Below are positions 1-51,161 of a stretch of 51,161 bases of DNA, piece by piece. The notes beneath the pieces are model-generated. The model was not told where the DNA came from. It was given only the letters and a program-made list of their open reading frames with translations, and searched no databases. Origin of the DNA: an uncultured Bacteroidota bacterium (GTDB lineage Bacteria > Bacteroidota > Bacteroidia > Chitinophagales > Chitinophagaceae). Each line of letters begins with the position of its first letter. The stretch's first letter is position 1. The stretch covers positions 1-51,161 of the forward strand of contig CAILLK010000074.1 in the NCBI GenBank assembly GCA_903835005.1. Reading direction: 5' to 3'. The translations under genes and the position numbers were made by a program.

Positions 1-134
1 CATACCCGAATATTGCCATGAAAAAAGGCTAATACCGTGGCTATATGCCGGAATCTCTTTTTATTGGGTGGGTCAACATCACCGGAATGGAGGGTCAACA
101 TAAAACGGAATGGTGGGTCAACATGCTCCGGAAT
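1..134 (+). mobile_element. IS21-family end remnant (terminal multiple repeats)
   Basis: Three imperfect repeats of about 20 bp lie at 70-88, 92-111 and 115-134. Each begins GGGTCAACAT and ends CGGAAT, with a period of 22-23 bp. Short multiple repeats of the GGGTCAA...CCGGAAT type are typical of the ends of IS21-family elements (established knowledge). A short open frame ending with TAA at 30-32 (…NIAMKKG) could be the tail of the istB helper gene, but it is cut by the window edge and cannot be verified. The repeats stop 55 bp before the metallo-hydrolase start, so the element would lie to the left of the window. Confidence 0.55.
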
Positions 135-189
135 TTACAATCCAAAATATTTACCCTCTATTCCCGGTTTCCAGCTATTTTTGCGCCCA

Positions 190-1026
190 ATGTCCATTTA
201 CATCGCATCAATCAACTCCGGCAGCAACGGCAATTGCTATTACGTAGGCAATGGCCGCGAGGCCGTGCTCATTGATGCCGGCCTCTCATGCCGCGAAACC
301 GAAAAGCGTATGAAGCGCCTCGGCCTGCGTATGGACAAAGTAAAAGCCCTGTTCATCTCTCACGAGCATGGCGACCACATCAAAGGCGTAGAAGGTATCC
401 TGTCGAAGTACAAGCTTCCCTTGTTCATCACACAATCCACCTTCCTGCACAGCCGACTCAGAATAGATGAATCACTTATAAAAACATTCAAACCCTACGA
501 ACCCATTATTGTAGGCGGACTGTCGGTCATAGCATTCCCTAAGCAACACGATGCCATAGACCCACATAGTTTCCTCGTAAAAGGCGACGGAGTTACCACC
601 GGCATCTTCACCGATATTGGCGCACCATGCCAGCATGTGATAGACAATTTCAAACTATGCCATGCCGCCTTCCTCGAAACCAATTACGATGAGCACATGC
701 TCGAGATAAGCTCCTATCCCGCACACCTCAAAAAACGCATTGCCGGCGATCAGGGCCACCTCTCCAACCGCCAGGCCATAGAGCTCTTCATAGCCCACAG
801 CCCCGCCTTCATGAGCCACATTTTCCTGTCCCATCTCTCCAAAGAAAACAACCGCCCCGACCTCGCCCGGAAAGTCTTCGAGCGCCATGCCGGCAAAACA
901 AACATAGTAGTCGCCTCCCGCGATGAAGAAAGCCCCATCTTCGAAATCGAAGCCCCCGGCAAAAAAGAAAAAACCGTAAAAAAAGTCGTCCCCCAGAAAT
1001 CAATCCAGATTTCCCTCTTCGGTTAA
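190..1026 (+). CDS. MBL-fold metallo-hydrolase (YycJ/WalJ-like)
   Basis: A 278-residue metallo-beta-lactamase-fold hydrolase. The N-terminus has the family pattern ASINSGSNGNCYYVG, and the zinc-binding motif HEHGDH lies at about residues 58-63. Family members are single-domain cytoplasmic hydrolases of about 260-280 residues, related to YycJ/WalJ, a putative double-strand DNA exonuclease. I chose ATG 190 because the family starts with MSIY(I/V)ASINSGSNGNC; the longer frame from ATG 37 would be translated through the IS21-end repeats. The C-terminus is Lys-rich. It is monocistronic, with an IS remnant upstream and a non-coding gap downstream. Substrate not determinable here; family call confident. 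Confidence 0.88.
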   Translation: MSIYIASINSGSNGNCYYVGNGREAVLIDAGLSCRETEKRMKRLGLRMDKVKALFISHEHGDHIKGVEGILSKYKLPLFITQSTFLHSRLRIDESLIKTFKPYEPIIVGGLSVIAFPKQHDAIDPHSFLVKGDGVTTGIFTDIGAPCQHVIDNFKLCHAAFLETNYDEHMLEISSYPAHLKKRIAGDQGHLSNRQAIELFIAHSPAFMSHIFLSHLSKENNRPDLARKVFERHAGKTNIVVASRDEESPIFEIEAPGKKEKTVKKVVPQKSIQISLFG

Positions 1027-1327
1027 AAGGTTACACTTGTTGTCCCAGCCACCTCCATCTCTTTTCCTGTAGTGGATAGCACCTTTCAACAACGAATATC
1101 ATTGAACAAAAAACACAGGAATTATGTAGAGACGGATTGCATCCGTCTAATCTCGCGCCCATCAGGAAACACGCTCCCGGTTCGCAACGGATGCTCACAC
1201 TCTTATTAAAACCCCGTGCTAAATCCCTATCCCAACCTCAAATCCTAACCAGCAGCTAAATGCATGGTTCCCGGAACAAGGTCCCGCTTTTTCAGCGGGG
1301 GGGACAGGGTTTTCGGTTGTTCAGGGC
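1027..1327. other. Intergenic region with a small palindromic repeat
   Basis: There is no plausible gene. A perfect 8-bp inverted repeat (AGACGGAT/ATCCGTCT, 3-nt loop) lies at 1130-1148. It resembles the short GTAGAGACG... palindromic repeats common between Bacteroidota genes. A GC-rich hairpin (CCCGC/GCGGG) near 1287-1304 lies between the convergent ends of the hydrolase and the NA37 gene and may act as a terminator. Confidence 0.4.
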
Positions 1328-2377
1328 TCAACTCTCCTCATCAAAATATATCTTATAAAAACTCTTCCCCAGCTTCGCATCAAACCCCTTCTCAATGAGG
1401 CTCTTATCGCCATGTATATAAACATGAAAGTTCTTATCCAGCTTCAGCACGCTCTTAAACACCCTCGCCTGTTTCTTCACAGCGCTGTTGCTTATCTCAA
1501 AATTATCCTCCAGCTCCACACCTGTATCCTGCACATATTCCTCCTTATACTTCGTAAATGATTTGATCACCTCCTTGTCTTCAAATACCATCTCCAAAAA
1601 GCTGTCCTCTTCAAAAGCAGCATTCTTTTTAAAGTACTCCACGGTCTTATTAAGGTAGCTTATCTTGTCTGTTTTGTTCACCTCATACTCCTGTTCCAGT
1701 TGGTTGGTCACAAAGTTTTTGCACGCATCCAGGTAGTGCTGCGTAGCATGGTAGTTGTCGTTCGATGGTGTTATTTTCAGGAATTCATTTTTCCAGTACA
1801 TCGCCTCCTCGCCACGGCTCACGGCATCTACCACAGCCACCACATAGCCACCCTCTTTATTGGTATTCAGTATCAGACAGCCCTTATCCAGTTTGTTGAT
1901 GTTCACCCCTTCCTCAATCGCCAGCAGATAATCGCTGCCATCAAACTCCGGCTTCAGAAAAGTATCCCTGTTCTCCGACTTAAAAATCCCAATCGCATCC
2001 AGCTCCACCCCATCCAGCAGGCAGTTCTTAAAATAAGCCACATACAGTTCCCCGTTCTTTATCTTAGGGTGAGATGAAGATTCATACAGCAGCTTCCCTA
2101 TCTCCTTCGACTCCTTCACAAACCCCTTCGGCCCGCCAAAAATATTCCGTGCCACCGTATATATCTCATTCAGCTCAATGTTGGTCACATGCGAGAAATT
2201 GTACAGCGGCACCTCCACAAACGACTTCAGGAAATAATCCGTAAGCACCTTCGCCAGGTCCGGCTGATGCTGCAAATCTATCGGCTGGTCCGACAACTTA
2301 TACCCCTCATCCAGCGACTTATTCCCTACCCTGTGGACGATAATTTTATTCAAATTGATTTTTAGAAATTCGAGCAT
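1328..2377 (-). CDS. Nucleoid-associated protein, NA37/YejK family
   Basis: A 349-residue protein matching the 37-kDa nucleoid-associated protein family (NA37, E. coli YejK/NdpA). The first half carries the family pattern (start MLEFLKINLNKIIVHRVGNK, then SHVTNIELNEIY and IFG). The middle holds the conserved stretch KIKNGELYVAYFKNC followed by DAIGIFKSE. The C-terminal half is charged and Lys-rich and ends KSFYKIYFDEES. In E. coli the protein is found with the nucleoid; its exact role is unclear. The length is normal for Bacteroidota members. The gene stands alone. Its first ~115 bp plus upstream leader are duplicated at 2922-3101, separated from the gene by two tandem 244-bp repeats. Confidence 0.85.
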   Translation of the reverse strand: MLEFLKINLNKIIVHRVGNKSLDEGYKLSDQPIDLQHQPDLAKVLTDYFLKSFVEVPLYNFSHVTNIELNEIYTVARNIFGGPKGFVKESKEIGKLLYESSSHPKIKNGELYVAYFKNCLLDGVELDAIGIFKSENRDTFLKPEFDGSDYLLAIEEGVNINKLDKGCLILNTNKEGGYVVAVVDAVSRGEEAMYWKNEFLKITPSNDNYHATQHYLDACKNFVTNQLEQEYEVNKTDKISYLNKTVEYFKKNAAFEEDSFLEMVFEDKEVIKSFTKYKEEYVQDTGVELEDNFEISNSAVKKQARVFKSVLKLDKNFHVYIHGDKSLIEKGFDAKLGKSFYKIYFDEES

Positions 2378-2432
2378 GACTATTGAAATTTATATCAGGT
2401 ACTTTCTTGCGTGAAGGTAAATTGCTTCTGGC

Positions 2433-2920
2433 AATTATTATATTTTACACTCGTCTTTCCACAGGCGATAGCAAGACCTAATATCTCCCTCTCTTTAGGA
2501 GAGCAATGCCACTAACTTAGAAGAAAAATTGATCGAAGTGATGAAGCTAAATCAATGATCCGAACGTATTCCCCCTTTAGCGTTAGCCATCGTGCGGGAG
2601 CGAAGGGGGTTGGGGGGATGTTTTAAAGATGCTTAAGTTAGTGCCTTTAATAAGGAGAGGGCCGGGGTGAGGTCTCAATTATTATATTTTACACCAGTTT
2701 TTTCTCTGGCGATAGCCAGACGTAATATCTCCCTCTCTATAGGAGAGCAATGCCACTAACTTAGAAGAAAAATTGATCGAAGTATTGAAGCTAAATCAAT
2801 GATCCGAACGTATTCCCCCTTTAGCGTTAGCCATCGTGCGGGAGCGAAGGGGGTTGGGGGGATGTTTTTAAGACGCTTAATTTAGTGCCATTTATAAGGA
2901 GAGGGCCGGGGTGAGGCCTC
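2433..2920. repeat. Two tandem 244-bp direct repeats (MITE-like)
   Basis: Copies lie at 2433-2676 and 2677-2920, both beginning AATTATTATATTTTACAC and ending GAGGGCCGGGGTGAGG. Inside each, a block of about 140 bp is bounded by inverted repeats (GCCACTAACTTA at 2508, TAAGTTAGTGCC at 2634 in copy 1). That block splits an outer hairpin of the CCCTCTC...GGAGAGGG type, so each unit looks like one small palindromic element nested in another. The units carry no gene. They differ at a small number of positions, so the tandem duplication is not brand new. Confidence 0.8.
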
Positions 2921-2921
2921 C

Positions 2922-3035
2922 GGCCGATACTGCAAATCCATCGGCTGGTCCGACAACTTATACCCCTCCCAGCGACTTATTCCCCACCCTGTGGACGATA
3001 ATTTTATTCAAATTGATTTTTAGAAATTCGAGCAT
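2922..3035 (-). pseudogene. Duplicated 5' fragment of the NA37 gene
   Basis: This stretch is a near copy of 2263-2377, the first ~37 codons of the nucleoid-associated protein gene, including its ATG (complement of 3033-3035). Homology continues through the upstream leader to about 3101 (copy of 2378-2440, ending in CAATTATTAT). A 2-nt deletion relative to the intact gene (CCCCTCATCCAG versus CCCCTCCCAG) shifts the frame, so the fragment codes for nothing useful. It joins the end of the second tandem repeat at GAGGCCTCCGGCCGA. It is a 5'-end duplication, not a second full gene. Confidence 0.85.
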
Positions 3036-3207
3036 GATGGTTTAGATTGACTCTTAAGGTATTGATTGCGTGAAGGTAAATTGCTTGCTGCAATTATTAT
3101 CTTCACAAAGAAAACTAAATTGCAGCATCTGGATGTTGCATAGAAACCCAACAGGCTCAAATATAGATAGCTGCTGGTGAAACCCCAAACTCTAACTTAA
3201 TCATTAT

Positions 3208-3296
3208 GATAGCTCTGAAAGAGCGAAATATAATAGCCGGGGGTAACGCCCCCGGTACCATATATAACGACCATAAGCCCTGCAAGGGCGAAATAC
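3208..3296. repeat. Dispersed intergenic repeat, copy 1
   Basis: The order is GATAGCTCTGAAAGAGCGAA, then a GCCGGGGG/CCCCCGG palindrome, then GCCCTGCAAGGGCGAAA. A related copy lies at 30786-30872. This class of short palindromic repeat (CTGAAAGAGCGAAA... CCGGGGGTAACGCCCCCGG) is common between genes in Bacteroidota. It runs directly into the open frame of the toxin relic at 3346-3609. Confidence 0.65.
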
Positions 3297-3345
3297 TGCG
3301 GGCGACATTCTTAATGACATTGAGTGGAATCCAATCCCTGGTAAA

Positions 3346-3609
3346 AAAGTAAGGTGTGTATCATTTCTCCCTGCTGGATTTAAAGACTACGTAGAATGGT
3401 CTTCGGGAAATAAAGAAATGTTTGAAAAAATAAACGAACTGATCAAAGAAATTCAAAGAGACCCGTTCAAAGGTAAAGGCAAACCGGAACCATTAAAAGG
3501 AAATAATAAAGGTAGCTGGAGCCGGCGGTTAACTCTGGAACATCGTTTGGTTTACTCAGTAACTAATGATTCGGTTACTATTATTACCTGCCACGGACAT
3601 TATGAATAA
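3346..3609 (+). pseudogene. YoeB/Txe-family toxin, start region lost
   Basis: Residues encoded from 3346 (KVRCVSFLPAGFKDYVEW...) through the stop at 3607-3609 cover essentially a whole YoeB-like mRNA interferase. Family hallmarks are present: INELIKEIQRDPF, GKPEPLKGN, WSRRLTLEHRLVYSV and ITCHGHYE. YoeB proteins are about 84 residues and begin MK(V/I)SF. Here no ATG, GTG or TTG is available in frame upstream; the frame is open back to 3277 but runs into the dispersed repeat. The first in-frame ATG (3418) would give only 63 residues and drop the N-terminal strand. No antitoxin gene is recognisable upstream. It is best read as a decayed toxin; translation from a non-standard start or from ATG 3418 remains possible. 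Confidence 0.7.
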
Positions 3610-3688
3610 CATGCTCTCTTAATGCAATAAATATCCCTTTATGCATCAGTATTTTTGGCAATGTCATAGATAAAGGTAGTATGTATTT

Positions 3689-4090
3689 CTATTTTATATT
3701 TGACCATGCGGCCGGAGCGCAAGTTATTTCTAAACTATCAGATATTAACACCATTTTAAAAACTGTAACAGGATCATTATTTAGATAATAAATATATTTT
3801 CCGTTAAATATATTATTTGATTTTATGATCACAAATCTATTTTCACGTTCCTTAATATATTCCCAGGTTGCATTCATGTCATCAGTCCATTTTATTTTGG
3901 GCAACTGGCATGTGCCGTTTTCATAAAACTTAATTCCGTTCCAATTTAGTTTGGGTGTTTTTTCTGATTTGACAATCTTAATTTCCGTTACTACCCACCA
4001 TATTTCAGTTAGTCTGGATTTAAATCCGTCACACGATAGAATTGTAATTGAAAGAAACAATAGTAGCCATTTTAAATAATATTTTTCCAC
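3689..4090 (-). CDS. Hypothetical small lipoprotein
   Basis: A 133-residue protein with a lipoprotein signal peptide: MEKYYLKWLLLFLSITILSC, lipobox ILSC with Cys20 as the expected lipidation site. The mature part is about 113 residues, aromatic-rich (WWVVTEIKIV, WNGIKFYENGTC, ATWEYIKERENRFVI), with the look of a small lipocalin-like or beta-barrel fold. No family is recognised. The gene is AT-rich compared with the metallo-hydrolase, stands alone, and lies between two TA relics. Function unknown. Confidence 0.6.
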   Translation of the reverse strand: MEKYYLKWLLLFLSITILSCDGFKSRLTEIWWVVTEIKIVKSEKTPKLNWNGIKFYENGTCQLPKIKWTDDMNATWEYIKERENRFVIIKSNNIFNGKYIYYLNNDPVTVFKMVLISDSLEITCAPAAWSNIK

Positions 4091-4220
4091 TCAATAGTTT
4101 TGATAAAATTACAAAATAATAAATAAAAAGGGCTGCATTTAGCAGACTTGCAAAATTCAATGTAATTATTCATTAATCTATATCCTCGAATGGTAATTCT
4201 TGCGCGGCACCGCCGTCTGA

Positions 4221-4487
4221 CTAGTCGTATTTTTCTATCAGATCATCAGGTGTGTACAAATCTTCCTCATCATGAAGGAAGGCGAAAGCGTCTGAGTTAT
4301 CTATAAGTCGTTGAATCCCTTTTTGTAATTGTTCCTCTTCCGTTTTCTTTACCAGAAAATCAGCAAAATCGGCCACTTCCTCTCCTGCAGAATCAGGAAG
4401 CCCCACTAGTCCAGGCGTCCCGCTTGGTCTCAGTATCTGCAAGCCCCGCTTGCATAACATCCTTTTCTGTCCCTCCCGAGTCTCCAT
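4221..4487 (-). CDS. Orphan antitoxin-like protein with repeat-encoded N-terminus
   Basis: An 88-residue ORF. From about residue 31 it reads LPDSAGEEVADFADFLVKK and continues to a C-terminus HDEEDLYTPDDLIEKYD. The layout LP...EV.DFADFL plus an acidic C-terminus resembles DUF2281-type antitoxins; this is a loose family match. Residues 11-29 are encoded by a dispersed repeat (4403-4455), so the original N-terminus appears to have been replaced. No toxin follows on the same strand: the next gene is the lipoprotein at 3689-4090. It may be a non-functional remnant despite the open frame. Confidence 0.45.
   Translation of the reverse strand: METREGQKRMLCKRGLQILRPSGTPGLVGLPDSAGEEVADFADFLVKKTEEEQLQKGIQRLIDNSDAFAFLHDEEDLYTPDDLIEKYD
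4403..4455 (-). repeat. REP-like dispersed repeat inside a coding frame
   Basis: Read on the minus strand: GCAAGCGGGGCTTGCAGATA, then ...CCAAGCGGGACGCCTGGACTAGTGG. The same element occurs on the plus strand at 36007-36057 (GCAAGC...GCTTGCAGATATCAGGACCAAGCGGGACTTGGGCCAGTGG in outline). It contains two short palindromes, AAGC..GCTT and CAAG/CTTG. The copy here is read in frame as part of the antitoxin-like gene. Confidence 0.7.
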
Positions 4488-4604
4488 CTATTTAAATCAA
4501 ATGGTTTTTCTTGCTCATTCAAGACTAAAACTGAAATTTTACAGTGTTCCGGCTATGTCTTAAAAACCACTTCACGCCATATCACATTCCTGCCCTTGCA
4601 GGTA

Positions 4605-5708
4605 TCACAGCACATCCCGCCACAATACCTTCCCGTCACCAAGGTTAATGGCAAATAACTCATTCTTTAAGTTGGCAAAGAAGATATGGTTTACCTCATC
4701 AATGCTAAAACTGGTATTGGCGTGCTTTTCAGGCATAGTGCCTGGCCTCAGGGCTTTTTCCCTCACCTCCCATAGTTTGCGCTGCCCGTCCAGGCTCATG
4801 CACACAAACCCCGCACCTGTTTCCCGTGTATCATCAAAATCCCTGATCACAAAACAACCCTCTTTTTCCGATACCGCAATAATACTGCCATGCAAAAAAC
4901 TGATTCGCCTGTTCAGCACCGTATCCGGCCCCATAAGCATCATTTTATGGTCCGAACCCTTTACATTGCCATAGGTCACAACAGTGGTGCCAAACCGCCT
5001 GTCGTCTCTCCTTATTCCGTTCTCATCCAGGTAAAGTTTGCCAGTTGGCTGCTGCGCTCCATTGGTCACACCTTCATAAGCGGATATGCTGTTGCCCGGA
5101 ATATTCAGCACCCATTTGTTCCCGTCCGGCGAATTGATCACAATTTTATCTGTCGCATTACCCGGTTCCAGTCTGTCTATACCTGCCTTGAGCTGTGGAA
5201 ACAGCCCGGGTAAAGTTTTGACCGACCATGTATTTATCTTCTTGCCGGTGGCTGTTGAGTAAAACAGAACCTCATCGGGCTGCGTTAAAATCATTGTATC
5301 TCCCCCGAAACTCACTCTGCCGGGTTTATAAATATTAAAAAGGCTGGTGCGCCTTATTTTATCGCCGGTTTTTGGCTCCAATATATGCAGGCGGTAACAA
5401 GGGCTTCCTGCCGATACTTTACTGCCTGCGGCAACAAGGTGGTCTATCACCAGCAACTTCCCCTTATCACTCATTATCCTGTCTATCCCCTTCCCTCTTC
5501 CGTACCCCAATAGCCCCGGATTTAATTGCGATAGGGTAATTACCCATACAAAGGGCACAACAATCGTGATTAATGTCCGAAACAACCAACTTTTGTCTGC
5601 AATCAGTTTCTTACAAAAAACAACAATTAAAGCCAGGTAAATTACGATAATCCCATAATCCAGCCACGGATAAGAGAAAAAGCCATCGAGCACATAATTG
5701 TAATTCAT
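4605..5708 (-). CDS. Membrane-anchored protein of the PA2928-like type
   Basis: About 367 residues. Two N-terminal hydrophobic segments (DYGIIVIYLALIVVFC and FRTLITIVVPFVWVITL) precede a long domain with repeated beta-strand units, for example HILEPKTGDK, FYSTATGKKINTW, SLDGQRKLWEV and INLGDGKVLWRD. The unit ...GKxLW resembles PQQ/WD-like beta-propeller blades, so an extracytoplasmic propeller tethered by two helices is likely. ATG 5708 is preferred over a GTG at 5753, because MNYNYVLDGFFSYPWLDYG leads straight into the first helix. It resembles PA2928-family proteins of unknown function. Monocistronic. Confidence 0.6.
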   Translation of the reverse strand: MNYNYVLDGFFSYPWLDYGIIVIYLALIVVFCKKLIADKSWLFRTLITIVVPFVWVITLSQLNPGLLGYGRGKGIDRIMSDKGKLLVIDHLVAAGSKVSAGSPCYRLHILEPKTGDKIRRTSLFNIYKPGRVSFGGDTMILTQPDEVLFYSTATGKKINTWSVKTLPGLFPQLKAGIDRLEPGNATDKIVINSPDGNKWVLNIPGNSISAYEGVTNGAQQPTGKLYLDENGIRRDDRRFGTTVVTYGNVKGSDHKMMLMGPDTVLNRRISFLHGSIIAVSEKEGCFVIRDFDDTRETGAGFVCMSLDGQRKLWEVREKALRPGTMPEKHANTSFSIDEVNHIFFANLKNELFAINLGDGKVLWRDVL

Positions 5709-5866
5709 AACCGTAAGGTATGTGAATAGAATTGAATTCCAATGTAAGTACACTTTAATTCAGAAAATCAATTTAGTTGCGCCTAAAATCCCGGATAATC
5801 CAGGCATCCCGTATAGTCATAATAGGTGCTTCCGCCTCATTTGCTTACCGACAGCTTCAACCCGTC

Positions 5867-6117
5867 CACGTCTATAACCTTACCCTATCCTCAATAAATA
5901 TTATTCTGAAATACAGGCTGCCTCGGAGTGCCAAAAACATAGCCCACAGTTTCAACCGTGAGTAAATGGAAAATTAATGAATCATAACCGTTTCAACGGT
6001 TTATAATGGGCCTGTAAAAGGTTGAAACCGTTAAATATCCTGAAATTTCAGAACCACGTCTATAACCCACCATTTCCCCGATGGATATTATTCAGAAATA
6101 CATGCTGCCTCGTAGTT
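5867..6117. repeat. Pair of ~63-bp direct repeats with hairpins between
   Basis: 5867-5930 and 6055-6117 are imperfect copies, both starting CACGTCTATAACC and ending CTGCCTCG(G/T)AGT. Between them lie AACCGTT/AACGGTT-type palindromes (5985-6030). Short frames that cross this region are translations of the repeat, not genes. It is a typical Bacteroidota intergenic mosaic repeat. The rest of 5709-6281 holds nothing recognisable. Confidence 0.6.
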
Positions 6118-6281
6118 AAAATTAGTATAGAATGCCTGGAGTTCTTGTGCTTTAAAATTGATTATTTTTACTTTGAACTCCGCTGGTTCATAACCTTAAC
6201 GGTGAATACTGTTTCTTATTATGACTGTTATAGGAGCTTTATTTAGCTTATTTCTCTATTTTCGCACAAACACAACCAACA

Positions 6282-7163
6282 TTGAACGCAGTTATCTATT
6301 ACATCACGCTCCCGTTCATCTTCCTTATCTCCATACTACCCTTTCCGGTACTCTATTTATTTTCCGATTTTTTGTATTTCATCCTCTGCACCTGCCTGGG
6401 TTACCGCAGAAAGGTTGTAATTCAGAATCTGCGAAATGCTTTTCCCGATAAGACCGATGATGAGATCAACCGCATCAGCCGGGCTTTTTTTCATAACCTT
6501 TGCGATTTTATGGTGGAGACTTTTAAGATACTCACCATAGGTAAAGAAGGCATAAAGAAACACTGCAAATTCAATGAGGAATGCCTCTCGGTTTTTGCAA
6601 AATATGCGGCTGAAAACCGGAGTGTCATCATGGTAATGGGGCATATGGGCAACTGGGAGTGGGCTGGGCATCCTTTCAGTCTGCTATGCAGGCAACAGCT
6701 TGTAGTGCTTTACCATCCGCTCGCCAATAAATATTTCGACGGGCTGATGCTGCGGATGAGGAGCCGGTTTGGCACAAAGATGATACCTATGCGCACTGCT
6801 TTTAAGGAGATGATTGCACACAAAAATGAAATTACCGCTACTGTCTTTATTTCTGACCAGACGCCTATGCCCGAAAATGCTTACTGGACTACCTTTCTTA
6901 ACCAGGATACCCCGGTATTTAAGGGCACAGAGACAATAGCCCGAAAACTAAATTTGCCGGTAGTGTATTGCTGCGTGAAAAAAGTGAAACGGGGATACTA
7001 TGAAATGTTTGCCGAAACATTGATTGATAGCCCATCTTCAACAGGGGATGGTGAAATAACAGAGATGCACACTCAACGACTGGAAAAGGATATTATAGCT
7101 CAGCCGGAATCATGGCTATGGTCGCACAGAAGATGGAAGTACAAAAGGCCGGTCGGACAATAG
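6282..7163 (+). CDS. Lysophospholipid acyltransferase, LpxL/HtrB-like
   Basis: A 293-residue membrane acyltransferase of the lipid A late acyltransferase (LpxL/HtrB) family, which transfers a secondary acyl chain to the lipid A precursor at the inner membrane. An N-terminal hydrophobic anchor (LPFIFLISILPFPVLYLFS) is followed by GYRRKVVIQNLRNAFP. The catalytic motif is HMGNWE (H-x4-E), within VMGHMGNWEW at about residues 118-124. Further family features are a DQTP block, and the end signature ESWLWSHRRWKYKRP. The start is TTG 6282 (TTG AAC GCA); no ATG lies near the N-terminus. Length is normal for the family. Monocistronic, convergent with the OmpA-domain gene. Confidence 0.85.
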   Translation: MNAVIYYITLPFIFLISILPFPVLYLFSDFLYFILCTCLGYRRKVVIQNLRNAFPDKTDDEINRISRAFFHNLCDFMVETFKILTIGKEGIKKHCKFNEECLSVFAKYAAENRSVIMVMGHMGNWEWAGHPFSLLCRQQLVVLYHPLANKYFDGLMLRMRSRFGTKMIPMRTAFKEMIAHKNEITATVFISDQTPMPENAYWTTFLNQDTPVFKGTETIARKLNLPVVYCCVKKVKRGYYEMFAETLIDSPSSTGDGEITEMHTQRLEKDIIAQPESWLWSHRRWKYKRPVGQ

Positions 7164-7176
7164 TAATCAAGTGGTT

Positions 7177-8061
7177 TTATTTGTTCTCGGTTACCCTTAG
7201 CTCTACCCTACGGTTCAGTTCGGCATCAGCATCTGTTATTTCTACTGGCACAACCGGTTTGCGGTGACCGAATCCGACATATTTGAGCCGGGTAGAATCA
7301 ATCCCTCTGCTTACCAGATAATTGTAAATTGCTTTAGCCCGGTTCAGCGACAGTACAGGTTCATATGTATCAATATCAAGCGCATCAGTTACTTCAGGAT
7401 TGATACAGCACACATGGCCTTCTATACTTATTTTAAGATTCGGGTAGTCTTTAAGTACTTTAAACAAATGTTCCAGTGTCTCCTTTGATTCAGGCTTGAT
7501 CGTGTGCCTGTCGGGTGGGAAATACACATTTTTGAGGAGTATAAGGGCGCCGGGCTTAAGGTTTTTTACACTATCCAGGTTGGATGATGTAGCATGCTTT
7601 TTAGGTTTGGATGTGTCTTTTGTGGGTTTCGATGAAGCAATCAATTTCTCCCCCGACTCCCTGTTGTTATTTACCACTATATCCACCCGCCGGTCGGTGG
7701 GGTAGCCGCCTTTATCAGTTATCCCTTTACGTCGCACTTCTCCCTTTCCTTCGCACAGAGTGATATACCTGGCATCAATGCCATATTTTACCAGGTAATT
7801 CTTTACATTCTTGGCACGCTGCATAGAAAGGTCCCTGTTGTGTTTTTCGGTACCCAGAAAATCGGCATAACCTACTATCATCACACTGCTGCCATTTATG
7901 ATTTTATCATTATACACCAGCAGGTCTATTTTCTTCTCGGTGCCTGCATTCAGTGAAGGAATACCCAGATCAAAATATAGCCTGAAGGTATCTGTGGCAT
8001 GCTGTGCGCTGGCATGAAACAGGATAAAATAAAATAATATAGTAAGCAATGATTTTAGCAT
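7177..8061 (-). CDS. Periplasmic protein with two OmpA-like domains
   Basis: A 294-residue secreted protein. The signal peptide is MLKSLLTILFYFILFHASAQ. Two OmpA C-terminal-like domains (peptidoglycan-binding fold) follow, joined by a Lys/Ser/Thr linker (about 140-165). Domain 1 (about 25-135) has FDLGIPSLN, GYADFLGTEKHNRDLSMQRA and PTDRRVDIVV. Domain 2 (about 168-292) has VYFPPDRHTIKPES, IEGHVCC and LSLNRAKAIYNYLVSRGI ... LNRRVELRV. There is no N-terminal beta-barrel, so it is probably a periplasmic or surface cell-wall-binding protein. Two domains in tandem is less common than one. Monocistronic. Confidence 0.82.
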   Translation of the reverse strand: MLKSLLTILFYFILFHASAQHATDTFRLYFDLGIPSLNAGTEKKIDLLVYNDKIINGSSVMIVGYADFLGTEKHNRDLSMQRAKNVKNYLVKYGIDARYITLCEGKGEVRRKGITDKGGYPTDRRVDIVVNNNRESGEKLIASSKPTKDTSKPKKHATSSNLDSVKNLKPGALILLKNVYFPPDRHTIKPESKETLEHLFKVLKDYPNLKISIEGHVCCINPEVTDALDIDTYEPVLSLNRAKAIYNYLVSRGIDSTRLKYVGFGHRKPVVPVEITDADAELNRRVELRVTENK

Positions 8062-8124
8062 CTAAACGTAAGATAATGCAATCCTGAGTTATTACAAAAT
8101 AATCGAAAAAAACCATTCCCGAAA

Positions 8125-8547
8125 TCACGGTGCAGGAACTATGCCTTTCTTTCTGATTACAAGGTATCCAAAATAAGCGAAAGGTACATAAACCACCAGA
8201 TTTGCTACAGAAAACCACAAGGGGTGCGGTAGCATAATGAGGTTAAAAATAGCCGACAGTGTAAGTACTACTCCTACTACAACAGCCGGAATCATTTGTG
8301 TCCTTTTTGCAACAAGCGTTGCGAAAAAACCTGCCAGAAAAGAACTTAGCATATAATTGACCAGCATTAACTCAAAAGCCTTTGCAGGCATTTGCTTAAT
8401 AGCTATTGACAGGGAATGAGCATCGTTCTCATCAGTTCCGGGAGGCAAAGGGAACAGATGGTGCAGATACATTTCTCCTGCCGAAATGACCAGGATACCA
8501 ACTACAGCACCTATTATAACCGGCAAAATATAGCTGGCAATCTTCAT
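8125..8547 (-). CDS. Small four-helix integral membrane protein
   Basis: About 140 residues with four predicted transmembrane segments (ILPVIIGAVVGILVISAG, LVNYMLSSFLAGFFATLV, IPAVVVGVVLTLSAIFNLIML and SVANLVVYVPFAYFGYLVI) and a short Lys-rich C-terminus. ATG 8547 is chosen over an in-frame TTG at 8568. Bacteroidota carry many such small membrane proteins of unknown function; no family is assigned. It lies between the OmpA-domain gene (same strand, 63 bp away) and the divergent queuosine-precursor transporter. Confidence 0.65.
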   Translation of the reverse strand: MKIASYILPVIIGAVVGILVISAGEMYLHHLFPLPPGTDENDAHSLSIAIKQMPAKAFELMLVNYMLSSFLAGFFATLVAKRTQMIPAVVVGVVLTLSAIFNLIMLPHPLWFSVANLVVYVPFAYFGYLVIRKKGIVPAP

Positions 8548-8696
8548 TGATTTACACGTTTTTCTCAAAGTTAATGCTATTCTTTATACCGCTATAACCG
8601 GTAAATGGAAAATTTCTGATAGCTTTATCACACTGATTTTAACTTAAGACATTTTGCTTGAGCTTATTCAGGTCAACTGATTGATTTTTTACACTT

Positions 8697-9482
8697 ATGA
8701 TACACAAAATACTTAACGATAAACCTACAAGGCTTTTTGTTTTACTCACTTCATTCTTTGTGGCCAATGCGCTGATTGCTGAATGTATAGGTGGTAAGTT
8801 ATTTTCGCTGGAGCGTCTGTTTGGGTTTGCGCCGCATTCGTTTTCGCTGTTGGGCGAAAAGGGCCTCACCTTTACTCTTACCTGCGGTGTGCTGCTCTGG
8901 CCGCTTGAGTTTGTAATGACCGATATTGTGAATGAATATTACGGCCCCAAAGCGATAAAAAGAATTTCTTTCATTGCCATTGGGCTGATCAGTTATGCCT
9001 TCCTTATGTTTTATCTTGCTATACAGGTGCCGCCTGATACAAACTTCTGGACCGGAAGCCAGAAGCAGGATGGTATACCAGATATGCAGGTTGCATTTAC
9101 CAGCATTTTCGGGCAGGGCATGTGGATCATTGTGGGCAGCCTTGTTGCCTTCCTGGTGAGCCAGCTTGTGGATGTATGGATATTTCATAAGATAAAGAAG
9201 GTAACCGGTGAAAAGAAAGTGTGGCTGCGCTCTACGGGCTCAACTATTGTATCGCAGCTGGTAGATAGTTTTATAGTATTGTTCATTGCGTTTAAGATCG
9301 GTAAAGACTGGTCGTATCAGCGGGTGATAGCCATAGGGCTGGTGAACTATACCTACAAGTTTACAATGGCAATAATATTAACCCCACTTATCTACCTGCT
9401 CGAAAAAGCTATTGAAAAGTACCTGGGCCATGCTACCACCCACCAGATGAAGCAGGCTGCAATGGGGAAGGTGAATGAGTAG
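8697..9482 (+). CDS. Queuosine precursor transporter, YhhQ family
   Basis: A 261-residue inner-membrane protein with about six hydrophobic segments. Family hallmarks include LEFVMTDIVNEYYG, a VDVWIFHKIK block, and WLRSTGSTIVSQLVDSFIV. YhhQ family members import queuosine precursors (preQ0/preQ1) for tRNA modification. The start is ATG 8697 (MIHKILNDKPTRLFVLLTSFFVANALIAE), directly followed by the first helix. No other queuosine gene is in the window. Monocistronic. Confidence 0.88.
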   Translation: MIHKILNDKPTRLFVLLTSFFVANALIAECIGGKLFSLERLFGFAPHSFSLLGEKGLTFTLTCGVLLWPLEFVMTDIVNEYYGPKAIKRISFIAIGLISYAFLMFYLAIQVPPDTNFWTGSQKQDGIPDMQVAFTSIFGQGMWIIVGSLVAFLVSQLVDVWIFHKIKKVTGEKKVWLRSTGSTIVSQLVDSFIVLFIAFKIGKDWSYQRVIAIGLVNYTYKFTMAIILTPLIYLLEKAIEKYLGHATTHQMKQAAMGKVNE

Positions 9483-9633
9483 CTTTTTTGATGAAATTAG
9501 TATTGCAGGTGTTTTCGTGTAGGATCAGAAGTGAATCAGTTTTTACAATTCTTTGATATCAGAAAGGAATAATTACATTCCTTTCAATCAGGAAGGGTAA
9601 ACACTATGCTGAAAGCAAAATTAATACTGAGTA

Positions 9634-9665
9634 GCAGGATCCGGGTGATTGTATCCTTTTTTGTG
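9634..9665 (+). terminator. Terminator-like hairpin, diverged copy of a local repeat
   Basis: GCAGGATCC...GATTGTATCC followed by TTTTTT. It resembles the two copies at 9737-9768 and 10297-10328 but with a weaker stem. It could terminate the transporter transcript, whose stop codon is about 150 bp upstream. Confidence 0.4.
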
Positions 9666-9736
9666 TCTGCTCAATAAGATTTTAACTTTTAAAAAGCAGA
9701 AATCTAAACTCAGTAATCAAAATATTTTTCAGGCCC

Positions 9737-9768
9737 GATGCAAGTAATTGTATCCTGTTTTTTATTTT
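9737..9768 (+). terminator. Hairpin plus T-run, left copy of a 32-bp direct repeat
   Basis: The stem is GATGCAA / TTGTATC with loop GTAA, followed by CTGTTTTTTATTTT. It is identical to 10297-10328 at 31 of 32 positions, exactly 560 bp apart, and brackets the antitoxin/toxin pair between them. The form is that of an intrinsic terminator. Confidence 0.55.
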
Positions 9769-9778
9769 GCAATATGGT

Positions 9779-9786
9779 TATCTTTG
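9779..9786 (+). promoter_or_regulatory. Putative -7 element of the DUF2683-like antitoxin gene
   Basis: TATCTTTG matches the Bacteroidota -7 consensus TAnnTTTG and lies 35 nt before ATG 9821. No TTG is found at the ideal 19-nt distance upstream, so the -33 element is unclear. Confidence 0.4.
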
Positions 9787-9820
9787 TTTTAATAATTTCA
9801 ATTTAAAAAAGACTAAAGAA

Positions 9821-10018
9821 ATGGAAGCATTGATCCTAAAGCCGGCAAACAAGGAAGAAGCAACATTGCTAAAAAACATGGTCAGGAATATGAAGGTAAA
9901 GTATGCTGTGATCAATGATGAAGATAAAGAGGATTATGCAATGGCCCGGGCTTTACTTGCGACAAAAAACAGCAAGCCAGTTTCGAAAGAAACAATAATG
10001 AGAAAATTAAAGAGTTGA
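9821..10018 (+). CDS. DUF2683-like antitoxin
   Basis: A 65-residue protein MEALILKPANKEEATLLKNM... ending VSKETIMRKLKS. The start MEAL(I/V)LKP...EE..LLK.M...MK and the end VS.ETIM.KL fit the small DUF2683-type proteins encoded upstream of RelE/ParE-like toxins in Bacteroidota. ATG 9821 follows AAAGAA and a TATCTTTG promoter element; the longer frame from TTG 9767 would begin inside the terminator-like repeat and is rejected. Its stop overlaps the toxin start as ATGA (10016-10020). The toxin is frameshifted, so the antitoxin may persist as an orphan. Confidence 0.7.
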   Translation: MEALILKPANKEEATLLKNMVRNMKVKYAVINDEDKEDYAMARALLATKNSKPVSKETIMRKLKS

Positions 10019-10283
10019 TGGAACTTGAATATCATAATAGTTTCAGTAAATATATTGATAAGATTAAAGATAAACGCATAAAAAATGAGTGCCTGGAATT
10101 GATTGAAAAAATAGGTGCGCTTGGCTCCTTAAGCGAACTCCCTGATGTGAAAAAACTAAAAGGCTTTCAATACTCTACAGGATAAAAATGGGTGATTACA
10201 AGATTGGAATTGAATACAGAAAATCGAAAGTAATTTTTAAACGGTTTTTATTGAGGAAGGATATTTATAAATATTTCCCCTGA
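10018..10283 (+). pseudogene. RelE/ParE-like toxin, frameshifted
   Basis: Frame 1 from ATG 10018 encodes MELEYHNSFSKYIDKIKD... up to ...VKKLKGFQYSTG and stops at TAA 10183-10185. The next frame, from about 10177, continues with RIKMGDYKIGIEYRKSKV and KRFLLRKDIYKYFP and stops at 10281-10283. Joined, the two halves give an ordinary ~88-residue RelE-superfamily toxin (…LKG…Y.YRIKMGDYRIGI…F..R…IY..FP). One base is lost or gained near 10170-10180 (TACTCTACAGGATAAAAATG). Overlap with the antitoxin stop shows the pair was an operon. As read here, the toxin is inactive. Confidence 0.75.
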
Positions 10284-10296
10284 TTTTTTTGAGCAG

Positions 10297-10328
10297 GATG
10301 CAAGTAATTGTGTCCTGTTTTTTATTTT
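10297..10328 (+). terminator. Hairpin plus T-run, right copy of a 32-bp direct repeat
   Basis: The stem is GGATGCAA / TTGTGTCC (two G-U pairs) with loop GTAA, followed by TGTTTTTTATTTT. It lies 14 bp behind the toxin pseudogene stop, as expected of an intrinsic terminator, and only 7 bp before ATG 10335 of the next gene. Confidence 0.6.
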
Positions 10329-10334
10329 TATAGT

Positions 10335-10973
10335 ATGCGCTGGTTTTTCATTTTGGTTAGTTTGTGGTTTGCATCGTCAATTGGATTGCGCGGGCAGGAA
10401 TTGAGGCAGGGGTATTTGGATACGGTGAAGGGGTTTTTCAGGGATTGGTGCGATGCAAATAAGCATACTACAAATCATTTTATAGCTGATTATAATCCGA
10501 GTGATTCGCGTCGCTTTAATATGAAATACCTGATTGATGAACTTACCAATTCCACCGATTCCCGTGTAATATATCATTATAAAATGACAGGAAAGGAAGA
10601 TGAATACGGTCATATTGAGTACAAAAAGAGTGATAGTATTACACTGACAGTAAATGAAATGGTTTCAATTGCTGAAAAACTTACCCGTCAAAACAGAGAT
10701 AATTTCAAATTCGATAGTGATTTTTTTCCTGAACACAAATTTGCAGAGAATAAATATCTTGATTTACTTTTTCAAAAAAGAAAATTCAGAGATAGTTTTC
10801 CGGGAGGTATAAGGTCATTCAGTCTTCCAATATTTATTTATGATGGTCAATTCGCAGCAGTATTTCATGTATATATGCCTTGTCAACAAGGTGGCAGTCA
10901 GCTTATTGAACTTTACAAGCGAGAGGATGGTCATTGGGGGCAATTTGGTTTCTTAGCAGGTGGTGATTGGTAA
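10335..10973 (+). CDS. Hypothetical secreted protein
   Basis: A 212-residue protein with a signal peptide (MRWFFILVSLWFASSIGLRG, cleavage probably after GLRGQ). The mature part is charged and aromatic, with no recognised domain; the C-terminal half has IFIYDGQFAAVFHVYMPC and ends GHWGQFGFLAGGDW. The start is ATG 10335; the upstream extension to 10308 would run through the terminator-like hairpin. Base composition is AT-rich like the flanking TA loci. Function unknown. Confidence 0.6.
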   Translation: MRWFFILVSLWFASSIGLRGQELRQGYLDTVKGFFRDWCDANKHTTNHFIADYNPSDSRRFNMKYLIDELTNSTDSRVIYHYKMTGKEDEYGHIEYKKSDSITLTVNEMVSIAEKLTRQNRDNFKFDSDFFPEHKFAENKYLDLLFQKRKFRDSFPGGIRSFSLPIFIYDGQFAAVFHVYMPCQQGGSQLIELYKREDGHWGQFGFLAGGDW

Positions 10974-11025
10974 ATGTCTGTCAGGATTATTTTTCTATTT
11001 ACACTTTCTATGCGCAGTTGGTTTT

Positions 11026-11055
11026 TTGAAATCAGGAATCACTACACTAAATTTG
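11026..11055 (+). promoter_or_regulatory. Bacteroidota-type promoter of the 11.1-kb TA operon
   Basis: TTG at 11026-11028, a 19-nt spacer, then TAAATTTG at 11048-11055. This matches the Bacteroidota consensus TTG-N19-TAnnTTTG fully. The antitoxin ATG (11077) follows 21 nt downstream of the -7 element. Confidence 0.7.
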
Positions 11056-11076
11056 TAAAAGGAAAAAAGTAAGCTT

Positions 11077-11313
11077 ATGAGCGCTGCAAAGGTGTTGGAT
11101 AAAGAGATAAATCATTATTTAGGGCATTTGAATATGCACCAGAAAGAGGTGGTACTAAGTGTGATTAAAACTTTTGCAAACGAAGAAAATGACTGGTGGG
11201 ATGATGTGGAAGAAGGAGCTCAAGAATCAATTGCAAGAGGTCTGAAAGAGGCAAAAGAGGGGAAAGTTATACCACATGAGGAGGTAATGAAAAAATATGC
11301 ACAATGGCGATAG
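11077..11313 (+). CDS. Type II antitoxin of a RelE/ParE-type pair
   Basis: A 78-residue acidic protein, MSAAKVLDKEINHYLGHLNM... with DDVEEGAQESIARGLKEAKEGKVIPHEEVMKKYAQWR at its end. The pattern E.A..SI..GL..AK.G..IPHEEVMKKY..W is the usual C-terminus of small Bacteroidota antitoxins paired with RelE/ParE-superfamily toxins. It sits under a consensus promoter and overlaps the toxin gene by 10 nt, consistent with a translationally coupled, autoregulated operon. Confidence 0.8.
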   Translation: MSAAKVLDKEINHYLGHLNMHQKEVVLSVIKTFANEENDWWDDVEEGAQESIARGLKEAKEGKVIPHEEVMKKYAQWR

Positions 11314-11606
11314 AAGTATACTGGTCGCTTGAAGCTGATACTACTTACAACCGGAATATAGATTATCTTTTAAATGAATGGAGCGAAACTGAAGTAGCAA
11401 AATTTATTAAACAAACAGATAAGGTAATAAAAAGGCTGCAAATCTTCCCGGAATCTTATCCTTATGGGAAAAAGAGTAAAAAATACCGTAAGGTAAGACT
11501 TAATAAATACATTGCATTGTTTTACCGTTATTATAAAACGAAAAGAAAAATTACGCTCATTTCATTCTGGAATATGAAAAAAAATCCGGAAAGAATGGAG
11601 TTTTAA
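11304..11606 (+). CDS. RelE/ParE-superfamily toxin
   Basis: A 100-residue basic protein. MAIEVYWSLEADTTYNRNIDYLLNEW starts with the typical W...A......YL. pattern. The middle has FIKQTDKVIKRLQIFPESYP, and the end has RKVRLNKYIALFYRYYKTKRKITLISFWNMKKNP. This matches the ParE/RelE fold of gyrase inhibitors or ribosome-dependent mRNA interferases; which one cannot be told here. ATG 11304 lies inside the antitoxin gene. This is the only RelE/ParE-type pair of the window with both partners open and a clear promoter. Confidence 0.82.
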   Translation: MAIEVYWSLEADTTYNRNIDYLLNEWSETEVAKFIKQTDKVIKRLQIFPESYPYGKKSKKYRKVRLNKYIALFYRYYKTKRKITLISFWNMKKNPERMEF

Positions 11607-11654
11607 CGTAGAAAGCATTTTTGATGGTGTACCTAAAAAAATATCATCTTCTCC

Positions 11655-13769
11655 TCAATTCACCATAACCCAGGTAAACCCGAACCGCAGCATAAGATCG
11701 GGTGCAGTATAAACGGGTATAGCTGACGTACCTGAACCATAATAATTTAGTACGGGTGAGCCCGTATAGAGTATGGTATTGCTGGTAAAAAGCTGCTGAA
11801 TGTTATCTGCCATAACAAAGGCACGGAACCTGGAAATACGGAAATTGAGGAACACCGACTCTTCGGGGTAATTTTCTACATAGGTGGAGTTCTGGTAAAA
11901 GAACTTATTGAGCAGGGCATCATAGCCTGCGGCATGATAAGCGGTATTGTAGCGCAGCTCTATACCGGTGGCTATTTTCAGCCTTCTTTTGAATAAGGCT
12001 ATCTCATAACTCAGCTGGTGGCGGCCCATGAGGGCCGGAACATTTACCGGTGCATTCTGTGGCATCTGCTGGTATACCAGCTCATTGTCGAGGAATACAT
12101 TACCCATCTTAAATACTTTTCGCAGCCACCCCTGGGTGATGGTAAAAGGTATGGTATACTGTGCGGGTTTTTCAATGTCGTTGATGTAGATGTAGTTACC
12201 TATTAGGTAATTTTTAACCCCTGCCGAGAACCGGAATTTTGGAATGTCGAGAGTGGCATAGAGCGTAGTTACACTTTCATTGCTGAAATTGTAAAACTGC
12301 TTTATGTAGTTATTTTCCAGGTTGGTATAGCTATAAGGCGCGCTGTTGATGGCCTGCCTGAAACCGACCAAAAAGCTGCCCAGGTTGTTCTTCAGTTGCT
12401 TCCCCAGACTGGCATCCAGTATAAAATTGCCGGCATCATTTCCCGAAAAAAAGAATTTTGCATTGGCATCATATTGCCAGGCGCCCGGAGTGAGGGCTTC
12501 TTTTTTGATTTCGGCTACAGCATAGTTGCTCAGCACGCTGCTGCGGTCGAGGCCGGTGCTATAGTATAGTTTTGGCAGGCTGTCCTTGATTACGTTATTT
12601 ACAGGGGCAGATATAAACTCATCATACCGGTTGCCCAGGCCTGCACTTACTTCGCTCTGGTGGCCCGCCCGGCCTATAAAGCCATTCAGCAGCACTTTGT
12701 TATCTATCCAGAACCACTTTTGTTGGGCGTATACAGAATCTTCTCCCGCCACATAGGATCCAGTGCCCAGATTGCCGAAATTGTTACTAAAGGAAGAGCT
12801 GTATCTTAATGAGTCGGGGTTAAGATCCTTATAGGCATGCATTTCGGTACTCAGTTCCATTTTGTGGGTAATGCTGATCCGGGGTATGAGCTTGTGGGTA
12901 AATGAGGTAGAGTCTGAATTGTAGGTGGTGTCATAACTGCCCCATCGGTAGCTGTGTTGTATCAGCATGGTAAAATCGCGCTGCACATTAGTAATTGCCG
13001 AGCGGGTGTTGTTGGCGCTGTACAGATCGTTCTGGTAGGCTACATCTACTGTTTTGCGGTCGGTATAGCTGGAACCCGGTACTAATTCGCTGTCATTTAC
13101 AATGCCGCCGTTTTCGTCGTGCTGAATCTTGTTGTACACCATTGCTGCTTTAAACACATAGTGTTTATCTAGGCTCAGGTAATTGGTTGAGAAACCGGCT
13201 ATATCGTGGTTATTGCGCTGTATTTTGAATTCTCCGGGCGAGTTGATTTTGCGGTAATCTACCATAAAGTTCCAGTTGGGCCTTATGTTCTGGCTGTGCA
13301 TAATACTGGCAGTCTGCTCCAGTTTGCTGCCCAGCTGGTAAGAGAATATGGAATAAGGCCTGTTAGTACTGTAATAATTGAGGCTGTCCACATTCATCCG
13401 GTAAACATCATTGATATGATAACCCAATGAGGGTCCTACGCGGTCTACGGGGGTGAACATCAGGTTGTTGACCGGGCTGCCCAGGTTGCCCATATCGCGG
13501 TACCAGGGCTGGGTAAACGGATTTCGCTGAAATGTGTGGAGGCTGCTGTCGGGGGTATATATCTTAGCCGAATTCAGTTTTTCCCAGGTTATTTTAGCAT
13601 CTTCATCCTTCCATTTGGTGGTGTTTGTTTTGTTCATGGTTGTATCCTTATTGGTAGTTGCCGGTGTGGTGCCGGCGGTGCCAACCTGGGCGAACGCCTG
13701 CCAGCCTGTGATAACAAAGCCAAGCAACAGCAAATACTTCCGGAAACGGATACTTCGGATATATATCAA
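11655..13769 (-). CDS. Putative porin (Porin_10-type outer membrane protein)
   Basis: A 704-residue outer membrane protein. A signal peptide (KYLLLLGFVITGWQAFAQ) is followed by a Thr-rich stretch of about 25 residues. The rest reads as a long beta-barrel with alternating hydrophobic residues, including NPFTQPWYRDMGNLGSP and HSQNIRPNWNFMVDYRKINS, typical of the Bacteroidota putative porin family (Porin_10). The C-terminus ends APDLMLRFGFTWVMVN, with the terminal aromatic/hydrophobic strand expected of a barrel. The start is TTG 13769 as no ATG precedes the signal peptide in frame; it may lie slightly upstream. Substrate unknown. Monocistronic, surrounded by TA loci. Confidence 0.8.
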   Translation of the reverse strand: MIYIRSIRFRKYLLLLGFVITGWQAFAQVGTAGTTPATTNKDTTMNKTNTTKWKDEDAKITWEKLNSAKIYTPDSSLHTFQRNPFTQPWYRDMGNLGSPVNNLMFTPVDRVGPSLGYHINDVYRMNVDSLNYYSTNRPYSIFSYQLGSKLEQTASIMHSQNIRPNWNFMVDYRKINSPGEFKIQRNNHDIAGFSTNYLSLDKHYVFKAAMVYNKIQHDENGGIVNDSELVPGSSYTDRKTVDVAYQNDLYSANNTRSAITNVQRDFTMLIQHSYRWGSYDTTYNSDSTSFTHKLIPRISITHKMELSTEMHAYKDLNPDSLRYSSSFSNNFGNLGTGSYVAGEDSVYAQQKWFWIDNKVLLNGFIGRAGHQSEVSAGLGNRYDEFISAPVNNVIKDSLPKLYYSTGLDRSSVLSNYAVAEIKKEALTPGAWQYDANAKFFFSGNDAGNFILDASLGKQLKNNLGSFLVGFRQAINSAPYSYTNLENNYIKQFYNFSNESVTTLYATLDIPKFRFSAGVKNYLIGNYIYINDIEKPAQYTIPFTITQGWLRKVFKMGNVFLDNELVYQQMPQNAPVNVPALMGRHQLSYEIALFKRRLKIATGIELRYNTAYHAAGYDALLNKFFYQNSTYVENYPEESVFLNFRISRFRAFVMADNIQQLFTSNTILYTGSPVLNYYGSGTSAIPVYTAPDLMLRFGFTWVMVN

Positions 13770-13959
13770 TTGATAAATGCTTTTCAGGGCGCCGATTGAA
13801 AAACGCCGTTGGGCAAAGATAATTGTGTTAATTGTAACAAGGATTTAAAAGTTTAGGGGTTTGATTCATAGCTTTTGCCATAGAGGTTCCGTTCTGGTAA
13901 ATACCCTTACTTTTATTAATTAATTTTAGTTATGAATCATAATGCATAAATTTATGCAT

Positions 13960-14166
13960 ATGAATTTGCAGGCTGAAAAATTTGAATTGATAAAGTTGCT
14001 CGCAGAGGTGGTGGTATCATCACTGCGATTGCAGCCTCACCGGGACCTGCCAGTGTCTCGGACGAAAATGCAAAAAAAATACCATGATTCGCTGGTTGCC
14101 GGGAAATTACTGCTTATAGTGCAGGGAAGCGAAGGAGATAAACAAGGCAATGGATATACTGCATGA
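13960..14166 (+). pseudogene. Degenerate antitoxin-like gene
   Basis: The ORF starts MNLQAEKFELIKLLAEV, which matches the common N-terminus of small Bacteroidota antitoxins (M.LQAEK.ELI..L). After about 20 residues the pattern is lost, and other frames carry more protein-like stretches, including EAKEINKAMDILHEYG around 14128-14175. This suggests at least one frameshift. The region 14167-14260 has no intact gene. Confidence 0.4.
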
Positions 14167-14287
14167 ATATGGTACCTATACTGAGATTGCGGTGCATTAG
14201 TGGGCAGTAGAGTTTATTGATCTGTATAGGTCAGGCAGTTTCTCAATTTCCCTAATTCACCTATCTTTACCCGAAACAAATGCTGCC

Positions 14288-14404
14288 ATGGCTTTATTTT
14301 CACAATTGGGTAATTACCGCAACTTCGGGCTACTTGTTATGCGGGCAGGGGTAGGGGTTATGATGTTTCTGCACGGGCTGCCAAAACTTATAGTGGGGCA
14401 ATAA
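14288..14404 (+). pseudogene. Truncated duplicate of the doxX gene
   Basis: The first 33 codons from ATG 14288 are a near copy of the doxX gene at 14964: MALFSQLGNYRNFGLLVMRA... through GLPKL. The frame then runs into unrelated DNA and stops at TAA 14402-14404, after 38 residues. About eight base differences separate the copies over ~110 bp, and most are third-position synonymous changes. The ~35-bp upstream region including TATCTTTAC is also similar. The 3' break is at about 14390, directly before the HicBA module. Confidence 0.85.
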
Positions 14405-14421
14405 ATATTTAAATAAATCCG

Positions 14422-14429
14422 TAATTTTG
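14422..14429 (+). promoter_or_regulatory. Putative -7 element of the hicBA operon
   Basis: TAATTTTG matches TAnnTTTG and lies 15 nt before ATG 14445. Because the in-frame TTG at 14427 falls inside this element, ATG 14445 is preferred as the hicB start. No TTG lies at the ideal -33 distance. Confidence 0.45.
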
Positions 14430-14444
14430 GTAAAAAAGATCAGT

Positions 14445-14648
14445 ATGGAAGAGTTGATTTTTTTAGTAGAAGAAAGTGAGGATGGGGGATATATAGCTAA
14501 ATGTCTCGGTGTTTCGATTTTTACAGAAGCCGATAGCATGGAAGAATTAAGGAATGCTGTAAAAGAGGCAGTTCATTGTCATTTCTTCGATAATAAGCCG
14601 CGTCTTATCCGTCTCCATGTAGTTAAAGAAGAGGTATTTGCTGCATGA
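14445..14648 (+). CDS. hicB: HicB-family antitoxin (HicBA module 1)
   Basis: A 67-residue partial-RNase-H-fold antitoxin: MEELIFLVEESEDGGYIAKCLG ... IFTEADSMEELRNAVKEAVHCHF. The pattern F..EE...GGY.A..LG...T..ds.EEL....KEAV is the HicB core; the protein lacks the long C-terminal DNA-binding domain seen in larger HicBs. It overlaps hicA by 4 nt (ATGA at 14645-14648) in antitoxin-first order. It neutralises the HicA RNase. The pair lies between a truncated and an intact copy of doxX. Confidence 0.82.
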   Translation: MEELIFLVEESEDGGYIAKCLGVSIFTEADSMEELRNAVKEAVHCHFFDNKPRLIRLHVVKEEVFAA

Positions 14649-14887
14649 AATTACCCAGGGATATTACCGGCCAGGAACTCATAAAGTCATTAAAGCCATT
14701 AGGCTATAAAGTAGTAAGACAAGTGGGAAGCCATATACGGTTAACGACCTTGCAAAATGGCGAACACCATATCACTGTGCCAGATCATGATCCTGTAAGG
14801 CCTGGTACTCTTTCAGGAATATTAGGAGACATAGCTGATCATTTTAACAAGAGCAAAGAAGAGATTTTATATCTTCTTTGGGGATAA
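14645..14887 (+). CDS. hicA: HicA toxin (HicBA module 1)
   Basis: An 80-residue dsRBD-fold mRNA interferase: ITGQELIKSLKPLGYKVVRQ, GSHIRLTT and HHITVPDHDPVRPGTLSGIL. The catalytic His lies in the GSH(I/H)R motif and the H...VP.H..(L/V)..GTL..I block is diagnostic. Length is normal. ATG 14645 overlaps the hicB stop. The full-length doxX promoter region starts about 40 bp after its stop. Confidence 0.88.
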   Translation: MKLPRDITGQELIKSLKPLGYKVVRQVGSHIRLTTLQNGEHHITVPDHDPVRPGTLSGILGDIADHFNKSKEEILYLLWG

Positions 14888-14963
14888 TATGATATTTCAG
14901 GGTTGGTGTTTCTGATTTCCAATTCCACCAATTCAACTATCTTTACCTCAATAAAAATCTGCC

Positions 14964-15371
14964 ATGGCTTTATTTTCACAATTAGGTAATTACCGCAACT
15001 TCGGGCTGCTTGTTATGCGGGCTGGACTGGGAGTAATGATGTTTCTGCACGGGCTGCCAAAACTGACCGGTGGCATACCCAAATGGGAGGCGCTGGGGCA
15101 GAACATGGGGCACCTGCACATTCATTTCTTGCCAGTTATGTGGGGGTTTATGAGCGCTATTACCGAAACGATAGGAGGGATATTTTGTGTGTTGGGTCTG
15201 TGGTTCCGGCTGGTGTCAATTCTTATGGTGGTCAATTTTATTGTTGCCATTGCAACACTATTTGCAATGGGTAAGGGTATTACAGAATCATCGGAGGCTA
15301 TAGAAATGCTGTTTGTATTTTTCGGTTTTATTTTCCTTGGGGCAGGTTCATTATCTATCGATAAGAGTTAA
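14964..15371 (+). CDS. DoxX family membrane protein
   Basis: A 135-residue protein with four hydrophobic segments. Family marks are GLLVMRAGLGVMMFLHGLPKL, a GHLHI block and ITETIGGIFCVLGLWFRL. DoxX-family proteins are small inner-membrane proteins, loosely linked to thiosulfate/quinone or redox functions; no specific role can be assigned. Its first ~110 bp and its upstream region (TATCTTTAC) recur at 14250-14390 in front of HicBA. The intact copy has its own promoter-like TATCTTTA at 14939-14946. Confidence 0.88.
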   Translation: MALFSQLGNYRNFGLLVMRAGLGVMMFLHGLPKLTGGIPKWEALGQNMGHLHIHFLPVMWGFMSAITETIGGIFCVLGLWFRLVSILMVVNFIVAIATLFAMGKGITESSEAIEMLFVFFGFIFLGAGSLSIDKS

Positions 15372-15429
15372 AAAAATTATAAGCCGGTTACTGAGTTTAT
15401 TTTCATTGTATCTTTAGCAAAATTTAAAC

Positions 15430-15921
15430 ATGAAGAAGATCATATTTTTATTGTTATTACTGCCCTTATTCAGTAATGCCCAGACCGATAAGAAAGAGGA
15501 TGAAAACAAAGAAAGCGATGGCGTTCTAACTCTTGTACATGCCGATAAAACTGTAGCAGTACCTGCTGCACCAAAGGAAGGTAAAAAGAAACAAAAAGAT
15601 AATACAAAGTACTTAGGTATGGTACAATTTAAGATAGGCAACAACCAGATTACCTGCGACAGCGCTATAATATTTGAAAATGACGACCTGGTGGAAGCTT
15701 ATAATGTAACTATTACCAATCCGATCTATTTTACTACCAGAGGCGACCAGCTCAATTATAATAAAGAAACCAAAAGAGGCAATGTAACCAAGAACGTAAA
15801 TATCACTGCGCTTAACGGCAATGTAGTGGGCAGCTCTGAAAATGTAGAAGTGGATATGAGCCGCGAAGCGTACCGCATTGGTATGGGAAGTATTAATCCG
15901 CCGGGAGGGGGGAAGCAGTAG
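15430..15921 (+). CDS. OstA/LptA-like periplasmic protein
   Basis: A 163-residue secreted protein with signal peptide MKKIIFLLLLLPLFSNAQ. A Lys/Glu-rich linker (about 20-60) leads into an OstA-like beta-jellyroll domain: YLGMVQFKIGNNQITCDSA, then VEAYNVTIT, TTRGDQLNYNKETKRGNVT and VVGSSENVEVDM. The C(D)S(A)..Y.....a.G.v....G..l.Y....k.a...g.V pattern is the LptA/OstA_2 repeat, seen in proteins of the LPS transport bridge. Bacteroidota carry short OstA_2 proteins like this. Monocistronic; the next gene is an ABC permease 174 bp downstream. Confidence 0.8.
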   Translation: MKKIIFLLLLLPLFSNAQTDKKEDENKESDGVLTLVHADKTVAVPAAPKEGKKKQKDNTKYLGMVQFKIGNNQITCDSAIIFENDDLVEAYNVTITNPIYFTTRGDQLNYNKETKRGNVTKNVNITALNGNVVGSSENVEVDMSREAYRIGMGSINPPGGGKQ

Positions 15922-16095
15922 AAGGTTAAAAGTGGTCAGTTTACATTTGGCTATTGAATGGTTACATTGTAGTGCCTTAACCGGGCAGTTAATACATGTT
16001 TTGGATATATTATTTTTTTCTTATATTTTATCTAACCTGGCTTTTATGCATGACAACCCGAAATGGGTTACTTTTGAGTTCAATCCATTGTTAAT

Positions 16096-17322
16096 TTGAA
16101 CCTGTCCTTTTTTATAGCGCGGAGATACCTGATTAAGCAGAAGGGAACCTTCTCTTCGTTTATGATAAGGCTGGCTATTGTGGCTACTGCGCTCAGTGTG
16201 GCTGTAATGATAGTATCCATAGCTGTAGTTACAGGGTTCCGGTATGCAGTCACAGAGAAATTGTTCAGTTTTATGGGGCATGTGCATGTCGTGCGGTTTG
16301 ATGAAACAAAATCCTCAGCCCTGAATTATTCCGAGCCTGTTTTTTACAGCCATGGGCTGGCCGACTCTATAAGGAAGATACCGCATGTAACAGATGTATA
16401 CCCCTTTGTAGAAAAACCGGTGCTGGTACAGGCCAACGGAAATATGGAAGTACTGGGGCTGAAAGGGGTGAACAGGGATTACCATTTAATGGAGGGCATT
16501 ACAACCACCGGGAAATGGATAGATTACAGCGATACAGCCTACTCCAGGCAAATAATGCTTTCAAAAACCACAGCCAATCTGCTGAATATTAATGCCGGCG
16601 ATTCTGTACTGCTTGATTTTTATGAGAACAGTGAATTGCGGATAAGAAAAGTAAGGGTATGCGGCATTTATCACACCGGTATGGAGGAGGTAGATAAAAA
16701 CTTCGGGGTGTGCGATATAAGGTTGCTGCAGCGTATCAACAACTGGCCGGCCGATAGCATAAATGGTTACCAGATAGACCTTTCCGATAATCAGTATGCC
16801 GATACTGTGGGAGCCTATATACATTATAACCTTATTTACGCTCCGCTGGAAGCTTATACCACTGTTGAAAATTATTCCTCCATATTCGACTGGCTGCAAT
16901 TAATAAGCCTGGATGGCGTTATTCTGCTGGTAATAATGGCTGTAGTATCCATCATCAATATGGGAGCAGTTTTACTGATACTGATGGTAGACAGGGCTAA
17001 TATGATAGGCCTGCTCAAGGCGCTGGGTATGCCTTTCAGCCAGACAAGGAATATATTTCTGGGTATAGCTGCATTGATAGGATTGGCAGGTATATTACTG
17101 GGCAATGCCTTTGCATTAGGCCTATGCTGGCTGCAGGTGCATTACGGTATTATACAATTGCCGGAAGATGTATACTATATGCACTATGCACCAATAAGGA
17201 TTGTATGGTGGCAGGTGGCTTTGATTGATGCGGCCACATTGGTGCTTTGTGTATTTTGTATGTGGTTACCAACCTTGTATATCCGAAGAATTCAACCTGC
17301 GAGAGTATTGCAATTTAAATAG
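16096..17322 (+). CDS. LolC/LolE-type ABC transporter permease
   Basis: A 408-residue permease of the LolCE/MacB (FtsX) family. The N-terminus FIARRYLIKQKGTFSSFMIRLAIVATALSVAVMIVSIAVV is the typical first helix. A large periplasmic domain spans about 45-270, and three helices follow (VILLVIMAVVSIINMGAVLLILM, IAALIGLAGILLGNAFALGL, DAATLVLCVFCMW). It ends YIRRIQPARVLQFK. Such permeases move lipoproteins out of the inner membrane; the ATPase partner is not nearby. The start is TTG 16096, preceded by TACTTTTG at 16069-16076, a fitting -7 element. The next gene follows after 26 nt, suggesting co-transcription. Confidence 0.85.
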   Translation: MNLSFFIARRYLIKQKGTFSSFMIRLAIVATALSVAVMIVSIAVVTGFRYAVTEKLFSFMGHVHVVRFDETKSSALNYSEPVFYSHGLADSIRKIPHVTDVYPFVEKPVLVQANGNMEVLGLKGVNRDYHLMEGITTTGKWIDYSDTAYSRQIMLSKTTANLLNINAGDSVLLDFYENSELRIRKVRVCGIYHTGMEEVDKNFGVCDIRLLQRINNWPADSINGYQIDLSDNQYADTVGAYIHYNLIYAPLEAYTTVENYSSIFDWLQLISLDGVILLVIMAVVSIINMGAVLLILMVDRANMIGLLKALGMPFSQTRNIFLGIAALIGLAGILLGNAFALGLCWLQVHYGIIQLPEDVYYMHYAPIRIVWWQVALIDAATLVLCVFCMWLPTLYIRRIQPARVLQFK

Positions 17323-17348
17323 GTTGTTACCAATAGGCTGTAGTCAAA

Positions 17349-18290
17349 ATGTCAAATAAAGAACAGTATAGAAAAATATGCAAAGAAAAGCCCGGCATTC
17401 CGGTCTTCATGCAGCCATGGTGGCTGGATGTGGTCTGTGATGCGTGGGAAGTGGCAATTGCCAGGAAGGGTGAGGAGATAAGTGGTATATGGGCATATCC
17501 GGTCGAAAATAAAATGGGGGTGAGTCTTATACGTAACCCTTTGCTGACGCCGTATCTCGGGCCGCATGTTTTTTATCCGGCTGATCTGAAACAGAGCAGG
17601 GCAGATGCTTTTGAATATGAAACTGTTTCGGAGCTAATTAAGCAATTGCCTGCCTGCAAGGTTTGGCACCTGGCTGTCTCTCCCGGTATAAAGCAAGCCG
17701 GCATATGTAAACAGCATAATCTGAGGGTAGAAGTACAGCAGACTTTTCTGATAAATCTGGCACAGACAGAGGCTGCACTGCTGGCAAATATTAAGGATAC
17801 TGCACGCAGAAATATTAAGCAGTCGGCTCAGGAAGAGGTTGTGTTATCGGATAATAATGCATTGCAGCAGTTATATCAGTTTCAGCTGAATACGCTGACT
17901 GGTAAGGGCAGAGAAATCTATTATAAAGCCGAGGATCTTCAGAAAATACTGGACGCCTGTACGGCTCATAATGCTGGCGAACTTCTTGTGGCAAAAAATG
18001 GTGAAAATATCCAGGCAATAGTATGGAATGTGTGGGATGATAACCGGAGTTATTATTTTATGGGCGGACAAAACCCTGAGGCGAATGGTTACAAAGCCAT
18101 GTCATTACTTTTATGGACCTGCATTAAGAATTCGAAGAAGCGGGGGCAGAAGTTATTTGACCTTGAGGGCAGCATGGATGAGGGTGTGGAACGTTTTTTC
18201 AGAACTTTGGGTGGCGATAGAGAGCTCTATATGGTGCTTCAGAAAAACGATGCTTTGCTCTGGAAGATAAAGAAGAGCCTGCTGGGATAA
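17349..18290 (+). CDS. GNAT/FemAB-like acyltransferase
   Basis: A 313-residue protein of the GNAT_6 (BioF2)/FemAB-like superfamily, aminoacyl- or acyltransferases built from two GNAT folds. Typical pieces are PVFMQPWWLDVVC at the N-terminus, LLANIKDTARRNIKQSA in the middle, and SYYFMGGQNPEANGYKAMSLLLW and FDLEGSMDEGVERFFRTLGG at the C-terminus (the conserved FDFEGS...GV..FK..FGG-like motif). The substrate is unknown. ATG 17349 lies 27 bp behind the permease, so the two are probably an operon. Confidence 0.78.
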   Translation: MSNKEQYRKICKEKPGIPVFMQPWWLDVVCDAWEVAIARKGEEISGIWAYPVENKMGVSLIRNPLLTPYLGPHVFYPADLKQSRADAFEYETVSELIKQLPACKVWHLAVSPGIKQAGICKQHNLRVEVQQTFLINLAQTEAALLANIKDTARRNIKQSAQEEVVLSDNNALQQLYQFQLNTLTGKGREIYYKAEDLQKILDACTAHNAGELLVAKNGENIQAIVWNVWDDNRSYYFMGGQNPEANGYKAMSLLLWTCIKNSKKRGQKLFDLEGSMDEGVERFFRTLGGDRELYMVLQKNDALLWKIKKSLLG

Positions 18291-18321
18291 TTGGGCTTTT
18301 TTTGTTATTTGCCCTTTGAAA

Positions 18322-18374
18322 TTTGGTTATGGCTTTGGCTTTGGCTTTGGTATTTGGAATTTGGTATTTGGTAT
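18322..18374. repeat. Short tandem repeat (TTTGG-based)
   Basis: Four ATTTGG/CTTTGG-type hexamers and heptamers in a row: GGCTTTGGCTTTGGCTTTGG then TATTTGGAATTTGGTATTTGG. It sits between convergent genes and ends at the stop codon of the outer-membrane protein gene at 18375. Such runs are prone to slippage. Confidence 0.7.
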
Positions 18375-19100
18375 TTAAAGGTACATTTTACTCTTTTTGT
18401 TATGGTGCAGGAGGTAGTGAATAGCGAGGTAAAAAGATGGTGCTATTACATCGCCTGAGAAGCTGGCCGAGTAGGGTACATTGTTTATTGATGATTGCCT
18501 CACGGAGAGATAATAATTATTGCGGTCAGCAAGAAGCATAATATACTGAAAGTTGAGGCCCATAGTTATATAAAGGTCCTTCCCTGCCGATTCGCCATAG
18601 TTGTATTCCAAACCTATATTCATAGCAGGGAAGAGGTTGGTCACATCTTTAACCGAATCGATTGTTGCCTCTAAATTCGAATAGCCGGGGCCGGTAAAAA
18701 CAAGGGTTTTGCGGTTAAGATTGGTAAATCCGATGCCACCATAAATAAATACTTCGCTGGTAGGGAAACGCAGGATGAAGTTTTCATTAAGCATCACATT
18801 GATGTAATTGAAATTGAGCGCAGCAACATTCTGATTTAACTGGAGCAGGGGCAGCCTGCAACGGCCCAGACTCACATTCAGTATAGGGAAAAACTGCGTT
18901 TCAGGTGGTTTGTAGGCGATACCTGCCCTGAGACCGAAACTGAGCTGGCCGTAATTGAGTTTTTTAGTATACTTATTGGTCAGCAGAGGGTAGCTGATGT
19001 CTATACCAGATGATACTTCATATTGGCCCCAGGAAGTACCCGATGACAATAATAAGCAAATCAGAATAAGGTAAACCGGGGATTTAACTTTCGCTGCCAT
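18375..19100 (-). CDS. Small outer-membrane beta-barrel protein
   Basis: About 241 residues. The signal peptide is (AKVKSPVYLILICLLLSSGTSWGQ). The rest alternates short amphipathic strands (YGQLSFGLRAGIAY, FFPILNVSLGR, EVFIYGGIGFTNLNR, LYITMGLNFQYIML, PSFYLAIHYLLHH), as in OmpW/OprF-type 8-stranded barrels. ATG 19100 is preferred over the GTG at 19112. Function unknown. It is 43 bp downstream of the ABC-2 permease gene on the same strand. Confidence 0.7.
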   Translation of the reverse strand: MAAKVKSPVYLILICLLLSSGTSWGQYEVSSGIDISYPLLTNKYTKKLNYGQLSFGLRAGIAYKPPETQFFPILNVSLGRCRLPLLQLNQNVAALNFNYINVMLNENFILRFPTSEVFIYGGIGFTNLNRKTLVFTGPGYSNLEATIDSVKDVTNLFPAMNIGLEYNYGESAGKDLYITMGLNFQYIMLLADRNNYYLSVRQSSINNVPYSASFSGDVIAPSFYLAIHYLLHHNKKSKMYL

Positions 19101-19143
19101 GATATAATACACCCAAAACTAAGAATTTTCCAGTTGTTATGAT

Positions 19144-20472
19144 CTACTCTTTATACATAAACCATTTTGCCAGTTCCCGGTAGCTGGCCTTTTTACCATA
19201 CATTAATATACCTACCCTGTAAACACGGGCTGCAACCCAGGTAGTAAACAGGAAGCCCATTATCATCAGTAGCATGGAGGTTGCAAGTTGCCAGGCAGGC
19301 ACACCAAACGGGATGCGCATCATCATAGCTATGGGCGATGTAAATGGAATCATAGATAGCCATATGGATAGCGAACTATCGGGATTATTGATAATAAAGT
19401 TCATGGAAATCACAAACGTAAAGACCAGGGGCAGGGTTATGGGCAGCATAAACTGCTGGGTCTCGGTCTCATTATCCACGGCAGAGCCCACCATTGCAAA
19501 GATCGAGCTGTAGAGCATATACCCGGTAAGGAAATAAAAGAGGAAACATAATATAGTGTAGGTAATGGGTACGCTCTCAATAGATTTCATGATTTTGCCT
19601 ATACCACTGTCCTGCGCCGCATTGGTGGAGACCTGTGCCATTTGTGCTGAGGTAGCGCCTTGCGCTTTTGCTATTTGTTCGGTCATATTACCGCTTGATT
19701 TACTCACCATCAGCGTTCCTGCTCCCATTGATAACACAAGCGAAAGTACGATCCACAAAACAAACTGAGTAAGGCCAACAAGTCCGATGCCTATAATCTT
19801 TCCCAGCATTAACTGGAAGGGTTTCACTGAAGAAATAATTACCTCAACTATACGGCTCACTTTTTCTTCAATCACCCCGCGCATTACCTGTGCGCCATAA
19901 ATGAACAGGGACATATAAATGAGGAATGCTGAGATAAAGCCAATGAAGTAGGCAACATAGGTCTGAGCATCCTTTTCCCCGGTTTCGGTAATTTGTTTGG
20001 CTTCAAGTGTTATCGGTTTTTGCGCTTTCGCCAGTATTGCAGTATCAATACCGGCAGATAACAGCCGCTGGGATTGTGCAATATCACTCAATGCACTCTG
20101 GATATTCTGAATGGTCAGGGCGCTGGCTTTCTTCTCGCTGAACAACTGAACACCAGTTACAGATGCCGGTACATAGAGCAGGTAGTCGTAGCCGGATTTA
20201 GGCAGGCCTGCTTTTGCATTAGTATAATTCTCGCTGGAATAGCTATACTCAATAGAGCCGCTGTTTTTGAGCTTGTTTTTGAACATGCCGTTTTCATCCA
20301 CTACTTCTACTTTCTTCTTATCGCCAAGGTCGTCCTGTTTGGCTACCAGGTAAATAACCAGCGCCATCATACCGATAGATAATACAGGCACAAGGAAAGT
20401 CATAACAAGGAAAGACTTTTTCTTTACTCTTGAAAAATATTCACGTTGTATTATGAGCCAGATCTTGTTCAT
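19144..20472 (-). CDS. ABC-2 type permease, NatB-like
   Basis: A 442-residue permease. A first helix (KKSFLVMTFLVPVLSIGMMALVIYL) is followed by a long periplasmic segment (about 45-165) and six helices with the ABC-2 marker RGVIEEKVSRIVEVIISSVKP. The last helix is MLLMIMGFLFTTWVAARVYRVGILMYGK. The layout is that of NatB-type sodium or drug efflux permeases. A region rich in A/Q/S (about 255-285, AKAQGATSAQMAQVSTNAAQ) forms an unusual insert. It is paired with the ATPase at 20476-21381, only 3 bp away. Confidence 0.85.
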   Translation of the reverse strand: MNKIWLIIQREYFSRVKKKSFLVMTFLVPVLSIGMMALVIYLVAKQDDLGDKKKVEVVDENGMFKNKLKNSGSIEYSYSSENYTNAKAGLPKSGYDYLLYVPASVTGVQLFSEKKASALTIQNIQSALSDIAQSQRLLSAGIDTAILAKAQKPITLEAKQITETGEKDAQTYVAYFIGFISAFLIYMSLFIYGAQVMRGVIEEKVSRIVEVIISSVKPFQLMLGKIIGIGLVGLTQFVLWIVLSLVLSMGAGTLMVSKSSGNMTEQIAKAQGATSAQMAQVSTNAAQDSGIGKIMKSIESVPITYTILCFLFYFLTGYMLYSSIFAMVGSAVDNETETQQFMLPITLPLVFTFVISMNFIINNPDSSLSIWLSMIPFTSPIAMMMRIPFGVPAWQLATSMLLMIMGFLFTTWVAARVYRVGILMYGKKASYRELAKWFMYKE

Positions 20473-20475
20473 TTC

Positions 20476-21381
20476 CTAATGTGATTTACTTACTGTTTGA
20501 ATGAAAATTTCGTTCATTGTGGGTACTATTTCTTCTACTTTATTGATGGCAACAAGTGGCAACAGGTATTGCAGTATATCATTTACCTTTTTATCGCCCT
20601 CAATTTTAATCTTTACCTGGTGGCTGCCATCATGGTGTGTCTCTGACAATAAAGTGAAAGGTGCGCTGCCATCAAATGCCCGGTGATCTCCTTCATATTC
20701 CAGCAGGTAGGTGCCATTGCGGTAGGTGTTCCTGATGTCCTTCACTTTTCCATTCAGAATTTTGTGCGATAGATTGAGCAGGGCTATGGAGTCGCACAAT
20801 TCTTCTACCGATTCCATACGGTGTGTGGAGAAGATTATGGTAGCGCCTTTTTTATTCAGTTCCAGAATTTCATTCTTAATGATCTCTGCATTTACCGGGT
20901 CAAATCCTGTGAATGGTTCATCGAGAATAAGCAGTTCCGGTTCGTGAAGCACGGTGGCTACAAACTGCACCTTCTGTTGCATTCCTTTCGAGAGGTCTTC
21001 TACTTTTTTATCCCACCAGCTCTCCATTTCCATCTTTACGAACCAGTATTTTATTCTTCGCATAGCTTCCTGTTTATCCAGGCCTTTCAGCCGGGCCAGG
21101 TAAAGGATCTGCTCGCCTATTTTCATTTTCTTATACAGGCCTCTTTCTTCAGGCAGATAGCCGATGCGTTCTATGTGCTTCTGGGTCAGCTTTTCTCCGT
21201 TAAACAGAATTTCACCTGAATCAGGGGCAGTAATCTGATTGATGATGCGGATAAGGGATGTTTTGCCGGCGCCATTAGGCCCCAGCAGCCCGAAAACGGT
21301 ACCCTTTTCAATTTCCATACTCACATCATCCAGTGCCTGCTGACTGGCATACTGCTTTACGATGTTTCGGATACTGATCAT
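20476..21381 (-). CDS. ABC transporter ATP-binding protein, NatA-like
   Basis: About 301 residues. Walker A is GPNGAGKTS, the signature is LSKGMQQK, Walker B is LLILDEP, and the H-loop is FSTHRM. It carries a C-terminal extension of about 75 residues (DIRNTYRNGTYLLEYEG...), typical of ABC-2 export ATPases. ATG 21381 (MISIRNIVKQYASQQ) fits the family; a longer start (TTG/ATG further upstream) would add an unlike 26-residue leader, with ATG 21393 a close alternative. The permease follows 3 bp downstream. Confidence 0.88.
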   Translation of the reverse strand: MISIRNIVKQYASQQALDDVSMEIEKGTVFGLLGPNGAGKTSLIRIINQITAPDSGEILFNGEKLTQKHIERIGYLPEERGLYKKMKIGEQILYLARLKGLDKQEAMRRIKYWFVKMEMESWWDKKVEDLSKGMQQKVQFVATVLHEPELLILDEPFTGFDPVNAEIIKNEILELNKKGATIIFSTHRMESVEELCDSIALLNLSHKILNGKVKDIRNTYRNGTYLLEYEGDHRAFDGSAPFTLLSETHHDGSHQVKIKIEGDKKVNDILQYLLPLVAINKVEEIVPTMNEIFIQTVSKSH

Positions 21382-22105
21382 GTTTGTGCCCATAATTTTG
21401 TAAAATAAGCAAAGTTTGGGAATGAAAGGAGATGAAAAGTGAAACGATAAAAACCGCATTTAAGTGTGATTTGTATTTTATCTTTTTTTGCCGTAATTTT
21501 ATAAAACAAATTAAATTCATATGATTGGAGTAGTTCTCTTAAATGCAACACACAAAACGACAGTTTCAGGATCGCCTATAGGAAAGGCTCTGAAAAGCGC
21601 CTGTTTATCAAATAACACATCAACTTTGGATGAGGGTCAGAATATGAAATTAGAGGTAAAGAAATCTTAAGTAGTGATAATTAGGGCAGACAATTTAGCC
21701 TTATATTTACATTATAAAGCTCAATTGAAATGACTAAGCAACTAACTCTAATATTGCTGTAAAATGGGATGGATGTATCGAAAAAATATACTGGTGGCAA
21801 TGGTGAAAGTTTGTCTGATTTTGTGGTGAGTTATTTTATAAGTTTGAAACAGAAAGACCCTATTCAATCCTACAATTTATCGCCATTTTGAAAACTTCAC
21901 GAAGGTAAAATAGCGTAAAGGAATAGTGTGACTTTCGCCATATTTTGATTGTAACCAAGTGTTGAATATGGAGCATATAAAGAAATATCTAAGTATATAT
22001 TGAACAAATTTATTAATACACTTGAACTTTAGAACTATATCCTGGATCAGGCCCTAAGAGGCGATAATATATTGGTGCCACGAAAATTTGCCAGAAAATA
22101 ATTCT
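21382..22105. other. Region without a recognised gene
   Basis: About 720 bp between the ATPase start and hicA. Two short ATG frames exist (21521-21670, 49 aa; 21769-21891, 40 aa), with no recognisable family. Poor codon structure and AT-richness suggest decayed DNA or an untranslated leader. It contains no tRNA, no CRISPR repeats and no obvious transposon ends. Confidence 0.5.
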
Positions 22106-22131
22106 TAATTTTGCAACTAAATAATAGTTGC
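22106..22131 (+). promoter_or_regulatory. hicAB promoter and putative operator
   Basis: TAATTTTG at 22106-22113 fits the -7 consensus. A perfect palindrome GCAACTA / TAGTTGC (5-nt centre) at 22113-22131 directly overlaps its end. Placed between the -7 element and the hicA start (GTG 22147), it is the expected position for autoregulation by the HicB antitoxin. Confidence 0.55.
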
Positions 22132-22146
22132 AATTAATTACCAAAT

Positions 22147-22404
22147 GTGAGCAGAATTGAAAAATTGCTGGATCGGTTACTTTCTAACCCCAAGGATTTT
22201 ACCTGGGATGAATTAGTTAATCTTTTAGCTCATTACGGTTATTATGAACATGGTAAAGGAAAAACCGGTGGCTCAAGAAGAAAGTTTGTGGGTGCGGATA
22301 AAAAAATTATCAGCTTGCATAAACCTCATCCTGGCAATGTTCTGAAAACTTATTTAATCAAAGAGATCATTGATCACTTAAAACGGAATGAAAAGATATC
22401 ATGA
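22147..22404 (+). CDS. hicA: HicA toxin (HicAB module 2)
   Basis: An 85-residue HicA-family mRNA interferase: FTWDELVNLLAHYGYYEHGK, GGSRRKFVGADKKIISLHKPHP and LKTYLIKEIIDHLKR. The conserved G.SRR.F (in place of GSH(I/H)R) and H.PHP blocks mark the subfamily in which HicB is the larger partner. The start is GTG 22147. It overlaps hicB by 4 nt (22401-22404), in toxin-first order, the reverse of module 1 at 14.4 kb. Confidence 0.85.
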   Translation: MSRIEKLLDRLLSNPKDFTWDELVNLLAHYGYYEHGKGKTGGSRRKFVGADKKIISLHKPHPGNVLKTYLIKEIIDHLKRNEKIS

Positions 22405-22769
22405 ACGACATCATAAAATATAAAGACTATTCCGCGGTCGTACATTTCAGTTCGGATGACGAAGTATTTTACGGGAAAACTATAGGGATAAATGACCTTG
22501 TAACTTTTGAAGGGCAATCGGTGAGCGAATTGAAGAAGGCGTTTAAGGAAGCTATTGAAGATTATCTGCTTACCTGTAAGGAGTTGAATAAAACGCCTGA
22601 AAAAACGTACAAAGGGAGCTTTAATGTTCGCGTATCTACAAACCTTCACAGGGAAGCTGCATATGCAGCTTTGCAAAAAAATGTAACCCTGAATGACTTT
22701 ATAAAAGGCGCAATCACTTATGCTGTAAAGCATTTAGATATTGTGGGCAGTGAAATGGCGGCATCTTAG
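22401..22769 (+). CDS. hicB: HicB antitoxin (HicAB module 2)
   Basis: A 122-residue antitoxin of the HicB type with partial RNase-H fold plus RHH. N-terminal half: YKDYSAVVHFSSDDEVFYGKTIGINDLVTFEG, SVSELKKAFKEAIEDYLLTC. C-terminal half: YKGSFNVRVSTNLHREAAYAAL and VTLNDFIKGAITYAV, a ribbon-helix-helix DNA-binding domain (FNVRVS.LHR.A...A...). This fits autoregulation through the palindrome at 22113-22131. Length is normal. Its stop lies ~70 bp before the convergent gpmI. Confidence 0.87.
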   Translation: MNDIIKYKDYSAVVHFSSDDEVFYGKTIGINDLVTFEGQSVSELKKAFKEAIEDYLLTCKELNKTPEKTYKGSFNVRVSTNLHREAAYAALQKNVTLNDFIKGAITYAVKHLDIVGSEMAAS

Positions 22770-22838
22770 AACAGCAGTTAAGACATTTTCATAATCAATC
22801 TGATATTTCTTCCTTTTTGAATACTTCACTTATCTATT

Positions 22839-24362
22839 TCAGATCAGCACATTCCCCGTCATTTCAGCAGGTATCTTAATACCCATATAAGTAAGTATGG
22901 TAGGAGCCAGATCTCCCAGCTTGCCGGATTTCAGGGTTCCTTTATAATCATCAGAGATCAGAAACAACGGGACAGGGTTTAATGAATGCTGCGTATTGGG
23001 CGTACCGTCTTCATTCAGCATGTGGTCGGCATTGCCATGGTCGGCAGTCAGGAAAACTGCATAGCCATTTTCGAGCGCTGGTGGCACAATGCGGCTCACA
23101 CAATCATTTACTGTTTCTACAGCCTTTGTTACTGCAGCCCATACACCTGTATGGCCTACCATATCGGCATTGGCAAAGTTGAGGCAGATAAAGTCGGCGG
23201 TTTGTGCTTTTATCTCCGGCAGTATGGCTTCGGTTACTTCATAAGCGCTCATTTCCGGTTTCTGATCATAAGTAGTTACCGTGCGCGGTGATGGTATCAT
23301 GATCCTTTTCTCGCCCTTGAACGGCAGTTCCCTTCCGCCCGAAAAGAAGAACGTCACATGGGGGTATTTTTCAGTCTCCGCTATGCGTATCTGTGTTTTG
23401 CCATTAGCTTCCAGCACCTCACCAAGGGTATTGGTCAGGTCTTTGTTTTCGAAAAGGACACCTACATTTTTGTAGCTCTTGTCATATTCGGTCATGGTTA
23501 CATAGTGAAGGTTGAAGGTGTGCATATCCGGTTCCGGAAAATCCTGCTGCGTAAGTACGGTAGTAATTTCGCGGCAGCGGTCTGTGCGGAAGTTGAAACA
23601 AACTACCACATCACCATCTTTTATAGTCCCCAGCGGATGACCTTCAATGTCGCAGGCTATTATGGGCTTTATAAACTCATCAGTAATATCATTGGCATAG
23701 GAGCGATCTATGGCTTCAATAGGGTCCAGAATCCGGTCGCCTATACCCTGTGTCAGGGCATCGTAAGCAATCTTTACCCGCTCCCAGCGCTTATCGCGGT
23801 CCATTGCATAGAATCGGCCTGTAACCGTTGCCAGCCTGCCGCCGGTATGCTGCAGATGTGCTGCCAGTTCTTTTATAAAACCCAGTCCGCTCTTTGGGTC
23901 GCAGTCTCGCCCGTCAGTAAAGGCATGCACTACCACATCGGGAACATTGTGTTTTTGGGCCAGGGTGCAGAGTACTTTAAGGTGATTGATATGGGAGTGT
24001 ACCCCTCCATCGCTCACCAGGCCCATAAAATGCAGTGTTCTGCCCGATACCTTAGCAGCAGTAAAAGCAGCTTCCAGCACAGGACTGCGCTCAAGTTCCC
24101 CATTTTTTATGGCTACATTGATACGTTCCAGTTCCTGGTACACAATTCGGCCTGCGCCTATATTGAGGTGCCCGACTTCACTGTTGCCCATTTGCCCTTC
24201 GGGCAGACCAACAGCCTCACCGCAGGTTATGAGTTCAGAATTGGGGTATCGGCTATATAATGATTTTACAAAAGGAACATTCGCATTGGCTATGGCATCG
24301 GCAGCGGGTACTTTACCATGTCCCCAGCCATCCATAATGATGAGCATTGCTTTCTTAGACAT
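22839..24362 (-). CDS. gpmI: 2,3-bisphosphoglycerate-independent phosphoglycerate mutase
   Basis: A 507-residue enzyme that interconverts 3- and 2-phosphoglycerate in glycolysis, Mn-dependent and cofactor-independent. The start MSKKAMLIIMDGWGHG has metal ligand Asp11. The catalytic Ser is at about residue 61 in LPEGQMGNSEVGHLNIGAGR. Further marks are GVHSH, HAFTDGRDCDP, GRFYAMDRDKRWERV, FNFRTDRCREI, FICLNFANADMVGHTG and FLTADHGNAD. Length is normal (about 505-515). Cytoplasmic. Monocistronic, convergent with hicAB. Confidence 0.95.
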   Translation of the reverse strand: MSKKAMLIIMDGWGHGKVPAADAIANANVPFVKSLYSRYPNSELITCGEAVGLPEGQMGNSEVGHLNIGAGRIVYQELERINVAIKNGELERSPVLEAAFTAAKVSGRTLHFMGLVSDGGVHSHINHLKVLCTLAQKHNVPDVVVHAFTDGRDCDPKSGLGFIKELAAHLQHTGGRLATVTGRFYAMDRDKRWERVKIAYDALTQGIGDRILDPIEAIDRSYANDITDEFIKPIIACDIEGHPLGTIKDGDVVVCFNFRTDRCREITTVLTQQDFPEPDMHTFNLHYVTMTEYDKSYKNVGVLFENKDLTNTLGEVLEANGKTQIRIAETEKYPHVTFFFSGGRELPFKGEKRIMIPSPRTVTTYDQKPEMSAYEVTEAILPEIKAQTADFICLNFANADMVGHTGVWAAVTKAVETVNDCVSRIVPPALENGYAVFLTADHGNADHMLNEDGTPNTQHSLNPVPLFLISDDYKGTLKSGKLGDLAPTILTYMGIKIPAEMTGNVLI

Positions 24363-24604
24363 GGAGCAAAGGTACGAATTTGAACTTTGTAATAGTTAAT
24401 TGAGTAAGAACTGATTGCAAAAGTATAGCGGCATTCGGGGCCTTTTTTCTCTTGTTGGGCCTTTTTATCATATACTTTATTTATCGCCTCCTTGCAATCT
24501 GAAATTGCAGTTGTTTGGAAAAATACAACATTTGCCAAAATAATTAGTTTTGCTGGTCTGTGAAATCTTAAGATTTTCTTTAGCTTTGATTTGAAAATAA
24601 CAAT

Positions 24605-25060
24605 ATGGATTACTTCAATCAAAATAAATCGGAAATTTTTACTCTTGAAGTAGATGAAACGGCAAAAGCTACCTTTCTCGAAATGAGCCGCTGGACCAAA
24701 TTCCTTGCTATAATTGGGTTTGTTATACTCGGCCTCATGATTGCTGCAGGTATTGTTTTAGGGGTAGTTATGTCACGGTCTCCGGCAATGGCGGCCGCAA
24801 TGCCCGGGCTGGGTTCTGCTTTCTTAATAGTTATTTATATAGCCCTGGCTGCTCTATATTTTTATCCCACATATGCTTTATTGAAATACGCTACAGGCAT
24901 CAAGGTTGCCTTGAACACTAACGATAAACTGGGCTTCAATAAAGCATTGGTTTATCTGAAGAACATGTTCAAATACATCGGCATTATGATGATCATTATG
25001 CTTTGTCTTTATGGCCTTATTATTGTTGTTGCAATCATTTCAGCAATTGGTAAAATTTAA
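24605..25060 (+). CDS. DUF5362-type membrane protein
   Basis: A 151-residue protein. A cytoplasmic N-terminus (about 1-32) leads into three or four helices (FLAIIGFVILGLMIAAGIVLGVVM, LGSAFLIVIYIALAALYFYPTYALL, IGIMMIIMLCLYGLIIVVAIIS). The sequence YFYPTYALLKYATGIKVALN ... LGFNKALVYLKNMFKYIGI is the family pattern of DUF5362. Function unknown. A TAGCTTTG -7 element lies 16 nt before ATG 24605 (24581-24588). Monocistronic. Confidence 0.72.
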   Translation: MDYFNQNKSEIFTLEVDETAKATFLEMSRWTKFLAIIGFVILGLMIAAGIVLGVVMSRSPAMAAAMPGLGSAFLIVIYIALAALYFYPTYALLKYATGIKVALNTNDKLGFNKALVYLKNMFKYIGIMMIIMLCLYGLIIVVAIISAIGKI

Positions 25061-25249
25061 ACACAGATTTTATTCACCAGGATTATCTTGATGCGCTAGG
25101 GATAAAAGTGAATTTATTAGTAAATAATTATTGTGCCCTTACTTTCATTTCCTGACAAAATTGTGAACTTTTGGTGACTCTTTGTGCACTCTTTGAGGTT
25201 AAACTTAAATGCTGCAATTTACACCGGAGTAATCTGTTTGTTTTCCTTC

Positions 25250-27028
25250 CTAATCGGCATAAATCTCTTCTATCTGGCTGGCATATTTATGCTCTATTAT
25301 TTTGCGCTTCACTTTTAGCGAGGGTGTTAACTCCCCGCTGTCAATAGTCCATTCTTCCGGCAGCAATTTTATCTTCTTAACCTGTTCCGGGTGACTGAAG
25401 TTCGGGTTGTATTTGTCCAGTTGTTTCTGCATCAGATCAATCACTTCGGGCAGCTTTATAAGCTCTGTATTTTTCTCAGGTATCAATACTTTATTGGAGC
25501 GGTCGGCAAGGTATTTCCTTACCTGGATAAAGCTGGGTATAACCAGTGCGCTTACAAATTTCCGGCCACTGCCTATCACCATCATCTGCTCTATGTAAGG
25601 GCTCTCCTTCATTTTGTTCTCAATCACCTGCGGCGCCACATACTTGCCACCCGATGTTTTGAAAATCTCCTTTTTCCGGTCGGTTATTTTCAGGAAACGG
25701 CCTTCTACCCAAGTACCTATATCACCGGTATGCAGCCAGCCACCTTCCAGTGCTGCCTTTGTCAATTCGGGATGTTTGTAATAACCGATGGTTACATTTG
25801 GTCCCCTGGTCAGTATCTCTCCGTCCTCTGCCAGTTTCACTTCCACATGATCTATCAGCGGGCCTATGGTGCCTGCCCGCCTGTTTTCACTTTCATACCT
25901 GTTTACACTCACCACCGGCGATGTTTCGGTAAGGCCATAACCTTCCATTATTATTACATTGGCCGCGGTAAATATCCTTACCAGTCGCTCCTGGCAGGCT
26001 GCCGAGCCTACTACTATCGCCTTTACCTGCCCTCCCAGTGCTGCTCTCCATTTATTAAAGATGATCTTGTTGGCCAGCCACAACTGCAGCCGGTACCCCA
26101 TACTCCCTTTTACGGTATTATCATACTTTTTCCCCAGTTCCAGCGCCCAGAAAAAAAGTGCGCGTTTTATACCGGTAAGCTCCAGGGCTGTACTCATAAT
26201 CCGCTCATATACTTTCTCCAGCAACCGGGGCACTGTAGTAAATACCAGCGGTTTCACCTCCTTAAGGTTTGGCCCGATGGTATCCATACTCTCGGCATAA
26301 TATATAGATACTCCCGAATGTAGATAAATGTAGCTCACCATACGCTCAAATATATGGTTGAGCGGCAAAAAGCTCAGAGCCCTGCTGTTCTCCTCTGCAA
26401 AGGTGAAGGCCGGCATGGAGTCCTCCACATTGCTCACTATATTGTTGTGGGTGAGCATTACCCCTTTGGGGTCGCCGGTAGTTCCGGATGTATAGATGAT
26501 GGTTGCCAGTGTTTCCGGCTTTATCCGGTTAATTACCGATTCATCAGGTTGTGCCCCTTTATTTACCAGTTCTTTCCAGTTGGGCACACCGTGCACCTCA
26601 TCAAAAGCGTATATTTTTTTAAGCGAGATTACATTATTCAGCGAGTCCTTAAATCGCTCATAGATTTCCTTATTGGCTACAAACAAAATCTGTACGCCTG
26701 CCTCATCCAGCACATAGGCTATCTCCTGCGGACTGATGGTGGGATATATGGGCGTTAATACTGCACCGGTAAGCTGCACTGCAATATCTGTTATAATCCA
26801 TTCCGGCCTGTTGGGCGATATGATGGCAATTTTCTCCTGTTGTTCCGGCTCCAGTATTTCATTGTTTATGCCCAGTGTCAGCAATCCTCCCGCCAGTTTC
26901 CGGGCGGTCTCCCACACCTCTCGGCTGCTGTAAGTGCGCCACATGCCCTGCTCTTTGGCAGCAAGCATTATGGCATCAGGTGCATGGTTGCATCTTTGTT
27001 CAACAATATCAAACAGGCGCTGAATCAT
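25250..27028 (-). CDS. Long-chain acyl-CoA synthetase (AMP-forming)
   Basis: A 592-residue adenylate-forming enzyme that activates fatty acids with ATP and CoA, FadD15/AcsL-like. The P-loop motif is TIIYTSGTTGDPKGVMLTH. A5 is IIMEGYGLTETSPVVSVN, A7 is WLHTGDIGTW, and A8 is KITDRKKEIFKTSGGKYV. The catalytic Lys region is near the C-terminus (LTPSLKVKRKIIEHKY). Length is normal for the family (about 590-600). Cytoplasmic or membrane-associated. Divergent from the padR gene at 27263. Confidence 0.93.
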   Translation of the reverse strand: MIQRLFDIVEQRCNHAPDAIMLAAKEQGMWRTYSSREVWETARKLAGGLLTLGINNEILEPEQQEKIAIISPNRPEWIITDIAVQLTGAVLTPIYPTISPQEIAYVLDEAGVQILFVANKEIYERFKDSLNNVISLKKIYAFDEVHGVPNWKELVNKGAQPDESVINRIKPETLATIIYTSGTTGDPKGVMLTHNNIVSNVEDSMPAFTFAEENSRALSFLPLNHIFERMVSYIYLHSGVSIYYAESMDTIGPNLKEVKPLVFTTVPRLLEKVYERIMSTALELTGIKRALFFWALELGKKYDNTVKGSMGYRLQLWLANKIIFNKWRAALGGQVKAIVVGSAACQERLVRIFTAANVIIMEGYGLTETSPVVSVNRYESENRRAGTIGPLIDHVEVKLAEDGEILTRGPNVTIGYYKHPELTKAALEGGWLHTGDIGTWVEGRFLKITDRKKEIFKTSGGKYVAPQVIENKMKESPYIEQMMVIGSGRKFVSALVIPSFIQVRKYLADRSNKVLIPEKNTELIKLPEVIDLMQKQLDKYNPNFSHPEQVKKIKLLPEEWTIDSGELTPSLKVKRKIIEHKYASQIEEIYAD

Positions 27029-27215
27029 ACCTAAATTTAGTCAAAACATTTTCACCTGCAACAAAATATTTTCCGGAAGAAAGATAGATTGTGCTTTAAT
27101 CCTAAGCAAAACTAAATATCAACGAATAGACACGCCCATCTATTTTAATTTGGATTTTATTGCTGTCTGTTTCGCAATAAATAATATTCAAATTTCTTTA
27201 ACAAGGTACTATGCA

Positions 27216-27245
27216 TTGCATAATACCTTTTTTTACCTACCTTTG
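27216..27245 (+). promoter_or_regulatory. Bacteroidota-type promoter of padR-pspC
   Basis: TTG at 27216-27218, a 19-nt spacer, and TACCTTTG at 27238-27245: full match to TTG-N19-TAnnTTTG. The padR ATG follows 17 nt downstream. It lies in the divergent intergenic region facing the acyl-CoA synthetase gene. Confidence 0.7.
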
Positions 27246-27262
27246 TACTGAAATGATGCGAT

Positions 27263-27595
27263 ATGGCAATAGATAATACAGAATCACAAATGCGCAAAGG
27301 CTTGCTGGAGCTGTGTATCCTGGGTATTATTCAGCGGCAGCAGGAGGCTTATCCCAGCGATATTCTGGAGCAGCTCAAGGCCGCGAAACTGGTGGTGCTG
27401 GAGGGCACACTCTATCCCCTGCTCACCCGGCTCAAGAATGCAGGCTTTCTCAGTTACCGCTGGGAGGAGTCTTTATCCGGGCCGCCAAGAAAATACTTTA
27501 CATTGACCCAGGAGGGTGTACATTTTTATGAGCAGCTCCGCACCACCTGGGATGAACTGAGTAAGGCCGTAAACGATTTAACTGTTCCTTTATAA
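27263..27595 (+). CDS. PadR-family transcriptional regulator
   Basis: A 110-residue winged-helix protein. MRKGLLELCILGIIQRQQEAYP, YLAxxxLEGTLYPLLTRLKNAGFL and GPPRKYFTLTQEG are the family's winged-helix markers. PadR proteins repress nearby genes, here probably the pspC-domain gene 11 bp downstream, with which it forms an operon. PadR plus PspC-domain gene is a common pair in Bacteroidota and Firmicutes. ATG 27263 fits the promoter position. Confidence 0.88.
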   Translation: MAIDNTESQMRKGLLELCILGIIQRQQEAYPSDILEQLKAAKLVVLEGTLYPLLTRLKNAGFLSYRWEESLSGPPRKYFTLTQEGVHFYEQLRTTWDELSKAVNDLTVPL

Positions 27596-27606
27596 AACCA
27601 GAATAT

Positions 27607-28284
27607 ATGCAACGTATCCTACAGATCAACATCGCCGGCCGCGTTTTGCCGATAGAAGAAGACGCTTACACCATACTCAAGGAATATGTCACCACCCTTG
27701 AGCGCCAGTTCAGCGGCGATGATGGCAGGGAAATCATTGAAGATATTGAAAACCGTATCGCAGAGCTCTTCAGTATCCGGTTGCAGGGCAGCTCACCGGC
27801 TATAGACCGCAATGATGTGCAGAAGGTAATCGATACCCTCGGCTCCGCTAGCGACCTCCACGATGGTCCCGCCGCAGGTAATTCACAAAGCAGTCAGCAA
27901 TCTGCCGCAGGAGCCGGCAGCCAGCGATACCAGGGCCGCCCCTATCCATACCGTAGTGACAGGCTCCTGCGCGACCCTTTCGATAAAGTTATTGGCGGTG
28001 TGTGCAGCGGGCTGGCACATTATTTCGATATTGATCCTGTTATAATCCGGCTCGTAATGGTGGTTTTATTTCTCTCCGCCGGCATAGGTTTCCTGGCATA
28101 TATTATTGCATGGATGGTAATTCCCGCAGCGCGCTCACGTGAGGAACTTTATAGTATGAACAGTGGCAACCCGGTTACTTTTCACGACATCTCCCGCAAT
28201 ATGGAACTGGAACTCCAGGACCTGAAAAAACGGGGCGAACAAATGAGTCGGGAACTCAAGGAGTTTTTCAGCAAGAAAAAGTAA
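27607..28284 (+). CDS. PspC-domain protein
   Basis: A 225-residue protein. The N-terminal ~75 residues (MQRILQINIAGRVLPIEEDAYT, IIEDIENRIAELF) form a small domain seen with PspC proteins of Bacteroidota. A Gln/Ser/Ala-rich linker follows. The PspC domain spans about 118-178: DRLLRDPFDKVIGGVCSGLAHYFDIDP, then one or two helices IIRLVMVVLFLSAGIGFLAYIIAWMVIP. The C-terminal ~45 residues form a coiled coil (LELQDLKKRGEQMSRELKEFFSKKK). PspC is a membrane sensor linked to envelope stress. ATG 27607 lies 11 bp after padR. Confidence 0.85.
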   Translation: MQRILQINIAGRVLPIEEDAYTILKEYVTTLERQFSGDDGREIIEDIENRIAELFSIRLQGSSPAIDRNDVQKVIDTLGSASDLHDGPAAGNSQSSQQSAAGAGSQRYQGRPYPYRSDRLLRDPFDKVIGGVCSGLAHYFDIDPVIIRLVMVVLFLSAGIGFLAYIIAWMVIPAARSREELYSMNSGNPVTFHDISRNMELELQDLKKRGEQMSRELKEFFSKKK

Positions 28285-28453
28285 GTCAGTCTGCAAATGG
28301 TAAAATAACCGGCTTTAAGTAATAAGAACTTTGGCTCCTGATTGCTGTTACAGTATTATATTATCCGTTGTGATACTGATTGTCTCCTGTGTGGTTGGAA
28401 TTATTGTATTAATTTACTCTCGCACAAAATATACTTTTACAAAATTGCTGCTT

Positions 28454-29662
28454 ATGAACCTGCTTCGACTCATTATCTCCATCAGCCTCCTGCTGCAATA
28501 CACAGCTTCGGTTGCAGCACCGTGCAATATCAGGGGCAGGATCATCCCAAAAGTATCAGATACAGAATGGACGCAAAAGGTATACCTTTCCCGGATGGAA
28601 TCTGTCAGTGACTTTTTCCGGTGCAGCCCAAGCCTGGTCGTAGATAGCGCCGTTATAAGGAAAGACGGCTCGTTTGAATTCAGGTCAGTTAAGGGCATTG
28701 AGCCCAATACCTTCTGCCGTTTGGAGGTAGTTCCCAAAGATTACAAAGGCGGTTCTATGTTGAATTTTGCCGGTATCGACGATAATTATGCATTCCTGCT
28801 TTTATCTCCCGGATCTCAGATATCATTTACTACTGAACTGGCACATTTCAATTATGCATTTAAGCCGGTGAAATTAGATAAAGCTAACCTGGCTTTGCGC
28901 AAAGTAGTGCAGATGGCCTGGCCAGCCGACAAGGCCATTGCGGTAATTATTGCACGCAGAAAGAAGCTGGAAGATGTGCCCGGCACTCCACCCGATACAT
29001 TGAAAAATCTGCGTGCTGAGGTAAGTGAACTCATTAATAAACATGCCGTTGAAATGTTACCCGTTATTGATACCCTCAGCAATCCCTATGTGTCCCTTTT
29101 TACCTTCATTACCAATTTCTCTGATGATTCCCTGTTCTGTCTGAAAATGAATAGTCGTTATCAGCGCGAGATACCCAAATCCAAATACGCCGGGCAGTTT
29201 CTGGATATGATTTACGATATGCTCTATACTCTGCCCGTTGGCTCTAAGGCGCCCGATGTTTCCCTGCCCGATTCTTCCGGTAAAATCATCAGTACCGCCG
29301 GCCTCAGGGGCAAGTATGTGATTATCGATTTCTGGGGTTCGTGGTGTCACCCTTGCCGCATGGAAAACCAGCAGGTCATAAAACCGCTCTACGGCAAATA
29401 TGGTTCCCGAAACTTTTATATACTCAGCATATCCCTCGATACCGACCGCGATACATGGCTGGGCGCCCTGCGCAAAGACGAACTGAGCTGGCCAGGCGAA
29501 GTCTGCGACCTGAAAGGAATAAAATCGCCAGCCGCACTGGCCTACAAGGTCACCGACCTGCCGGTAGTATATGTGCTGGACACCTCAGGCACCATTATTG
29601 CCAAAAACCTCCGCGGCAAGCAGCTCGATGACTTTATAGCCGCCCGGATGGATAAAAAATAA
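28454..29662 (+). CDS. TlpA-like thiol:disulfide oxidoreductase with DUF4369-like N-terminus
   Basis: About 402 residues. A signal peptide (MNLLRLIISISLLLQYTASVAA) leads into a ~200-residue N-terminal region with the pattern of DUF4369-type domains. A C-terminal thioredoxin-like domain (about 270-400) has GSKAPDVSLPDSSGK, the active-site motif WGSWCHPCRMEN (CxxC) and VYVLDTSGTIIAKNLRGKQL. Such proteins are periplasmic or membrane-tethered reductants in Bacteroidota. The first in-frame start (TTG 28331) would add a hydrophobic leader of 41 residues; ATG 28454 gives a clean signal peptide. Monocistronic. Confidence 0.8.
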   Translation: MNLLRLIISISLLLQYTASVAAPCNIRGRIIPKVSDTEWTQKVYLSRMESVSDFFRCSPSLVVDSAVIRKDGSFEFRSVKGIEPNTFCRLEVVPKDYKGGSMLNFAGIDDNYAFLLLSPGSQISFTTELAHFNYAFKPVKLDKANLALRKVVQMAWPADKAIAVIIARRKKLEDVPGTPPDTLKNLRAEVSELINKHAVEMLPVIDTLSNPYVSLFTFITNFSDDSLFCLKMNSRYQREIPKSKYAGQFLDMIYDMLYTLPVGSKAPDVSLPDSSGKIISTAGLRGKYVIIDFWGSWCHPCRMENQQVIKPLYGKYGSRNFYILSISLDTDRDTWLGALRKDELSWPGEVCDLKGIKSPAALAYKVTDLPVVYVLDTSGTIIAKNLRGKQLDDFIAARMDKK

Positions 29663-29853
29663 AACAAGTTTGCTCCTTCAATTTATGATCCGATAAAAGG
29701 GCATGGAGTTCTGAAATTCCATATCCCACTGCACGAATTTAGTTATACAATCGCTCCCGGCTGTACCTCCTGAAGAATTTGATTTTTATCAAATTCTTTA
29801 TCCTGCACACTAGTTATGTTTGTATCCTTATTCATCCCTCAATTAGACTTTTT

Positions 29854-30393
29854 ATGAAAAACAGGATTTTTTTATGGCTTTCAGTAATCTCATTTTTTGT
29901 TGCACCGGCCTTTGGCGCACTCCCTTCAAAACAGAAAACCAGTGCGCAATATGGCATGTTGGGTACACCCGATACCCGTTTGTCGCTTGCCGGCAGGTAT
30001 TCCACCGGCAACGATATTGTGCAGCCTCCTCCATTCAGTAATTCAGGGTTTACCAATCATACCGGCTCATATGCCCGTTCAAATTCCAGCATCCGGAACT
30101 GGTGTTTGGTCCATAAAATGGGCTTGATATTTATCGCATCCGGTGGCGGCCTGATGCTTACAGGTGTAATTGTTTTTGCCACTGCCCCCAAAGACACAGG
30201 CGGAGATGGCTTTTTCTTTATTTCCCCCCAGCAGGGTGCGGGCATCGGTCTTTTTGTTTTTGGCTTTGCCGCAATACTGCTGGGTTTACCCCTCCTCATC
30301 GGCGGCGCCATCCACGATCACAAAAAGAGCCGTTATAGCCTGGTAGCTCCCAAAAATAATGAGATCGGGGTGGCTTTTAATCTGCATCATTGA
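29854..30393 (+). CDS. Hypothetical membrane protein
   Basis: A 179-residue protein. The N-terminal signal or anchor is (NRIFLWLSVISFFVAPAFGA). Two helices follow at about 90-112 (GLIFIASGGGLMLTGVIVFATA) and 132-155 (GIGLFVFGFAAILLGLPLLIGG). The rest is Ser/Asn/Gly-rich with a short basic cytoplasmic end. No family is recognised. ATG 29854 is preferred over an upstream start at 29779, which would add an untypical leader. Confidence 0.6.
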   Translation: MKNRIFLWLSVISFFVAPAFGALPSKQKTSAQYGMLGTPDTRLSLAGRYSTGNDIVQPPPFSNSGFTNHTGSYARSNSSIRNWCLVHKMGLIFIASGGGLMLTGVIVFATAPKDTGGDGFFFISPQQGAGIGLFVFGFAAILLGLPLLIGGAIHDHKKSRYSLVAPKNNEIGVAFNLHH

Positions 30394-30558
30394 TCAAATT
30401 TATTTGCTCTTTCGGATTTTCAATCCCATAAGGCATACCCGAAAGTAAAACCGGATTCAGACCGGAACAGCCATACATGCAAATTTGCGGATATCTTTAT
30501 GATCATTAATGACCAAGACCATTAAGAATGTACCCCACAGTGTACCCCAAAAACAAAA

Positions 30559-30589
30559 CCGCATCGTAAATCGTTGATTTACAATGCGG
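30559..30589 (-). terminator. Strong terminator of the tRNA-Gln gene
   Basis: A 14-bp stem with one mismatch (CCGCATTGTAAATC / GATTTACGATGCGG on the minus strand, 3-nt loop) followed by TTTTGTTTTT. It lies 16 bp behind the tRNA end. Beyond it, a GTACCCC motif occurs twice (30532-30547). Confidence 0.8.
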
Positions 30590-30604
30590 AATTGATAATT
30601 CAAG

Positions 30605-30675
30605 TAGTTTGACTAGGATTCGAACCTAGACTAACAGAGTCAGAGTCTGGGGTGCTACCGTTACACTATCAAACT
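30605..30675 (-). tRNA. tRNA-Gln (CTG)
   Basis: Acceptor stem AGTTTGA / TCAAACT (complement of 30669-30675 and 30606-30612). The D arm includes GTGTAACGGTAGCAC. The anticodon loop CTCTGAC has anticodon CTG (complement of CAG at 30641-30643). The T arm is CTAGGTTCGAATCCTAG. The discriminator base is A (30605). CCA is not encoded. About 71 nt. Confidence 0.85.
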
Positions 30676-30785
30676 GTACTCTTTTTATTTCGGAGTGCAA
30701 TATTACCAGCTTTTTTCAGAATAGACAAAAAAATAGAAAAGAAATAGGTACAACTATCCGGCAAAGTCTTTTACTTATTTACTTA

Positions 30786-30872
30786 GATAGCTCTGAAAGA
30801 GTGAAAGAAAACAGCCGGGCGTGAAGCTCCCGGAAACAAAACACGGATCAGCAAGCTCTGCTAGGGCAAAAG
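30786..30872. repeat. Dispersed intergenic repeat, copy 2
   Basis: GATAGCTCTGAAAGAGTGAA, then a degenerate GCCGGGCG/CTCCCGG core, then GCTCTGCTAGGGC. This is the same family as 3208-3296, with more changes. It lies directly behind the DUF5686 gene stop (30881). Confidence 0.55.
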
Positions 30873-30880
30873 AGATTTGG

Positions 30881-33541
30881 CTAAAACGTCAACCGCACAC
30901 TCCCAAGTATCCCGAAATGTTTGGACAAAGCCTCATTGGGTTGTGAAGCCGGAGATACCCTCCAGTCAAAATCTATTCTGAAAATCCTGAATATATTCGA
31001 GACACCGGTACCCAGTTCCAGGTACGGGTTGCCGGCAAGGGTGCGGAAGGGGAATCCTTTCTCCAGGTTCAGCAGCTGGTTTTCAGTACTCAGAGATCCT
31101 ATAACCCCCTTGGCGGTCCAGAACTGGCGGAACTTCAGTTTTTTCAGTGCTGGTATGCGGTTAAAAATTCCCCCGCCTATATTGTGCTCCAGGTTGAACC
31201 CTGCATATTGGTCGCTGATGAACTCATAACTGTTCATCATTTCAAAAGCATACATATTATAATACAAGTATTCATTTCCCGGATGTATCTCCAGCAGCGG
31301 GTAGGGCAATGTGCCGAAATACTTACCTGCAAAAATATTGTAGTACAGATGCCCGAATGGCGGTATATTGATACTTTCGGTCATGCTGAAACGGGCCTTC
31401 TGGTAGGCATAGCCGCTGTTCAGCAGGTTCTTGATGCCGGCAGTTACAGTAAGGTCCAGCACAGGGTATTTACTGCCTATATTCAGCCGCAGGTACTGGC
31501 CCTCAACATATTTTTCCTTGTAGGCATACCGCAGCTCCACACCTACCTCGCTGCTCACCACATTGGGTGAGGCCATACCATGGTCGTCCACAAAAATATT
31601 GGTCGAGGGCAGTGGAGCATAAGGTGTAAACTGGCTGTGCTGCAAAATGAGCTTATTGCTGAAGCCGCCGAAGTATTCCTTATACACCTCCATCCGCTGA
31701 TCATCGTTGAAGGCCAGTTTCCAGGGCACTCCCGGCTTGCGGAACAAGGCACTGAATATATTATCAGACCCCAATTGATCATAATAATTGGTGCTCTGGT
31801 TCACATCATGCGCATAGTAGCCATACAGGTATGCCCTTGGGTGCCGCTCCATCAGCCATAGCCCGGTGAGGCCATACTTGAACCGTTTATCCAGATCGCC
31901 ATAGGCAAGGTAGCCGGTAAAATGGGCATCCTTAATAGACTTAGGCGTTCCGAGCGATATCCTGAAACGGTCGCCTTCCACCGGGTTGTGGCTGTAAATA
32001 TAAAAGTAAGGACCAAGTTGAATGGGCCCTACATCCTTTACTCCGCTTATAAGAAAGGTAAGCAGGTTTTTGTAGAGCGTAGTAATGGGCATATTATTAA
32101 TGGTATCCACCATTTTATAAATTGCCTTTTCGTTTTTGGTCATGCTATCGGGCCTTATTTCTTTCCACCAGTCATCAGATCTTTTCCTTGCCGAATCTGA
32201 TCTGATCACTTCTTCTTTATAATCAGGGTTGTCGAGCACATTTTCTATTGAGGTATCATTAAGCCGCACATTGTGGTATGTAGTGGTTTTGCGCCCTATC
32301 ATGCCGGGCAGTTTATTGGAGTTGTAGGCGCTGAAAGTGGCTATGAATTTATCCTTTGTGGGAAACCAGATGCTGTCGACCGGTGCGAACTCCTGGTAGA
32401 GGCTTACCTTGTCTACCCAGTTCACATTTGCTGTTTTGGGAATATCCATGCTCATACGTTGTATGGCATACACCGAATCTACTACCCAGAAGTCGCCGGT
32501 AAAGCAGTTCTCACCCTCCCGCTTCGGCCTGAACTGCACCAGTATTATATTGTATCCGTAAGCCTTCTGGGTATCTTTGATAGAATATTTATAGTAAAAC
32601 AGCCCCGCATCACTGATAGGGCTCACATACTTTTTATCGAATACCGGCACGTAATTTTTGTAGATATTCACGTTCTGGTAAAGGGAGCCGAGGTACTTAT
32701 CTACATTCTCATTGTTCACCCCTTTCACCATGCTGCCCTTTATAAATTCCCTCTGTTTTTTTGGCGATCGACGGAAGTAAAAATCCGAGATGGTTTCGGT
32801 AAGATAAAGGGGCAGATAGGGCTTGGTATCCGAAACGGTATCGAGGTTATCGAATATGAAGGAGTAGTTTTTCAGCATGGGTATTTTCTCGAACTGTGTT
32901 CTGGTGAGTCTTTGCAGATCGGCCTCCAGCCGGTTGTAGGCGAGGTAATTATAGTTCTCCACCTTGTCGGGATTATTAAATGGCTTGCGGGCTATAATAT
33001 GCTTCATCAGCGCTATGGCCGGGTCTTCACCTGCATGAATCACAAATTCATCGAGCGCATTGTTGGCCCGCTCCAGCTCTATAATGTAGTTGTAATCAAA
33101 CTGTGTTTTCTTCAGTATTCTTTTAGCGGGCTTATAACCCATCGCGGTTATCTGTATGGTATCTGAAGGCAGTTTTTCTGTTTTTAATATAAAATTGCCA
33201 TCCAGGTCTGCGGGCATGCCTACGCTGGATCGGGGAAAATTGACTGTGGCAAAAGGCACGCCTTCCCCTGTATTCATATCTGCTACTTTGCCGTTGATGA
33301 TATAGCCTGTATGCTTTATTTTTTTTACCTGGTCCAGGCTGTCTTGCAGGGCCTTCAATTTTTTGATTCTGGCGCTGTCTGCCTGCACCATTGCTGAGGT
33401 ATCAATGAGCAGCATATCGGTATCGGGTACTTGGGTTTTAAGTAAAGGGCCGCCATGACCTGCGGTATCATTTACCTGGGCAAATAAGGTGGGGTGTATA
33501 AATAATAAGCAGCAAAAAAGCGCCTGTCTCAGTAATGGCAT
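30881..33541 (-). CDS. DUF5686 / carboxypeptidase-regulatory-like outer membrane protein
   Basis: An 886-residue protein. The signal peptide is (MPLLRQALFCCLLFIHPTLFA). A carboxypeptidase-like regulatory (CarbopepD_reg_2) domain spans about 75-150: INGKVADMNTGEGVPFATVNF. A long DUF5686 region follows: EDPAIALMKHIIARKPFNNP, NYNYLAYNRLEADLQRL, then beta-barrel-like C-terminal repeats ending LGTGVSNIFRIFRIDFDWRV...RLTF. DUF5686 proteins occur across Bacteroidota in the outer membrane; function unknown. Length is normal (about 820-900). Monocistronic. Confidence 0.85.
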   Translation of the reverse strand: MPLLRQALFCCLLFIHPTLFAQVNDTAGHGGPLLKTQVPDTDMLLIDTSAMVQADSARIKKLKALQDSLDQVKKIKHTGYIINGKVADMNTGEGVPFATVNFPRSSVGMPADLDGNFILKTEKLPSDTIQITAMGYKPAKRILKKTQFDYNYIIELERANNALDEFVIHAGEDPAIALMKHIIARKPFNNPDKVENYNYLAYNRLEADLQRLTRTQFEKIPMLKNYSFIFDNLDTVSDTKPYLPLYLTETISDFYFRRSPKKQREFIKGSMVKGVNNENVDKYLGSLYQNVNIYKNYVPVFDKKYVSPISDAGLFYYKYSIKDTQKAYGYNIILVQFRPKREGENCFTGDFWVVDSVYAIQRMSMDIPKTANVNWVDKVSLYQEFAPVDSIWFPTKDKFIATFSAYNSNKLPGMIGRKTTTYHNVRLNDTSIENVLDNPDYKEEVIRSDSARKRSDDWWKEIRPDSMTKNEKAIYKMVDTINNMPITTLYKNLLTFLISGVKDVGPIQLGPYFYIYSHNPVEGDRFRISLGTPKSIKDAHFTGYLAYGDLDKRFKYGLTGLWLMERHPRAYLYGYYAHDVNQSTNYYDQLGSDNIFSALFRKPGVPWKLAFNDDQRMEVYKEYFGGFSNKLILQHSQFTPYAPLPSTNIFVDDHGMASPNVVSSEVGVELRYAYKEKYVEGQYLRLNIGSKYPVLDLTVTAGIKNLLNSGYAYQKARFSMTESINIPPFGHLYYNIFAGKYFGTLPYPLLEIHPGNEYLYYNMYAFEMMNSYEFISDQYAGFNLEHNIGGGIFNRIPALKKLKFRQFWTAKGVIGSLSTENQLLNLEKGFPFRTLAGNPYLELGTGVSNIFRIFRIDFDWRVSPASQPNEALSKHFGILGSVRLTF

Positions 33542-33833
33542 AAATGAATTACAGACAAATTTAAGGTTTTGAAGGTATTATAGCGTGTTTCCTGATTTTT
33601 TAAATCAACCAGAAGTGTGGAAATAAAGCCGCAATATCCTGGACCGGATAGCTGACCCGGCATCCGGTTTACAAAATACGTGCATTCACTCACCTTATCC
33701 ATATCCGGATGCAGTAGGATTTTACTAATTGCCTATAACCAGTTTTTATATAAAAAGCCCGGCTTATCATTTTGAATTGTGGTAATTTTGCTTTGCTAAA
33801 ATATTAATAATCATATAAATAACAACAAATAAC

Positions 33834-34925
33834 ATGGATAAAATCAACCTTTTTTCACCGGCAAAAGTCGGATCCGTTTCACTGGCTAATCATATTGTAA
33901 TGGCGCCCATGACCAGGAGCCGGGCAATTGGCAATATTCCCAACGACCTTATGGCCGAATATTATGGCCAGCGCGCTACCGCAGGCTTAATTGTTACTGA
34001 AGGAACATCACCTTCCCCTAATGGTCTGGGTTATGCACGCATACCGGGCATATACAGCCAGGCACAGGTAGAAGGTTGGAAAAAAGTTACATCATCGGTA
34101 CATAAGGCCGGAGGTAAAATTTTCGTTCAATTGATGCATACCGGCCGTATTACCCATATCGCCAATCTGCCCGAAGGTGCAGAGGTACTGGCACCATCGG
34201 CAGTGCAGGCCAAGGGGCAGATGTGGACCGATACCCTGCAGATGCAGGAACATAGTGTACCCAGGGCTATGACAGCTGAAGACCTTATCAGCACCAAAAA
34301 TGAGTATATAACTGCTGCAAAGAATGCATTAGAGGCCGGATTTGACGGTGTGGAGCTGCACGGAGCCAATGGCTACCTGCTGGAACAATTCCTTTCGCCA
34401 TTCAGCAATGTGCGAACCGATAATTATGGAGGCAGTATTGAAAACCGCAGCAGGTTTGTGCTGGAAGTAGCTGCCGGCGTGGCTGCGGCAATAGGTAAAG
34501 ACAGGACAGGAATCCGTTTTTCGCCATATGGCGCCAATGGCGATATGCCTGCCTACCCTGAAATAGATGCAACTTATACCTACCTTGCCACAGAACTTAA
34601 TACACTGGGTATAGCGTATATTCACCTGGTAGATCATTCGGGAATGGGCGCACCGGCAGTGCCACATGAGATCAAGGAAAAGATACGCAACTGTTTTAAA
34701 AATGCTATAATACAATGTGGCAGTTATAACCTGGAACGTGCTGATGCTGATATCCAACCCGGACAGATAGCAGATCTGATCGCCTTTGGACGGCCGTTTC
34801 TCAACAATCCCGACCTGGTAGACAGGATGAAGAATAACCATGCTTTATCAACAGATCTGAAGATGAACCTGTTTTACACACCGGGTGCTGAAGGGTATAC
34901 CGATTATCCGGTATTTGCGGGCTAA
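33834..34925 (+). CDS. Old Yellow Enzyme-family alkene reductase (NADH:flavin oxidoreductase)
   Basis: A 363-residue FMN-dependent TIM-barrel enzyme that reduces activated alkenes or nitro compounds with NAD(P)H, NemA-like. Marks are LANHIVMAPMTRSRA (Thr at the FMN), FVQLMHTGR, FDGVELHGANGYLLEQFLSP (His/Asn pair that binds the substrate carbonyl), NVRTDNYGGSIENR and ADLIAFGRPFLNNPDL. Length is normal. ATG 33834; a TAATTTTG element lies 44 nt upstream (33783-33790). It is convergent with the SRPBCC gene across a perfect palindrome. Confidence 0.93.
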   Translation: MDKINLFSPAKVGSVSLANHIVMAPMTRSRAIGNIPNDLMAEYYGQRATAGLIVTEGTSPSPNGLGYARIPGIYSQAQVEGWKKVTSSVHKAGGKIFVQLMHTGRITHIANLPEGAEVLAPSAVQAKGQMWTDTLQMQEHSVPRAMTAEDLISTKNEYITAAKNALEAGFDGVELHGANGYLLEQFLSPFSNVRTDNYGGSIENRSRFVLEVAAGVAAAIGKDRTGIRFSPYGANGDMPAYPEIDATYTYLATELNTLGIAYIHLVDHSGMGAPAVPHEIKEKIRNCFKNAIIQCGSYNLERADADIQPGQIADLIAFGRPFLNNPDLVDRMKNNHALSTDLKMNLFYTPGAEGYTDYPVFAG

Positions 34926-34965
34926 TATTCAGTTTACGAAATCCAAGCTTAAATTTCAATATACA

Positions 34966-35010
34966 ATAATCAGATTTGTCAACCTTTAAAAAGTTGACAA
35001 ATCTGATTAT
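34966..35010. terminator. Perfect 18-bp palindrome between convergent genes
   Basis: ATAATCAGATTTGTCAAC / GTTGACAAATCTGATTAT with a 9-nt loop. It is 40 bp after the alkene-reductase stop and 19 bp before the SRPBCC stop, so it probably acts as a bidirectional terminator. It has no T-run on either side. Confidence 0.6.
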
Positions 35011-35029
35011 CACGAATCTTAATCATTGT

Positions 35030-35461
35030 CTACCTTTCTGCTATGCCTTTTATCTGGTTCATAAAGGCATCCATGCCCTGCAGGGAATGCTGGTAACCTG
35101 CCTCGGAAGTATAGCCCTGCATGATCCATTGCAGCCGGATTTGATTTTCTGCCAGGGCATCGACAAGGCAGGTGACAATGGCATAATTTTCGGGCTTATC
35201 TTCTACACCATAAAATGCTGACCAGTAAGAATATTGCAATTCCCTCACAGGAATAAACGACAATATTATACCGTGGTCACTGTATTTCTGTCCGTTATAT
35301 TCGCCCTGGAATACTATTGGGCTGCCCACCTGCCAGTCGGTGATGGTTTGGGTGCCGAAGAGGTATTCTTTAATAAGCCCGGGGTTGGTGAGTACCTCCC
35401 AAACTTTTTCGGGCGTGGTATTGATGGTTATTGCGCCGGTTACTTTGAGATCGTGGTTCAT
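35030..35461 (-). CDS. SRPBCC (AHSA1/START-like) domain protein
   Basis: A 143-residue single-domain protein. MNHDLKVTGAITINTTPEKVWEVLTNPGLIKEYLFG opens the family (…P..VW..lt.P..i..y..G), and the end is LQWIMQGYTSEAGYQHSLQGMDAF. This is the AHSA1 / activator-of-Hsp90-like lipid- or ligand-binding fold. Role unknown. ATG 35461. Monocistronic, convergent with the alkene reductase. Confidence 0.85.
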   Translation of the reverse strand: MNHDLKVTGAITINTTPEKVWEVLTNPGLIKEYLFGTQTITDWQVGSPIVFQGEYNGQKYSDHGIILSFIPVRELQYSYWSAFYGVEDKPENYAIVTCLVDALAENQIRLQWIMQGYTSEAGYQHSLQGMDAFMNQIKGIAER

Positions 35462-36629
35462 TTTTTTTAGTCGTTAGTCGTTAGAAATTGATTAAAGGTA
35501 CCATTGCTCAAAAAAATTGTAGTAGGGTGTTTTGAAGCTTTATTTGTTTGAAACCCTTTGCCAGAGCGGTTATTATATTTTTCTAAATTTCCCATTTGCA
35601 CCCCATAAACACCCTATTCGCACCCATTTTGTGAAGAAGGAAAAGGCGCAATCTATTGATTTTCAATAATTTAATTTATCCCGCGAAAAAAAACAGATAG
35701 GACTGCTGATTTTAATATTAGTTTAATATTTTTTTAATTATTTTAATCTATTAATTCGGATAAAATTAGCTCCCGGACCGGGCCTTGAATTCTGCCTCAA
35801 TGGTAAAATGGATGGTTGAAATTAAGAAAAAAAGGTATCCACAAATTTGGTTGCAGGCAAGGGATTGAGGGGTAATTTGTTAGGAGGATTTTGGGGTAGA
35901 AATTGTGGGAAGATTTTTTTAGAGCGGAAGGCAAATTTTGAATGCTTTACAGTTATTTGCAAAGCAGGTGGTTGAGGGACAGTTTATTGCGTAGGTGCAT
36001 TGTTTCGCAAGCTCGACGCTTGCAGATATCAGGACCAAGCGGGACTTGGGCCAGTGGAAATTAAAATAGTATTAATTATTATATTTTAATAAAAAACCTA
36101 CTGATAATTCAATTATCAATTACCATTTCAAGCTCACCACACCCCTAAATAGAGCTCATATTACTCCCAAATTGAGCCACAATTCCTATGATCGTGAACT
36201 ATAAATAAAAAAGTATTGCCATTACAAGAGACACTTGTAAACGCATGATGGAATGTAACAAGGCCAATCTATTACTTTCCCAAGCATTTCCATAAGAAGC
36301 CACTTCTTTCAATCCTTCGATGGTTGGTGAATATATTTAATGCAATACCCCGGGCTTCACCCACGGCTATGCTTATTTAAGCTTTTCTGGCTTCTATTCC
36401 AATATTGATGTTGTGACAAATGTCTGGCAATTTGAAATGGCTACATCCGGAAATTTCCCCGTACCCCGTTCCAATCTTTTTCCGTAAGTTTGTATTTTAG
36501 TAATTATTTCTTAACAAAAGGCAGTTAGTAAGAGTAACCTGTGCGGGGTGGAAGCAACGATAGTTGCGGTGTATTTTTTATTTTTTTCGGGAAAGGTTTT
36601 TTGAACACGGCTCAACATAATTTTATAAG
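35462..36629. other. Long intergenic region with a repeat
   Basis: About 1.1 kb with no plausible gene. It is AT-rich, with runs such as TTTAATATTTTTTTAATTATTTTAATC. A REP-like repeat lies at 36007-36057 (the same as the one inside the antitoxin-like gene at 4403-4455). A CCCCGGGCTTCACCCACGG palindromic fragment lies near 36348. The ricT leader begins near 36540. No promoter of the consensus form stands out. Confidence 0.5.
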
Positions 36630-38267
36630 ATGGGATGTGGCAGTTGCGGAACGGGCGCCAGTGGCAAGCCCGGCGGTTGCAAAGGTAATGGTGGCTGCAG
36701 TACGGGCGGCTGCAACCGGCTGAATGTATATGACTGGCTTAATGCCCTGCCGCTGCACGATGCGGCCAAACCTTACCCCGTGGTTGAAATAACCTTCAGC
36801 AAGGGGAGCCGAAAGGATTTCTTCAGAAACAATACCCACCACATACTGGAAAAGGGCAACTGGTTTGCCGTGGAGGGTGTGGGCGGTTTTGATATTGGGC
36901 AGGTGAGCCTTACGGGCGAACTGGTGAAACTGCAGCTGAAAAAGTATGGTGTAAGGGAAACAGATGTATCGAAACGGGTACTGCACCCGGCTACCGATGA
37001 GGAGCTGGAAGCTGCTACCAAGCAAAAAGAGCGGGAGGCTGAAATACTGATCCGCAGCCGCGCCATAGCCCGCAGCATGAACCTGGATATGAAGCTGTGC
37101 GAGGTAGAAATTCAGGCCGACAGCAAGAAGGGTACTTTCTTTTATACCGCCGACCAGCGGGTTGACTTCAGGGAACTGATACGGGTATTTGCCACCGACT
37201 TCAAGATGAAGGTGGAAATGAAGCAGATAGGCGCCCGGCAGGAAAGTGGCAAGGTAGGGGGCATTGGCTCGTGCGGCAGGGAACTTTGCTGCAGTACCTG
37301 GCTTACCGATTTTAAATCGGTGAACACGACGGCGGCGCGGTACCAGAACCTGTCGATTAATCAGACCAAACTTTCGGGGCAGTGCGGCAGGCTGAAATGC
37401 TGCCTGAATTACGAGCTGGATACCTACATGGATGCTTTATCGGTATTCCCGGATCATGCCGAGCACCTGGAAACCATAAAGGGAGTAGCGCACCTGCAGA
37501 AAAGAGACATCTTCAAAAACCTTATGTGGTACAGCTATTCGGATAACAACAAGCAGTATCCGCTGAGTATAGAGCGTGTAAAAGAAATTCAGAAACAGAA
37601 TAAACTGGGCCAGAAGGCTGAAGAGCTGCACCCTGTGGAACTGGAAACCAAGGAATCGAAGGCGGGCAAGGTGGCCGATATGGGCTATGTGAATGATGTG
37701 GGTACCATAACGCTGAAGAACCTGGAAAAAGGTAAGAAGAAAAAGCACGGCACCGGCAACAAGAGCGGCAGCCATAACCCCGACGCCCGGAAGCAAGCTG
37801 CTGATGGCGCACCGCAGGGTGGCAACAGGCAGCAAGGCAATAAGGGCCAGCAAGGGCCAAAACCACAGGGTAATAAAGGACCGCAGGGCAACCAGGGCAC
37901 CAAACCCCAGGTAGCTGCCGATGGCACCCCGGCGGAGAACAAACCTCAGGGCCAAAGACCCCAGCAAGCAAGACCCCAGCAGGGCCCAAGACCTGAAGGC
38001 AACAGACCGCCAAACCCGAACCAGCAACCTAAGCAAAACCAGCCCCGGCCCAACCAGCAGGGGCAAGGACAGCCAAGACCACCACAGCAGCCGAAGCAAA
38101 ACCAGCCGAAACCTGCACCTGCCGACGGGGCAGTAACCACCCCGCAGGGTGAACAGGGGCCACGGCCACCACGGCCGAACCGGAACCGGCCCAACCGCCC
38201 AAGGCCGGACAGGCCGGACAGGACTGATAAGCCGGAAGGCGGGGGAAGTGCGGATGTACAAGCATAA
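36630..38267 (+). CDS. ricT: RicT/YaaT-like PSP1-domain protein with long disordered tail
   Basis: A 545-residue protein. RicT binds a [4Fe-4S] cluster in a complex that regulates mRNA processing in Bacillus; its Bacteroidota function is less clear. The N-terminus is Cys-rich (Cys at 3, 6, 17, 23 and 28), within MGCGSCGTGASGKPGG... The PSP1 core (about 45-320) has EVEIQADSKKGTFFYTADQR, SCGRELCCSTW and GQCGRLKCCLNYE. From about 370 to 545 the tail is low-complexity, rich in P, Q, N, G and R (for example PQGNRQQGNKGQQGPKPQG) and probably disordered. ATG 36630 follows ATTTTATAAG. Monocistronic, ending in a strong terminator. Confidence 0.8.
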   Translation: MGCGSCGTGASGKPGGCKGNGGCSTGGCNRLNVYDWLNALPLHDAAKPYPVVEITFSKGSRKDFFRNNTHHILEKGNWFAVEGVGGFDIGQVSLTGELVKLQLKKYGVRETDVSKRVLHPATDEELEAATKQKEREAEILIRSRAIARSMNLDMKLCEVEIQADSKKGTFFYTADQRVDFRELIRVFATDFKMKVEMKQIGARQESGKVGGIGSCGRELCCSTWLTDFKSVNTTAARYQNLSINQTKLSGQCGRLKCCLNYELDTYMDALSVFPDHAEHLETIKGVAHLQKRDIFKNLMWYSYSDNNKQYPLSIERVKEIQKQNKLGQKAEELHPVELETKESKAGKVADMGYVNDVGTITLKNLEKGKKKKHGTGNKSGSHNPDARKQAADGAPQGGNRQQGNKGQQGPKPQGNKGPQGNQGTKPQVAADGTPAENKPQGQRPQQARPQQGPRPEGNRPPNPNQQPKQNQPRPNQQGQGQPRPPQQPKQNQPKPAPADGAVTTPQGEQGPRPPRPNRNRPNRPRPDRPDRTDKPEGGGSADVQA

Positions 38268-38285
38268 GGAATTGCATAAATATAA

Positions 38286-38327
38286 ATAAAATAAAAGGCT
38301 TGCTGTATGGCAAGCCTTTTATTTTAT
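38286..38327 (+). terminator. Intrinsic terminator of ricT
   Basis: An 18-bp perfect stem (ATAAAATAAAAGGCTTGC / GCAAGCCTTTTATTTTAT) with loop TGTATG. The T-rich 3' arm provides the U-run. It sits 18 bp behind the ricT stop. Confidence 0.85.
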
Positions 38328-38509
38328 ACTTTGAAAATATAGCAAACAAAAATCAATGGGCAACTCTGAATTTTCTATAAATTATACAAGTACAATGTCA
38401 GCTATACTTCCACTACACCGTATCCTTCTATCATTGTGCTGGTAAGGATATCGGAATAGTTCCTTATCCGAATGTATATATACTAATAAAATGTTGCAGC
38501 TTTGTAATT

Positions 38510-38662
38510 ATGAATTCGGCAATAACCATAGTTGCTCATCTTCCGATTACGGACCAGGAGGAACACCCCTATTACCCGGAATTTGTAGAGAAGGTGTCGT
38601 AAGGAGATAAGGATTTTGAAAATGGCAATTTCGAAATAATTAAAACACAAGATCTACGGTAA
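38510..38662 (+). pseudogene. Antitoxin-like gene with in-frame stop
   Basis: From ATG 38510 the frame reads MNSAITIVAHLPITDQEEHP, then YYPEFVEKVS and a TAA stop at 38600-38602, then continues in frame as GDKDFENGNFEIIKTQDLR to TAA 38660-38662. The stretch after the stop (…EFV.K…GDKDFE.G.FE.IKT.DL) fits the C-terminus of small antitoxins. A point mutation probably destroyed the gene. No toxin follows. The group II intron's 3' end lies less than 100 bp downstream. Confidence 0.55.
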
Positions 38663-38740
38663 CAGGCTATAGCGCCAAGATTATAGAAAATGTAGGTTAC
38701 CAGGAGAAATCAAAAAACAGAAAGACAATAACCAAATCGA

Positions 38741-40704
38741 GTAGGAGGTGAGGGATTATTTCCCTCACCGTCCTCTCACACCACCGTACGTGCCGTTCGG
38801 CATACGGCGGTTTGTCAGAATAATGATAGCTGTGCTTCTGCTTTACCGTGATATGTGTTGTAAAATCCTTTGTAGCCTCGCTTGGTAAAGAATTTGTTGT
38901 TTAACGTTGTCTGTAATATTGGGCTATGGGCAACCCTGCAATATCCCTTACTGCTGTTGCCCCATTCGTATGCTTTCTGCCTGGATGCCCCTAATTTCAA
39001 CAGGTTACGGACTCTCGTTGCAGGTTTCTTCCATACCTTCCATTGGCATATCCTTAGCCTAACCCGTACAAGCTGGTCTAATTCCTGCATTACCGTCTTT
39101 GCTTTTGCTATTACAAAGTAACTCACCCAGCCATTTATAACTGAGTTCAGTCTCCCTATCTTCTCTTCTTCTGATTTCCCCGTACTGCGACCTGTAATCT
39201 CTTTCACCTTTTCGGTAATGCGCCCCACCGACTTTTCTGCTATTCTTATTTCCCAGACTCCATTACTCCGGAAGAAGGAAAAACCTAATAGCGTACTTTC
39301 GTTTGGGCGGCTTATTTTCGTCTTTGTCCTGTTTACTTTCAGCAGTAGTTTCCCTTCTATGTATTTTATGACGCTCTCCGCTACTCGTTTTGCTGAGGCT
39401 TCACTTCGCACATAAATACTACAGTCATCTGCATATCTCACATACGAATGACCACGCTTTTCCAGTTCTTTATCAAACTCGTCAAGAACAATATTAGACA
39501 ACAACGGGCTTAACGGGCTGCCCTGCGGAGTCCCTTCTAGCCGTTGACTCACAACTCCGCCTTCGAGTATACCGCTTGTCAAATAACTCCTGATAAGTTT
39601 CAACGTTGGCTTGTCTGTAACCGTTCTGCTCAACACGCTCATCAACCGGTCATGGTTCACCTTGTCAAAGAACTTTTCCAGGTCAAGTTCTACAACCCAT
39701 ATCCTACCCTCATTCAGGTAGGTTTGCGCCTGCAGTACCGCCTGTTGGCAGTTCTTATCCGGACGGAAGCCGTAGCTATGATACGAAAATTGTTCCTCAT
39801 ACTTGGGCATTAACCATTGGCTTATCGCTTGTTGTAGCAACCTGTCCAATACTGTCGGTATTCCCAACACCCTCACTCCGCCCTGTGGTTTGGGTATTTC
39901 TACCTTCCGCACCGCACTCGGTTTATAGTTGCCTTCCAATATCTTCGCCCGTAAACTTTGCCAGTTGGTTTTCAGGTAGTCACGAAGTTCATCGGTCTGC
40001 ATACCATCAATACCTCCTGCACCCTTGTTGCGCATAACCTGCTCAAGGGCTTTTTCAATGTTCCAACTGCTCAATATTTGTTCCAGCATACTATTTGCAT
40101 TCTTTTACACAGGGCGGTCTCTTTAGTCATTGCATCTATGGCACAGCTCCTCTTGCATTTTACTCTCGGTTTCCTTCCTACCCTCATGCAAATAGTTCTC
40201 TTACGTGGTTCGGCTGTTTTTCTCCTTTCGATAAACTTCTATTGCCTTCGCCTTATTCTAACATTCGGCCCTTCAGGTTTGTGAGACTGCCGCATTTGCG
40301 GACGCATCCGGTGCGGTTCGTTGCCCCCCTACTATGACCTCGGCTGACTTCTGCTGGTATCCAATGACATCTTTAACTCTGCCACCAGTTTGCCGCTTCG
40401 GCACTCTCTCGTACCTCCGCCAACATTACCAACAGATCTCTCAGGGTAAGGATATACGCTTTCCGTTCATGTAGCCACTGCATTTACGTAGTTATATTTC
40501 GTACAGTAAAGGGCTTTTGTTTCTTTGGCAACTTCACCCATATAACCCCGCCTTATATGCAATTTCTGTTCGATGGCCCGAACGTTTGCCGCCAGCTTCT
40601 TTCAGATTCGCAGTCACCCACGACACCCTTGCTCTTGGCTAATACTCCCTACTGTAAAGCGTATTCGGGACTTTCACCCTATAGCTTATATCCATGCCTG
40701 ACAC
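38741..40704 (-). mobile_element. Group IIC intron
   Basis: Read on the minus strand, the intron starts about 40704 (GTGTCAGGCATGGATATAAG) and ends about 38741. Domains I-III are in the 5' ~600 nt. Domain IV carries the reverse transcriptase ORF. Domain V is the complement of 38781-38810 (CCGCCGTATGCC GAAC GGCACGTACGGTGG), and it has the CGC triad typical of group IIC rather than AGC. Domain VI is the complement of 38747-38769 (GGTGAGGGA/TCCCTCACC). The insertion site is 8 nt downstream of the infB terminator stem, a known preference of group IIC introns. Boundaries are approximate. Confidence 0.85.
38815..40089 (-). CDS. ltrA: Group II intron reverse transcriptase/maturase (IIC type)
   Basis: A 424-residue RT-maturase of the compact IIC type, without an En domain. 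MLEQILSSWNIEKALEQVMR opens the protein, followed by GAGGIDGM, PKPQGGVRVLGIPTVLDRLLQQ (RT1), FGFRPDKN..., VVELDLEKFFDKVNHD, GTPQGSPLSPLLSNIVLDE and the catalytic motif YADD in YVRYADDCSIYV. The maturase (X/thumb) region ends WKVWKKPATRVRNLLKLG ... RVAHSPILQTTLNN. It is an RNA-dependent DNA polymerase that also helps intron splicing and retrohoming. The start is ATG 40089, inside domain IV. The ORF is open, so the intron may be active. Confidence 0.93.
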   Translation of the reverse strand: MLEQILSSWNIEKALEQVMRNKGAGGIDGMQTDELRDYLKTNWQSLRAKILEGNYKPSAVRKVEIPKPQGGVRVLGIPTVLDRLLQQAISQWLMPKYEEQFSYHSYGFRPDKNCQQAVLQAQTYLNEGRIWVVELDLEKFFDKVNHDRLMSVLSRTVTDKPTLKLIRSYLTSGILEGGVVSQRLEGTPQGSPLSPLLSNIVLDEFDKELEKRGHSYVRYADDCSIYVRSEASAKRVAESVIKYIEGKLLLKVNRTKTKISRPNESTLLGFSFFRSNGVWEIRIAEKSVGRITEKVKEITGRSTGKSEEEKIGRLNSVINGWVSYFVIAKAKTVMQELDQLVRVRLRICQWKVWKKPATRVRNLLKLGASRQKAYEWGNSSKGYCRVAHSPILQTTLNNKFFTKRGYKGFYNTYHGKAEAQLSLF

Positions 40705-40712
40705 ACCAACAA

Positions 40713-40738
40713 CAAAGCCCACCATAAGGCGGGCTTTG
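40713..40738 (-). terminator. infB intrinsic terminator
   Basis: An 8-bp perfect stem (CAAAGCCC / GGGCTTTG) with internal CC/GG and a TTAT loop, about 23 bp behind the infB stop. It is followed by TTGTTGGT and then immediately by the group IIC intron. Confidence 0.8.
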
Positions 40739-40760
40739 CTGATTATAATATTCTAACTGA

Positions 40761-43700
40761 TTACAGTGTCCGTTTTACTTCTACTTCGTCGTAGCCTTCT
40801 ATGATATCGCCTACTACGATATTGGAGTAGTTCTTGATCTGGAGGCCGCATTCGTAGCCGGCGTTTACTTCTTTCACATCGTCTTTGAAACGCTTGAGTG
40901 ATGCGAGTTCGCCGTTGTGGACTACTATACCGTCGCGGATGATGTTGAGCTTGGTCTGGCGGGTCATCTTGCCATCGAGCACATAACATCCGGCTATGGT
41001 GCCTACGCCGCTGATCTTGAATACTTCGCGCACTTCGATATTGCATACCGTTCTTTTCTCCACCTTGGGTTCGAGGAGGCCTTCCATGGCGCTCTTTATC
41101 TCTTCGATGGCATCGTAGATGATGGAGTAGGTGCGGATCTCGATGTTCTCCTGTGTGGCGAGCCTGCCTGCCTGCAGTGAAGGACGTACCTGGAAGCCAA
41201 TGATAATGGCATCGGATGCGGTGGCGAGCAATACATCGCTCTCAGTGATCTGGCCCACGCCTTTGTGCACCACATTGATGGCCACCTCTTCGGTGCTGAG
41301 CTTCTGCAGCGAATCGCTGAGGGCTTCGACAGAACCATCGAAGTCGCCCTTGATGATAACGCCGAGTTCCTTGAAGTTTCCGAGGGCGAGACGACGACCG
41401 ATTTCATCGAGCGTGATGTGCTTGCGGGCACGGATGCCCTGCTCGCGCATGATCTGGGCGCGGTGGTTGGCGAGTTCTTTTGCTTCGTCTTCATTCTCGA
41501 ATACGCGGAACTTTTCACCCGCCTGCGGCGCGCCGTTAAGACCCAATACCTGCACGGGAGCTGATGGCCCGGCGCTGGTAACGCGCTGGCCACGCTCATT
41601 GAACATGGCTTTGATCTTGCCGTAGTGCTGTCCGCAGGCAATCATATCGCCCTGATTGAGGGTTCCGTTCTGTACCAGTATGGTACTTTGGTAACCGCGG
41701 CCCTTATCGAGCGACGCTTCGATGACGCTGCCTGCTGCGAGGCGGTCGGGGTTGGCTTTAAGATCGAGGAGTTCGGCTTCGAGGCCTATCTTCTCGAGCA
41801 GTATATCAATATTCTGGCCTTTCTTGGCGCTTATTTCCTGGCACTGGTATTTACCACCCCAATCCTCCACCAGTATGTTCATATTGGCAAGCTGTTCTTT
41901 GATTTTTTCGGGGTTGGCACCTACTTTATCTATTTTGTTGATAGCGAAAATCATGGGCAGGTTTGCGGCCTGTGCGTGCGATATCGCTTCTTTGGTTTGC
42001 GGCATTATGGCATCATCGGCAGCTATAACTATTACGGCTACGTCGGCTACCTTGGCGCCACGGGCACGCATTGCGGTAAACGCTTCGTGACCCGGCGTAT
42101 CGAGGAAGGTGATTTTCTTGCCTGTGCTGGTAGTAACCTGGTAGGCACCGATATGCTGGGTGATACCACCGGCCTCGCCGGCTACCACATTGGCGCTGCG
42201 CACATAGTCGAGCAACGATGTCTTACCATGATCTACGTGACCCATGATGGTAACGATAGGGGCTCTCTGCCTGAGGTCGGCTTCGTCGTCGATATCTTCT
42301 ACCACTTCTTCGGCTTCCTGCTCGAGGTTGATGAACTCTACATCGTAGCTGAACTCACTGGCTACGAGCTCTATCACTTCGGCATCGAGGCGCTGATTGA
42401 TAGACACCATGATACCAAGGCTCATACACTTGCTGATAACATCGGCGAAGCTCACGTTGAGCAGGCTTGCCAGTTCGCTTACAGATATGAACTCAGTAAC
42501 CTGTATGAGGTTGGTCTGTTCGGCATTTTCGGCGGCGGCGCGCTTGTCGGCCATTTCGTCGCGCTTGTTGCGGCGGTATTTGGCTTTGAGGTTTTTGCTG
42601 CGGGTAGAGCCCGTAAGCTTGGCCTGCGTTTCGCGTATTTTATCCTGAATTGCTTTTGTATCAATTTCCTGTTGTTGTGCATTAACGGGAAGTGCAGTGC
42701 GTGGTGCGCCGCGGCGATCGCCACCTCTGTCTCCACCCGGCCTGAAATTGCCGCGGTCGGGCCTTTGTCCGGCACCACCGCCCGGTCCTGTATGGCCGGG
42801 AGTAGTTTGCGGTCCTGAAGGCCTGCGTTCGCGGTTATTAAAGTCGGGTCTTGGGCCTCTGTTGTCGGTGCGAGGAACGCCCACGCCCTGCCCTGGTGCC
42901 GGAGGACGGTTAGGATCGCCCGGCTTATGGGTTTCCGGCCGTTTCTCAACAGGTATGCGTTTGCGTTTGCGTTTTTCGCGGTTATCAAGCCGGTTATCGG
43001 GGCGGTTGCCGCTGCCAGAAGGCTGAGAAACCGGTAATTCGATTCTGCCGATGATTTTAGGGCCTTCCAGTTTGGGGGCCTTCATTTCTATGTGTTCGGG
43101 CCTGGCAACAGTATCTTCTTCCTGCTCTTCTTTTTCCTGAACTATTTCGACAGGTTTTGTCTCAACAGGTTTTGCCGGCGCTACAGCTTTTGGCTTAACA
43201 ACTTCGGCAGCAGGAGCAGCTTTTTTGGCAACTGATTTCTTTTCCGGCTCTGCTTTCTTCGAGGCGCCTTTTTTGGGCCGCGAAGCAAGGTTCATATCAT
43301 CCAGATTGATTTTGCCCAGTATATTAGGCCCTTCAATTTTCGGGGCTTTTATTTCAAGATGTTCCGGTGGTTCGGGAGCGGGTTCCGGCTGTTTTGCCGG
43401 GGTGGGATCGGGCTGCTTTGCAGCAACAGGTTCCTTCGCTTCTTCAGCAACAACAGGAGCTGGCGCAACGGGCTCCGGCTTAGCAATTTTAGCTTCGGTA
43501 ACAACCGGCGCCGGAGCAGCTTTCACTTCAGGTACCTCTTTAGGAGGAGCAGGCGGAGCAGCTACTACCGGGGGCATCTTAACAGTAGTAAGCACTACCT
43601 GCGGAATAGGCTCAGCGTGTTTCTTGACCGGTTCTGCCTTGGCTTCTGCAACTTTGGGCTTCTCAGGTTCTTTGGGTTTCTCAGCAACTATCTTTGGTGC

Positions 43701-44012
43701 AACTACAGGATGTGGATCTTCTTTTTTATCCCTGGCTCCGAAATCATTATTGTCTTTTGATTTTCTGAGGTTATCCATAAGGGATCCTTTCGGAAGAGCT
43801 ATTTCATCGCTCTTGCGTTTGGCCAGTTTATCCTGGGCAAACTCTACCGTAAGGGCATTATACATTTTCTCCGTTAACCTGGTGCTTGGGTTACTGGAAA
43901 TCTCAAAGCCTTTATCGGCAAGGAACGTTACAAGCGTATCCCTACCGATGTTAAATTCTTTGGCAGCTTCCAGTAACCTGGGTGTCTTATTAGTTGCTGT
44001 TGTTGGTGTCAT
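40761..44012 (-). CDS. infB: Translation initiation factor IF-2
   Basis: A 1083-residue translation GTPase that delivers initiator tRNA to the 30S subunit. The N-terminal IF2_N helix is at the start ([19 protein letters not shown]). A long Pro/Ala/Lys/Glu-rich region (about 80-440) includes a repeated unit: [19 protein letters not shown] and [19 protein letters not shown]. The G domain (from about 585) has G1 [12 protein letters not shown]3 DTPGHEAF and G4 NKID. The C-terminal domains include [19 protein letters not shown]. Bacteroidota IF-2 is long like this. It is the last gene of the operon rimP-nusA-infB. Confidence 0.96.
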
Positions 44013-44163
44013 TCTTCTTTATACTTCTTAATATATCCGCCAATGATAACCATTGGCCAGACCTCAATTTACAAACCTACACCATTTTTTTATATAAAAT
44101 GGTTCCCGTCAATCTACTCTTTCTATGCTTTGTTCATCTAAATAATTTATCTGTTAAAATTAA

Positions 44164-45408
44164 CTATTCATTACTGAATTCTGATTCAAGGATTTTGCGC
44201 ACATCCTTCACTGTTTCTTCTTCCAGATCGGTACGGCGCACCAGCTCTTCAACCGAAAGATTTAATACGCTCATGGCAGTATCGCAACCAATACGTTTGA
44301 ACTCATCAATCACCCATGGTTCAATTTCATCGGCGAATTCATCCAGGTCAATATCGTAATCCAGTTCTTCCTTCACATCGCGGTACACATCTATGCTGTA
44401 GCCCGTCAATTCCTGTGCCAGTTTTATATTTACGCCTTTCTTACCGATAGCAAGAGAAACCTGGTCGGGGTCGAGATACACATCAGCGCTGTTATCTTCG
44501 TTGTTCAGCTCCATTTTATTGATCTTGGCGGGAGTGAGAGAGCGCTGCAGCAACAACTGCACATTGGTAGTGTAGTTGATGATATCAATGTTTTCATTCC
44601 TCAGTTCGCGCACAATACCATGAATACGGCTACCCTTCATACCTACGCATGCACCCACCGGATCAATACGGTCGTCGTAGCTTTCAACAGCCACTTTGGC
44701 ACGTTCGCCGGGTTCACGTACAATTTTCTTAATAACAATAAGGCCATCCATAATTTCCGGCACTTCAATTTCAAGCAGTTTCTCGAGGAATGAAGGATGG
44801 GTGCGGCTGAGAATGATGATAGGGGAGTTGTTGCGCATTTCCACCTTTTTCACTACGGCGCGAACAGTTTCGCCCTTCTTGAAAAAATCGGTAGGGATCT
44901 GCTCAGATTTAGGCATGATCAGTTCATTGCCTTCATCATCGAGCAGGAGAATTTCTTTTTTCCAGATCTGGTAAACTTCACCGGTAATGATATCGCCGAT
45001 ACGGTCGGCATATTTTTTAAGCAGGTTGTTTTTCTTCAGGTCGCCGATACGGGCAGCAAGCGTTTGTTTGGCAGCAAGAATGGCCCTGCGCCCGAAGTTG
45101 CGTACATCAACCTCTTCATAAACCTCTTCACCCACACTATAGTCAGGTTCAATCTTGATTGCTTCGGAATACGGTATCTGGATATTTTCATCCTCAATCA
45201 TATCATCTTCAACGATCTGCCGCCTGCGGAAAATTTCCAGGTCGCCCGTCTGGTCATTTACGATTACGTCGAAATTTTCGTCAGAAACGTACTTTTTTCG
45301 CAGTAAAGTTTTGAAAACGTCTTCTAATACCCTCATAAGGGTAGGCCGGTCAATGTTTTCGGCATCTTTAAACTCCTGGAAGGAATCAATGAGATTGATA
45401 CTTGGCAT
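44164..45408 (-). CDS. nusA: Transcription termination/antitermination factor NusA
   Basis: A 414-residue RNA-polymerase-associated factor. The N-terminal domain (about 1-120) has FQEFKDAENIDRPTLMRVLEDVFKTLLRKKY. S1 spans about 130-200 (GDIITGEVYQIWKKEILLLDD). The KH domains have SRTHPSFLEKLLEIEVPEI ... RVAVESYDDRIDPVGACVGMKGSRIHGIVRELRNENID and IGKKGVNIKLAQELTGYSIDV. Length is normal for a NusA without acidic repeats. 151 bp separates it from infB; rimP is 43 bp upstream on the same strand. It may autoregulate the operon. Confidence 0.95.
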   Translation of the reverse strand: MPSINLIDSFQEFKDAENIDRPTLMRVLEDVFKTLLRKKYVSDENFDVIVNDQTGDLEIFRRRQIVEDDMIEDENIQIPYSEAIKIEPDYSVGEEVYEEVDVRNFGRRAILAAKQTLAARIGDLKKNNLLKKYADRIGDIITGEVYQIWKKEILLLDDEGNELIMPKSEQIPTDFFKKGETVRAVVKKVEMRNNSPIIILSRTHPSFLEKLLEIEVPEIMDGLIVIKKIVREPGERAKVAVESYDDRIDPVGACVGMKGSRIHGIVRELRNENIDIINYTTNVQLLLQRSLTPAKINKMELNNEDNSADVYLDPDQVSLAIGKKGVNIKLAQELTGYSIDVYRDVKEELDYDIDLDEFADEIEPWVIDEFKRIGCDTAMSVLNLSVEELVRRTDLEEETVKDVRKILESEFSNE

Positions 45409-45451
45409 AAGCGCTCTTTTTCACCCCCCCGTTGCTGCAGGGGAATCGTAA

Positions 45452-45910
45452 TTAGAAAATAATTTGAACTACTGTTTTTTTGATTTTTGAAAATGGAATT
45501 TGTGTTATTATTAAAGATTCTTTTTGCTTTGCAGGTTTTATTTCCAGTGTAATTTCTTCGTCGGTAACCTCTTTAAGAATGCCGGTTTTATCAACCCCCT
45601 CGTCATCAGTTACGGTTACCTTGCGCCCTGTATTTTTGCGGTACTGGCGCAGCTGCATCAGCGGCTCATCTACACCGGGGCTTGAAACCTCGAGCGAAAA
45701 ATCGCCGTCGGGGAACAGATTGACTGCTTCGATCTGAGCATAGAGCCGGCGGTTAACGCTGGTACATTTGTCAATAGAAAAACCATCATCCGCATCGAGG
45801 AAAACCTTTAAATTATTAACAGGTTTTACCTTGATACTGACAATAAAAATATCAGAACCTTCGAGCAGAGGTTCCAGCAATGAGTATATTTTTTCAATTA
45901 TTTCAGCCAT
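45452..45910 (-). CDS. rimP: Ribosome maturation factor RimP
   Basis: About 152 residues. MAEIIEKIYSLLEPLLEGSDIFIVSIKV and FLDADDGFSIDKCTSVNRRLYAQIE contain the RimP signature, and DFSLEVSSPGVDEPLMQLRQYRKNTGRKVTVT leads into the C-terminal beta domain. RimP helps mature the 30S subunit. ATG 45910 is chosen over TTG 45931, since the upstream bases form a hairpin plus T-run. It is the first gene of rimP-nusA-infB, a classical bacterial operon. Confidence 0.93.
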   Translation of the reverse strand: MAEIIEKIYSLLEPLLEGSDIFIVSIKVKPVNNLKVFLDADDGFSIDKCTSVNRRLYAQIEAVNLFPDGDFSLEVSSPGVDEPLMQLRQYRKNTGRKVTVTDDEGVDKTGILKEVTDEEITLEIKPAKQKESLIITQIPFSKIKKTVVQIIF

Positions 45911-45921
45911 ACTTAAAAAAC

Positions 45922-45945
45922 GAGGGGACAACTATGTGTCCCCTC
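45922..45945 (-). terminator. Terminator-like hairpin in the rimP leader
   Basis: A 9-bp perfect stem GAGGGGACA / TGTCCCCTC with loop CATAGT (minus strand), followed by GTTTTTTAAGT and the rimP ATG only 11 nt after the stem. It could be an attenuator or the end of a transcript from further upstream; see findings. Confidence 0.65.
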
Positions 45946-46070
45946 TCTCTTGATTAAATCCAATGCAAATATACAACAATTTGCTTTTGTACAATCATTC
46001 CCTCATAATTTATATGCAATTATATTTTCATTAACGGTTTTGAAAGCAAGAAGCTGTACCTTTGCCGGCT

Positions 46071-46292
46071 ATGTTTAAGTATCTTATTTTATTTTTCGTT
46101 ATAGGAATTGTGATACGGATGGTAGTGAGGTATATACTTCCTGTATTCCGGATCACATCAATGGCCAGCGACCAGATGCGCAAAATGCAGGACCAGATGA
46201 AGGAAATGGACCGCAAGGTGAACGAGCAGGCCAGGCAGACTGCAAAAGGGCGCAAACAAGGCGATTATATAGATTATGAGGAGGTAAGGTAA
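46071..46292 (+). CDS. DUF4834-type small membrane protein
   Basis: A 73-residue protein. One helix (LILFFVIGIVIRMVVRYILPVF) is followed by a charged, coiled-coil-like tail (RKMQDQMKEMDRKVNEQARQTAK...) that ends GDYIDYEEVR, the family hallmark of DUF4834. Function unknown. ATG 46071 is used; an in-frame TTG at 46062 lies inside a TACCTTTG -7 element (46057-46064), which puts the start codon about 6 nt after that element, so the mRNA may be nearly leaderless. It diverges from rimP. Confidence 0.78.
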   Translation: MFKYLILFFVIGIVIRMVVRYILPVFRITSMASDQMRKMQDQMKEMDRKVNEQARQTAKGRKQGDYIDYEEVR

Positions 46293-46306
46293 AATTAAGG
46301 AAGTTG

Positions 46307-48196
46307 TCAGTCAGACTTTCTGAACAAATCACCATCTATTCCAAACTGATCATTAATTGCGTATTGCGGCTTTGAGAATTTACGGATAATAAACTTACTC
46401 TCCTCCAATTGACTGATTATCTTTCGGACTTTCCTTTTATAATTTTCAAATCCTTCAATTATATCTTCATTGCCAAGCCTCACCCACAATATATTACCAA
46501 TTTGATTAGCACTTAGGAATTGTTCTTCCGAAGTATTATTTGCTTCATAAATGACATTCAGAATTTCTTTATAATCTTGTTTTAAATCGGTAAAGTCTTT
46601 TTTGAAAATTACTTCTAATTCTGGCCTGAAATCAGAAACAAATAATTTACGGTCTAAAAGATAAACCGGGTTACTGGAATAAACCGGGTGGTCAATATCA
46701 ATTATAGGGTGAGGAAAAATCAGTTCAGCCTCAATCAGAGAACTGATTGCATCAAGGTGGTTATTGTCTTTTGTAAGCAAAATAGTATGTCTGAAAATTT
46801 TATTTGCCGTTTCTGATTTATACAAATATGCTAAAACCCGTTTTTGTTCTTCGCTAATAAGCTCTCCCTTTAATTTCCTCCTTATATAACCACTATAAGA
46901 TACAAAGAATGACTCCATTTTTCTATCAATTAGCTTGCCAGAAGGAATTATAAGGGACAATTCATTGGAAGAATGAAAAATATAATAGGGCAAATCAATT
47001 TCATTTTGCAAACACGCACCAGTTAAGGTTGTCATTCCAATCCCTCTGGCTTCTAATTTTTCGAATACCTTTAAAATATCTGCAAGGCGTGGATTATTTG
47101 TTCTTGAATTCGGAATAATTCTTCGTACAGGGATAGAATGACTTAATTTTTCAACCAATAACTCTTCTTTAAAGCTACCCGGATTGCGTATTTCAATTTG
47201 CTTTTTGGGACTAACCTTGATTATTACCGGCCTGTCAATGCCGTAATCACGGTGAGCAAGTGCATTATTAATGGATTCCCGGATCAGTTCAGGAGGATAT
47301 TCATATATTGAACTACCACCCCGCTCAACTGAAATTCCTGTATCAATATTTTGCATCACAAACCGCTCACCTTCCTGTATCAGCGTAATAACAGTATCCT
47401 TAAATAATTTTCTTGATCTTGCCACAACTTCTCTCGATGGATGATCAACATAACAATCGATCTCGCAACGGTTAAATAAAAAATCTTCCGGAAATCTGCC
47501 ACAAGTAAGCATCCCCAAAACCGTAGGCTGCTCTCCATAGATCATTGATTTTCTCAAAAGAAAGGACTTAGCATCTTTAATATCAGCCTTTTGTGTTTCG
47601 ATTTTTTTTGTCCGGTTAAGTAAAAAAATATACTCGTTCAGTTTATCTACATCAAGGTCATTAATTGTGGCATTAGGAACAGGCATCAATTCCCTGGCGT
47701 CTTTAACCTGGGTTTTATAATTTTCCTGCGCTTTTATTTGTTTTGGAGTCAATTGCTGGTCGCCAGCAAGCACCCGTTCATATGCTTTTCCGTTCAGATA
47801 AACATACTTTTCTATTTCTGGCAAACTTTCGATTTGTATTACAAGAACATTACCTGACATGAACTCTTTTATCTCATAAGAAATGTAAAGCTCAAGACTA
47901 AGTTTTTCTCCAGTTTCATTTGTGAACTGTTTATGAATTTCTTTGACCTTCTCTTCGTTTCTGGAATCGAAACCTTTAAAAGTGTATAAATGGGCCTTAA
48001 TATTTTCATGAATTCCTACAATAATAACTCCACCCTTTGTATTTAAAAAGGCGTTTACTGTTTTATGAACTTCTCTCCATTCGGAAGAGTCGTGACTGTT
48101 GTCTTTTAATTCACAACGGTCCGTTTCAATATATTGAAAAGTATTGTTTCTGATACAATTTTCAAGAATAGCCAGATTTGATTCGACCATACTCAT
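46307..48196 (-). CDS. AlbA_2/Schlafen-type protein with GHKL ATPase-like domain
   Basis: A 629-residue protein. Residues about 15-140 form an AlbA_2 (Schlafen-like) domain: YIETDRCELKDNSHDSSEWR, TVNAFLNTKGGVIIVGIHEN. A middle GHKL-type domain shows the N-box at about 317-330 (LIRESINNALAHRDYG) with an ATP lid-like stretch (KLEARGIGMTTL). The C-terminal ~190 residues are helix-rich, with a possible winged-helix end. Proteins of this plan are annotated as putative transcriptional regulators or as ATP-binding RecG-like; some relatives occur in anti-phage islands. Base use is AT-rich compared with the neighbouring operon, suggesting transfer. No partner gene stands beside it. Confidence 0.7.
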   Translation of the reverse strand: MSMVESNLAILENCIRNNTFQYIETDRCELKDNSHDSSEWREVHKTVNAFLNTKGGVIIVGIHENIKAHLYTFKGFDSRNEEKVKEIHKQFTNETGEKLSLELYISYEIKEFMSGNVLVIQIESLPEIEKYVYLNGKAYERVLAGDQQLTPKQIKAQENYKTQVKDARELMPVPNATINDLDVDKLNEYIFLLNRTKKIETQKADIKDAKSFLLRKSMIYGEQPTVLGMLTCGRFPEDFLFNRCEIDCYVDHPSREVVARSRKLFKDTVITLIQEGERFVMQNIDTGISVERGGSSIYEYPPELIRESINNALAHRDYGIDRPVIIKVSPKKQIEIRNPGSFKEELLVEKLSHSIPVRRIIPNSRTNNPRLADILKVFEKLEARGIGMTTLTGACLQNEIDLPYYIFHSSNELSLIIPSGKLIDRKMESFFVSYSGYIRRKLKGELISEEQKRVLAYLYKSETANKIFRHTILLTKDNNHLDAISSLIEAELIFPHPIIDIDHPVYSSNPVYLLDRKLFVSDFRPELEVIFKKDFTDLKQDYKEILNVIYEANNTSEEQFLSANQIGNILWVRLGNEDIIEGFENYKRKVRKIISQLEESKFIIRKFSKPQYAINDQFGIDGDLFRKSD

Positions 48197-48275
48197 ATTT
48201 ATCTTCCTGTTGATTTTAAAGCAAGGTACTCATAATTTTCCCATTTTACTTTTGGGCTAATGAAGGCAGCCTTCC

Positions 48276-48905
48276 TTATTTTAGTGCCTTAAATACATCC
48301 TTCTCAATTGTCATTCCCTTTTCCAGGTAGATTGTTTGAATCCCGGTTAGTTTGGCGCCTGCTATATGTTGCGGACTATCGTCTATAAACAGGGTATGCT
48401 CCGGACTGAGGCCATTATCATTAAGTACCCGTTCAAATATTTCTTTATTGGGTTTGCGCATGCCTACGCGGTGAGACAGGTAAACCTTATCGAAAAAGAC
48501 CCCTATATTGGGTATGCCATGGCTGTGCATGAGTATACCATTGAAGGTTTCTTCGTGAATTTCGTTGGTATTGCTGAGCAAGAAAAGATCGTGGTATAGC
48601 CGCAACTGCTGCAATATCTGCAGCCGGCGGACCGGGAAATCGAGCAGCATGGCATTCCACGCATTAAGGATCTGCTCTTCAGTGATACCGGCAGGTGCGG
48701 CCGCTTTCATGGCTGCTATAAAGGCTTCGCGGCCTATTTTGCCGGTTTCAAGGTTATCAAAAAGATCTGATTGCTGTAACTGGGAATACAGGTGAGGAAA
48801 ATTGGTGATACCTGCATCTATAAACGCCTGCTCTGTAAGCTTGTAATCTATATTGATCAATACCCCGCCTAGGTCGAAGATGATATGCCTGATGCCTTTT
48901 AACAT
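48276..48905 (-). CDS. HAD-superfamily phosphatase (YihX-like)
   Basis: A 209-residue hydrolase. Motif I is IIFDLGGVLINID (nucleophile Asp10), motif II is LFLLSNTNEIHEETF, the Lys motif is MRKPNKEIFERVL, and motif IV is TLFIDDSPQHIAGA. The second residue after the nucleophile is Gly, as in YihX-type sugar phosphatases, and a small alpha-helical cap lies at about 20-85. The exact substrate is unknown. Cytoplasmic. Monocistronic. Confidence 0.88.
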   Translation of the reverse strand: MLKGIRHIIFDLGGVLINIDYKLTEQAFIDAGITNFPHLYSQLQQSDLFDNLETGKIGREAFIAAMKAAAPAGITEEQILNAWNAMLLDFPVRRLQILQQLRLYHDLFLLSNTNEIHEETFNGILMHSHGIPNIGVFFDKVYLSHRVGMRKPNKEIFERVLNDNGLSPEHTLFIDDSPQHIAGAKLTGIQTIYLEKGMTIEKDVFKALK

Positions 48906-49107
48906 GGCGCAAAAATAGGAGATTAATTGCTGAATGGGTTAATGACTCAATCGCTCAATTGCTTGATGACTTTTTAAATCAATTGCTTAACTATCAAATT
49001 ATTAAATTGAGTACTGGAAGTTTCTCAATTGCAATAACAGAATTTTTATTTTAAAAATATAAATAAACGTATATTCGCATAATTCATCAAAACCTAAATC
49101 TGCTAAA

Positions 49108-50781
49108 ATGAGAAAGACTTATATCCTTTTATCGACCCTTTTGGTTTCATGCGTTTTCAGTTCATTGCAAGCACAAACAATTATTACTGTGGCAGGCAAT
49201 GGCATTAGTGCCTACAGTGGAACGGGAGGGCCGGCAACTATGGCCTCGCTGTATATACCGGGCTATGCGGTGACCGATGCTGCGGGCAATGTATATATAG
49301 CGGAATATGGCAGCCATGTGGTGCGCAAAGTGGACCTGGCCGGCACAATCACCTTATATGCAGGTGCCGGCACAAACGGATATAGCGGCGATGGCGGCCA
49401 GGCCACAGCAGCAGAGCTGAGCGGCCCGGAAGGGCTGGCAATAGATACAGCGGGTAACCTGTATATAAATGATGACGGTAATATGCGCATACGAAAGGTG
49501 AGCACCACAGGCATAATAACAACTGTGGCCGGAAACGGGACCTATGGCTCTTCGGGCGACGGCTCGCCTGCAACAGCAGCGGAGATTGCCGCACCTGATG
49601 GCATATGCCTGGATATATATGGTAATCTGTATATCACTGATGCGCCTTCGCAGAATATTCGTAAAGTAGATGCCTCGGGAATAATACATACTATAGCCGG
49701 CAACGGTTCGACAGGAAACAGCGGTGATGGCGGCCCTGCTACTGCAGCACAACTGAACCACCCGACCGATGTTTTTGCCGATAATTCGGGAAATTTATTT
49801 TTTACCGATGAATTCAACAATACGGTACGGAAAATTAATGCTGCCGGCACAATAAGTACTATTGCCGGTACCGGAATGCAGGGTTTCAGCGGAGATGGGG
49901 GGCCGGCTATTGCTGCTACCTTCTACTGGACTGCGGGCATATGGATGGATTGCCAGGGAAACATATATGTGGGTGATTATAACAACAACCGCATCAGGAT
50001 GATTAATCCGGACGGAATGATAACAACCATTGCGGGCAATGGCATCGGCGCATATGGCGGTGACGGCGGGCCTGCAACTGCGGCTGAATTGTATAAGCCC
50101 TGCAAAATAGCAATGGACCAGAAAGGCAATATGTATATAGGCGACCGCAGCAATGCGAGGGTGCGCAAAATAATAGTGCCCAACCATGCACCGGTTTTTG
50201 CGGAAGGGGCCAGTGCGACTGTATCAATATGCAACAATTTGCCAGTAGTAAACCTGGATACCCTGCTGCGCATACAAGACAGTGATTACTGCCAGAAGGA
50301 AACCTGGGCCGTAGTGACAGCCCCTGCACATGGCTCACTGGCCGGACTGAGCGCTAACGGAACATCGGAGGGAGGAGTTATTTCTCCCTCAGGAATAAGC
50401 TATGCAGCAACGACGGGCTATTATGGCCATGATACCATAAGAGTGAGTATTAATGACGGAAGTGCTACCAGCACCCTGGCGCTGTATATGACCATCAACC
50501 ACTGCTCGCTGGGGATAACCAATAATGAGAATCCTGCGGAAGGCAGACTGACCCTGGCGCCGAACCCCGGTATTGGTACTTTGGCGGTGAAACTGACAAC
50601 CGGACCGACCGAACCTGCTGTGATAACCATATATGATCTGCCCGGCAAAAAAGTGGCAGAACTGCCTGCCAGCACCAATATGGAGCAGGAGATGCATCTG
50701 GCATTGCCCGACGGGATGTATATTATGAATGTTACTACCGCGCATGGAAAATGGGTGGAAAAGGTGGTGATAGCGAGATGA
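49108..50781 (+). CDS. Secreted NHL-repeat protein with T9SS sorting domain
   Basis: A 557-residue protein. The signal peptide is MRKTYILLSTLLVSCVFSSLQAQ. Six NHL-type beta-propeller blades (about 25-350) share the unit (G.GTI(T)TVAGNG..G.SGDGGPATAAEL..P.G...D..GN.YI.D....RIRK). A short cadherin/Ig-like stretch lies at about 360-470 (APVFAEGASATVSICNN ... RVSINDGSAT). The C-terminus (about 480-557) is a T9SS type A domain: LAPNPGIGTLAVKL ... GMYIMNVTTAHGKWVEKVVIAR. It is probably exported by T9SS and surface-attached or secreted. Monocistronic. Confidence 0.88.
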   Translation: MRKTYILLSTLLVSCVFSSLQAQTIITVAGNGISAYSGTGGPATMASLYIPGYAVTDAAGNVYIAEYGSHVVRKVDLAGTITLYAGAGTNGYSGDGGQATAAELSGPEGLAIDTAGNLYINDDGNMRIRKVSTTGIITTVAGNGTYGSSGDGSPATAAEIAAPDGICLDIYGNLYITDAPSQNIRKVDASGIIHTIAGNGSTGNSGDGGPATAAQLNHPTDVFADNSGNLFFTDEFNNTVRKINAAGTISTIAGTGMQGFSGDGGPAIAATFYWTAGIWMDCQGNIYVGDYNNNRIRMINPDGMITTIAGNGIGAYGGDGGPATAAELYKPCKIAMDQKGNMYIGDRSNARVRKIIVPNHAPVFAEGASATVSICNNLPVVNLDTLLRIQDSDYCQKETWAVVTAPAHGSLAGLSANGTSEGGVISPSGISYAATTGYYGHDTIRVSINDGSATSTLALYMTINHCSLGITNNENPAEGRLTLAPNPGIGTLAVKLTTGPTEPAVITIYDLPGKKVAELPASTNMEQEMHLALPDGMYIMNVTTAHGKWVEKVVIAR

Positions 50782-50885
50782 TTTGCTGATTCTGTTTCAA
50801 GGATGAAACAGATCTTCTAAAACTTTTTGTAGTTTTTTAAGAAAAACGCCTACATTTGCACTCCTTTTGGCGGTAAAACGTCAAT

Positions 50886-50960
50886 GGTCCTATAGCTCAG
50901 TTGGTTAGCAGCACCTGACTCATAATCAGGGGGTCCCAGGTTCAAGTCCTGGTGGGACCA
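50886..50960 (+). tRNA. tRNA-Met (CAT), elongator type
   Basis: Acceptor stem GGTCCTA / TGGGACC with discriminator A at 50960. Anticodon arm CCTGA CTCATAA TCAGG, anticodon CAT at 50921-50923. T arm CCAGGTTCAAGTCCTGG. CCA is not encoded. It resembles elongator tRNA-Met (TAGCTCAGTTGGTTAG... CTCATAA); a tRNA-Ile with modified CAT cannot be excluded. One extra C (50909) sits in the D arm, where GAGC is expected after GGTTA; see findings. Confidence 0.88.
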
Positions 50961-50964
50961 CAAG

Positions 50965-50994
50965 AAAAAGCTTCGATTCGTCAGGGCTTTTTTT
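50965..50994 (+). terminator. Terminator-like structure after tRNA-Met
   Basis: AAAAAGC pairs with GCTTTTT across a 14-nt loop, ending in a run of T. It is 4 bp behind the tRNA. The stem is weak in GC. Confidence 0.45.
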
Positions 50995-51080
50995 ATGCCC
51001 AAAGGTCTCGAAACAAACCAGGATCAAGTTGAAAAGTTGGGGGAAGAAAAATATTATTGTTGTTTTGTGGTCAAAAAACA

Positions 51081-51161
51081 GTGTTGAGCGACAAATACCA
51101 AGGGTTGATTTCCCTATTCTTTCCTGAAGGGCTTTTAGATTATTTTGATATTGTTAATACG
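51081..51161 (+). CDS. ISAon1-like transposase, N-terminal part (partial)
   Basis: The frame from GTG 51081 (or TTG 51084) reads SDKYQGLISLFFPEGLLDYF followed by DIVNT, open to the last base of the window. The pattern L..LL.PE.....FD(I/L) is the start of the ISAon1-type N-terminal region protein found in Bacteroidota insertion sequences. It lies ~120 bp behind tRNA-Met. The element would continue to the right of the window; only 27 codons are visible, so this is a cautious call. Confidence 0.5.
   Translation, partial: MLSDKYQGLISLFFPEGLLDYFDIVNT

Follow-up and report, generated by a model that had tools for sequence, protein, structure and literature searches.

Insertion with long target duplication was reportedly found for restriction-modification genes by Nobusato et al. 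(2000) and Furuta et al. (2010), with Helicobacter pylori named as a host. Insertion sequences such as IS1634 of Mycoplasma also make long, variable direct repeats from their target, but IS1634 encodes a transposase, and none is present between the doxX repeats. In the parts of the published accounts used here, insertion with long target duplication is described for restriction-modification genes (PMC3874152, PMC1643837, PMC3031569, PMC2749054, PMC4978471): the insert holds no known mobile element, is bracketed by direct repeats of target DNA of variable length in the order of 100 bp, and carries an addictive cargo. The doxX locus of the present study shares these properties. It differs in that the cargo is a 0.5-kb HicBA toxin-antitoxin pair of Bacteroidia and not a restriction-modification system, and in that many repeats of this kind span a gene boundary and many diverge in the manner of alleles. 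The initial annotation had not known the arrangement as a described system; judged from its sequence, the doxX locus appears to be a variant of the described one, the features compared agreeing except for the cargo and the empty site at doxX being compared on one side only.

Two further systems are related in part. In Microcystis aeruginosa, a ParDE-like pair is flanked by 152-bp repeats (PMC7935541) and is, as here, a type II toxin-antitoxin pair between direct repeats. Those repeats are identical and contain an internal inverted repeat, unlike the repeats here, and in the parts of that paper used they are not described as duplicated target. In Streptococcus pneumoniae, as far as the sections used describe it, transformation makes merodiploids in which an essential gene stays intact beside an altered copy (PMC3784515). 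Incoming DNA creates a duplication that spares the gene, as is proposed below, but the duplications span about 100-900 kb and arise via existing repeats, compared with about 100 bp here. The part used of a review states that toxin-antitoxin pairs are highly mobile and that it is not yet understood how they become fixed (PMC2654758). No report of insertion with long target duplication for toxin-antitoxin pairs was found among the literature matches listed, which were mostly at title and abstract level and included few subscription papers.

The window, i.e. the whole stretch of 51,161 nucleotides that was analysed, carries the features compiled in Table 1. In a repeat search of the window, a single long direct repeat of 145 nt with 88% identity and a spacing of 676 was found around hicBA, as the initial annotation had noticed by describing hicBA as bracketed by a truncated and an intact doxX start. 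A later search widened the two copies to 14239-14388 and 14916-15064.

Table 1. Positions of the features at the doxX locus, counted in the window
Feature	Position	Strand	Remark
Left flank	13942-14199	+	small ORF 13942-14166 plus stretch 14061-14199; the stretch recurs in other genomes
Repeat copy 1	14244-14388	+	first 33 doxX codons, preceded by about 45 bp
Truncated doxX ORF in copy 1	14288-14404	+	38 codons; DoxX start, then stop soon past the repeat
Spacer, copy 1 to shared cassette	14389-14405		17 bp; hicBA homology of relatives starts at about 14406
Shared cassette (promoter, hicB, hicA)	14406-14888	+	matched at other sites in genomes G027, G003, G033 and G031
-7-like promoter element TAATTTTG	14422-14429	+	from sequence
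hicB, predicted antitoxin	14445-14648	+	from position and from homologues adjoining other hicA genes
hicA, predicted mRNA-interferase toxin	14645-14887	+	Pfam HicA_toxin PF07927, E 7e-12, 45.7 bits, cut-off 27
Spacer, hicA stop to copy 2	14888-14919		32 bp
Repeat copy 2	14920-15064	+	promoter region plus start of intact doxX
Intact doxX	14964-15371	+	Pfam DoxX, E 9e-13

The genes hicB and hicA overlap by four bases and are the only larger plus-strand ORFs between the doxX repeats; no transposase gene was found there. The HicB partner matched no Pfam, NCBIfam or PADLOC model and gave a weak PDB match (2yzt, E 0.06). The element TAATTTTG fits the motif TAnnTTTG, which we take to be the -7 element of Bacteroidetes, and comparable elements were seen by eye in several other cassettes. 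Relatives of hicBA at other sites in the genus match about 14406-14888 only, i.e. the promoter and the two genes. A search of the window's own genome with the doxX-hicBA region gave no second copy, and no RNA family reached its gathering score in 13700-15500. To the left of copy 1, the ORF at 13942-14166 had no Pfam match, and partial matches to 14061-14199 were found in six genomes (G018, G032, G027, G019, G024, G031), with another one elsewhere in G000. Read by eye, this left flank resembles the remains of a small mobile gene, which may have been an older antitoxin. A second HicA-like gene of the window is located at 22150-22377; no flanking repeats were detected around it.

About 45 bp of the doxX repeat lie upstream of the start codon. 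In the 99 coding bases, the two copies differ at eight positions, seven of them third codon positions; six codons are changed synonymously and one is not. This agrees with the initial annotation, which had called the differences mostly synonymous and had taken the truncated copy for a gene that was once functional. The latter was right in spirit, since the copy descends from a functional doxX start. The doxX flanks scored 109, and when left flanks were paired with right flanks from different loci, only 3 of 22,802 such pairs reached a score of at least 40; the doxX repeat is far beyond chance. A mosaic 5' end of doxX was also considered and set aside: the window and G027 are 91% identical over the first 102 bases and 76-82% thereafter, which fits a donor allele and is not decisive.

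The survey was extended to further HicA subfamilies and to relatives within the order, and then to other families of the class. The initial annotation had described the arrangement at doxX. It is not confined to that gene: fragments of many different genes surround HicA loci elsewhere. HicA pairs were found between 135-bp repeats (95% identity) at the start of dnaE in G031 (locus L008), between 109-bp repeats (86%) at the start of prfA in the window's own genome, and between 69-bp repeats at the end of proS. The end of an AHSA1 gene forms repeats of 35-39 bp in three genomes, including that of the window (39 bp), and one of these repeats is 100% identical. Repeats of 59 bp were found at the end of an enoyl-CoA hydratase gene (G018), of 95 bp at the start of a rhodanese gene, and of 35 bp in G222, where they consist of a terminator-like hairpin recognized by eye. 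In other families of the class, HicA repeats occur at the end of asnS, at the start of dut and at a DUF2200-like gene (named by eye). Pfam confirmed dnaE, prfA, proS, asnS, dut, AHSA1, enoyl-CoA hydratase and rhodanese. Several of the repeat-bearing host genes are essential in other bacteria. The repeat content differs from site to site and consists of pieces of host DNA; at the scored HicA loci the repeats are 35-191 bp long and their copies differ by up to 28%. At each site with a Pfam-confirmed gene, the host gene is continuous in one copy, which for the dnaE, proS and hydratase genes was followed as far as the edge of the stretch fetched.

Three of the surveyed loci carry additional features. 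At L008, a gene resembling a REP-type tyrosine transposase (named by eye) is located at 2476-3147, about 360 bp upstream of the dnaE repeat. At L354 (G708), a tyrosine recombinase-like gene (by eye) at 2167-3003 starts in the right repeat copy, and this locus may be an ordinary site-specific recombinase insertion. At L195 (G032), 211-bp repeats with 97% identity surround two toxin-antitoxin pairs, hicBA and one that is RelE/ParE-like (by eye); they are located where a surface-protein-like gene ends (1793-3352 in the reverse-complement count).

Flanking repeats were detected at 27 of 218 HicA loci compared with 25 of 847 control points (Fisher 2e-7), and repeats close against the pair at 18 and 7, respectively (Fisher 3e-8); the control points are 400 bases apart and not independent, and window points near 3400 and 10000, which lie near two other toxin-antitoxin-like genes, are omitted. 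After removal of overlapping duplicates, the genus and order set held 153 HicA loci, of which 150 were scored, three being too near a contig end. The class set held 69 loci from a longer match list (68 usable). In both sets the loci are a sample of the HicA matches. A flank match score of at least 28 was reached at 15 of the 150 loci versus 25 of 22,802 mismatched flank pairs, and at 12 of the 68 class loci versus 4 of 4,556 mismatched pairs. A first control compared the 15 of 150 with 11 of 386 points away from the surveyed toxin-antitoxin genes, the positives of this control including the window points 9800, which flanks another toxin-antitoxin-like pair, and 2600. The other control positives examined were mostly tandem paralogues or internal repeats.

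Among the 27 positives, at least three (L061, L140 and L169) seem to have repeats of a different type, the repeat of L155 resembles a dispersed repeat, L354 may be the recombinase site mentioned above, L063, L143 and L147 represent one shared insertion site, and L110, L361, L374, L389 and L392 have an unnamed host gene. L195 is outside the scored flank length and is absent from the 27. Seven in eight HicA loci (191 of 218) were without such flanking repeats; either old repeats have decayed there or other routes of arrival are common. For ParE, 4 of 70 loci scored at least 28; mismatched pairs reached this score in 20 of 4,830 cases and control points in 25 of 847. Of the four, L211 is located in an array of dispersed repeats and L247 starts right at the gene, so that no general enrichment is claimed for ParE.

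Repeats also accompany other toxin-antitoxin-like genes. At 9725-10328 of the window, 44-bp direct repeats (86%) surround a small pair that consists of a weakly DUF2683-like ORF (9815-10015, below the family cut-off) and a short, prematurely ending ORF that begins at 10018 and is perhaps a decayed toxin. At 2259-3609, the start of a gene for an NA37 nucleoid-associated protein (1328-2377, minus strand) is repeated at 2919-3103; a 244-nt unit occurs twice in tandem between the two copies, and a YoeB toxin gene (3418-3609) lies alongside. At L233 (G009, 1898-2845), a ParDE-like pair is flanked by 90-bp repeats (92%), each made up of the last part of an hflX-like GTPase gene and the region upstream of the gene that follows.

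The ends of the insert were analyzed in ten well-resolved cases. The inserts span 442-576 bp, and repeat copy 2 starts from 38 bases before to 117 bases after the stop in the frame of hicA. The cassette ends at the hicA stop or earlier at several sites, and its ends vary by locus. At the AHSA1 insertions L063, L143 and L147, the last codons and the stop of hicA are supplied by repeat copy 2, i.e. the duplicated AHSA1 end; at L088, the hicA gene is interrupted. In 10 of 11 cassettes, the inverted repeats at the two ends did not exceed the 95% level of shuffled sequences, and L063 exceeded it by one point. Terminal inverted repeats and a fixed short target duplication, the marks of a classical transposon or MITE, are both absent in view of this count and of the range of repeat lengths. 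Phages and plasmids were considered as vehicles and rejected. Among 50,697 phage records, none matched HicA at an E limit of 1e-5, and no match was confirmed in viral contigs. Two HicA matches were found on plasmids, both cyanobacterial (NC_010480.1 and NZ_AP014816.1, 61% and 54% identity), one of them beside a MazEF-like pair.

Empty sites were compared in relatives. At the AHSA1 site, G000, G027 and G018 carry hicBA and two repeat copies; G026 and G017 have one repeat copy with both neighbours in place. In G026, the end of the AHSA1 match and the start of the next-gene match share the same 32 bases, and in G017 this boundary overlap is 34 bases. The AHSA1 C-terminus MEDFILIIDKS, or a close variant of it, was found in genomes without the insert, and the AHSA1 repeat is therefore host DNA. 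G023, G019 and G033 carry hicBA at this site with only one detectable repeat copy. For prfA, the 29 loci of relatives have one upstream copy, one of them with a further weak 36-base piece; the right side is in place there, but the 500 bases to the left of copy 1 match none of these 29 loci. At doxX, the initial annotation had asked whether relatives carry tandem genes; their loci show one doxX each, no tandem pair is needed, and the closest are without hicBA in the surrounding 12 kb. In G027 and G026, which are the closest, doxX and the porin gene that is its left neighbour in the window are on different contigs; the comparison of the empty site at doxX therefore covers the right side and the repeat. 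No donor with hicBA beside doxX was seen.

From these results, we consider it probable that the 0.5-kb promoter-hicB-hicA cassette arrived at doxX by a transposase-free insertion that duplicated its target, i.e. by insertion with long target duplication, and that it was kept by addiction. Incoming DNA of a related strain would have joined the target at two offset points, by homology at one side and by an illegitimate join at the other, and the short overlap would have been kept twice (homology-facilitated illegitimate recombination). In a gene-dense genome, both neighbours would survive only where the overlap spans a gene boundary, and this would account for the many repeats that are starts or ends of genes. 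The variable insert ends, the missing inverted repeats and the spread of repeat lengths suggest chance joins filtered by function and not a recombinase, L354 being a possible exception. Such repeats would favour loss of the insert, and at doxX recombination between the two copies could plausibly remove hicBA, as the initial annotation had suggested. HicA would penalise cells that lose the insert while the unstable HicB decays, and an otherwise unstable structure would be kept; retention by addiction is what we infer from the known behaviour of toxin-antitoxin pairs.

The divergence of the repeats bears on the origin of the second copy. Third codon positions account for 71 of 111 differences over 13 coding repeats (binomial p 4e-11 versus one third), a count that includes L195 and leaves out the prfA repeat (indels) and the hflX repeat (misaligned). 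The bias is uneven, with 48 of 58 differences at third positions in seven repeats and 23 of 53 in six, a split made post hoc. The AHSA1 remnant was read as HicA codons, and selection on HicA may cause its bias. In many cases the two copies resemble different alleles of a functional gene, and mostly synonymous differences favour an incoming fragment with a related neighbour gene over a freely decaying remnant. An equal third-position pattern would result if the intact copy had been exchanged with relatives at a later time.

Among the other explanations, a staggered cut with fill-in, as in transposition, survives best, although we rate it as unlikely. The copies would have been identical at birth and the remnant would decay freely; the cassette would have been moved by a transposase acting in trans, perhaps one making long variable repeats. 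The duplication with single-copy empty sites fits this explanation, as do the fully identical AHSA1 repeat and the several remnants with little codon bias. It accords poorly with the shuffled-level inverted repeats in 10 of 11 cassettes, with repeat lengths and cassette ends that vary by locus, and with the third-position bias at seven coding repeats.

An older tandem doxX pair, between which hicBA landed while deleting the end of the first gene, is improbable. The truncated copy does look selected, with five of its six changes at third positions when G027 and G026 are used as outgroups (our reading of the alignment). However, the relatives have single doxX genes, the repeat ends near the cassette, and one would have to assume an identical coincidence at each of dnaE, prfA, proS, asnS and dut. 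Slightly less probable still is that the 38-codon truncated doxX start is under selection as a small membrane peptide or leader and that the repeats are maintained in this way; its open frame, the stop soon after the repeat and the mostly synonymous differences would suit such a peptide, but the gene-end remnants of enoyl-CoA hydratase and proS show the same bias, and the prfA remnant has indels. An assembly artefact is the most remote of the explanations: the genus genomes are drafts, many of them metagenome-assembled and some in hundreds of contigs, but the doxX and dnaE repeats are located inside contigs of 51 and 178 kb, the copies differ by up to the 28% given above, the AHSA1 insertion is common to three genomes, and the 4-contig genome G927 also has such loci.

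With insertion by long target duplication as the preferred reading, a known insertion mode is now seen for toxin-antitoxin pairs in Bacteroidia, with gene-sparing joins. In a broader view, which we hold tentatively and for which the case is nearly balanced, toxin-antitoxin pairs might act as gene movers across the Bacteroidia: 0.5-kb cassettes would insert without a transposase even at dnaE or prfA, would duplicate the gene end so that the host gene survives, and would carry their own excision repeats, the toxin punishing excision and HicA sometimes being completed by host codons, as at AHSA1. The movement of chromosomal toxin-antitoxin pairs without a nearby mobile element is poorly understood. 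If the proposed mechanism is true, the route of insertion could be read from the sequence and roughly dated by repeat divergence, excision should be frequent once the toxin is dead, and toxin-antitoxin pairs and restriction-modification genes would be addictive cassettes with a common insertion mode.
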